The notes beneath the pieces were generated by a model. That model was not told the DNA's origin, ran no database searches, and saw only the letters and a program-made list of their open reading frames with translations. Shown here piece by piece: positions 1 to 32,743 of a stretch of DNA of 32,743 bases. The position numbers were made by a program, and so were the translations under genes. Every line of letters starts with the position of its first letter. The first letter of the stretch is position 1. Source of the DNA: a virus; the IMG/VR virus record IMGVR_UViG_3300009418_005694, positions 1 to 32,743 of that record, one strand, 5' to 3'.

Positions 1-540
1 TCAACTATTATCAGAATTGAACATGTCCAATTGTTCACTGACCACATTTTTATCCATTGCATTCAGTCTTTTGGTAGCGTCTTTCTGTTTGGACTTTAAT
101 TGTTGGATTTTCTGATATTGTTCGGTCTGTTTCCATTCCTCTTCCAATTTATCAATCTCAATTTGATAATTGGTTTTTTCCCTTAAAATGGAGGTTCTTT
201 TGGTGAAGGAATCAAAAAGGACATCGTAGCACTCCTTTTGATATTTGATTACACCTTCTTGTATTTCTGGCTTCACGTTCCTTGGGTCAATTTTGAACAG
301 CCAACCAAATACATATCTGAATGGTATAGATTGCATTTTTCTGCTCTTTTCATCCTGACCAACCATGGTGTTCAGCACCATAGTTGAAGACAATATTACA
401 TCCTCCTTTAGCTTCTTTAACTGAGAAGAATAATCAACCCCGATAACTTCACAAATCGGCTTGATAGCTACATACTTTTCACCATTATCCGTGAAAATAA
501 AAATCTCCTTTTCATTAACTGTTAGTGTTTGCGTGTTCAT
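1..540 (-). CDS. P22-type phage antirepressor (P22_AR_N domain)
   Basis: 179 residues, complete, with its TGA stop at the window edge. Residues about 8-115 match the phage antirepressor N-terminal family (P22 Ant type). Visible signatures are VAIKPICEVIGVDYSSQ, a LSST...TMVGQD...KSRKM stretch, and the FGWLFKIDPRNVKPEIQ segment followed by YQKECYDVLF. Family members bind and inactivate a phage repressor to favour lytic growth. The C-terminal third (about 118-165) is a charged Lys/Glu/Gln-rich coiled coil, probably for oligomerisation. The ATG overlaps the stop of the upstream 79-residue gene as ATGA, so translation is probably coupled and controlled by the structured leader at 760-862. No cognate repressor is seen in this window. 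Confidence 0.88.
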   Translation of the reverse strand: MNTQTLTVNEKEIFIFTDNGEKYVAIKPICEVIGVDYSSQLKKLKEDVILSSTMVLNTMVGQDEKSRKMQSIPFRYVFGWLFKIDPRNVKPEIQEGVIKYQKECYDVLFDSFTKRTSILREKTNYQIEIDKLEEEWKQTEQYQKIQQLKSKQKDATKRLNAMDKNVVSEQLDMFNSDNS

Positions 541-776
541 GCTTGTTGATTTTGACTGTTGATGGAGTTTAATGACATTAGAAAGTCCCGAATATTCTGA
601 AAAGTAGAATCCACTAGAATACGTGTGCGCTGGTCATCAGCAAAATCACTACGGACGAATGCGGAATGTAAAAGACAAAGGTCTTTGGTGTACTCGATTA
701 CTGTTTGTCTTCTAAGAAGCTCATCTACAGCTTCAATTGTCTTAGATGTTTTTGAATTCTCGTTGTGTGTCTGCAT
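537..776 (-). CDS. small hypothetical protein upstream of the antirepressor
   Basis: 79 residues from the ATG at 776 (MQTHNENSKTSKTIEAVDEL...). A longer reading frame to 818 exists, but the 776 start lies exactly at the edge of a 16-bp inverted repeat and leaves a normal leader. The protein is charged and helical, with the stretch AVDELLRRQTVIEYTKDLCLLHSAFVRS split by short loops, and has no recognised domain. Its stop overlaps the antirepressor start by four bases, so the two form one operon. Such partners of antirepressors can be regulatory subunits, but that is inference from position only. Confidence 0.65.
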   Translation of the reverse strand: MQTHNENSKTSKTIEAVDELLRRQTVIEYTKDLCLLHSAFVRSDFADDQRTRILVDSTFQNIRDFLMSLNSINSQNQQA

Positions 777-862
777 AACAATGAGTTTAAAATACCTATG
801 GGAGCTGCAGACACACAACGAAACGAAGTAGTAAGTGGTCTTCCTCCACTCTCTCCCATAGG
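760..862 (-). promoter_or_regulatory. interleaved inverted repeats: candidate pseudoknot leader RNA
   Basis: Two perfect inverted repeats are interleaved. In transcript order: A = 862-853, B = 821-806, C = 804-795, D = 775-760. A (CCTATGGGAG) pairs with C over 10 bp. B (TCGTTGTGTGTCTGCA) pairs with D over 16 bp. B and C are separated by one base. This is the order of an H-type pseudoknot, with connecting loops of about 31 nt (A to B) and 19 nt (C to D). D begins at the second base of the ATG at 776, so forming B:D would occlude initiation. A small AGTGG/CCACT hairpin lies in the first loop. The base pairing is read directly from the sequence; the folding and function are inference. Confidence 0.6.
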
Positions 863-889
863 CTGTATTAATAAATTGTTTTTGAAACT

Positions 890-897
890 CAAAAGTA
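890..897 (-). promoter_or_regulatory. candidate promoter -7 box (TACTTTTG)
   Basis: The minus strand reads TACTTTTG, a full match to the Bacteroidota -7 consensus TAnnTTTG, in the gap between the BRCT gene and the antirepressor operon. A TTG lies about 24 bases upstream, slightly longer than the usual spacing. Transcription starting just downstream would include the whole 760-862 structure in the leader. Confidence 0.4.
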
Positions 898-933
898 CCA
901 TTTCGTGATGTATCTGCCTTTCAAAGATATAAA

Positions 934-1476
934 TTATTCCAATATCTTTCTCAAATCCACTTCATCAATAATTTTTACGCCAAACTCTTGGGCATTCTCA
1001 TACTTACGCGGACCATGGTCTTCTCCAATTATCAGATAATCTGTCCGCTCATTCACAGTAGTATCAATGTCGGCTCCTAATGACCAAATCAATTCTGCTA
1101 AAACATTCCTATCGGGATAGTCCTCAAATTCTCCTGTGATAACAACTTTCTTTTTGTATAATAGATGGCCGTTGTCTTCCATGTCCTTTATTGGCTGGTA
1201 GTATTTACCATCTATTTTACGGGCTCGGAACACTGAATAATCATCATAATGAACCCCAGTAGCCTTACCTCTTTTTTTTGATTTTATTTTTTGTCCGTTT
1301 TCAGCATAATCCTTTAATGATTCATTTATCATCCTTTCGTTGTGCAAGTCTGATTCAAGGGATTTTATTTTATTGTCCTTGAATTTAATCTTATCCTTCA
1401 GACTGGATATTTTAAAATAGGAACGAATAGAATTGAGGAAAAGAATGAACAAAACAAATGCCCAGAACCAAAACAT
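934..1476 (-). CDS. membrane-anchored BRCT-domain protein
   Basis: 180 residues. Residues 1-17 (MFWFWAFVLFILFLNSI) form one hydrophobic N-terminal membrane segment. Residues about 22-62 are a Lys/Glu-rich coiled coil, followed by a basic linker (KSKKRGKATG). The C-terminus from about 108 is a BRCT fold: KKVVITGEF, then a helix (NVLAELIWSLGADI), then the TDYLIIGE strand and a final KIIDEVDLRKIL helix. BRCT domains are typical of NAD-dependent DNA ligases and DNA-damage proteins, where they bind DNA or phosphopeptides. Anchoring one at the membrane is unusual. The protein is predicted to be an inner-membrane protein with the BRCT domain in the cytoplasm. Its role in the phage is unknown. Confidence 0.72.
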   Translation of the reverse strand: MFWFWAFVLFILFLNSIRSYFKISSLKDKIKFKDNKIKSLESDLHNERMINESLKDYAENGQKIKSKKRGKATGVHYDDYSVFRARKIDGKYYQPIKDMEDNGHLLYKKKVVITGEFEDYPDRNVLAELIWSLGADIDTTVNERTDYLIIGEDHGPRKYENAQEFGVKIIDEVDLRKILE

Positions 1477-1511
1477 AACAGATGGATTAGGCCGTAAAAT
1501 ACAAAATATGG

Positions 1512-1895
1512 CTAAAACTTAATTTTTGAAGTGACTTCCTCGGCCCTCAAGGAACCTATTTCATCAATCAATTTTTCTAAGGCCCCCTGACTTTTATTTT
1601 CGAGCAATGTGAAATGATCAAAAGCCTTCATCTTCATAAACACACCGTTACTCTTGATACCTTCAAAACCGTAATGTTGTTTGAAAGTGGCCGGCGTTGC
1701 CGTAATGGTTATTGCATCAAGCGCATCAAACTTCATAGTGGCTGATGCACTGGCCAATTTCAGCAAGTTTCCTGATTGTTTGGTTGTAGATGTTGCCAAT
1801 ATCGTCTTTAAGTTTCGACGTATTGTCCTGGCAGCCTTTTGGCCGGCCTTTTTCTCAAGCTGGATAATGTCTCTACCATCTTCACCTGTTCTCAT
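1512..1895 (-). CDS. small basic protein, weakly HK97 gp10-like
   Basis: 127 residues from the ATG at 1895 (MRTGEDGRDIIQ...). A GTG at 1937 would add 14 residues, but it lies inside the recurring TGTCC motif (1927-1936). The ATG at 1895 is 31 bases downstream of that motif, matching the spacing seen at 12628 and 17040. An N-terminal basic amphipathic helix (EKKAGQKAARTIRRNLKTI) is followed by SGNLLKL and beta strands including ITITATPATFKQHYGFEG. This pattern resembles gp10/minor tail-completion proteins (helix, SGxL, then hY.fG), but the match is weak and made by eye. Otherwise hypothetical. Confidence 0.6.
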   Translation of the reverse strand: MRTGEDGRDIIQLEKKAGQKAARTIRRNLKTILATSTTKQSGNLLKLASASATMKFDALDAITITATPATFKQHYGFEGIKSNGVFMKMKAFDHFTLLENKSQGALEKLIDEIGSLRAEEVTSKIKF

Positions 1896-1926
1896 ATAAT
1901 CAAATATGAAAAATTTGTCTTCAAAA

Positions 1927-1936
1927 GAAAAGGACA
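1927..1936 (-). promoter_or_regulatory. recurring junction motif, variant (TGTCCTTTTC)
   Basis: One of six copies of TGTCCTTTT(T/C) on the coding strand at gene junctions. This copy is 31 bases upstream of the ATG at 1895. A CATATTTGATT stretch resembling the TTTG part of a Bacteroidota -7 box lies between the motif and the start. Confidence 0.35.
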
Positions 1937-1951
1937 CTATACTGTAGTGGA

Positions 1952-1972
1952 TTTGAATCCCTCTTCCTCCGC
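1952..1972 (+). other. tRNA-Ser-like 3' end, possible att core
   Basis: The plus strand reads TTTGAATCCCTCTTCCTCCGC. This fits the 3' part of a Ser-type tRNA: most of the T-loop, a T-stem 3' half (CCCTC), an acceptor 3' half (TTCCTCC) and a discriminator G. No 5' tRNA half precedes it. A plus-strand terminator follows directly, as it does behind host tRNA genes. Phage att sites often duplicate tRNA 3' ends, so this may be an attP or hybrid att core. It is a pattern call without a host sequence for comparison. Confidence 0.4.
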
Positions 1973-1984
1973 TATATAGCTTCG

Positions 1985-2016
1985 AAAGCCCCGTAAACAG
2001 GGGCTTTTATTTTTTG
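1985..2016 (+). terminator. rho-independent terminator, best read on the plus strand
   Basis: The stem is AAAGCCCC / GGGGCTTT with a 7-nt loop, followed on the plus strand by TATTTTTT. On the minus strand the T-tract after the stem is only TTTC, so the plus-strand reading is stronger although all genes here are on the minus strand. The stop codon of the spanin gene (2007-2009) lies at its base. Confidence 0.6.
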
Positions 2017-2471
2017 GTTGAATGTATGGTTGAATGAAATAGGCTTTTGAGCAACCAAGCGAGTGCAAAAATGGCAGCTATCCAAATCACTTTGTTTCCG
2101 ATAACATTGGCCAATTCAATATTAGCTTCTCGCTCTGTATTTTTGATGGATTGCTCATGCTCCCATTGGCGTTGACGCAACTCACGCTCATTGACTTCTG
2201 GACAGTTGATTTCATCTTCGGTAATATAACCCTGTTCATCAAAGGTCTTTTTTGAAGTGGCGCCATTGTCACCGGTATAGGTTTCCGTTGTGGATTTGGG
2301 TCTTTCGTTCGGAGTTTTAGGTAGTGTGATGAATATCTTATCTCCAGGTGCTTTTCTGTCAATGGTCGATGTTTCAAAACCTTTGAACTTATCCTCTGTT
2401 TTGGAAACCTTTCGAGTGGATAGGCATCCAGTGAGCAATACAATCAATATGAGTGGCCAGAAGTTTTTCAT
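2007..2471 (-). CDS. probable unimolecular spanin (u-spanin)
   Basis: 154 residues. The N-terminus MKNFWPLILIVLLTGC is a lipoprotein signal with lipobox LLTG-C16. The middle is a hydrophilic Thr/Lys/Glu-rich periplasmic stretch followed by a helical segment (NERELRQRQWEHEQSIKN). A transmembrane segment lies near the C-terminus, about residues 126-145 (NKVIWIAAIFALAWLLKSLF), with a short Lys-ending tail. An outer-membrane lipoprotein with a C-terminal inner-membrane anchor is the architecture of u-spanins such as T1 gp11, which disrupt the outer membrane at the end of lysis. It sits two genes below the endolysin and fits the lysis cassette. Its leader (2469-2513) is duplicated at 24415-24459. 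The C-terminal coding end and stop run into a terminator stem. Confidence 0.72.
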   Translation of the reverse strand: MKNFWPLILIVLLTGCLSTRKVSKTEDKFKGFETSTIDRKAPGDKIFITLPKTPNERPKSTTETYTGDNGATSKKTFDEQGYITEDEINCPEVNERELRQRQWEHEQSIKNTEREANIELANVIGNKVIWIAAIFALAWLLKSLFHSTIHSTKK

Positions 2472-2513
2472 ATCTCAAATGTTTTGTTCCTCTATACTTG
2501 GAGATGGGGTTAA
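2469..2513 (-). repeat. 45-nt duplicated leader, copy 1
   Basis: The segment ends in the start codon of the spanin gene. It matches 24415-24459 at 43 of 45 positions, and copy 2 also ends exactly in a start codon. Its coding-strand core is TCCAAGTATAGAGGAACAAA. It holds a weak CTC/GAG hairpin and may carry a promoter, an RBS region or a protein-binding site. Confidence 0.75.
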
Positions 2514-2516
2514 AGT

Positions 2517-2630
2517 TTATTTTTCAGGTCTGTCATTTCTTGGGTCTCTAGAAATACCGCCCATTACAATAATCAAAACAAGTCCACACAAGTTAATGGC
2601 AATTATCAGAATTATTCCGATTTTAATCAT
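2517..2630 (-). CDS. 37-residue membrane peptide in the lysis cassette
   Basis: The frame begins MIKIGIILIIAINLCGLVLI, continues IVMGG, and has a hydrophilic tail ISRDPRNDRPEK. It is a single-pass membrane peptide of about 23 hydrophobic residues with one Lys before the segment. The ATG overlaps the endolysin stop as ATGA, which supports translation. Small membrane peptides between endolysin and spanin can be holins, antiholins or pinholins; this one could have such a role, but that is inferred from position and topology only. Confidence 0.6.
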   Translation of the reverse strand: MIKIGIILIIAINLCGLVLIIVMGGISRDPRNDRPEK

Positions 2631-3061
2631 GGCTTAATTATCAAAGGTCGTTGATCAGTGTTCATTGCTGCGGCATGAACCCAACCGGGTGTAAAGGATA
2701 AGTCCTCGAGTGTATTGATTTTCCTTAATCTTCCATTGGCAATCAAGGTCTTTACATGTACCCATAGTTCAGTAATCTTTCCATTGACAGGTTCCAAGTC
2801 ATTTGCAGCTGCCAATTTATGAGATGAGTAAAAAGCACCATCGGGGTCATTGGGTGGTCTAAGTCCCCTACTGTCCAAACCTAGATCCAGTCGATTTATA
2901 TAGATTCCGCTCTCGTGCTTTAAGTACCATGTGGAACGTATGTAGTCCAAGTCCCAAAGAATATCCGGGTCAAGTCTCAACCATGCATTGAACTCTCCAA
3001 TATCTTTTATGATTTGGGGATGTACGAGCTCTTGTATTGTATAGTATTTAGTTTTGAACAT
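2627..3061 (-). CDS. endolysin, zinc D-Ala-D-Ala carboxypeptidase type (peptidase M15)
   Basis: 144 residues from the ATG at 3061 (MFKTKYYTIQELVHPQ...); a TTG at 3076 would add five. The start frame YYTIQELVHP is typical of M15 phage endolysins. The metal-site pattern is visible: SSHKLAAANDLEP (His and Asp of the SxHxxxxAxD motif) and WVHAAA near the C-terminus (the second His). The preceding segment IYINRLDLGLDSRGLRPP contains the usual N/SGxR-like region before the first His motif. M15 endolysins cleave peptide cross-links in peptidoglycan. No signal peptide is present, so a holin from the upstream membrane genes is expected to release it. Confidence 0.75.
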   Translation of the reverse strand: MFKTKYYTIQELVHPQIIKDIGEFNAWLRLDPDILWDLDYIRSTWYLKHESGIYINRLDLGLDSRGLRPPNDPDGAFYSSHKLAAANDLEPVNGKITELWVHVKTLIANGRLRKINTLEDLSFTPGWVHAAAMNTDQRPLIIKP

Positions 3062-3066
3062 CTGAT

Positions 3067-3396
3067 TTATATCCAAGCGATTAAAAATCCTATGGCCAAA
3101 GTCAATACTAAAATGACCAAAAGGAAGTTGGGTATTTTGAAACTGAATTGTTTTTCCCCTAGAAGGAATCGCAATATCGTTTTCCTTATATTTTTCATAG
3201 ATTTTAATTTATCTGGATTGTTCAACCATCTTTTAATAAAATAGGAAACAAGTGTACCCAACGCCATTGCGACAATGGTCACCACTATCCTATGAATATC
3301 ATCCTTGAAAGAAGATCTCGTTACTGTAATCAAGCCCACTAAGAAGACTCCAAACCACTGAAAAACTTCAATCAACATCGTCTTAAAGTGCACCAT
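3067..3396 (-). CDS. small membrane protein, holin candidate
   Basis: 109 residues. Hydrophobic segments are at about 8-26 (LIEVFQWFGVFLVGLITVT), 36-55 (HRIVVTIVAMALGTLVSYFI) and 90-109 (LLVILVLTLAIGFLIAWI), with a basic loop between the second and third. It starts by a one-base TAATG overlap with the previous gene and ends just before the endolysin start. Three membrane segments directly upstream of the endolysin is the layout of a class I holin. No family is recognised. Confidence 0.6.
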   Translation of the reverse strand: MVHFKTMLIEVFQWFGVFLVGLITVTRSSFKDDIHRIVVTIVAMALGTLVSYFIKRWLNNPDKLKSMKNIRKTILRFLLGEKQFSFKIPNFLLVILVLTLAIGFLIAWI

Positions 3397-3782
3397 TACG
3401 ACTTTGATTTTCCAATTTTATTTTCCTTTTTAAGTCCTTTGTTTACGAACCAACTAAGCAGCCAAGCCCCCAAAATATAGACGAACCCCTTTACCACACT
3501 TTCCGACACTTCAGTTAAAGGGATAATATCAAATTGCGCTATGCTGTTTGCCAAACCGATTATCTTTTGGGCGAACAAAAGCTCAATACTTGGGAAAAGT
3601 GACATGATTATTATATAGACCAGTTCGACCTGAACGGCCCAAATCCAAAAAGGAATATTTGCTTTCCAAAAAACAGACCAATCAAAATTCCAAATATGCT
3701 TTCTACATGCAACCAATGCATAGGCATAAAGTCCTATTGCGGCTAGGCCGATGTTTGTTAAAATCTGTACGAGAGTTTCCAT
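3396..3782 (-). CDS. membrane protein, possible holin-like component
   Basis: 128 residues from the ATG at 3782 (METLVQILTNIGLAAIGLY...). An in-frame extension to 3818 would overlap the previous gene. Hydrophobic segments lie at about 5-25, 38-62 (ANIPFWIWAVQVELVYIIIMSLF) and 96-114 (VKGFVYILGAWLLSWFV), with a Lys-rich C-terminus (KGLKKENKIGKSKS). It belongs to the run of three membrane proteins upstream of the endolysin. The exact function is unknown. Confidence 0.6.
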   Translation of the reverse strand: METLVQILTNIGLAAIGLYAYALVACRKHIWNFDWSVFWKANIPFWIWAVQVELVYIIIMSLFPSIELLFAQKIIGLANSIAQFDIIPLTEVSESVVKGFVYILGAWLLSWFVNKGLKKENKIGKSKS

Positions 3783-3787
3783 GTCAC

Positions 3788-4396
3788 TTAATTTAATTGT
3801 TCGTTTATCACTGGCCATACAACAAAAGCTATCATAGTGGAAATGACCAGTTCCCCTATTGCTATACTTAAAAATGACCAGCCCATTTTTGTCGCCATAA
3901 CACTAATTGCAAAAGTTCCAGCACCGACCATACATGCTCTTATTGCCCATTTCCTTTCTGTATTGGGTTTTCCTTCATCGGTATATCTTGGAAAATAATG
4001 CCATGCAAAGAATGTGGCCGAAGCTGCTCCCAATGCCGTAAAAATGTAGTGGAACAAAACCTTGGTTGAATCAGTTTGATTCGGGTCGTCCAATGAATAA
4101 TCGATAACATTGGTTGCTGATATCCCTACAAATGAAACCGCAATTACCAACCAAATATGCCAATGGCGGATTTTCGCCCATCGAAGTTCAATAGGTTTTT
4201 GGGCATCCTTAGCGCGTAATGCCAGAATAAGGAACGTCCATTGGGCACCACTCAAATAAAGTCTAAGGAACTTATCCCCGTCAGGGCTCGTGGCACTTTG
4301 GCTGAACGATTCATATATACCCAAAGCGACCATGATAATCCCCATGGCTATATGGGCTATCAAACAGATTTTAGCTAATGTTTTTGTATCGTTCAT
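3788..4396 (-). CDS. multi-pass membrane protein of unknown function
   Basis: 202 residues with about six membrane segments: near residues 8-27, 48-61, 80-98, 115-132, 152-170 and 175-195. Loops carry Trp, Arg and Lys-rich stretches such as RAKDAQKPIELRWAKIRHWHIW. It starts by TAATG overlap with the tailspike gene, so it is in the same transcript. No family is recognised. It could take part in lysis, or in modifying the host envelope or superinfection exclusion, because it lies between a tailspike and holin-like genes. Confidence 0.6.
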   Translation of the reverse strand: MNDTKTLAKICLIAHIAMGIIMVALGIYESFSQSATSPDGDKFLRLYLSGAQWTFLILALRAKDAQKPIELRWAKIRHWHIWLVIAVSFVGISATNVIDYSLDDPNQTDSTKVLFHYIFTALGAASATFFAWHYFPRYTDEGKPNTERKWAIRACMVGAGTFAISVMATKMGWSFLSIAIGELVISTMIAFVVWPVINEQLN

Positions 4397-6777
4397 TACT
4401 GGTGTGTAATTTCATATTCACCGCTAGTAGTGTTCTTATAATAGAACCCCTCCCCTATAGCGGCCAAGGCAGTTGCATTATCCGCATAGCTTGGGCAGTT
4501 TACATCTTGGGTCTTAAATTTTAAAACAGGGGTGACAGCGTAGTTAAATGTAATGTTGTCCGTCTCGCATCCGGTCATATTTATGGACAACCCGGTTATT
4601 GCTGTACCGGATGTGACATTAATGGTCTTTGCTGTATCACTTATGAATTTGCAATTTTTAAAATTCATAGTTAGAGTACCACCAACATTAGCGTAACCAT
4701 TATTTAAAATTCTCAAATTGGATAGGTCGGTCATATCAAAAACACAATCTGTAAAATTCAATACCATATCACCGGCGTCACTTGTAACCCTTCTATTGAG
4801 ACTTAATTCAGAATTGACAAATTCCGAACCAATAAAATTGGCCGTATAATCGGGCAATGTTGTATGTGAAATTCCATCGCCCCAAGATTTTACGATGTTT
4901 TCGAACTTTGTTCCGTTAAAATTTTGGGTATAAACAGTACTTGTGCTCCATGGGGTCCCGATACTTCCGCTAGGATCACCGTAATAATGTAAAGAAGGTA
5001 CATTTTCAGATTCTATATCAAATCTCATAGATGTGTTCCTTACGTTTATCCTTGCCCTAGAATCGTTGTTACGTGTGTCAATTGTGTAAAGTTCCCAAGT
5101 GGATAAATTGGCCCTTTCTTCGATGTAGTCATCAAACCTTATAACATCAACAACATCTACTGGAGTTTTAAAAGGCTCTACAAAGTCATGGTGGTAATTA
5201 TTAGCTGAAATCACATTACCCTCCAATCTTACATTTGTATTGATGTAAGTGTTGCCGTCGATATAAATAGTGTTGTTCTTGTTGTTTACTGCCCTAGCAT
5301 ACATTTGGGCATCTATAAACAAGTTATTGGCTACCTTTGCCGTTTTCTCTGAATATGAATTTGAATAAGTAACAGAAAGACCACCGCCTATATCGGTCCC
5401 TGCAACAAAAGTATTACCCATAACCTCCGCATACTTACAGTTAAGTACTGATGAATCGTATTGTATGTCTTGACAAACGTTGTTATTGAATATCAATGTC
5501 TGTGCTGCCGGTGTCAAAAAAGCGTGACCGCAATCCTCAAAACGATTACCTACAATTTTAACGAAATCAGGCATCCCATCTTCTATATTGATGGCAAATT
5601 GAGTGGTGTCATCATAGCTCATCCATCCATATTTATATGTGATCGCCTTGCCAATTGTATGGAACACGCAATCCATAATAGTTGTATTGTTCGAAACCCC
5701 TGCAATGCCTCCCCTCATATTGTTGTAGAATTTACTGTTGGCTACCAATAAGTTTCTGGGAGTACCAGAGGTAAGAGCTACAGAGCTATAGTTGACTGTT
5801 GGGTCTGTCCTTTCGTCGTCATAGGCCACAAACCTAACTTTTGTACAGTTTGCAGGTAAATAGTTCAACTTGTTCTGAATGCTCCAATCAGAAGTTATAA
5901 ACTCATCCGAGGAAGTATAATAAAAAACTCTGACCAATGAATTTCTGAAAGGAATTTCTCTGGTAAAACCCCAACCAATTATCGAAAATGAATTATCAAC
6001 AAGAGTAATCCCTGTTGTCATATCCAGCATGGCTGTCCTATATGAACCTGTTTCGACAATTTCAGCACCAGAAGCATCCAAACCTCCGGCATAGAAAGTC
6101 GAAATAGTCTTATCGTTATACCCTTTATAGGTTATAGCCAAAGGTTCACATCTAAATCCATGTCCTTCATAGTTGTCTATTTTTATGTTTTGCGAATCCA
6201 CTTCTATCACAATCCCATAGCAAGGGATATCCCCTGCCTCACCTTCGACCCATGATCTCATGTAGTTATCTCCACGAAGTTCCAAGTTGATTATACTTAT
6301 ATTTTCAGTTTGCCTTAATGAAATCATCTTAAACCCAAGATCGTAGACATCATTGGCGGTTGCATCATACGGATTCCTATTGACCGAATCGTATATGATA
6401 AAAAAAGTTGCACCATTAAAGTCAATGGTCATATCTTCAATATTACTGATTATGGCACAATACCCTCCACTACCCGCCGCAACTGTAGAGCTTCCCGCAT
6501 TTGCCGTCATTGGATAACTGCCCTTTTCCAAAACCACCATTGAATATCCTTCTTCGTGGGCCTTTTCTATTGCCGCTGAAAGATTCAATCCATTATTGTA
6601 CGCATCTTGATATTCTTGGGATGTAAACGGTGATTCCGCGGTTTCATAATCCATTTTCACCAATCCTATTTCACTAGCTTTAAGGAATTTTGCGTTTTCA
6701 GGAAGAAACCTGTCCGGAACTTGGGAATATCCAAACTGAAAAGCTATGAAGGCTACTAAAAATACTATCTTTTTCAT
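4396..6777 (-). CDS. secreted right-handed beta-helix tailspike-like protein
   Basis: 793 residues from the ATG at 6777. The N-terminus MKKIVFLVAFIAFQFGYSQ is a clear Bacteroidota-type Sec signal peptide. A reading frame to 6816 would add 13 residues in front of it and is unlikely. The rest is a long right-handed parallel beta-helix built of short strand repeats with Asn/Asp turns, for example MTIDFNGATFFI, ISIINLELRGDNY, NIKIDNYEGHGF, LVANSKFYNNMRGGIAGVSN and NTIYIDGNTYINTN. This is the fold of phage tailspikes and polysaccharide lyases. Catalytic residues cannot be assigned. It lies after two fibre-like genes and probably acts on host surface glycan. A signal peptide on a virion-like protein is odd. 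Confidence 0.72.
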   Translation of the reverse strand: MKKIVFLVAFIAFQFGYSQVPDRFLPENAKFLKASEIGLVKMDYETAESPFTSQEYQDAYNNGLNLSAAIEKAHEEGYSMVVLEKGSYPMTANAGSSTVAAGSGGYCAIISNIEDMTIDFNGATFFIIYDSVNRNPYDATANDVYDLGFKMISLRQTENISIINLELRGDNYMRSWVEGEAGDIPCYGIVIEVDSQNIKIDNYEGHGFRCEPLAITYKGYNDKTISTFYAGGLDASGAEIVETGSYRTAMLDMTTGITLVDNSFSIIGWGFTREIPFRNSLVRVFYYTSSDEFITSDWSIQNKLNYLPANCTKVRFVAYDDERTDPTVNYSSVALTSGTPRNLLVANSKFYNNMRGGIAGVSNNTTIMDCVFHTIGKAITYKYGWMSYDDTTQFAINIEDGMPDFVKIVGNRFEDCGHAFLTPAAQTLIFNNNVCQDIQYDSSVLNCKYAEVMGNTFVAGTDIGGGLSVTYSNSYSEKTAKVANNLFIDAQMYARAVNNKNNTIYIDGNTYINTNVRLEGNVISANNYHHDFVEPFKTPVDVVDVIRFDDYIEERANLSTWELYTIDTRNNDSRARINVRNTSMRFDIESENVPSLHYYGDPSGSIGTPWSTSTVYTQNFNGTKFENIVKSWGDGISHTTLPDYTANFIGSEFVNSELSLNRRVTSDAGDMVLNFTDCVFDMTDLSNLRILNNGYANVGGTLTMNFKNCKFISDTAKTINVTSGTAITGLSINMTGCETDNITFNYAVTPVLKFKTQDVNCPSYADNATALAAIGEGFYYKNTTSGEYEITHQ

Positions 6778-6787
6778 TCTCTTATTT

Positions 6788-8005
6788 TTAATCAAATGTG
6801 TTAGTCGAAGTATCAAATACTCTATAATTAATTGTAACTACGATCGATCCGGTCAAGGTGTCAAGATTGGCGGATGTCAACCTGATCAACACGGAATCAT
6901 TTACTCCTTGGACGGCATTGAACGGGAACCAATCAGTCCCCCTGAACCTGCTTAGCATGTTAGTCCCAGAACCGTATAACCAGATTCTTGAACCTGATAT
7001 CAATTCAGTTGTTTGTGTACCATGTCTTACAGCAATATTTTGGTTTCCTGTTGAACCAGAAATACCAGAGGCATTGACTATAATAGACTCTACTATTATA
7101 ACTTTGTTGGCCCCTTGTGCCGGAACAATGGTTTGCTCAACCGCTCCACCAGCCATATTTGGGTCCGTAAATGTTATGGTTTGTTGATGGTATAAAGATG
7201 AAGATCCACTCCCTCCGCCCGCAACCACCACATTGGGAAAGTAGGTGTGGACCTCATTGACTAGGGGTGGGTCAGTATATGTTATTGTGCTGCCAGAAAT
7301 AGTATAGTCCACATCTTCGACCAAATAAACGTTGTTGGCAAACAATTGGTGGCCCGCCCCTGGTTCAACAGTCACCATCCATGTGTCAGCCGTTCCGTTC
7401 CAATCACTCTTGGATTCGACACTGGCCGTAGCCCCGCTTCCGGCTATAACTGATTCGATTTTATCATATAGTGCATTTTTACTTGCTCCATTTGAAGTGT
7501 CCCCATTCCATGATGCGTCATATTCAGCATTGGATATCGAAGCAGAACCACCAGAATCATTGTCCGTACCAGGAACCCAATTGGCGCCATTGAATTTTAG
7601 CACTTGGCCAGATGTTGCACCTGCAGTGGAAACATCGGATATATCGTTTAATGTTGATACCCCTGAGGTTATCGTTGATAGGTCAACGGTGTCTGTACTG
7701 CCATTGGAAAGCTCCAATGTCAAGTTGTTTCCAGATAATGAAAAATCGCTTATTGTTACATTTCCCACAATGGTGGAAAGGTCAACGTTGACAGTATTTC
7801 CGTTCTCTATGGTAATGGACAATACACTTCCAGAAAGACTGAAATCGGTAAAGATTTGGTCATCGTTACCAAAAACAGGGCTTCCATCAAAAGTATAAAC
7901 CTGACCGCCTTTCTTTCCAATACCTACCACAGTGGAATCACTGGTGATTTGACCGTAAGAAAAGGCTACATATAAGAATATTAATGAGAAGATTAGCTTT
8001 TTCAT
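6788..8005 (-). CDS. tail-fibre-like protein with signal peptide
   Basis: 405 residues. N-terminal signal peptide MKKLIFSLIFLYVAFSYGQ. Residues about 50-125 carry beta-strand repeats alternating SLSG/NG and VDLSTI. The phrase LNDISDVSTAGATSGQVLKF is the classic tail-fibre element 'LSDV...GA..GQVLKWNG'. A chaperone-like or trimerising Ala/Ser-rich helix follows (NAEYDASWNGDTSNGASKNALYDKIE), then a C-terminal beta-rich head. The fibre character is clear; the Sec signal is unexpected for a protein assembled in the cytoplasm. It is in one operon with the preceding fibre (2-base gap) and the tailspike that follows. Confidence 0.72.
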   Translation of the reverse strand: MKKLIFSLIFLYVAFSYGQITSDSTVVGIGKKGGQVYTFDGSPVFGNDDQIFTDFSLSGSVLSITIENGNTVNVDLSTIVGNVTISDFSLSGNNLTLELSNGSTDTVDLSTITSGVSTLNDISDVSTAGATSGQVLKFNGANWVPGTDNDSGGSASISNAEYDASWNGDTSNGASKNALYDKIESVIAGSGATASVESKSDWNGTADTWMVTVEPGAGHQLFANNVYLVEDVDYTISGSTITYTDPPLVNEVHTYFPNVVVAGGGSGSSSLYHQQTITFTDPNMAGGAVEQTIVPAQGANKVIIVESIIVNASGISGSTGNQNIAVRHGTQTTELISGSRIWLYGSGTNMLSRFRGTDWFPFNAVQGVNDSVLIRLTSANLDTLTGSIVVTINYRVFDTSTNTFD

Positions 8006-8007
8006 AT

Positions 8008-9252
8008 TTAGTTTGTTATATATGTTGCCGTTACTTGGATAGTGCCGCTGCTAATAGTGCCAGATACATCGCCTGAGAAATCCTTGCTTGTAATGTTTAT
8101 TTGTGTGAGATTTTGTGGAAACACACCTAGCGCATTGGTGAAATCTGAACCAGAATTACCGGTAACCCTAACATTCGCGGTAGATTGTTGATGTGTGAAA
8201 TTTCCATCCACTCTTGCCATTATTGCAGCCGGAAGCCCGGTAATGGATATAGATTGATTGGTCGCGCTGGTTACATTTGTAAACTCTATCCAAACAGTGG
8301 CCACATTCCCAGTTTTAACATAATATCCAGAAGAATCATAGGAACTATATGTGCCTGAAAGACTTGGAGTGAAAGTTCCGGTGGTTTGTGTTGTGCTACC
8401 GGTAACATTAAAATCCAACTTACCAGTGGTATCATTATAAGTGACGGAAATATTGTTTTCCGTATTCCCGGATACCATTGCTCCTACTTTATCCTGTACC
8501 TCTTCATCTGAGAGTTGGGTATTTGCATCGGTGAACGATCCACCTCCACCCGATAGCGTTACCGTTGAACCGGATTTCGATATCGTCTGCAGCTCATTGG
8601 TCACACTTCCATCAACTTCGGTTTGAAGGTAACGGGCATCCCCACGTGCTTGGTTGAAATATTGAATATGGTCATCACCGTCCAATCCTGTCAGTGTACC
8701 ATGGTCGGTCGACCCTCCTGATGCTGTTGAACTAATGGTCGTCTCTCCCGTGGTATCATTGTAATCTACCGTTACGTTTGAACCTGCAACAACTTTTGTG
8801 CCTATGATATCCTCGATTTCCTCATCCGTTCGCTCAGTATTGTCCAAATAAAACGAGGGAAGCTGACCTCCCAATCTTTCTACATCATCAATGGTCCCAT
8901 CATCATTAGTATCAAACTCTGATTTGAGCATAAAATCATTGGAACCTGCCGATTTTACATCAACGATCAAATAATCATTGTTATCGAGTTCAGTCTGTGA
9001 CAAGGCCAAATATTCGGCCGCTGTTACCTTAATAAGTGTTGAGCCGGATGTTATCGAAAGCAATCCCTTAAAATCCGAAAGTGCTATCCCCCTGATAATA
9101 CCATCGTCCTTTGAAATATTAAGGGAGTCGGAATCCACCATAGAAGTTTCAATCGGTTTTCTTTTAACCTTTACAAACCCCTCCTTTGTGGTTGAAATCT
9201 GTGCGTTACCTGCAAAGGAAATTAAAAGGATGAGATAAATTATTTTTTTCAT
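8008..9252 (-). CDS. tail-fibre-like protein with signal peptide
   Basis: 414 residues. Signal peptide MKKIIYLILLISFAGNAQ. The middle contains canonical fibre sequence DHGTLTGLDGDDHIQYFNQ followed by ARGDARYLQTEVD, known from phage fibres as 'DHGaLtGL.DDDHpqYl...RY'. The motifs YNDTTGETTIS and YNDTTGKLDFN appear about 110 residues apart, each after an acidic DEEI/VQD helix, indicating an internal duplication. The C-terminal 130 residues are Ser/Thr-rich beta strands, probably the receptor-binding head. It starts by ATGA overlap with the upstream 63-residue gene. Confidence 0.74.
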   Translation of the reverse strand: MKKIIYLILLISFAGNAQISTTKEGFVKVKRKPIETSMVDSDSLNISKDDGIIRGIALSDFKGLLSITSGSTLIKVTAAEYLALSQTELDNNDYLIVDVKSAGSNDFMLKSEFDTNDDGTIDDVERLGGQLPSFYLDNTERTDEEIEDIIGTKVVAGSNVTVDYNDTTGETTISSTASGGSTDHGTLTGLDGDDHIQYFNQARGDARYLQTEVDGSVTNELQTISKSGSTVTLSGGGGSFTDANTQLSDEEVQDKVGAMVSGNTENNISVTYNDTTGKLDFNVTGSTTQTTGTFTPSLSGTYSSYDSSGYYVKTGNVATVWIEFTNVTSATNQSISITGLPAAIMARVDGNFTHQQSTANVRVTGNSGSDFTNALGVFPQNLTQINITSKDFSGDVSGTISSGTIQVTATYITN

Positions 9253-9440
9253 TTTTTCGGCTTAATGGTTAATTCTTTGTTCTCTATCTTGATTTCAAAC
9301 CCTTTCATCTCAATTTTTTCAGTCTTTATGGTTTCCCTCGACTTTTGCTGACTATAAATGAGCCTGGCCAAAAGAACCACCACTATCAAATCAAAAGCAA
9401 TGAACAACCCGAACATTAGATTAATTTTCTCTAGCGTCAT
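9249..9440 (-). CDS. single-pass membrane protein
   Basis: 63 residues. One membrane segment at about residues 8-29 (LMFGLFIAFDLIVVVLLARLIY) is followed by a Lys/Glu-rich cytoplasmic tail (KIEMKGFEIKIENKELTIKPKK). It overlaps both neighbours by four bases (ATGA), so it is translated from the same message as the structural genes. No family is recognised. It could help tether or export the signal-peptide-bearing fibres, or act in lysis, but nothing in the sequence decides. Confidence 0.6.
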   Translation of the reverse strand: MTLEKINLMFGLFIAFDLIVVVLLARLIYSQQKSRETIKTEKIEMKGFEIKIENKELTIKPKK

Positions 9441-9925
9441 AGTTCCCGATAGATTGAATTGGCAGAGTAATCTTCAAGTTTGGTAGGGTCCGTGCCCACA
9501 AGGGTTCCGGATACCATCATATATTCATTCCCGTTGATATCAGAAACAACTACGTAAGAGACATGGTCACCTTGGACAATATTATTGTTGGTCTGCTCTC
9601 CAGTTGTAACCTGAAGAACCCACTCGTTATCAGTAATATCCCATAGAGCAATTTGGGGAGGCGTTCCAATTCCCGGGTCTATGATAGCAAAGGCATTCTC
9701 CTCACCAACCGGGTAGGTTGCGTTTAAAAGCAAAAGGCTGGAAAATGTCCCATAATTTGGATTTGGATTCTGAGCTCCTGATAGGTTTTCGATTGCATCT
9801 GCATAGGCATTCAATAAACTAGCTATTTCAGTGAAATCCTCTGCCGTGGCCTCATTTAAACGATTACCAACAGCCCTTACATTTGACTTATTGGCAAGTG
9901 GTGCAGATGGACGTGGTAAAGACAT
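9437..9925 (-). CDS. structural/appendage protein, hypothetical
   Basis: 162 residues. An N-terminal helical region (SNVRAVGNRLNEATAEDFTEIASLLNAYADAIENL) is followed by a beta-rich part with FSSLLLLNATYPVGEENAFAI and ALWDITDNEWVLQ. This is the small 'base plus intramolecular beta' composition seen in phage fibre-base and carbohydrate-binding modules (the LLL...YPxGE...A.IxD...LWDxxxxxWV pattern). It is preceded by a TGTCC motif 40 bases upstream and followed by fibre genes through ATGA overlaps. It is probably a fibre-attachment or minor tail protein. Confidence 0.6.
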   Translation of the reverse strand: MSLPRPSAPLANKSNVRAVGNRLNEATAEDFTEIASLLNAYADAIENLSGAQNPNPNYGTFSSLLLLNATYPVGEENAFAIIDPGIGTPPQIALWDITDNEWVLQVTTGEQTNNNIVQGDHVSYVVVSDINGNEYMMVSGTLVGTDPTKLEDYSANSIYREL

Positions 9926-9965
9926 TTTTAAGGTTTTATCAAATTTGACATATACATTATTTTAA

Positions 9966-9975
9966 AAAAAGGACA
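9966..9975 (-). promoter_or_regulatory. recurring junction motif TGTCCTTTTT
   Basis: The motif directly follows the TGA of the upstream gene and lies 40 bases before the ATG at 9925. The spacer is AT-rich (AAATTTGATAAAAC). Confidence 0.4.
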
Positions 9976-10947
9976 TCAAAAGGATACGGTACTCTTCGTG
10001 TCCATAGGCTTAATGAATTGGGCAGATTCCTTTTTACTGTATTCGGGAAATTCCAATGGGTTTTGTTCTATCAATTCCAAACCCTTTTTAAAAAATTCCT
10101 CTGCGGCACTTATTTTGTTTGACAATAGCCTATTGACCTGAACATCATCCAGTCCCTTCGTTCTTTGTCCTGGGAAATCATCAATCTTTTGATATATGCC
10201 GGATGGTGTTATTTCGAACATTCCGCTATCAATGGCCTTGGCCACAGTATAGTTTACCAATGAAGCCTGCATCAACTCCATCACTTTGAATGGAATTCCT
10301 TGGGCCAGTTCGGTCGATAGCTCCGTCAAAGGCTTGGTCGTAAAGTTTATTCTTGCAACAGTATCCGGGCCCAGCTTGCCAACAAAGTACTGGTGATGAG
10401 CTTCAAGCATATAGGGACGTAATGCCTGAAAAGTTCTTCGACTATTTGAAATATTGAACCATCTATTGAACGTATCGGTACGTTTGACAAAAAGCTCCAT
10501 AAAAAAGGTATAGCTGTCACTTCCCTTCCATTCCGTGAACTCCGATTCATTGGCTTCCATTATTTTCAGTGCACTATCTATTGCACTCAATCCATTATCC
10601 AGGAACGATCGTCTCAAATCCCTGATTTGCCACCATTCGGCCGATTTTGTATCAGACCCGCTTTGAATCAAAATTCCATGGTCATTGATTTCTACATTCC
10701 CGATCGGGACATAAAGGAACATTGCCAAATGACCGGAAGCCTCAAGCAATAGTTCATATACATTCAACCTTATTCCTTCTTCGGGCGGCGTTTCTGAAAA
10801 GTCATCATAAAGTTCTTGGGAACATGCAGGGACCAAAAATTTTCTATCGGCCTGAACGATATATGGTTTCAAAGAATCATATTTGAAAGAACTGTATATC
10901 GATACATATTTTTGTACCTGTTCTATGGTTTTTAAGAGTGTGGCCAT
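9976..10947 (-). CDS. DUF6712-like phage protein, probable head-tail connector
   Basis: 323 residues. The start MATLLKTIEQVQKYVSIYSSF and the helical arrangement resemble the Bacteroidota phage family I know as DUF6712, usually encoded next to the portal. The sequence is largely helical with two similar halves (each with a 'YxxxADRKFLVPA' or 'RPYMLEAHHQYFVG' segment followed by long helices), suggesting an internal duplication. It starts by TAATG overlap with the portal gene. A connector, adaptor or tail-completion role is inferred from position. The family assignment is from memory. Confidence 0.6.
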   Translation of the reverse strand: MATLLKTIEQVQKYVSIYSSFKYDSLKPYIVQADRKFLVPACSQELYDDFSETPPEEGIRLNVYELLLEASGHLAMFLYVPIGNVEINDHGILIQSGSDTKSAEWWQIRDLRRSFLDNGLSAIDSALKIMEANESEFTEWKGSDSYTFFMELFVKRTDTFNRWFNISNSRRTFQALRPYMLEAHHQYFVGKLGPDTVARINFTTKPLTELSTELAQGIPFKVMELMQASLVNYTVAKAIDSGMFEITPSGIYQKIDDFPGQRTKGLDDVQVNRLLSNKISAAEEFFKKGLELIEQNPLEFPEYSKKESAQFIKPMDTKSTVSF

Positions 10948-12275
10948 TATATTGTTGTTTCCACGCCCATTGGATTTTTGTCGAGCGTTGTTAATTGTGT
11001 ATTCGCAAATTCAGCCTCAAGCTCTGTATCCCATCCATTGTAGTCCCTTAGAAGTTGCCAGGGTTCCAATGATATTTCCCGTTTGGTCTTAAAAAGTGAT
11101 GTCAATATGCTAAAGGCTTCCCGTTTATCACTTCCACTTCCAGTATTCATCTTTCCTCCCGGTATTCCTGCCCCAACTATGGAAGGGTCAACGCCCATGG
11201 CAAACATGATTTCAGAATTTGCGGCACTGGCTTCAGGCAGATAGCTTCCGTCCTTTAACTTGTCCTCTACGGCAACTACTTCTATTCCCTTTACCCATTG
11301 ATCGTTTCTATCCTTATAAACAACGGACTGTATGGATTTACCCGCGTTTTTGTTGCCACTTAAATGATCATCTATCGCCTTTGTTAACTGGTCGCGTAGT
11401 TCCTTCTTTTTTTCGGGGGTATAATCGTTCCATTCGTTGGGATACATCCTGAGAAAATATTCTTCGGATATATATACCATGTACTTGACGTTCAATTGTT
11501 GTTCAAAGAGATTTTTCTTGTATTCCGGTATGCTATTGGCTACATCCATCCACCCATTGTGGTATACCGCGTGCCAATCTACCTCTGGATAATAGGTTTC
11601 GTTCATCAATGGATAGAAAATGGGCATGACAAACTTGTAGATGCGCTTCTTTCGGCAATACTCTTTTATCTGGTCAGCCGTCCAATAGCTATCAATGGCA
11701 GCAATCTTTTCAACATATTCGCTATCCTCATTGGTATATGAGCTCCAGTTATGGCTGAAATACACATTTTCTATGAGTCCGGAAGACTTGTTTATCTTCT
11801 CAAACCTACATTTGGCGGCCTGTAATCTTCTGACGCTATAAATGGAGTTGAAATCCTTGGTCAAAATAAACTCGGGGAATGCTATGTAATATGTTTCCAA
11901 ATCGGCAATCGTCTCCGTCCAGAACCTGCTCATCCTACACCGTCTAAAAAAGATGTTCACATCCTCCACCTCTTTTATGGATATGATTTTCTTGTCACGC
12001 TTCCCTTCTTCTGAGACATCCTTATACAAGTGAAATCCCTGACCGTAATGGGTAGACCTTAACACCCTAAGTGCCGCACCGCCGGCACCGTTTAGGTTCA
12101 AGGCCTTTTTGAATTTCTGGGGATACTGGTTGTCTTCACCCCATTTGGCTATTGAGCCAGTGGTTTTGTCCTCAGGGTTGATGGTTGTATGCTCCTTCGT
12201 ACCACTACCAAATGCAAAGGCGGCCCTACTGCCACTGGCAAAGGCCACATCTCCATATTTAATAATCTCTCCCAT
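10947..12275 (-). CDS. portal protein
   Basis: 442 residues from the ATG at 12275, which overlaps the previous stop as TGATG. Portals form the dodecameric ring through which DNA enters and leaves the capsid. Near residues 360-400 the sequence DPSIVGAGIPGGKMNTGSGS followed by DKREAFSILTSLFKTKREISLEPW is the portal 'G(V/I)PP...G...ASGS..R...' clip/stem region. The N-terminal half has mixed alpha/beta sequence with many aromatic residues (RCRMSRFWTETIADLETYY). Length and position after TerL fit. No domain is missing as far as can be judged. The position between TerL and a connector-like gene supports the call. Confidence 0.75.
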   Translation of the reverse strand: MGEIIKYGDVAFASGSRAAFAFGSGTKEHTTINPEDKTTGSIAKWGEDNQYPQKFKKALNLNGAGGAALRVLRSTHYGQGFHLYKDVSEEGKRDKKIISIKEVEDVNIFFRRCRMSRFWTETIADLETYYIAFPEFILTKDFNSIYSVRRLQAAKCRFEKINKSSGLIENVYFSHNWSSYTNEDSEYVEKIAAIDSYWTADQIKEYCRKKRIYKFVMPIFYPLMNETYYPEVDWHAVYHNGWMDVANSIPEYKKNLFEQQLNVKYMVYISEEYFLRMYPNEWNDYTPEKKKELRDQLTKAIDDHLSGNKNAGKSIQSVVYKDRNDQWVKGIEVVAVEDKLKDGSYLPEASAANSEIMFAMGVDPSIVGAGIPGGKMNTGSGSDKREAFSILTSLFKTKREISLEPWQLLRDYNGWDTELEAEFANTQLTTLDKNPMGVETTI

Positions 12276-12628
12276 CAATAAATTACCTTTTGTCCGTTAA
12301 ACTCGATGATATACCTGATGTGTATTTTTTTAATTTCCCCACCAGGAAGCAACTTTATATTTCTTGTCTTGTTACCAAAATGATCCGGGTTTCTTCTGAT
12401 ACCGCTCAAGCTTTTTCGTTTTGTCCTTAAAGATTCCACGCTGTCTGCATTCGGGTTTTCCTCCGGCATCACCAATTTTGCTTTTGGATATTCGACCAAC
12501 TTCCCCCCTGTTCTTGAATTTCGGTTCAATGTCCTTGCCTTTAAACTGAATGTCACGGCTTTTCCGTTTGCATCCAGAGTCTTCATTTTTTCAAGGACAT
12601 CAGACAGGTATATGGTATCTAAGGACAT
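12275..12628 (-). CDS. hypothetical late protein
   Basis: 117 residues from the ATG at 12628 (MSLDTIYLSDVLEKMKTL...); a GTG two codons upstream is less likely. The protein is basic, with the pattern VTFSLKARTLNRNSRTGGKLVEYPKAKLVMPEEN followed by an Arg/Lys/Asn-rich stretch (RTKRKSLSGIRRNPDHFGNKTRN) and a C-terminal IHIRYIIEFNGQKVIY strand pair. It is preceded by a TGTCC motif at 30 bases and coupled to the portal gene. No family is recognised. A DNA-contacting or connector role is possible from charge and position. Confidence 0.58.
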   Translation of the reverse strand: MSLDTIYLSDVLEKMKTLDANGKAVTFSLKARTLNRNSRTGGKLVEYPKAKLVMPEENPNADSVESLRTKRKSLSGIRRNPDHFGNKTRNIKLLPGGEIKKIHIRYIIEFNGQKVIY

Positions 12629-12658
12629 GTGCACAATATGGGAAGAGGGTCATTTATA

Positions 12659-12668
12659 AAAAAGGACA
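12659..12668 (-). promoter_or_regulatory. recurring junction motif TGTCCTTTTT
   Basis: It directly follows the TGA of the upstream gene and is 30 bases before the ATG at 12628. Confidence 0.4.
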
Positions 12669-13172
12669 TCAGACACAGGTAGAGGGGTTATCGGACCAAA
12701 TGGAAGGATCAAAGAGCAATGGCTCGTTGCCCATTATCTCGCCTTGGAACCTATACCCATATAACTTCTCGGAAAATATTGGCCCAACCTTTCCATACTT
12801 CACGGAAGATACCTTGAACTTGTTATACAAGAAGTGAGTAGGGATAGTGGCGTCATGTTTCATTCTTGCTATAACCTGTAGGCCGATGAGCTCACAGTCG
12901 GACAGTTTTTCGTTCTGTTCAACGTAATTGTTCTTGTCCGGATTGGAATAGATGGTAAATGCAAATCCCCTATTATTGACCGTACTCTGTATGTTACTGT
13001 CCCCAAAATCACCATCATGGCTTTCCAAAACTAGACATGGCAACCCAATTCCATTTCTAAAGCTGCCCATAATTTCTGTAAGGTCCATACGAAAAAAACC
13101 GTTTATTCCTTTGTGGTTTTCCGCAATGGAACTAAAATAATTGACCAGTATCAAATGATTTATATCGTTCAT
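12669..13172 (-). CDS. hypothetical late protein
   Basis: 167 residues, with an ATGA overlap with the upstream gene. The sequence is a helical N-terminus (INHLILVNYFSSIAENHKGI) followed by alpha/beta sequence with GIGLPCLVLESHDGDFGD and GFAFTIYSNPDKNNY. The size, mixed fold and position between TerL and portal fit a tail-terminator or head-completion protein, but no family motif can be named. Confidence 0.58.
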   Translation of the reverse strand: MNDINHLILVNYFSSIAENHKGINGFFRMDLTEIMGSFRNGIGLPCLVLESHDGDFGDSNIQSTVNNRGFAFTIYSNPDKNNYVEQNEKLSDCELIGLQVIARMKHDATIPTHFLYNKFKVSSVKYGKVGPIFSEKLYGYRFQGEIMGNEPLLFDPSIWSDNPSTCV

Positions 13173-13990
13173 TTTTTGAGCTTTTGAATTCTGTCTATAT
13201 CGGCATCGATAATGCTTAAAAAGTCATACATATTGGTATTATTTGAACTCTCCAATTTTGAGGGGTCACCCTCTATTTTGTTAAGTATCACTTTACCGAA
13301 GCTTATATACTTTTTTGGCTTTGGTGGTTCCTCACCTTCAATAACAACAGGCTTTGGAAATATTCTTGGAAAGGCTTTGGCAATATGGTTCCGGCAACCT
13401 TCATAGGATTTGGCAATACCCAGTTTCTTCTTAATGGAAAGTTTGCCGAACCTGTCTGCCCTGGAATCAACGGCTTGTTTTACAAAAGGTCTCCTTAGAT
13501 CCGTTTCCGATGGAGAATCAGAGATTTCCCGATAAAGAGATGCACAAAGCACATCCAACCAAACAGGGTTCTTTGTTCTTGACCATTGGTAAAATGCTGC
13601 ATCAACGAAGCTGAATTCACCAATTGATATGTTCCTGAGCCTTGTGTCGGGACCATGGTAACGAATACCCTTGATTTTTACATGAGGTCTGAATTTTGTA
13701 CGCTCTACACTTTCATAAATAAATTTGGTAAATGGCACAAACTCTTTTGGATGCACCTCTTTAAGTACTTTCCTGGTAGCAAACCATCCGTTATACCTGA
13801 GCAGTTCTTTAGCTACTTGATAGTATAACCGTTGAGTGGTCCTGTCCAATAGATCCGCATTGTCCTTAATTATTTCATGGTAACAATGGAACTGATGAGC
13901 AATATTGTCCACTTGTTCAAAGGACAGCTCATTCCAACTGGACGACATTTTGATCTTGATTTTCACATTTGAAAATTTCAAAATTCCCAT
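13169..13990 (-). CDS. hypothetical late protein after TerL
   Basis: 273 residues from the ATG at 13990. An internal ATG at 13948 (MSSSWNELSFEQ...) is an attractive alternative: it removes a Lys/Ile-rich 14-residue extension and lies 48 bases behind a TGTCC motif instead of 6. The protein is helical and basic with many aromatic residues. Recognisable stretches are WNELSFEQVDNIAHQFHCYHE and DAAFYQWSRTKNPVWLDVLCASLYRE. A Pro/Lys linker near 225 (EGEEPPKPKKY) precedes a C-terminal helix DFLSIIDADIDRIQKLKK. The 'sWnELsfeQ...' opening is common in Bacteroidota phage proteins next to structural genes, but no function is known to me. Confidence 0.6.
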   Translation of the reverse strand: MGILKFSNVKIKIKMSSSWNELSFEQVDNIAHQFHCYHEIIKDNADLLDRTTQRLYYQVAKELLRYNGWFATRKVLKEVHPKEFVPFTKFIYESVERTKFRPHVKIKGIRYHGPDTRLRNISIGEFSFVDAAFYQWSRTKNPVWLDVLCASLYREISDSPSETDLRRPFVKQAVDSRADRFGKLSIKKKLGIAKSYEGCRNHIAKAFPRIFPKPVVIEGEEPPKPKKYISFGKVILNKIEGDPSKLESSNNTNMYDFLSIIDADIDRIQKLKK

Positions 13991-13996
13991 CCAATT

Positions 13997-14006
13997 AAAA
14001 AGGACA
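13997..14006 (-). promoter_or_regulatory. recurring junction motif TGTCCTTTTT
   Basis: It lies in the gap after TerL, 6 bases before the ATG at 13990 and 48 before the ATG at 13948. The rest of the 14007-14217 gap has no credible gene. Confidence 0.4.
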
Positions 14007-14161
14007 TTGAAAACGAATCGTAACAGTTTAATTTAGAACCAATTAAAAAACTGCCTTCCGAAAAAAATTGAAACAACCGCTTCACACTCAAAACATTGAA
14101 AATCCCTGAAAATAATTTGTTTCCTTTTTTGTGGTCAGACCTCACGCCGTGGCCAATGGAG

Positions 14162-14179
14162 TTTTGACTGTTGCCGTTT
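14162..14179 (+). repeat. 18-bp inverted repeat, copy 1, flanking the packaging genes
   Basis: TTTTGACTGTTGCCGTTT on the plus strand. The identical 18-mer lies on the minus strand at 17056-17073. The two copies bracket the 16285 gene, TerS and TerL. Confidence 0.6.
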
Positions 14180-14217
14180 AATAAAATGATGATAATATGA
14201 ATTTGAAATCCTACAGG

Positions 14218-15744
14218 TCAGATAGTCGAGTTGGGCAGGTTGTCATGGCTGCTCGCACCTTGTGCAAAGATGTCCCAGAACATGGAGAATATGGGGTAGT
14301 CAAAGGTATCGGACAGGTGGGTGGCATGTTCCTGCTCCACGGTCTTACGGGTCTCGCTCCGTTTGTCCTTCTTCAGGCCGCCAGAGGTATCGATTATCTC
14401 AGCATGTTCCATGGATACGATAAGGTCACTACAGTTGACCTCGTTGATACGTATCTTGGGCAATCGCTTCCTTCCATCATCCCTTAACATCACGTTGATC
14501 AAACGGAACTTATCCATATAGTCAGGGTTCTTGCCCACGGTCATCTCATGTACTTTCCAACCGGCTCCCCTTAAAAGCTTGGCAGCCTGCTGTGCATAGG
14601 TGTCCTTGCTATTGGCCACCCTGGAATTACCTTGACGGTCATAGTAGAACTTGACTACCTTATTGGGAAAGTTCCTGTAGTACGGTATAAACTTCTCTAG
14701 GAACAGGTGGTCCAATATCTTTGGGGTCTTCACGAACATACTCTTCAACACCCTCAAGGTATCGTCCTGTAGCTGCATCACTGTCATACAGTTGATGTTC
14801 GCGCCCCAGTCCACACTCACTATCAACGGTAAGTTGGGATTAAGGTCCCTGTCCTGCCGGCAATCAAAGTGCAGCACATCCAAATCCGATGAAGGGTCAA
14901 TGGTCTCCAGATAACCATTGTCATAATCCGTATAGTAGTGGATATCCGGATTCAATTGGGCATAAAAACCATCGGTGATCTCCTTGGGCTGTATATTGAG
15001 CATTTCGGCATTGTAAAGCAATTCGTTGGAATAGGATTGCTTCATATACTCGAAATAATCCGGTCTAAGGTTTTCAAGATTGACCTTGGCATTGGCCTTT
15101 TGGAAAAAATACTTTTTAGGGTCCGTTTTGCACAGTTCCTCATATTTCAATACCCAATTCCCCTTTTTTGTTATGGGCATCGATGTCACATAGGTCTCCG
15201 AGAACAAAAATGGATTATCCTTCCAAATGACCTCTTTAGGAATCGACCTATTTGTGTTCTTGGCCGATATCGCCAATTTATCCTCGTCCTGAAGGGCTGC
15301 CTCGTCGGATAACAGTCCTGATGAGTTGATTCCCCGTCCGCTATTGGCATTGTCCAGGCTTACCAATTGGAAAACGGTACCATTGCTCCAATGGATGATG
15401 TTTTCCCATTTGTCGGGGGTCTCATAAGGCAATCTAAAACCCATCTTTTTACCTCCCCTGGTACCTACCACATAATCAATGTTCTCATAAAAACCGAACA
15501 TGGCAAGTCCGGCCTTCGTGGCCTTCAATGTATTGGAAAGTATCTGTGCATAGGTATTGCCCACTAGGATAAAGGTGGCACCTGGCATGTGTTTGGCCAT
15601 ATTGAACATGAACCAGGCCAAAATGGTCGATTTTCCGGTACCACGCCCCCAAATCAGCATCTTTATCAATTGAGGGGCCAATACGGCCACTAATTGTGCG
15701 ATATTGAGGACTATTTCTTTAGGCTTTGTCCTGAACTGGCTCAT
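14218..15744 (-). CDS. terL: terminase large subunit
   Basis: 508 residues. The ATPase-nuclease motor that packages DNA into the prohead. Walker A is GRGTGKST at residues 33-40, and a Walker B-like strand with Asp-Glu (LLSDEAA) lies at about 144-150. The nuclease domain shows the first acidic motif IVSVDWGAN (Asp312), a central YYDRQGNS motif, and the C-terminal DTFDYPIF acidic motif. Length and motif order fit the family. The start overlaps the TerS end by 26 bases. The last residues (GASSHDNLPNSTI) are a flexible tail. The following 227 bases are non-coding and hold one arm of the 18-bp inverted repeat. Confidence 0.9.
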   Translation of the reverse strand: MSQFRTKPKEIVLNIAQLVAVLAPQLIKMLIWGRGTGKSTILAWFMFNMAKHMPGATFILVGNTYAQILSNTLKATKAGLAMFGFYENIDYVVGTRGGKKMGFRLPYETPDKWENIIHWSNGTVFQLVSLDNANSGRGINSSGLLSDEAALQDEDKLAISAKNTNRSIPKEVIWKDNPFLFSETYVTSMPITKKGNWVLKYEELCKTDPKKYFFQKANAKVNLENLRPDYFEYMKQSYSNELLYNAEMLNIQPKEITDGFYAQLNPDIHYYTDYDNGYLETIDPSSDLDVLHFDCRQDRDLNPNLPLIVSVDWGANINCMTVMQLQDDTLRVLKSMFVKTPKILDHLFLEKFIPYYRNFPNKVVKFYYDRQGNSRVANSKDTYAQQAAKLLRGAGWKVHEMTVGKNPDYMDKFRLINVMLRDDGRKRLPKIRINEVNCSDLIVSMEHAEIIDTSGGLKKDKRSETRKTVEQEHATHLSDTFDYPIFSMFWDIFAQGASSHDNLPNSTI

Positions 15745-16288
15745 ACGGTATTTCTTCTGCTTCCAAGTTGTTCAAATCAACGGGACCTTTATTTATCATA
15801 TTGACCAATGCATTTTGAAGTGCCTCGGAAATCTTAAGGTCATAATTCTGAGCCTTCAGCTTTTCTGGGTCAAAGGCAAGGTCGTCCCTATCAAACCCAA
15901 TAAGTTTGTCTATCTGTTCCTCCAGTTTGACCACAAGGTCCATCCGGCCTTCCAGTTCGCATTTATGTATATGCCTCCTTTTTCGCTCTATCTGGATAAA
16001 TCTCCAGGCATCCTTATTGAATTTTTTGACGCTTCCAAAAATGAGCTCCGCATCTGCCAAAGTCCGATATGCCGCTGACTTCTTGATTTTATAAAGGCTC
16101 TGGAGCTTTTTGACCACTTGCGTGATGCTATGTCCCCAAATCAACATGGTAAATGCCGCTTCACACCTCTGTCGTTGTTCGTCCTGGACCGGAGTGAGCT
16201 TTATGGAACGTTCATCCAAATAATGGGCGATGATCGTTTCCACGGTATTCTCCTTCTTTGGCTGGGCCATTAATCTTCCCCCGCTCAT
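15719..16288 (-). CDS. terS: terminase small subunit-like protein
   Basis: 189 residues with the ATGA start at 16288; an ATG at 16270 is also possible. It precedes TerL directly and overlaps it. A helix-turn-helix-like segment lies at about 45-85 (AAFTMLIWGHSITQVVKKLQSL then KIKKSAAYRTLADAELIFG). A basic helical middle follows (RFIQIERKRRHIHKCELEGRMDLVVKLEEQIDKL), then an acidic tail. Small terminases recognise the packaging site with an N-terminal HTH and oligomerise through a central helical region. The assignment rests on position and architecture. Confidence 0.68.
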   Translation of the reverse strand: MSGGRLMAQPKKENTVETIIAHYLDERSIKLTPVQDEQRQRCEAAFTMLIWGHSITQVVKKLQSLYKIKKSAAYRTLADAELIFGSVKKFNKDAWRFIQIERKRRHIHKCELEGRMDLVVKLEEQIDKLIGFDRDDLAFDPEKLKAQNYDLKISEALQNALVNMINKGPVDLNNLEAEEIPYEPVQDKA

Positions 16289-17040
16289 AATCTTTGATTT
16301 ATTTTATTGATCAGCACTCTATGTTTGTGGATAGTCTCGTTCGAACGGTTGATCGATGATTTTAGGAGAAGACGCTTATGTCCATCGGTTTCCTTCTCCA
16401 GCGCATCCTGCTTTTCCTTGATTCTTTGGGAAATTTTAGTGATGCTGCTCGTAAGGTTCCTCTTTTTCACATATAGTTTCCCTGGATCCAGTCCATCGAT
16501 TTCATCCTTAGGCTCCGGAAGCAGCTTTTTGAACTTTTTCCAATAATTCAAAGCTTCCCACAACAAATCACGTTCTTCATCACGCTTTTCTATTTCCAAA
16601 ATGATTTGTAGTGCCGATTTCCTGTCGTCCCTATCCAAATCGTTCAAAAGGAACTTTAATTCTATCATCTCATAAAAAAGGGTTCTGGCACGACTGAACT
16701 TTGGCCTTAGCTCAGATGGTAGTTCACCCATTCGAATACCGTGATATTCCTTTTCTGCACTTTTTTGGGCAATTACCTTTTTATTGATTTCTTCCGTAAC
16801 ACTCTCAACCTTTACAGGTGGGGCCATTTTTTCAATCTTCTTGACAATCGGCGCCTTTTTTACAGGCCTTGAAGCCTTGGCCTTACGTAAGTTGGAAACA
16901 AGGGTAGACATGTTCCTTGAGTTCTTTCCCTTCTGCAGCTGTCGTAATGTTCTTTGGTTACAAGTATCCAGGGAGGCATATATTATTAGGCCTTGGTTAT
17001 AGTCCAAATTGCCGTTAAACCAATCTTCAATAGCTTTCAT
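16285..17040 (-). CDS. hypothetical coiled-coil protein ahead of TerS
   Basis: 251 residues from the ATG at 17040 (MKAIEDWFNGNLDYNQGLIIY...). A TTG at 17064 is less likely because the ATG is 30 bases behind the TGTCC motif. The first 55 residues are globular (DYNQGLIIYASLDTCNQRTLRQLQKG), the middle is a Lys/Pro/Val linker, and residues about 110-251 are long charged helices with heptad character. It is the first gene of a new transcription unit behind a terminator and overlaps TerS by four bases. It may assist packaging, but no family is recognised. Confidence 0.62.
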   Translation of the reverse strand: MKAIEDWFNGNLDYNQGLIIYASLDTCNQRTLRQLQKGKNSRNMSTLVSNLRKAKASRPVKKAPIVKKIEKMAPPVKVESVTEEINKKVIAQKSAEKEYHGIRMGELPSELRPKFSRARTLFYEMIELKFLLNDLDRDDRKSALQIILEIEKRDEERDLLWEALNYWKKFKKLLPEPKDEIDGLDPGKLYVKKRNLTSSITKISQRIKEKQDALEKETDGHKRLLLKSSINRSNETIHKHRVLINKINQRL

Positions 17041-17055
17041 GCTCCGAAAGTGAAA

Positions 17056-17073
17056 AAACGGCAACAGTCAAAA
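17056..17073 (-). repeat. 18-bp inverted repeat, copy 2
   Basis: The minus strand reads TTTTGACTGTTGCCGTTT, identical to the plus strand at 14162-14179. It directly follows the TGTCC motif (17071-17080), sharing its last T bases. Confidence 0.6.
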
Positions 17074-17080
17074 AAGGACA
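17071..17080 (-). promoter_or_regulatory. recurring junction motif TGTCCTTTTT, behind a terminator
   Basis: It lies 2 bases downstream of the terminator at 17083-17112 and 30 bases before the ATG at 17040. This is the clearest copy for a promoter role, since a new transcript must begin between the terminator and the gene. Confidence 0.5.
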
Positions 17081-17082
17081 AT

Positions 17083-17112
17083 AAAAAAAGGCCCTCGTCA
17101 TAAGGGCCTTTT
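17083..17112 (-). terminator. rho-independent terminator
   Basis: Stem AAGGCCC / GGGCCTT with a 9-nt loop, followed on the minus strand by a T-tract. It separates the capsid gene block from the packaging gene block. A run of T on the plus side also makes it potentially bidirectional. Confidence 0.75.
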
Positions 17113-17131
17113 AAAAATAACTAACTCAAAA

Positions 17132-17443
17132 TTATGGATTATTTGAAAATGAAGATTTTTTCGTGTTCGCGATGCCCTCTATCGTCTTTGTTGATTTGAC
17201 TTCGAGCAACATATCCACTTCTTCTTTGGATTTGGCCGATTGAATCAAGGATGCTATCCTTTTTTCATCCAGCTTCTGCTTTTTAAGGAAATCGACCGTC
17301 TTTTTATCGATTACCGGTTCGCACCATGGGAACGCCTTACTTTCATAAAGTTGTAATCCCTTTACCGGCGAAACTTCTTTTGTCGCATCAATTTTTCCGA
17401 CTCCTGGCACAACATATTTTCCTGGTCTTATCTTGAAATTCAT
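17132..17443 (-). CDS. hypothetical structural-region protein
   Basis: 103 residues. It has an N-terminal beta part (KIRPGKYVVPGVGKID) with GLQLYESKAFPWCEP, then a helical C-terminus containing KKTVDFLKKQKLDEKRIASLIQS. The start is two bases behind the stop of the upstream gene, and the gene is the last before the terminator. No family is recognised. The position suggests a minor head or connector protein. Confidence 0.6.
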   Translation of the reverse strand: MNFKIRPGKYVVPGVGKIDATKEVSPVKGLQLYESKAFPWCEPVIDKKTVDFLKKQKLDEKRIASLIQSAKSKEEVDMLLEVKSTKTIEGIANTKKSSFSNNP

Positions 17444-17444
17444 G

Positions 17445-18008
17445 TTAAGCTGCTTGGAATTCTGTTATGGTGCTGTTATAAACAGGTGCTGGATAGGATT
17501 GAACATCTGCAAACTTCACCGGCATTCCGTTGATGTCCCCGGCTTTCAATCCGGTCGTTCCGGATGCTTCGGTCAAATATGCGGGTGAATCCTCTGAACC
17601 GATCTGACGGAACTGTCCGTTGATCTGTTTAACGATGAATATCATCCCCACATTCTGGTACTTACGGATGAACCCAATGTTCCTGGCACTGTTTCCGGGC
17701 AAGGTTCCGGAGAATACATTTGTATTCGTCTTAGAGCCCTTTTCACCTTCATTGGTGGTCTCAACACTTCCCGTATCAGGTAAGATGTTGATTTTAAAGA
17801 ACCCTTTTGGAGCCGTGAACTCATGTGCAGTGGTAATGGAACCGGCCGCTTCCAAAGTGGTCGCCACTCCAAGTGCCTCTGGTTTTTGAATGGTGTCAAA
17901 ATCTATCACCCTGGCACAATAAATCTCCACTGGGGAGATACCAGCAGGATTCTCCTGGTCGGCACAAAAGTCGATGTTTTCGGTTGCAATGGTATCTACA
18001 CAGGCCAT
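17445..18008 (-). CDS. probable virion structural protein
   Basis: 187 residues, beta-rich and low in Lys/Arg. It starts MACVDTIATENIDFCADQENP and contains EIYCARVIDF, FFKINILPDTGSVET and GMIFIVKQINGQFRQIG. The profile resembles small phage tube or decoration proteins (an initial Cys-rich turn, then strands with a Gly/Asn-rich middle), but no motif is diagnostic. It lies in the capsid block, directly after the repeat protein, and is a reasonable candidate for a decoration or tail-tube subunit. Confidence 0.6.
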   Translation of the reverse strand: MACVDTIATENIDFCADQENPAGISPVEIYCARVIDFDTIQKPEALGVATTLEAAGSITTAHEFTAPKGFFKINILPDTGSVETTNEGEKGSKTNTNVFSGTLPGNSARNIGFIRKYQNVGMIFIVKQINGQFRQIGSEDSPAYLTEASGTTGLKAGDINGMPVKFADVQSYPAPVYNSTITEFQAA

Positions 18009-18011
18009 AGT

Positions 18012-18722
18012 CTAAGAATAAATTTGTTCTATAAAATTGCTATTGCCGTAAACCAGCTCCAGCATGATTTCTTTGTCCTCTATGATTTCCTTTACAGGAA
18101 TACTTCTTCCATCGATGTTCAATGATTTGGGAGCCGTTTTTTTGAAACGGAACTTTAGGCCCCTATCATCGGTGAACACTTTTCGATTGTCCTTCTTATC
18201 CTTTTTAGCCTTCTCGGCCAAGGATTTGGAGTCGTCGGCTTTCGCTTCGAGTTCCTGTTCCTTCTTTTTTTGAAGTTTTCGGTTTTGGTCCCTTAACCGC
18301 TTGGCCTCAATCTGTTTTTTTACGATCGGGCTTGGTTCTTCTTTCCTATCAAGTTCCTGCGTCTTGGAATTATCCAATTCTGACTTTTTTGACCCAATTG
18401 CCGAAAGAATCTCATTAATGCCAAGTCCTTCAGTATTTATACCCAATTTTTCCGCTTCCTCCTGTGCCTTTATCAAATCCTCTTTTTCCTTAATTTCAGA
18501 TTTTTTGGATTCGATGGCGGCATTTAGGGCTTCAATATCAAGACCTTTGACATCTATACCCAATGTTTCAGCTTCACTCTGGGCTTTCGTTAAATCCTCG
18601 GCAGATTTAATTTCAGCTTTCTTGCTCTTTATTTCAGAGCGAAGTTCATTAATGGTCTTATCGGTAATATCTATACCCAACCCTTGAGCTTCGTCCTGAT
18701 AATCTTTTAATTTCTTGGCCAT
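18012..18722 (-). CDS. three-repeat HeH/LEM-like coiled-coil capsid-block protein
   Basis: 236 residues. Three tandem repeats of about 38 residues cover positions about 5-117: each has a helix (LTKAQSEAETLGID), a turn, and a second helix (IEALNAAIESKKSEIK). This two-helix unit with 'LGIdv...eLraaIeskk' resembles HeH/LEM-type motifs found in phage termini and head proteins. A long Lys/Glu/Gln coiled coil follows (about 120-175), then a C-terminal beta domain (VFTDDRGLKFRFKKTAPKSL). The repeats are also similar at DNA level, consistent with unequal duplication. It lies right after the capsid gene and may bind nucleic acid or the capsid lattice. Confidence 0.62.
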   Translation of the reverse strand: MAKKLKDYQDEAQGLGIDITDKTINELRSEIKSKKAEIKSAEDLTKAQSEAETLGIDVKGLDIEALNAAIESKKSEIKEKEDLIKAQEEAEKLGINTEGLGINEILSAIGSKKSELDNSKTQELDRKEEPSPIVKKQIEAKRLRDQNRKLQKKKEQELEAKADDSKSLAEKAKKDKKDNRKVFTDDRGLKFRFKKTAPKSLNIDGRSIPVKEIIEDKEIMLELVYGNSNFIEQIYS

Positions 18723-18740
18723 GTTTAACTATTTAATGGT

Positions 18741-19739
18741 CTATGGAATGGTTACCCCATCAATACCGTAGTATTTTTGGTTCAACGTCTGGTCCCCAAG
18801 ACCGTATTCCGCGTCTGCATAATTGGCTACAAAAAGCATCTCATTGATCAAGAAATCGTAACCCAACCAGAACTCCATGAATACCTTCACCTTATAGTCC
18901 AGATATTGTACTGAAGTAACCCTTGGTGGATTATCTATCTTATCGATCAGTTTTGCCATATTCCCTTCCGTGGTGGCAAAAATGGTATCAGTTGTAAGTC
19001 CTGAAAGACCGACTATCTCACGCTTTCCGAGTCGGGTCTTCATTTGGTCAGCTTGGAATTTATTTTGTCCGAACTGCTCCTCATATTGAAGGATGTATCG
19101 CTCCTTATTGTTCTCGCTCATGAAGATTTTCTTCACCTTTTTCTTCATTTTCGTTGGAAAGCTTCGCTCGAACTTCGTGACTTCGTCAACGATATTTGAA
19201 TCCGTCAAAGTAGTCAATGGAATTTTAAATGCCGGATGCGTTGCATGGGCGAGCGCATTTAGAATTGCCTGCTCGATACCGTCCAAAGACTGTCCATAAT
19301 TGCCATCAGCATTTGCCTCACTGTAAACACCATTAATGGAAAGGTCATTAAGGTCATCGATCAGTTTTGGACCCATTTCCTGCTGCATGATGTATTGTGA
19401 GATGGGCATGGTGAACATATCCTTTTCCTCATCGTAATACTCAGCATAATAACTGTGCAGGATTTGGGAAGGAATGATAGGGAAGTTTACCTTTTGTTGG
19501 TAGTTCTTAAGGATTTTGGATTTGATCTCCAATTCCCCAAGCTCCTGCCATTCGGCCTTGAACCCCTGAATCAAATGACCCAACAGCGTATGTGCCGATG
19601 GGAAATTTCCTTTTATCCTGGTGATAGGCTTACAATGCTTGTTTAGCTCTACCTCGTCGTGGTAGATCAAAGCCGGCACAAGTTTTGGATTGTGCGCCAA
19701 ATGTTGTCCTAATTCTTTTGCTACGTCCTCTACTTGCAT
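18741..19739 (-). CDS. probable major capsid protein
   Basis: 332 residues. The gene is directly downstream of the prohead protease, the usual location of an HK97-fold capsid gene, and the length is typical. The sequence has an N-terminal arm-like helix (VEDVAKELGQHLAHNPKLV), alpha/beta body segments, and a C-terminal part with RVTSVQYLDYKVKVFMEFWLGYDFLINEMLFVANY, compatible with HK97-type A- and P-domain strands. No catalytic motif is expected. Identification is by position, size and overall composition. Confidence 0.65.
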   Translation of the reverse strand: MQVEDVAKELGQHLAHNPKLVPALIYHDEVELNKHCKPITRIKGNFPSAHTLLGHLIQGFKAEWQELGELEIKSKILKNYQQKVNFPIIPSQILHSYYAEYYDEEKDMFTMPISQYIMQQEMGPKLIDDLNDLSINGVYSEANADGNYGQSLDGIEQAILNALAHATHPAFKIPLTTLTDSNIVDEVTKFERSFPTKMKKKVKKIFMSENNKERYILQYEEQFGQNKFQADQMKTRLGKREIVGLSGLTTDTIFATTEGNMAKLIDKIDNPPRVTSVQYLDYKVKVFMEFWLGYDFLINEMLFVANYADAEYGLGDQTLNQKYYGIDGVTIP

Positions 19740-19741
19740 GA

Positions 19742-20860
19742 CTATTTAATTTGATAGATTGAACAATTTAAATCGACGTAATCTGGCATTACGTCCTTAT
19801 CTTTTTCGTTGCTTGGTACGTTTGTATGTTGATCACCCGGGTTTTTTCCAAGCTCATTGAATTTTTCCACCATGGCGGTCATTCCTGCATCCATAGAGGT
19901 AATCTTTTCGTCACCACTTAGATCCAATATCTGGTTAATGGTATCCATTGCACTGTTAAATGCATCGTTCTTCGCCTTTAGATTGTCCTTCTCCTTTTGA
20001 AGGTCTGTCTTTGCTGTTTCAAGTTCAACATCAATTTGGTCAAGCCTTGCCTCGACCTGGTCGGCCTGCTCTTCCGTTAGGAGAATTCCGTTTGATGCTT
20101 CGCCCTCTCCGAACTTTAGGTTCAGGACTCCCTCTATTTTTGGATATGCCTTGCTCATGGTAAGCGGTTTTTTATTGTTAGTTTCAGGCTTTTGCTGCCC
20201 TGTTTCAAAATTCATTTTTGCATAATGCTCCAACAATGCCTGTGGTGACATGTTCTTCACATCCTCTGGAACCTTTGCGGATTCGCGGTCGATGATATTG
20301 TCATAAAAACCGATATCCTTGGCCTCCTTAGCGGTGAAGTAGTTGTCCTTATAGTTCAGATAGAGCTCTAAAACTTTTTCGGAAGAGATTCCAAGCTTGT
20401 TTTCGATAGCGGTACCAAGTGCCTGGTCATATTTGTCCAGCACATCGGCCTCCGTTCTCATTTCCTCGGCGTTACCCCATACAGCTGATATGACATTATG
20501 GGTCATGAAGAGACAATTTTGAAAACTATGGCTCTTCTCACCTGCCAACATCAACAGTGCGGCCATGCTGTAACAGATGCCGTCATTATAGGTAAGGATT
20601 GTTTTTTTGCTGTTGTAGAGTGCATTGTAAATGGCAAGTCCATCATGTACGTTACCCCCAGGGGAATTGATACGTACATGGATGACATCCGCTTCGGCCT
20701 CGACCTCCGAGAATTCCTTTAAAAAGGCATCGGCCGTATTTATATAGGACCAAGTGTCCCAATCAAAACCGCCGATAATACCGTAAATATGGATCGTGGC
20801 CTCTTTTTTGGCCTCGTTCCTTACGATATTGTAAAACCCTTTGTATTTGCCTTTATTCAC
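19742..20860 (-). CDS. prohead protease, ClpP-like (S14), with scaffold-like C-terminus
   Basis: 372 residues from a GTG start. The N-terminal domain is ClpP-type: HVRINSPGGNVHDGLAIYNAL (residues 62-81), the catalytic Ser98 in GICYSMAA, His121 in LFMTHN, and Asp172 in the YKDNYFTAKEA segment before GFYD. ClpP-like phage proteases mature the capsid by cleaving scaffold or capsid arms. Residues from about 215 on are Gln/Glu/Lys/Asp-rich with a long coiled coil (EEQADQVEARLDQIDVELETAKTDL), typical of a fused scaffold. It directly precedes the capsid gene (2-base gap). A TGTCC motif lies 58 bases upstream of the start. Confidence 0.85.
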   Translation of the reverse strand: MNKGKYKGFYNIVRNEAKKEATIHIYGIIGGFDWDTWSYINTADAFLKEFSEVEAEADVIHVRINSPGGNVHDGLAIYNALYNSKKTILTYNDGICYSMAALLMLAGEKSHSFQNCLFMTHNVISAVWGNAEEMRTEADVLDKYDQALGTAIENKLGISSEKVLELYLNYKDNYFTAKEAKDIGFYDNIIDRESAKVPEDVKNMSPQALLEHYAKMNFETGQQKPETNNKKPLTMSKAYPKIEGVLNLKFGEGEASNGILLTEEQADQVEARLDQIDVELETAKTDLQKEKDNLKAKNDAFNSAMDTINQILDLSGDEKITSMDAGMTAMVEKFNELGKNPGDQHTNVPSNEKDKDVMPDYVDLNCSIYQIK

Positions 20861-20918
20861 TTTTTGAGCAATTGCATTAAACTAAGTCAACACAATTCTA
20901 CTACCGTAATAAGGCTAT

Positions 20919-20928
20919 AAAAAGGACA
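20919..20928 (-). promoter_or_regulatory. recurring junction motif TGTCCTTTTT
   Basis: It directly follows the TAG of the upstream gene and is 58 bases before the protease GTG. The spacer is AT-rich. Confidence 0.4.
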
Positions 20929-21465
20929 CTATAGGCTCTGGGCCAGTTCAAAGGCCAGACCCCTCTCGTAAATGTTGAAGATCACCTTATCAAAAAGGCG
21001 TGTTTTTCCATAGGTACTCCCCGATATATCAATGGAATATCCCTTCATGGAACCTGCCTGTGGACTATTGATTTCGGAATAGGTCAAGGTCAATGGCTGC
21101 GCCTTGGTCCCGTATAAATGGGCCGTATTCCTTTTGCTTACCAAAACAACCACCTCTTGGGTATTGTACCCTTCCAGAAGCTGCTGGAGATACTTGTCCT
21201 GAGGGGTAAGTGCAAAACCTATGTTTGTCGCATATAGTTTACCGTTGGCACTATACCTGGTACTATGCGCTACCTGAATGTTGTTGGGCAATAGGTCCGA
21301 TAGGATGACCTCGCTGGAATCGGATAAGTTCGTTATCATGTCCCTGACGATATCATCCTTTGTCAAATGGCTGAAATAAGGGAAGTTGTCTGCTTTGAAA
21401 ACGGCAATTTTATAGAAGGAATCTATATGGTGCTCGTTGCCTAGATTACATAGTTCATATATCAT
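20929..21465 (-). CDS. hypothetical protein, first late block
   Basis: 178 residues from ATG (MIYELCNLGNEHHIDSFYKIAVF...). It has a mixed alpha/beta composition. Prominent stretches are DDIVRDMITNLSDSSEVILSDLLPNN, TNIGFALTPQDKYLQQLLEGYN, and VVVLVSKRNTAHLYGTKAQPLTLTYSEI. The phrase 'VLVSKRNTAHLYGTkaqPLtltY.e...qaG...GY.I.i.G.t' resembles small Bacteroidota phage structural proteins encoded upstream of the capsid genes. No function is known to me; a minor virion component is likely. Confidence 0.6.
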   Translation of the reverse strand: MIYELCNLGNEHHIDSFYKIAVFKADNFPYFSHLTKDDIVRDMITNLSDSSEVILSDLLPNNIQVAHSTRYSANGKLYATNIGFALTPQDKYLQQLLEGYNTQEVVVLVSKRNTAHLYGTKAQPLTLTYSEINSPQAGSMKGYSIDISGSTYGKTRLFDKVIFNIYERGLAFELAQSL

Positions 21466-21567
21466 TTTCTGAATTATTTCACGGACGTATCCATTAAACT
21501 TTATTTTGTGGCCTTGAATCCATTAAAAACAAGGGTTGACCATTGATTTTCAGGACATTATTTATTT

Positions 21568-22041
21568 TTAAGAAACTGTACCTGCGTTTTGTTCCTCGTT
21601 TTGACGGTGGTTCCTCTGGAATTGCTTCAATAATGTCTCGTATTTCACATCGTTTTCGGTAATATCGAACTTGGATAAATAGTCCCGGAACGAAGTCCTG
21701 AACTTGATACCGTATATCTCATGGTTCAATACCATGAACTGATAGAGCTCCTCCCTGAACAGATGGTCAACGTCCTTATTGAACTGGAATGCCTTTTCGG
21801 AACTGAAGGATATCGAATTCTTGTTAAAGTAATTGCTCGGAATGATCACTTCATAGTACATCTCTTCCTTGAACCCCAACAATTCCGATGAGACGCTCTC
21901 AGTAAGTACGGATTTTATTACCGGGGAAAGTATAGAGGCCTTCGTATAAATAAAATGAGGGCCGAACTTGTGGGTAAGGAACTTGTGGAGATAGGGCTTA
22001 ACTGGAAAATGAATATGGAACTTCAAGGTGGTTTCTTTCAA
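21568..22041 (-). CDS. hypothetical protein, first gene after the repeat region
   Basis: 157 residues from a TTG start; no in-frame ATG exists upstream and the next Met is near residue 62. The sequence contains LKFHIHFPVKPYLHKFLTHKFGPHF and LFREELYQFMVLNHEIYGIKFRTSFRDYLSKFDITENDVKYETLLKQFQ. The C-terminal third is helical and polar and could be an HTH-type unit, but this is uncertain. As the first gene behind a probable origin and terminator it is a candidate late regulator or replication-linked protein. Confidence 0.58.
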   Translation of the reverse strand: MKETTLKFHIHFPVKPYLHKFLTHKFGPHFIYTKASILSPVIKSVLTESVSSELLGFKEEMYYEVIIPSNYFNKNSISFSSEKAFQFNKDVDHLFREELYQFMVLNHEIYGIKFRTSFRDYLSKFDITENDVKYETLLKQFQRNHRQNEEQNAGTVS

Positions 22042-22112
22042 ATCTATGACATTTTTACCATACCGTAAAGTTTTTTTACACTACAATCGGATAGATACAT
22101 CAAAACAAAACT

Positions 22113-22120
22113 CAAAAATA
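22113..22120 (-). promoter_or_regulatory. candidate late promoter -7 box (TATTTTTG)
   Basis: The minus strand TATTTTTG matches TAnnTTTG, about 72 bases before the TTG start at 22041. No clear -33 TTG is seen. Confidence 0.3.
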
Positions 22121-22158
22121 TTCTGATTTCCTCCCTATTTGAGAATACCCTATTTTTT

Positions 22159-22396
22159 GTTGGAATCCGTTCCAACGTTCCAACAAATCACATATATTAT
22201 TGATTATCAGTATATTAAACAATATATGACTGTTGGAACGTGTTGGAACGCCCCCTTAATTTGTTGGAACCAAAAAACACCAGTCCAACACGTTCCAACA
22301 CTTTTTAAAAGAAAAATCAAGGTATAATAATATTTAACTATCTATATATTAGGTAGTTATAAAATATATTGATTGAATTGTTGGAACGTTGGAACG
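22159..22396. repeat. GTTGGAACG iteron-like cluster (candidate origin or operator)
   Basis: Perfect 9-mers GTTGGAACG lie at 22232-22240, 22242-22250, 22380-22388 and 22388-22396 (plus), and on the minus strand at 22168-22176, 22176-22184 and 22291-22299. Near-matches are at 22159-22167 and 22263-22271. Tandem pairs are 8 or 10 bases apart, and pairs face each other across two very AT-rich stretches (22185-22230 and 22305-22379). Repeated 9-mers around AT-rich DNA are the layout of iteron origins. The 22042-22636 stretch otherwise contains only the hairpin, promoter candidate and terminator listed. Confidence 0.65.
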
Positions 22397-22521
22397 GATG
22401 AACCGAAAATACCACCCATTTTCGTCCTAAAAAGTTTTTTTGAAAAGGGGGTGCGGGGGAAATGACATATCCAGCACTCTTTATTTTTGGTTTTGTTGAT
22501 GGAATGAAATAGGAAATCCCC

Positions 22522-22566
22522 ACCATGTTCCAACATTGGCCATTCGGCCAAGCTGGAACACCATGG
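22522..22566. repeat. large imperfect inverted repeat with GGAAC arms
   Basis: The arms read CCATGTTCCAACATTGGCC and, across a 4-nt centre, GGCCAAGCTGGAACACCATGG. They pair with two mismatches and a 2-base bulge. The centre TTGGCC ATTC GGCCAA is perfect. The outer part contains variants of the 9-mer repeat, so it may bind the same factor or form a cruciform. Confidence 0.5.
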
Positions 22567-22590
22567 GGATGAATTGATTATTTGCTTCGC

Positions 22591-22619
22591 AAAAAAAAGC
22601 CCCGTTCTAGTTGACGGGG
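22591..22619 (-). terminator. rho-independent terminator ending the early operon
   Basis: On the minus strand CCCCGTC AACTAG AACGGGG is followed by C and eight T. It sits 18 bases behind the stop of the 77-residue gene and in front of the repeat region. Confidence 0.8.
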
Positions 22620-22636
22620 TCGATTACAAATAGATA

Positions 22637-22870
22637 TCAGTAAGGAATATCTGGATGATAACTATCATCGAGTATTTCTATAACAATGCCAGGGGAGCCG
22701 TTGGTTGCGAATGAGACCAGTTCATTGTGCACTGCATCCGTTATTTCAAAACCGTCTATAACCACCGATTCCATCAAATTGTTCAGTGAGGATTCTTGCC
22801 TTTGCTTGAAGGCCCTGGGATTCTTGTCCCATAATTCCCTTAAATATTTATCTGCTTGCGGAGTGATCAT
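22637..22870 (-). CDS. hypothetical small acidic protein
   Basis: 77 residues. It starts MITPQADKYLRELWDKNPRA and has a helical centre (RQESSLNNLMESVVIDG) and a C-terminal strand pair ending DDSYHPDIPY. It is the last gene before the terminator and follows the 126-residue gene by three bases. No family is recognised. Confidence 0.58.
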   Translation of the reverse strand: MITPQADKYLRELWDKNPRAFKQRQESSLNNLMESVVIDGFEITDAVHNELVSFATNGSPGIVIEILDDSYHPDIPY

Positions 22871-22873
22871 AAT

Positions 22874-23254
22874 TTATAGATAACGGTATTTTCCTGCGCT
22901 GGCCGAAATCATGACCTTATTATCATCATGGTCAAATTTTAGATTAGGGTCGGCCGAATAGTCATAGAACAAAAATGGCTCTTTATCCACAAAATAAATA
23001 CGTTGCTTAAACGCGATATTGTCCTCACAATGGCACCTTTCTCTGATAAAGATTTCCATTTCCCCCCTATGCTTAAATTCGAACCCTTTTCTTTCCAGCC
23101 CTTCAATGACAACATCATCCATTTGTCTACGTAATTCATCCGCTAACCTTTGATTAACACGTTGAATCTCGGTCAACTGTTCTGAAGGAAAAAAAGCCCT
23201 ATCAAAAGAACTGCTTATCAGTTCCATATTGTATGTTTTGAATGGAAATCCCAT
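22874..23254 (-). CDS. hypothetical protein
   Basis: 126 residues. A helical middle (ERLADELRRQMDD-like, EIQRVNQRLADELRRQMDDVVIEGLERKG in two adjacent stretches) precedes a beta part with IFIRERCHCEDNIAFKQRIY and FLFYDYSADPNLKFDHDD. One CHC pair near residue 75 is not enough for a zinc site. A second start at residue 10 (MELISSSF) is possible. It forms a pair with the next gene. Confidence 0.58.
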   Translation of the reverse strand: MGFPFKTYNMELISSSFDRAFFPSEQLTEIQRVNQRLADELRRQMDDVVIEGLERKGFEFKHRGEMEIFIRERCHCEDNIAFKQRIYFVDKEPFLFYDYSADPNLKFDHDDNKVMISASAGKYRYL

Positions 23255-23314
23255 AGTTCATAAAATTATAAATTAATCTTGAATTCTTTAATTGAATTGC
23301 ATCCTTCTAAAATT

Positions 23315-23414
23315 GGAGTAGAAAGGATTCGAACCTCTGAGGATCGGAGTATTGCGCATGGTCGCACTCCTCACCCTATCCCATATTAGCAATTGGCCAC
23401 TCTGCCACCACTCC
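23315..23414 (-). tRNA. atypical class II tRNA-like element (no assignable anticodon)
   Basis: 100 nt. Acceptor GGAGTGG pairs with CTACTCC (one G-T). The D arm GGCAGAGTGGCCAATTGC and the T arm AGAGG TTCGAAT CCTTT are normal and of Ser type. The 50 nt between them do not fold into a 5-bp, 7-nt anticodon arm. They instead allow GGAT/ATCC, GGAG/CTCC and TGCG/CGCA stems with a terminal ACCATG hexaloop. No CCA is encoded. It could be a degraded tRNA-Ser or a tRNA-like RNA. A TTGCTAA string, the usual Ser-GCU anticodon loop, is present but lacks a clean stem. Confidence 0.55.
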
Positions 23415-23442
23415 AATATGTCAGTTCTTTTTGTTCAATGGG

Positions 23443-23640
23443 TTAAAAAATCACAAAAAATACTATCATCCACACTATAACGAACAATAGAAAAAAGAAC
23501 ATTATTGGTATTATCGCTCCGATTCCAGATAAATAACCACCGCTATCATTTGTTTCGTACTTGCCCCAGAAGTAAAATATTATCAGTCCAATAACAAATA
23601 CTATCCATTGAGTCCAAATTTTATCAATCACTATTTCCAT
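23443..23640 (-). CDS. two-pass membrane protein
   Basis: 65 residues. Hydrophobic segments at about 8-25 (IWTQWIVFVIGLIIFYFW) and 43-65 (IPIMFFFLLFVIVWMIVFFVIF), joined by a polar loop GKYETNDSGGYLSG. The gene is separated from the tRNA-like element by 28 bases. No function can be assigned. Confidence 0.6.
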   Translation of the reverse strand: MEIVIDKIWTQWIVFVIGLIIFYFWGKYETNDSGGYLSGIGAIIPIMFFFLLFVIVWMIVFFVIF

Positions 23641-23646
23641 ATCTAT

Positions 23647-23871
23647 CTATTTTAATGGTTTGACCTGTTGGGTTAATATTTCAAATTCATTTATAACATC
23701 TTCATGCCTTCTATTTAAATCAAGCATACCACCTTTCACAAGGGTTGTATTTATTTTATCCCCTTTGCTGTTGAAAAGGTCTGCCCGTATAGTTCTTGTA
23801 CTATGAATGTCGCTTCTGTAAACAAAGTAATGATTACCAGACCCTAAATAGTATTTATATCCTAAAGTCAT
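23647..23871 (-). CDS. hypothetical small protein
   Basis: 74 residues from the ATG at 23871 (MTLGYKYYLGSGNHYFVYRS...). A start at 23925 would overlap the preceding gene by 44 bases. It has several short strands (NHYFVYRSDIHSTRTIRADLF) and a C-terminal helix (RHEDVINEFEILTQQVKPLK). The ATG is 10 bases behind the 17-nt repeat at 23882-23898. No family is recognised. Confidence 0.52.
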   Translation of the reverse strand: MTLGYKYYLGSGNHYFVYRSDIHSTRTIRADLFNSKGDKINTTLVKGGMLDLNRRHEDVINEFEILTQQVKPLK

Positions 23872-23881
23872 ATCTCTTATC

Positions 23882-23898
23882 TTAATCCCTTTGGTTAT
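23882..23898 (-). repeat. 17-nt direct repeat ATAACCAAAGGGATTAA, copy 1
   Basis: It forms the last codons and stop of the 63-residue gene and precedes the next ATG by 10 bases. An identical copy is at 24089-24105. Confidence 0.6.
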
Positions 23899-24073
23899 CT
23901 CTGTATTTAATAAAGCTATCAGCAATCTTAAATGCCTTATTGATATTTTTTTGATTGGCTACTTCCTGTGATATTTTACCCGAATCAACTAATTGAGAAA
24001 TATATTTGTAACGTTCAGGGTTTTGAAGCAATGCAATTAAAATTCTTTCAGCTATTATGTCTCTTTCTTCCAT
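23882..24073 (-). CDS. hypothetical small helical protein
   Basis: 63 residues: MEERDIIAERILIALLQNP, then ERYKYISQLVDSGKISQEVA and NINKAFKIADSFIKYRDNQRD. It is almost entirely helical and amphipathic. Its final codons lie within the 17-nt repeat also found just upstream of its own start. Function unknown. Confidence 0.55.
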   Translation of the reverse strand: MEERDIIAERILIALLQNPERYKYISQLVDSGKISQEVANQKNINKAFKIADSFIKYRDNQRD

Positions 24074-24088
24074 ATTTTAAATTTTTTA

Positions 24089-24105
24089 TTAATCCCTTTG
24101 GTTAT
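24089..24105 (-). repeat. 17-nt direct repeat ATAACCAAAGGGATTAA, copy 2
   Basis: Identical to 23882-23898. It is non-coding here and lies 15 bases before the ATG at 24073. Confidence 0.6.
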
Positions 24106-24117
24106 GTTGGGGGTTGG

Positions 24118-24417
24118 TTAAACATTTTCTAAGATTGTTGTTCTTACGTAATTAGCTCCCTTTCTAAAATAGACTTGTGATAATATTTCAGAACCTTCTG
24201 TTTTTGAAGACTGTAAAATAGATTCCATGTTTATTTGATTTTCGTCTGGAATGTTATGGATTACACTCGTCCAATCAGATGATAATGTTTTAATGGCTTT
24301 TTTTATTTGGCTTATGCTTTCATCTAAATCATTTCCTACTTGTCTATTAGACTCGTTTTGAACACGATTATTTAACCTATCAAGTTCTTTTTGTAAAATG
24401 TTAATTGCTCTTTCCAT
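24118..24417 (-). CDS. hypothetical coiled-coil protein
   Basis: 99 residues. Residues 1-50 are a heptad-type coiled coil (MERAINILQKELDRLNNRV then DLDESISQIKKAIKTLSSDW). The C-terminal half is mixed, with GSEILSQVYFRKGANYVRTT. The gene starts in the 45-nt leader shared with the spanin gene, which suggests shared control. No family is recognised. Confidence 0.56.
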   Translation of the reverse strand: MERAINILQKELDRLNNRVQNESNRQVGNDLDESISQIKKAIKTLSSDWTSVIHNIPDENQINMESILQSSKTEGSEILSQVYFRKGANYVRTTILENV

Positions 24418-24459
24418 ATCTAAAATGTTTTGTTCCTCTATACTTGGAGAGGGGGTTAA
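24415..24459 (-). repeat. 45-nt duplicated leader, copy 2
   Basis: It matches 2469-2513 at 43 of 45 positions and ends in the start codon of the 99-residue gene. It follows the stem structure 24463-24531. Confidence 0.75.
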
Positions 24460-24462
24460 TTA

Positions 24463-24531
24463 AGGGCAGCGGTATCACCGTTCAAGCGATTCTACAACTG
24501 ATTAATATTGATTTTGGCAATCCGCCGCCCT
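24463..24531 (-). ncRNA. long stem RNA structure between genes
   Basis: On the transcript, AGGGCGGCGG (24531-24522) pairs with CCGCUGCCCU (24472-24463) over 10 bp with one G-U. After one bulged A the helix continues as AUUGCC / GGUGAU (6 bp, two wobbles). The loop is 36 nt. The stem begins 2 bases behind the stop codon at 24534 and has no T-tract, so it is not a normal terminator. It may protect or process the mRNA or control the downstream leader. Confidence 0.5.
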
Positions 24532-24533
24532 GG

Positions 24534-24836
24534 TTAATCTTTAAAAGGATATCGCGCTATGTACAGCATCTTATTGTCCAGGTATTCCTTTATTTCCTCT
24601 ACATCGGTAGTTTCTGAAATAATATGCGGAGTAGGTTCCACTATTCCCTTGGTCTCACTATACAGCCAAAAGATCATTCCCTTTCGAAGTTTTTTTATAG
24701 GAACGGTAAAATGGCCGGTCTGCCGGTATCCGACCGTTTCTTTAAGGTCATCAGGATGGGCGATGACTACATCAATGGTTACCTCCCTAAATTTCTTTGA
24801 CACCTCTCTTGGTGCGTATGCTGTAGCTGTGCTCAT
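24534..24836 (-). CDS. hypothetical small protein
   Basis: 100 residues: MSTATAYAPREVSKKFREVT, then beta sequence with VVIAHPDDLKETVGYRQTGHFTVPIKKLRKGMIFWLYSETKGIV and an acidic C-terminal helix (TDVEEIKEYLDN in TTDVEEIKEYLDNKML). It begins one base behind the ASCH-like gene's stop, so the two are co-translated. The 'tGhFtVPIKKLRKGmifwl' stretch could be a barrel strand set. No family is recognised. Confidence 0.56.
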   Translation of the reverse strand: MSTATAYAPREVSKKFREVTIDVVIAHPDDLKETVGYRQTGHFTVPIKKLRKGMIFWLYSETKGIVEPTPHIISETTDVEEIKEYLDNKMLYIARYPFKD

Positions 24837-24837
24837 T

Positions 24838-25674
24838 TCATTCTATTGTTATGAAGTTTTCAGGCTTTTCAGTGATTTCAAAATCGTAGACCCAAACCCA
24901 TGGATTATAATCAAGTGACTCTTTTCCGTTGATTGATTCCCACAGGGTAAAAAACGATTTTCGGAACTGGTCACCTGTGTCGGCACAAAATCCCGGTCTA
25001 AAACCGGATTTATGGGGTTTGCATGTATAGTCTATTGTGCAAAAGTATGGAGGTGAACCATATGGTTTGGTTTCAATTCCTTCTGCCTTGGCATCCTCTT
25101 CTGAAATATCCTTCAGCCTTTCCACACGGACATTGGTCACTTTCAAGAACAACCTGCATACTTCTTTGGGCATATGGATGGATGGTTTCCAACTTAAAGG
25201 AGATCGTCCTGGCTCCCATTTGTAATACACACGCTCTTCCTCTTCGTTGATTTCAGAAGGTTCAATACCCTTTTCTTGTAGCTCTTCAAACCATTTTACA
25301 TGTAAATCTTCAAACTTTTGCATGTCATCAAAATGGCACCAAGGAGTATTTACCAATTCCGGTGAGGCCTTATAGTCAAATGCGGCCTTGTGTTCGTCAT
25401 CTTTCCATGCACCAGGTTTCCAAGTTTCCCTAACCCACATAATATCACTAGGATTAGCTTTGGGCTTGACCTCGCCATTTTTAACGGAATTCTCAATCCA
25501 GAAGATTTGTTTTCCATTTTTGTCATACATTGATAAATTCGGTGATTGGTTTCGGCAATCCTCTATCCAAATATCTGTTGGCTGTGGTTTGATGATTCTC
25601 CTGGTCTGGGTCTTCCTGCCATCTAGGATAGCCTTGACCATATCTGTGCTAAACAATATTGGCCTAGTCTTCAT
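24838..25674 (-). CDS. ASCH/PUA-like phage protein
   Basis: 278 residues. The N-terminus KTRPILFSTDMVKAILDGRK followed by TQTRRIIKPQP is characteristic of a phage family related to ASCH domains (often mislabelled 'morphogenetic protein'). Other conserved pieces are DIMWVRETWKP, a YKW...PGRSPLSWKPSIHMPKEVCR block, LKVTNVRVERLKDISEEDAKAEGI, and the C-terminal FFTLWESINGKES...NPWVWVYDFEI. ASCH/PUA-like domains bind RNA or modified nucleobases; a catalytic role is known for YqfB (N4-acetylcytidine amidohydrolase). The substrate here is unknown. It overlaps the 98-residue gene by 11 bases and lies near a DndC-like and a Dam gene, so a link to nucleic-acid modification is possible. Confidence 0.68.
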   Translation of the reverse strand: MKTRPILFSTDMVKAILDGRKTQTRRIIKPQPTDIWIEDCRNQSPNLSMYDKNGKQIFWIENSVKNGEVKPKANPSDIMWVRETWKPGAWKDDEHKAAFDYKASPELVNTPWCHFDDMQKFEDLHVKWFEELQEKGIEPSEINEEEERVYYKWEPGRSPLSWKPSIHMPKEVCRLFLKVTNVRVERLKDISEEDAKAEGIETKPYGSPPYFCTIDYTCKPHKSGFRPGFCADTGDQFRKSFFTLWESINGKESLDYNPWVWVYDFEITEKPENFITIE

Positions 25675-25960
25675 TGGTTTTCTGATTTTCTGGTTGTTCT
25701 ACTATTAACCTAAGTTCTACACCTTCCACGGCCGATATCGAATTCTTTACAGCCTCGATTACATCGGCATCAATGGTCGGAGGATTTACCATGTCCTCAT
25801 TGACCGTAATCTTTCCGGAAATCACCGGTCTTTTAAAAAGTGAGTCTGGGAGATCCAGTTCCATTGCGATTGCAATTTCATCCACATAAAGGGAAACCCT
25901 TGACTTGGAAGCCCTGACCTTCCCTTTACTGTTTACGTTTAAATAAAATTTAGTTTTCAT
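25664..25960 (-). CDS. hypothetical protein
   Basis: 98 residues: a beta-rich N-terminus (MKTKFYLNVNSKGKVRASKS then RVSLYVDEIAIAMELDLPDSLF), ITVNEDMVNPPTIDADVIEAV, and a C-terminal acidic tail. Its ATG is directly behind the ACCACTTCAA leader also seen before 32431. Hypothetical; many phages carry a protein of this type next to ASCH genes. Confidence 0.6.
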   Translation of the reverse strand: MKTKFYLNVNSKGKVRASKSRVSLYVDEIAIAMELDLPDSLFKRPVISGKITVNEDMVNPPTIDADVIEAVKNSISAVEGVELRLIVEQPENQKTNED

Positions 25961-25984
25961 ATTGAAGTGGTATTAATTTTGGTT

Positions 25985-26125
25985 TTATAATTCCCCTAAT
26001 TCCTCTCGCACAATCTTAAATGAGTTGGTCCACAGGTCATATCTTTCATAGGGGAATTTGATTCTTATCTTGTTTCCGAAAATCCATTGGATTATGTGGT
26101 CTTTATATGTGTGAGGACTTCCCAT
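25985..26125 (-). CDS. 46-residue hypothetical peptide
   Basis: The frame is MGSPHTYKDHIIQWIFGNKI then RIKFPYERYDLWTNSFKIVR and EELGEL. The ATG overlaps the stop of the DndC-like gene as TAATG, and the stop leaves 24 bases before the next gene. The overlap and the ordinary residue composition support translation. Function unknown. Confidence 0.6.
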   Translation of the reverse strand: MGSPHTYKDHIIQWIFGNKIRIKFPYERYDLWTNSFKIVREELGEL

Positions 26126-27321
26126 TAGTAGAACAGTCTTTTCATTACGCTTCCATCACTGTACATCTTATCCAAAGGAACCGATGCCAATGGCTCATCT
26201 CCATCCCAACCATTTGGAAAAACTTTATTTTCAATCATAGTATTGATGGCTTTCAATTCATCATCATTGATCAGAATAATCTCAGGCCGTTCCTGTTCCC
26301 TAGCCTTAATGTTTATCTCATTCTGAATTTCTAATATCTCCTGGAGAAATTGTCTTCTTGCAGCCAAACTCAAAGGCCCCATTCGCTGTTGGTTCTTGGC
26401 CAGCTTACCATCTTTCCGCTTTTGTCCTCCTGGCTTTCTAAGCCTGTACTGTGGTTTTCTCATTTCGGTATAAATGGGCTTTAATTTTTTTAGAGGGGTC
26501 AAATAATTCCACCTAGGTATTTTTATGACATTATCAAGTGCCTTATCCTTTGATGCCAATGGGCATCCAATGCATCCTGTTCTTGCGTTCAGCTCTTCGG
26601 CTTCATCCCCTCCATAGGCATCGGCCAATATTTGAGTGTCCCATCCTCCGTACTTTTCCATGGGAGCGAATATTTTTAACCAATCCCACACATTGCATAC
26701 CCTCCAATGCAGTATTGGAGCTAATGTTGAGCATAAATCGTTCTTCAATCCCTCCTGGTACCATCCTTGACCACATTCTGCACCATCCTTTGAGCAGCTT
26801 ACATTTATTCTTTGGTCACGGATTGAACTCTCCCCAAGCCTTACACCTGTAAGCATCAATATTTTTTCATCTGATTTGAATAAATGAGACTTTAAAGCTG
26901 CTTCCATCGGCTCAACCTTGATTTGTCCGGTACACCATCTGAATCGGTTTGATGGTGGGGGTACTCCCCTACCAAGTATGTAAACCAAGAACCTATCATC
27001 AACAGGAGCTGTTACAATTTTGACTTCAACGCCCCTAGCTTCCAATTGCTCGGTTATCACTTTTGATGATGCCCATAATGGTGGTAGTTCCATTCGTGTA
27101 TCGGCCGCAAAAATTGTGAAGGTATCAGGCTTTGGAATCTGCCCAGTACAAATCAATTGGGTAATCAGGGTCACAACCGTAGTACTATCCTTTCCCCAAC
27201 TCCATGCAGCTGCCCAATTTTTATGCTTGGAACCATATTCCTTCATACTAGATATTGTGAGGTCAATGGATTCTGCCACGGTAATCTTTTCAAGTCCGAA
27301 TATGTTAAGTTGTTCTTTCAT
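26125..27321 (-). CDS. DndC/PAPS-reductase-like protein
   Basis: 398 residues. An N-type PP-loop ATP-pyrophosphatase: SWGKDST at residues 41-47, ADTRMELPPLW near 73-83, RFRWCTGQIKVEP with Cys130, and GVRLGESSIRDQR near 159-171. Cys176 and Cys183 lie in SCSKDGAECGQGW. Cys250 and Cys253 are in RTGCIGCPLASKDKALDNVI, matching the C-terminal TGCxxC...DK(S/A)(M/L) region of DndC. DndC acts with partner proteins to install phosphorothioate in DNA. No dndA, dndD or dndE is present, so the phage protein acts alone, uses host partners or has another substrate. The next gene down overlaps by one base. Confidence 0.72.
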   Translation of the reverse strand: MKEQLNIFGLEKITVAESIDLTISSMKEYGSKHKNWAAAWSWGKDSTTVVTLITQLICTGQIPKPDTFTIFAADTRMELPPLWASSKVITEQLEARGVEVKIVTAPVDDRFLVYILGRGVPPPSNRFRWCTGQIKVEPMEAALKSHLFKSDEKILMLTGVRLGESSIRDQRINVSCSKDGAECGQGWYQEGLKNDLCSTLAPILHWRVCNVWDWLKIFAPMEKYGGWDTQILADAYGGDEAEELNARTGCIGCPLASKDKALDNVIKIPRWNYLTPLKKLKPIYTEMRKPQYRLRKPGGQKRKDGKLAKNQQRMGPLSLAARRQFLQEILEIQNEINIKAREQERPEIILINDDELKAINTMIENKVFPNGWDGDEPLASVPLDKMYSDGSVMKRLFY

Positions 27322-27347
27322 GCTGCCGTTTCAAGTGGTTTCAGTTT

Positions 27348-30300
27348 TTAAAATGGTAAATCATCATCTTCTTTGTCTCCTCCTGCCGGAACAGTATTAT
27401 CGTTGGTACTTGAACCAGGGATATCCTCAGTGTTGTCCTTTTCGAGTGAAATCAAGTTCAGTTCCTTCATCATATCATAATCAAAAGCATAGCAGCTCTG
27501 GGTCCCTGCGGAACCGAACCGGGTCCCCTTTACCAATCCGATGAAATAACCGCGGCTCTTAAAATATTGTCTGATTGTGGTCTCACCGATAACATCGACC
27601 CCTTCGCGCTTGGTAACCTCCTTATTGTACCATTGGTAGACCGATTTCAATCTCAGGTAAAGAATCTGGTGACGTTGATCGTTCATGAAGCTTTCCTGTT
27701 GGCGCTTCTCCCCCATTATCTTTATTTCCAGAGGTGACTCAATTTTGAAATCCTGACCTTCTTTTACCTGTCCAGTGTTTTCGTATAGGAATTGGATAAC
27801 GTCCCAGAAAACGGTAAGGCCATTACTGTCAGCTATCTGTTCGCTGTTGTCAACAATTAGTTTTACGCACAGTTTTTTCACCTCCTTTTCATCGAACGGA
27901 AACACCATTTTGTCTTTAAGCAAACGATAGGTAGTGAACAACATGCTCGTGTTGGTGAATATCCTTTCCTGATAATCCTTGCCTTGCATTTCTTCCTTCA
28001 GTATCCTAACCGATTCCGCATGATATTGTGGTAAGTGCTGCTCAAAATAGGTCCGGTGCTCTACCAGCTCCACTATCAGGCTGCTAATGCCCTCGTTCGT
28101 CCAATTGAGCAACTTGGAAAACTCGTTCTTTTGTTCGCTGGAGTAGTTCTGGTTCTGGAACATCAAGCTAACGGTCCTTGTGGCCAATGCGTTCTCCATT
28201 CTCGTGGGCATGAACTGTCCGCAATAATAGATAGCTGAATTTATGCGATCATAGAGGGTTCGTTTGTCACCGGTGTTCATTCCCTTTTCACGGCCGATGC
28301 CGTTCCATGCACCCATCATCCCGGAGAATATCTTCTCATCACATTGTTTGTCCTGGTACTCGTCCAGGAATTGCACAGTATTTACGTTCCGGCTCAATCT
28401 TCTGCTGAACCCTACGTGTGTGGCCTGTGTCAAATCGAGGGCAGGAAGCCTATAATAGAAGAAGTTCTGCAGGATTTTGCCAAAAGCGGATTTTCCGGAG
28501 TCTTTTTCACCGAACCCTCCGAGCAATGGAAAACTATCATAATGTGTGAGGAACAGGTCCCTGAATATGCTGCCAAAGACGAACAGGCAGCCCACTATAC
28601 CCTTTTCCTTGAAAACTTCCAGCATCTGTACCATCCAGTCCATTAGGGTCACTGGGCTTTGCCTATATACAAAGAACCGATCGTTCTCATATTTATCATC
28701 GCCGTCCTGATTGTCCTTGTGCATCACGGAAAATGCGGGGGAATAATAATAATCGACGTTCTGGTTATATTCCTTTTTCTCGTTGTCTATACCAGGTAAA
28801 TGGATGATACCATATTTGTTCACCCCACGGAACTTCCCGTTCCAGTAGACACCATCGGCAAAGGCAAAGAAACCTTTTGTGTTCCACCCCATGGTAATGA
28901 GCTCAAGCGCGGGTTCAAAGGCCCTATTGAAACGGATAACGAAACGGTCAAAATGCTCGCTCCTCATACCATTATGGGTATAAAAGGCAAAACCACTATA
29001 ATGGAAAAGGTATTTCCTGAACTCATTGAAACTGGCCAACATATCAGAATCAAAATCGATCATTATTTTTTGCCCAGCTGTGTTGATGAGTTCGCACAGC
29101 CTTTTGTTTTCCTTATCGCCCAGAATATGGAACAAGGGTATCAATTTAAAGTCGGTGCCCTGGAAAAAACCTCCGTTGGAACGTTCGAACCAAAATGTGT
29201 TTTTTATGGATACAAACCCGTGTTCGAGATATTCGTTCATGTCCGCACCCTCAGGCAATTTGAGGTTGGCTGGTACGGCACCCTTTTTCTCCTCTACCTT
29301 TTTGGTCTCGGCCACCTCCAGTTCCCCTATCTGTGATTTGAACCTTGACACCGGTATGTTCATCAACTTGGATACCTGCTTTAGGTATACGTCCCTTTTC
29401 ACCTCGTTCTTGATATAGAAAAGGGTTTGGCAGACATTGGTAAAGGCTATCTCTTTTTTGTGGGGGTCAATCTTAGTGACCCCTTTTAAAAATTCTTTTT
29501 CATCCTTCTTGAACTGCGCTATCTCTGCTCTATAATCCGCATTTGACTTCTTGGCCGCCTTTAGTTCGCCGCCCTGAAGCTCGGAAAGTGATTCCTCGGA
29601 ATGCATCTCGGCCTGAACCGCACGGATATCCTCCAAGGTTGCTTCCTTAATGGCCAAGATATCGGCTTCGTAACGGTCGCGGACCATATCATACTGATCA
29701 ACTTTCCAATAAATGGCATCCTTTTTATTATCCGATATCCACTCGGAAATATTCCCATCGCACTCACGGGAAAATGAATCCGGGTCTTCACCATCCGGAA
29801 GGATGCATACGGAAACCTGTAGGCCATGGGAAAGGCAGATATCTATATCCTTGATAGTGGCCTTTTGCCCTGCGCTGTCCCCATCCCTTAGGATAATGAC
29901 CTCCTGTGCATATTTGGCCAGAAGCGATGCGTGTGCATCCGTTAATGCAGTTCCACAGCTGGCCACGGCATTCGAACATTCATTTTCATGGAGCGCGATA
30001 ACATCCGTGTACCCTTCGGTGAGAATCGCGGTACCTGTTTTGGATATTTCCTTTTTGGCCTGAAATAGACCATAGAGCACCTTGCTCTTGTTATACACCA
30101 GGCTTTCTTTGCTGTTCAGGTACTTGGCAAACTGTTGGTCATCTTCATCATTGCTACGCCTTCCCCCAAAACCGACAACGGCCCCCTTATGGTTATGGAT
30201 GGGGAACATCAAACGGTTTTTGAACTTATCGTAACTATGGCTGTTTTTGGTATCACTTAGGCCCAAATCCTTGGCCACTCCCAACTGGCCTTTTTCCGCC

Positions 30301-30806
30301 ACCCATTTGGTAACCTCGTTCTCGGTAGGTGCATAACCGACCATGAACGATATCAGGACCTCGTCGCCGAATTGTCTCGATGCAATCATTTTGACCGCCC
30401 AATGGTCCTCGGGCAATCTTTTTCTGGTGGCTACGAACTTATTGGCCACGGTATCCAGAAGCGCGTACATCTCCGTTTTCTCATCAAGGATGCGCTGCTG
30501 TTCCGGGGTAACTTCCTCCTTCTCCAGATAAATGTTATGGATACCGGCAATGACCTCGATGGCCTCTACAAAACCAAGGCCTTTGTGCTTCATCACGAAC
30601 GATATCCCGTCACCACCTACCCCAGAGGAAAAACACTTGAACATTTGCTTGGACGGTGACACCACAAAACTTGGTGTTTTCTCGTCCGTAAAAGGCGAAC
30701 AGCACTTATAATTGGAACCTTCCCTTTTCAGTTCAACAAAGTTTCCGATGGTCTTAATTATGTCCGATTCGCGTATGCGGTCTATCAATGTCTGGGAGTA
30801 TTTCAT
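27348..30806 (-). CDS. DnaG-type primase fused to SF3-like helicase
   Basis: 1152 residues. The N-terminus is DnaG-like. The CHC2 finger region (residues 33-75) aligns with DnaG but three of the four zinc ligands are replaced: Cys40 by Ser36, His43 by Thr40, Cys64 by Ser61; only Cys58 remains. The TOPRIM domain is intact, with Glu264 in LTEGYTDV and Asp308/Asp310 in LRDGDSAG. A charged linker with coiled coil follows (about 380-510). The C-terminal half is a P-loop ATPase: Walker A GEKDSGKS (766-773) and Walker B VQFLDEYQD (811-819). It likely unwinds DNA and primes the lagging strand. It starts by ATGA overlap with the Dam gene and has an acidic C-terminal tail ending DDDLPF. Confidence 0.85.
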   Translation of the reverse strand: MKYSQTLIDRIRESDIIKTIGNFVELKREGSNYKCCSPFTDEKTPSFVVSPSKQMFKCFSSGVGGDGISFVMKHKGLGFVEAIEVIAGIHNIYLEKEEVTPEQQRILDEKTEMYALLDTVANKFVATRKRLPEDHWAVKMIASRQFGDEVLISFMVGYAPTENEVTKWVAEKGQLGVAKDLGLSDTKNSHSYDKFKNRLMFPIHNHKGAVVGFGGRRSNDEDDQQFAKYLNSKESLVYNKSKVLYGLFQAKKEISKTGTAILTEGYTDVIALHENECSNAVASCGTALTDAHASLLAKYAQEVIILRDGDSAGQKATIKDIDICLSHGLQVSVCILPDGEDPDSFSRECDGNISEWISDNKKDAIYWKVDQYDMVRDRYEADILAIKEATLEDIRAVQAEMHSEESLSELQGGELKAAKKSNADYRAEIAQFKKDEKEFLKGVTKIDPHKKEIAFTNVCQTLFYIKNEVKRDVYLKQVSKLMNIPVSRFKSQIGELEVAETKKVEEKKGAVPANLKLPEGADMNEYLEHGFVSIKNTFWFERSNGGFFQGTDFKLIPLFHILGDKENKRLCELINTAGQKIMIDFDSDMLASFNEFRKYLFHYSGFAFYTHNGMRSEHFDRFVIRFNRAFEPALELITMGWNTKGFFAFADGVYWNGKFRGVNKYGIIHLPGIDNEKKEYNQNVDYYYSPAFSVMHKDNQDGDDKYENDRFFVYRQSPVTLMDWMVQMLEVFKEKGIVGCLFVFGSIFRDLFLTHYDSFPLLGGFGEKDSGKSAFGKILQNFFYYRLPALDLTQATHVGFSRRLSRNVNTVQFLDEYQDKQCDEKIFSGMMGAWNGIGREKGMNTGDKRTLYDRINSAIYYCGQFMPTRMENALATRTVSLMFQNQNYSSEQKNEFSKLLNWTNEGISSLIVELVEHRTYFEQHLPQYHAESVRILKEEMQGKDYQERIFTNTSMLFTTYRLLKDKMVFPFDEKEVKKLCVKLIVDNSEQIADSNGLTVFWDVIQFLYENTGQVKEGQDFKIESPLEIKIMGEKRQQESFMNDQRHQILYLRLKSVYQWYNKEVTKREGVDVIGETTIRQYFKSRGYFIGLVKGTRFGSAGTQSCYAFDYDMMKELNLISLEKDNTEDIPGSSTNDNTVPAGGDKEDDDLPF

Positions 30807-31261
30807 TGATTCTTTGAGTTATCGCGTCCATCAAATATCACAATCATGCTATCGTGCATTGCTGGTGAGTTTTTGATAAAATTTCCTTTTTGTCCATAGC
30901 CAACGAATTTGATTCTTCCCTTAACAAATCTTATCTCTTTAGCTGATGGCTTGATAGTTTCATGGAAAAGCTTTGTACTTGTACTAACAGGAATGAGCAT
31001 TACACATAATTTCCCCTTTTTGCTTTCATTGATTGCTTTTAACACAAAAGCTTCCTTTTCTTTTCTTGAATATGGAGGATTTATAAAATTTCTTTCCGAC
31101 CAATCAACTTTAAGTCCATCCCACAAGGAGGTATCATGCCTCAATGGACATGGATCAAAGAGAAAATTAAATTCCGCATCTAATGGTTTATATATATAAT
31201 CAGGAGTCTTCCAGTGATTATTTTTCGACGCTCTCTTTTGGCGATTAATGTTTGTTTCCAA
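30803..31261 (-). CDS. dam: phage Dam-type DNA N6-adenine methyltransferase
   Basis: 152 residues from a TTG start. The NPPY catalytic motif is at residues 61-64 in FINPPYSRKEKEAF, preceded by HWKTPDYIYKPLDAEF and FDPCPL. The 'W.TP..i...l..eF.f.fDpca...' opening followed by NPPY is the phage Dam (DNA_N-6-adenine_Mtase) signature. It would methylate adenine in a short target such as GATC, protecting phage DNA from restriction or acting in regulation. It overlaps the primase start by four bases (ATGA). The sequence is short but includes the usual C-terminal MHDSMIVIFD strand. Confidence 0.82.
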   Translation of the reverse strand: METNINRQKRASKNNHWKTPDYIYKPLDAEFNFLFDPCPLRHDTSLWDGLKVDWSERNFINPPYSRKEKEAFVLKAINESKKGKLCVMLIPVSTSTKLFHETIKPSAKEIRFVKGRIKFVGYGQKGNFIKNSPAMHDSMIVIFDGRDNSKNQ

Positions 31262-31276
31262 ATCGGAATATTGTTT

Positions 31277-31390
31277 TTATAAATTATTCTTAATTGCCTG
31301 TACTAAATATGAAATCAAGCAAACTATGCTTACCGCGGCGCAAAATGCACTTCCCAACAAAAGGGCTACTTCTTTTTCAGGCTTCCTCAT
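31277..31390 (-). CDS. 37-residue single-pass membrane peptide
   Basis: The frame is MRKPEKEVALLLGSAFCAAV then SIVCLISYLVQAIKNNL. A basic-acidic head precedes one hydrophobic segment of about 23 residues. The ATG lies inside the 3' end of the previous gene (14-base overlap), the stop is 15 bases before the Dam TTG. It is too short to be judged by codon use; gene spacing and composition support it. Confidence 0.45.
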   Translation of the reverse strand: MRKPEKEVALLLGSAFCAAVSIVCLISYLVQAIKNNL

Positions 31391-31847
31391 GTCTAGTTGT
31401 GTTAAGGTTCAATGTTTGTTTTTCAATATGGGCCTTTACCTCTCTATCGGATAGCAGTTCCAATCGCTTAAAATCCAGTTCCAAAAGTTTGTCCTGGTAG
31501 TAAGACCGTAGCTCTTGTTTCATTTGAGGACTTTCCGGAGCATTGTTCAAGTGTTGAACCTGGCTCCTTATAAGGTCCATCTGTTCAAGAACCTCTTGGT
31601 ATTTCTTTACTTTTTGTTCCATGATATATTCATAGGCGGCCATATATAAAATGTTCATGGCCCAATTAGATTTAACAACCGTTACGGCCTTAAGAGCGGC
31701 CTTTAATGATATCTGGTGGAGATTTCTCATCCCCAATAATTTGTTGACCGGTTTGCACAGGTCTACTTTCCATAATTTGGGGTTCTGGTACCGGACCAGT
31801 TCCAAAGCCTCTTCAGTGGTATATCTTAAGTTTAAGTTTGAATTCAT
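31377..31847 (-). CDS. hypothetical helical protein
   Basis: 156 residues. Residues 1-75 are globular and helical (RYTTEEALELVRYQNPKLWK, then NLHQISLKAALKAVTVVKSNW). Residues 80-150 form a long Gln/Glu/Lys coiled coil (EQKVKKYQEVLEQMDLIRSQVQ). It overlaps the LuxR-type gene by four bases (ATGA). It may be a partner of that regulator or a replication accessory protein, but no family is recognised. Confidence 0.6.
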   Translation of the reverse strand: MNSNLNLRYTTEEALELVRYQNPKLWKVDLCKPVNKLLGMRNLHQISLKAALKAVTVVKSNWAMNILYMAAYEYIMEQKVKKYQEVLEQMDLIRSQVQHLNNAPESPQMKQELRSYYQDKLLELDFKRLELLSDREVKAHIEKQTLNLNTTRHEEA

Positions 31848-32431
31848 ATCCTTTCTTCCATTAGTTTTATTACAAATGCAGCTTTGTTAGGCACCTTTGC
31901 CTTGACATACAGGTTCTTTTTGTGGAAATCCAAAGTGGGCATACTTATGCCCAATTCCGATGCGATTTGTTTGTCCGGTAGATTCAACATCATCAGGTCA
32001 CATATCTTAAGGTCCCTCGAATTCAGGACGGAGCCGTTGAGCGTGATCTCCTTGCTTACCCATTGTAGGCTTATGCAGTCCTGACTATGTCGATAATTTT
32101 CACTTGGTTGAAGTACACCGTCGATGATATCGGCCGTGAAGTCCGCATCCCCAAAAACATAATAGGTATAAAGTTCAACCTGTCTCTCCGGGTCAGATTC
32201 CATAGCACTGATATCCAATACGGCTCTATAATCCGAATGAAACCTTTCCGATAAAAGATTGAAGTATTTTTCAGGTAGATGGCAGAATGCATGTTGATTC
32301 CCATACTGGAACCAAATCACCTCCTTGGTGCTTGGAATACCGATAAATTCGATATTGCTGTCATTTGGTAATGTACCGGCTACCCTTTTTTGATGCAGCC
32401 TTCGTTTTTTTTGTACATTTGTCTTGATCAT
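31844..32431 (-). CDS. LuxR-type HTH transcription regulator
   Basis: 195 residues. The C-terminal 60 residues are a LuxR (GerE-like) HTH: LNSRDLKICDLMMLNLPDKQ then IASELGISMPTLDFHKKNLYVKA, with the usual 'LT.rE..i..l...g.s.keIA..L.iS..Tv..H..ni..K' spacing. The N-terminus begins with a very basic stretch (NVQKKRRLHQKR) and a ligand-like or PAS-like domain follows (EFIGIPSTKEVIWFQYGNQHAFCHLPEKYF). It is likely an early regulator of phage genes. The start is directly preceded by the TTGAAGTGGTATT leader motif (reverse). Confidence 0.72.
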   Translation of the reverse strand: MIKTNVQKKRRLHQKRVAGTLPNDSNIEFIGIPSTKEVIWFQYGNQHAFCHLPEKYFNLLSERFHSDYRAVLDISAMESDPERQVELYTYYVFGDADFTADIIDGVLQPSENYRHSQDCISLQWVSKEITLNGSVLNSRDLKICDLMMLNLPDKQIASELGISMPTLDFHKKNLYVKAKVPNKAAFVIKLMEERI

Positions 32432-32452
32432 TGAAGTGGTATTTAGTGATTA

Positions 32453-32743
32453 CTAATTATTAACCGAAGTAGCAGCTTCGGTTTTTTTTATTCCCAAAAT
32501 CTCATTTCTTCGGGCTTCTTCCTTTTCGTTATTATCCTTGACCTTTACGGCCAAATCAAAAATCACCTTCTCAAGGTTTTTTTGTTCCTGGTACCCGTTC
32601 ATCACATTTCTAATGTGACTATCTGAATAGGGAAGTCCATTTCGATTTCGCATTCCTAATCTATGAAGCTCGTCTATAATTGATTCGGAATACTTGTTTC
32701 CTAGAATTGCGGTCAATTCCTTTTTCTGCTTTTTGGATATCAT
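32453..32743 (-). CDS. small DNA-binding-like protein
   Basis: 96 residues. The pattern ELTAILGNKYSESIIDELHR then LGMRNRNGLPYSDSHIRNVMNG resembles a small helix-turn-helix in which 'RNGLPYSdShIRNVMNG' is the recognition part, as in Bacteroidota phage regulators. The tail is Lys/Glu-rich helix. Its ATG is the last base triplet of the window. The end of the gene forms part of a stem-loop (32462-32490). Confidence 0.6.
   Translation of the reverse strand: MISKKQKKELTAILGNKYSESIIDELHRLGMRNRNGLPYSDSHIRNVMNGYQEQKNLEKVIFDLAVKVKDNNEKEEARRNEILGIKKTEAATSVNN
32462..32490 (+). terminator. stem-loop with plus-strand T-tract
   Basis: AACCGAAG / CTTCGGTT with a 6-nt loop, followed on the plus strand by eight T. 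It overlaps the last codons of the 96-residue gene. On the minus strand the tail is TTAATAATT, so minus-strand termination would be weak. Confidence 0.45.

Follow-up and report, generated by a model that had tools for sequence, protein, structure and literature searches.

The leader of a minus-strand operon in a virus record 32,743 nt long (hereafter the window) probably holds a c4-type antisense RNA together with its own targets, ahead of an antirepressor operon. The RNA would be processed from the leader, act in trans and block translation of a small ORF and of the antirepressor gene. The antisense stretch is complementary to two target copies that flank the structured RNA; antisense and targets change together across loci, and the stems covary in relatives. 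Processing, trans action, repression and translational coupling are attributed to the window by analogy with phage P1.

Arrangement of the leader and its operon

Two perfect inverted repeats lie in the leader, both exactly where the preliminary description had placed them. The shorter one joins 795-804 (CCTATGGGAG) to 853-862 (CTCCCATAGG) over 10 nt, an exact match when the letters were read directly, and the longer one joins 760-775 to 806-821 over 16 nt with 100% complementarity. On the minus strand, the arms follow one another as A (862-853), B (821-806), C (804-795) and D (775-760), with A paired to C and B to D, and the loops between them measure 31, 1 and 19 nt, in agreement with the interleaved order described before. 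With its flanks, the B:D helix grows to 18 bp (823-806 with 775-758). The 16-bp arm lies well outside chance expectation: in 2000 dinucleotide shuffles of window 700-960, the longest perfect inverted repeat measured 14 nt and none reached 16 nt. Inverted repeats of at least 10 nt occurred in 53 of the 2000 shuffles (2.7%); the 10-bp arm, taken alone, is less striking, and the equivalent stem covaries in relatives. Arm D has an additional imperfect copy upstream, at 917-898 (GCAGATACATCACGAAATGG), whose 20-nt pairing includes one mismatch and some G-U pairs.

All parts of the operon lie on the minus strand. The putative -7 box TATCTTTG (929-922) has the form TAnnTTTG, which we take to be a Bacteroidetes-type promoter, and the transcript start would be at about 915-920. 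The preliminary description had named transcripts starting downstream of 862, in which half of the structure would be missing, as evidence against its reading; the predicted promoter lies upstream of 862, and the transcript would therefore include the whole structure. The upstream target copy (917-898), comparable to a1/b1, falls at the predicted 5' end of the transcript and pairs with the antisense. The body of the candidate c4-like antisense RNA (862-795) is supported by the fold of the isolated RNA, by a position matching that of the leader in the related locus L004 and by spacer similarity. The body begins with the 5' strand of stem P1 (862-853), the perfect complement of the 3' strand (804-795), and P1 covaries in five relatives. 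Hairpin P2 (851-833, GAGUGG-AGGAAGA-CCACUU) appears in the isolated-RNA fold and is also found in c4-2 and the relatives. The antisense stretch (823-806, TTTCGTTGTGTGTCTGCA) is complementary to both the downstream and the upstream target.

The downstream target (775-758), comparable to a2/b2, begins inside the ATG at 776-774. The preliminary description had placed this ATG at the start of the antirepressor operon; the start codon is indeed the target, and it opens a 79-aa ORF (776-537), the antirepressor being the second gene. The 79-aa ORF is the positional equivalent of P1 icd and is 54% identical to an ORF in L004, and Pfam and PHROG searches with it gave no match. The antirepressor (540-1) carries a P22_AR_N domain (E = 1.9e-33) and belongs to phrog_524 (Ant), and its start overlaps the stop of the 79-aa ORF by 4 nt (537-540).

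The isolated RNA is predicted to fold into P1 and P2 (-25.9 kcal/mol), with the antisense mostly outside strong helices and no evident P3. The antisense is one contiguous stretch rather than two separate loops a' and b', and the 5' end of P1 reads ACAG-CCUAUGGG, without the GG of the GGW reported as the RNase P signature of phage P1 c4. The duplex of the antisense with the downstream target comprises 18 bp and reaches -31.3 kcal/mol, and that with the upstream copy reaches -26.7 kcal/mol and beats every swapped partner. For a nascent transcript that ends with P1, the most stable predicted structure has the antisense bound to the upstream copy (-34.2), whereas in that of a longer transcript the antisense is bound in cis to the downstream target. 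In the full transcript, P1 loses to the long cis hairpin in the ViennaRNA prediction. A search of the minus strand within 400-1600 revealed no terminator-like site.

Relatives and the co-change of antisense, targets and stems

Relatives of the antirepressor were found in L005 (69% identity), L004 (60%) and Polaribacter phage Leef_1 (58-59%). In L004, a structured leader occupies the position equivalent to that in the window, L005 carries a structured RNA directly after ant and ahead of a 53-aa ORF, and Leef_1 repeats the design of the window two genes ahead of ant. Against the Rfam c4-2 model, the leader of L005 scored 30.6 bits (E = 0.0057) and that of L004 21.8 bits (E = 0.025), both below the cut-off of 41. 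In L004, in L005 and in many c4-2 loci, a box like that of the window likewise stands ahead of the upstream target copy. The 5' spacer, defined as the stretch between the first ATG and P1, resembles in the window that of L005 (TGA-TTTCAAAAACAA; 0 of 2000 shuffles equally good) and that of L004 (TTTATTAATA; 4 of 2000). This similarity amounts to moderate evidence, as the shuffles were mononucleotide and the sequence is AT-rich. Judging by the synteny with L004 and the similarity of the spacers, the window RNA probably descends from the c4-2 type.

About 50 loci, compared side by side, share one plan, which consists of a promoter-like box, a short target, the structured RNA and a second target copy at the start codon of an ORF. 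Within the structured RNA, the antisense follows P2 and precedes the 3' strand of P1. Its letters and those of the targets vary from locus to locus, but their complementarity is kept. As a control, each antisense was paired with the flanks of other loci in a set of 24 c4-2-like loci, partly related to each other. The upstream pairing averaged -19.1 kcal/mol with the own flank against -10.4 kcal/mol with swapped flanks, and the downstream pairing -17.1 against -9.6 kcal/mol; for both, none of 20,000 permutations was as good. A non-redundant set of 17 loci, evaluated with another score, gave the same result. Weak downstream targets were seen in L004 (-9.7, with a swapped mean of -8.7), L045 and L071.

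The stems were compared in an alignment of five phage-type leaders, which leaves out the window. Over P1, P2 and P3, 8 of the 18 pairs were double-changed, a count that 0 of 500 shuffles reached, and 92% of the cells were paired, compared with 31-46% in slid controls. Compensatory changes in related leaders, which the preliminary description had named as the check on its stems, were thus present in the antisense-target pairing of the 24 and 17 loci and in the stems of these five leaders.

Model searches did not assign the window leader to a described family. At the gathering threshold, its comparison with Rfam gave only chance matches, and a permissive scan likewise gave only chance matches, mostly of miRNA models on the long hairpin. 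In the window record the C4 model found nothing at E ≤ 10, and it matched none of the relatives either. Our own covariance model R1, built from five relatives with phage-type c4-2-like leaders, recovered its training loci and missed both the window leader (matches up to E = 10) and Leef_1. Scanning viral contigs for the P2 motif pattern of L004 and L005 returned chance matches, except L013, which is the L005 contig. A DNA search of phage records for the window leader found none, and homology between the 79-aa ORF and the c4-2-associated ORFs was not detectable. In a search of host genomes, the antirepressor family was very rare, and the one locus read was without such a leader. The exact antisense was also sought in viral contigs; its single match lies inside a gene and is chance-like.

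Strong c4-2 matches over the cut-off were found in Bacteroidia in 2 of 395 genomes class-wide, in 25 of 150 genomes of one genus and in 6 of 249 of its family. Genomes of the genus of G104 carry up to eight c4-2 copies each (L026, L041-L045 and many others), every copy having its own antisense and two targets. Most of these copies precede an ORF of 72-77 aa without a Pfam match, and no antirepressor lies near the copies in the loci read, such as L026 and L065. In L071 (335-1093), a c4-2-like RNA is followed immediately, with no small ORF between them, by the gene for a 219-aa Bro-N protein (Pfam E = 3.8e-25), a gene of the antirepressor type. In L004, the sequence TGCAGACATACAGCGG follows ant at 4853-4870 and resembles the window target TGCAGACACACAACGA (13/16), whereas the antisense of L004 itself differs.

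A short leader ORF (901-725, minus strand) begins where the upstream target copy ends. Comparable hydrophobic starts of leader ORFs are found in L004, L005 and L079 (MVLLSFKNNLLI, MYFNLKSLLI, MIFKNKILTI, MIINNIFLTI). A conserved leader peptide encoded from 901 was considered and is suggestive in the phage-type loci; since in many c4-2 loci no ATG follows the upstream copy, the copy and not the ORF is the conserved feature.

Comparison with known systems and alternative readings

The preliminary description knew of no match for this structure; its layout resembles that of phage P1 c4 and Rfam c4-2, although not by covariance model. In the P1 record AF234172, the annotated order is a1 and b1 (putative targets), c4 RNA, a2, b2, icd and ant1, with icd at 421-642 and ant1 from 639, a 4-nt overlap, and with a2 and b2 annotated for repression of icd-ant translation. 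In the P1 letters, a1 and a2 are both TTGACAG, and the complement CTGTCAA lies within c4. The c4 RNA of about 77 nt is excised by RNase P, and its loops a' and b' bind the mRNA (PMC5320573, PMC8198154) of the c4-icd-ant operon (PMC8198154). The window shares with P1/P7 c4 (RF01695, immI operon c4-icd-ant1/2) the order of upstream targets, an RNA of about 70-77 nt, downstream targets at the translation start, a small ORF, a 4-nt overlap and the antirepressor. It differs in having an antisense that forms a single 18-nt stretch where c4 has two boxes of 7-8 nt (a' and b'), a target that covers the ATG and the first codons where the P1 targets lie 5' of them, an antirepressor of the P22_AR_N type in a Bacteroidetes phage, and no covariance-model match.

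With c4-2 (RF02944, C4 clan), the window has in common P1 and P2, a duplicated target and the occurrence in Bacteroidetes, and the relatives at an equivalent place (L004) or beside ant (L005) match this family weakly. The window RNA itself has no model match, no evident P3 and a longer antisense. Furthermore, most canonical c4-2 loci precede an ORF of about 77 aa, without an antirepressor in the loci read, whereas the window has one. The duplication of the target, once after the promoter box and once at the start codon, is a regularity observed here, outside the Rfam definition, and is present in the window. The best reading is that the window RNA is a divergent variant of the known c4 kind and works like c4. 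We do not file it in the Rfam families because the C4, c4-2 and R1 models miss it, P3 is not evident, and the two boxes and the GG are absent.

The preliminary description had proposed a pseudoknot switch over the start of the operon, set by RNA folding, a ligand, a trans-acting RNA or a protein. As a self-contained pseudoknot or ligand switch in cis, P1 and the helix between antisense and start codon would form an H-type pseudoknot within one molecule and shut the start site with no separate RNA. Both helices are compatible, as had been claimed, the loops of 31, 1 and 19 nt accommodate them, and the strong pairing (-31.3 kcal/mol) covers the ATG. Nevertheless, we consider it unlikely that this is the main function because the antisense also pairs with the second, upstream copy, a regular element of c4-2-like loci that a pseudoknot leaves unexplained. 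It likewise leaves unexplained the match of the relatives to an antisense RNA family, and the P1 RNA, which was studied with an equivalent layout, works in trans (PMC8198154). The A:C pairing is better read as P1 and the B:D pairing as that of antisense and target. The proposal of RNA-level control over the antirepressor operon is upheld by the c4-type reading, and a trans-acting RNA, one of the options listed at the time, would fit it by analogy with P1. Even less probable is a purely DNA-level element, namely an operator or an invertible or integration site: a perfect 16-bp inverted repeat close to a promoter could serve as the binding site of a protein or recombinase, but the antisense and its two target copies co-change in loci with unrelated letters and the stems covary, which leaves this reading scarcely credible.

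Three other phage RNAs share parts of the design. The CI RNA of phage P4 is processed from a leader and is complementary to copies upstream and downstream of it, seqA and seqC (PMC4825925). Pairing of the window RNA with seqA-like and seqC-like copies could by the same logic cause premature transcription termination instead of a direct ribosome block, and the upstream copy fits well. CI, however, targets transcription termination of replication genes and has no antirepressor, whereas the window operon carries one, as c4 systems do; its downstream target lies on the start codon and not merely in the leader, where the minus strand shows no terminator-like site, so that attenuation appears improbable here. 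In Gifsy-1, the leader RNA IsrK, the small ORF orf45 and the coupled gene anrP form an arrangement comparable to that of the window, with action in cis and in trans (PMC4825925). By that model, a short RNA would bind its own long transcript, open the start of the small ORF and turn on the antirepressor through translational coupling. IsrK activates, pairs mainly inside orf45 and ends in its short form at its own terminator, of which none is seen in the window leader; moreover, the window antisense covers the start codon itself and should block initiation, which makes activation very improbable. Finally, phage P22 controls an antirepressor with the same N-terminal domain by the antisense RNA sar, but sar is transcribed from the opposite strand and the window antisense is part of the same-strand leader.

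Proposed mechanism and further observations

Under the c4-type reading, a single promoter at about 925 would produce a transcript with the upstream copy, the structured RNA, the downstream target, the 79-aa ORF and the antirepressor. The c4-type RNA, of about 70 nt (roughly 863-794, minus strand) with P1, P2 and an exposed antisense, would probably be excised from the leader and then accumulate. Acting in trans, its antisense would bind newly made transcripts around the start codon and block translation of the small ORF, and hence that of the antirepressor via the 4-nt stop/start overlap. Blocking the antirepressor would maintain the prophage state and immunity to phages with the same antisense. 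Action in cis through the pseudoknot may occur in addition to trans action.

The role of the upstream copy is a matter of speculation; it may keep the antisense occupied before the nascent transcript is cut. A wider proposal, which we put forward tentatively and regard as rather doubtful, is that the duplicated target is a built-in timer of c4, c4-2 and P4 CI RNAs. As long as the nascent transcript is uncut, its 5' copy would sequester the antisense, and the first transcripts could express the antirepressor, and only after processing has removed this copy would the RNA be an active repressor. Antisense and both targets would drift together, so that Bacteroidetes phages as well as multi-copy host modules would acquire new immunity specificities.

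On the c4-type reading, the immunity layout studied in two coliphages would now extend to a Bacteroidetes phage with a P22-type antirepressor. For the c4-2 RNAs, common in the one Bacteroidetes genus counted above, it would supply a function and targets that can be put to the test. Because a second copy recurs at the start of the transcript, the a1/b1 sites of P1, annotated as putative, look like a general feature.

Two observations concern other parts of the window. At 934-1476, the minus strand encodes a small protein whose N-terminus is hydrophobic and which carries a BRCT domain (Pfam 3e-08); it is related to the C-terminal part of phage NAD-dependent ligases, and no ligase domain was found in it. 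In a gene-poor stretch at 22156-22535, GTTGGAAC repeats are clustered, some direct and some inverted, for example 22165-22190 with 22374-22399 (26 nt, 96% complementary). These repeats are iteron- or operator-like and possibly mark an origin.
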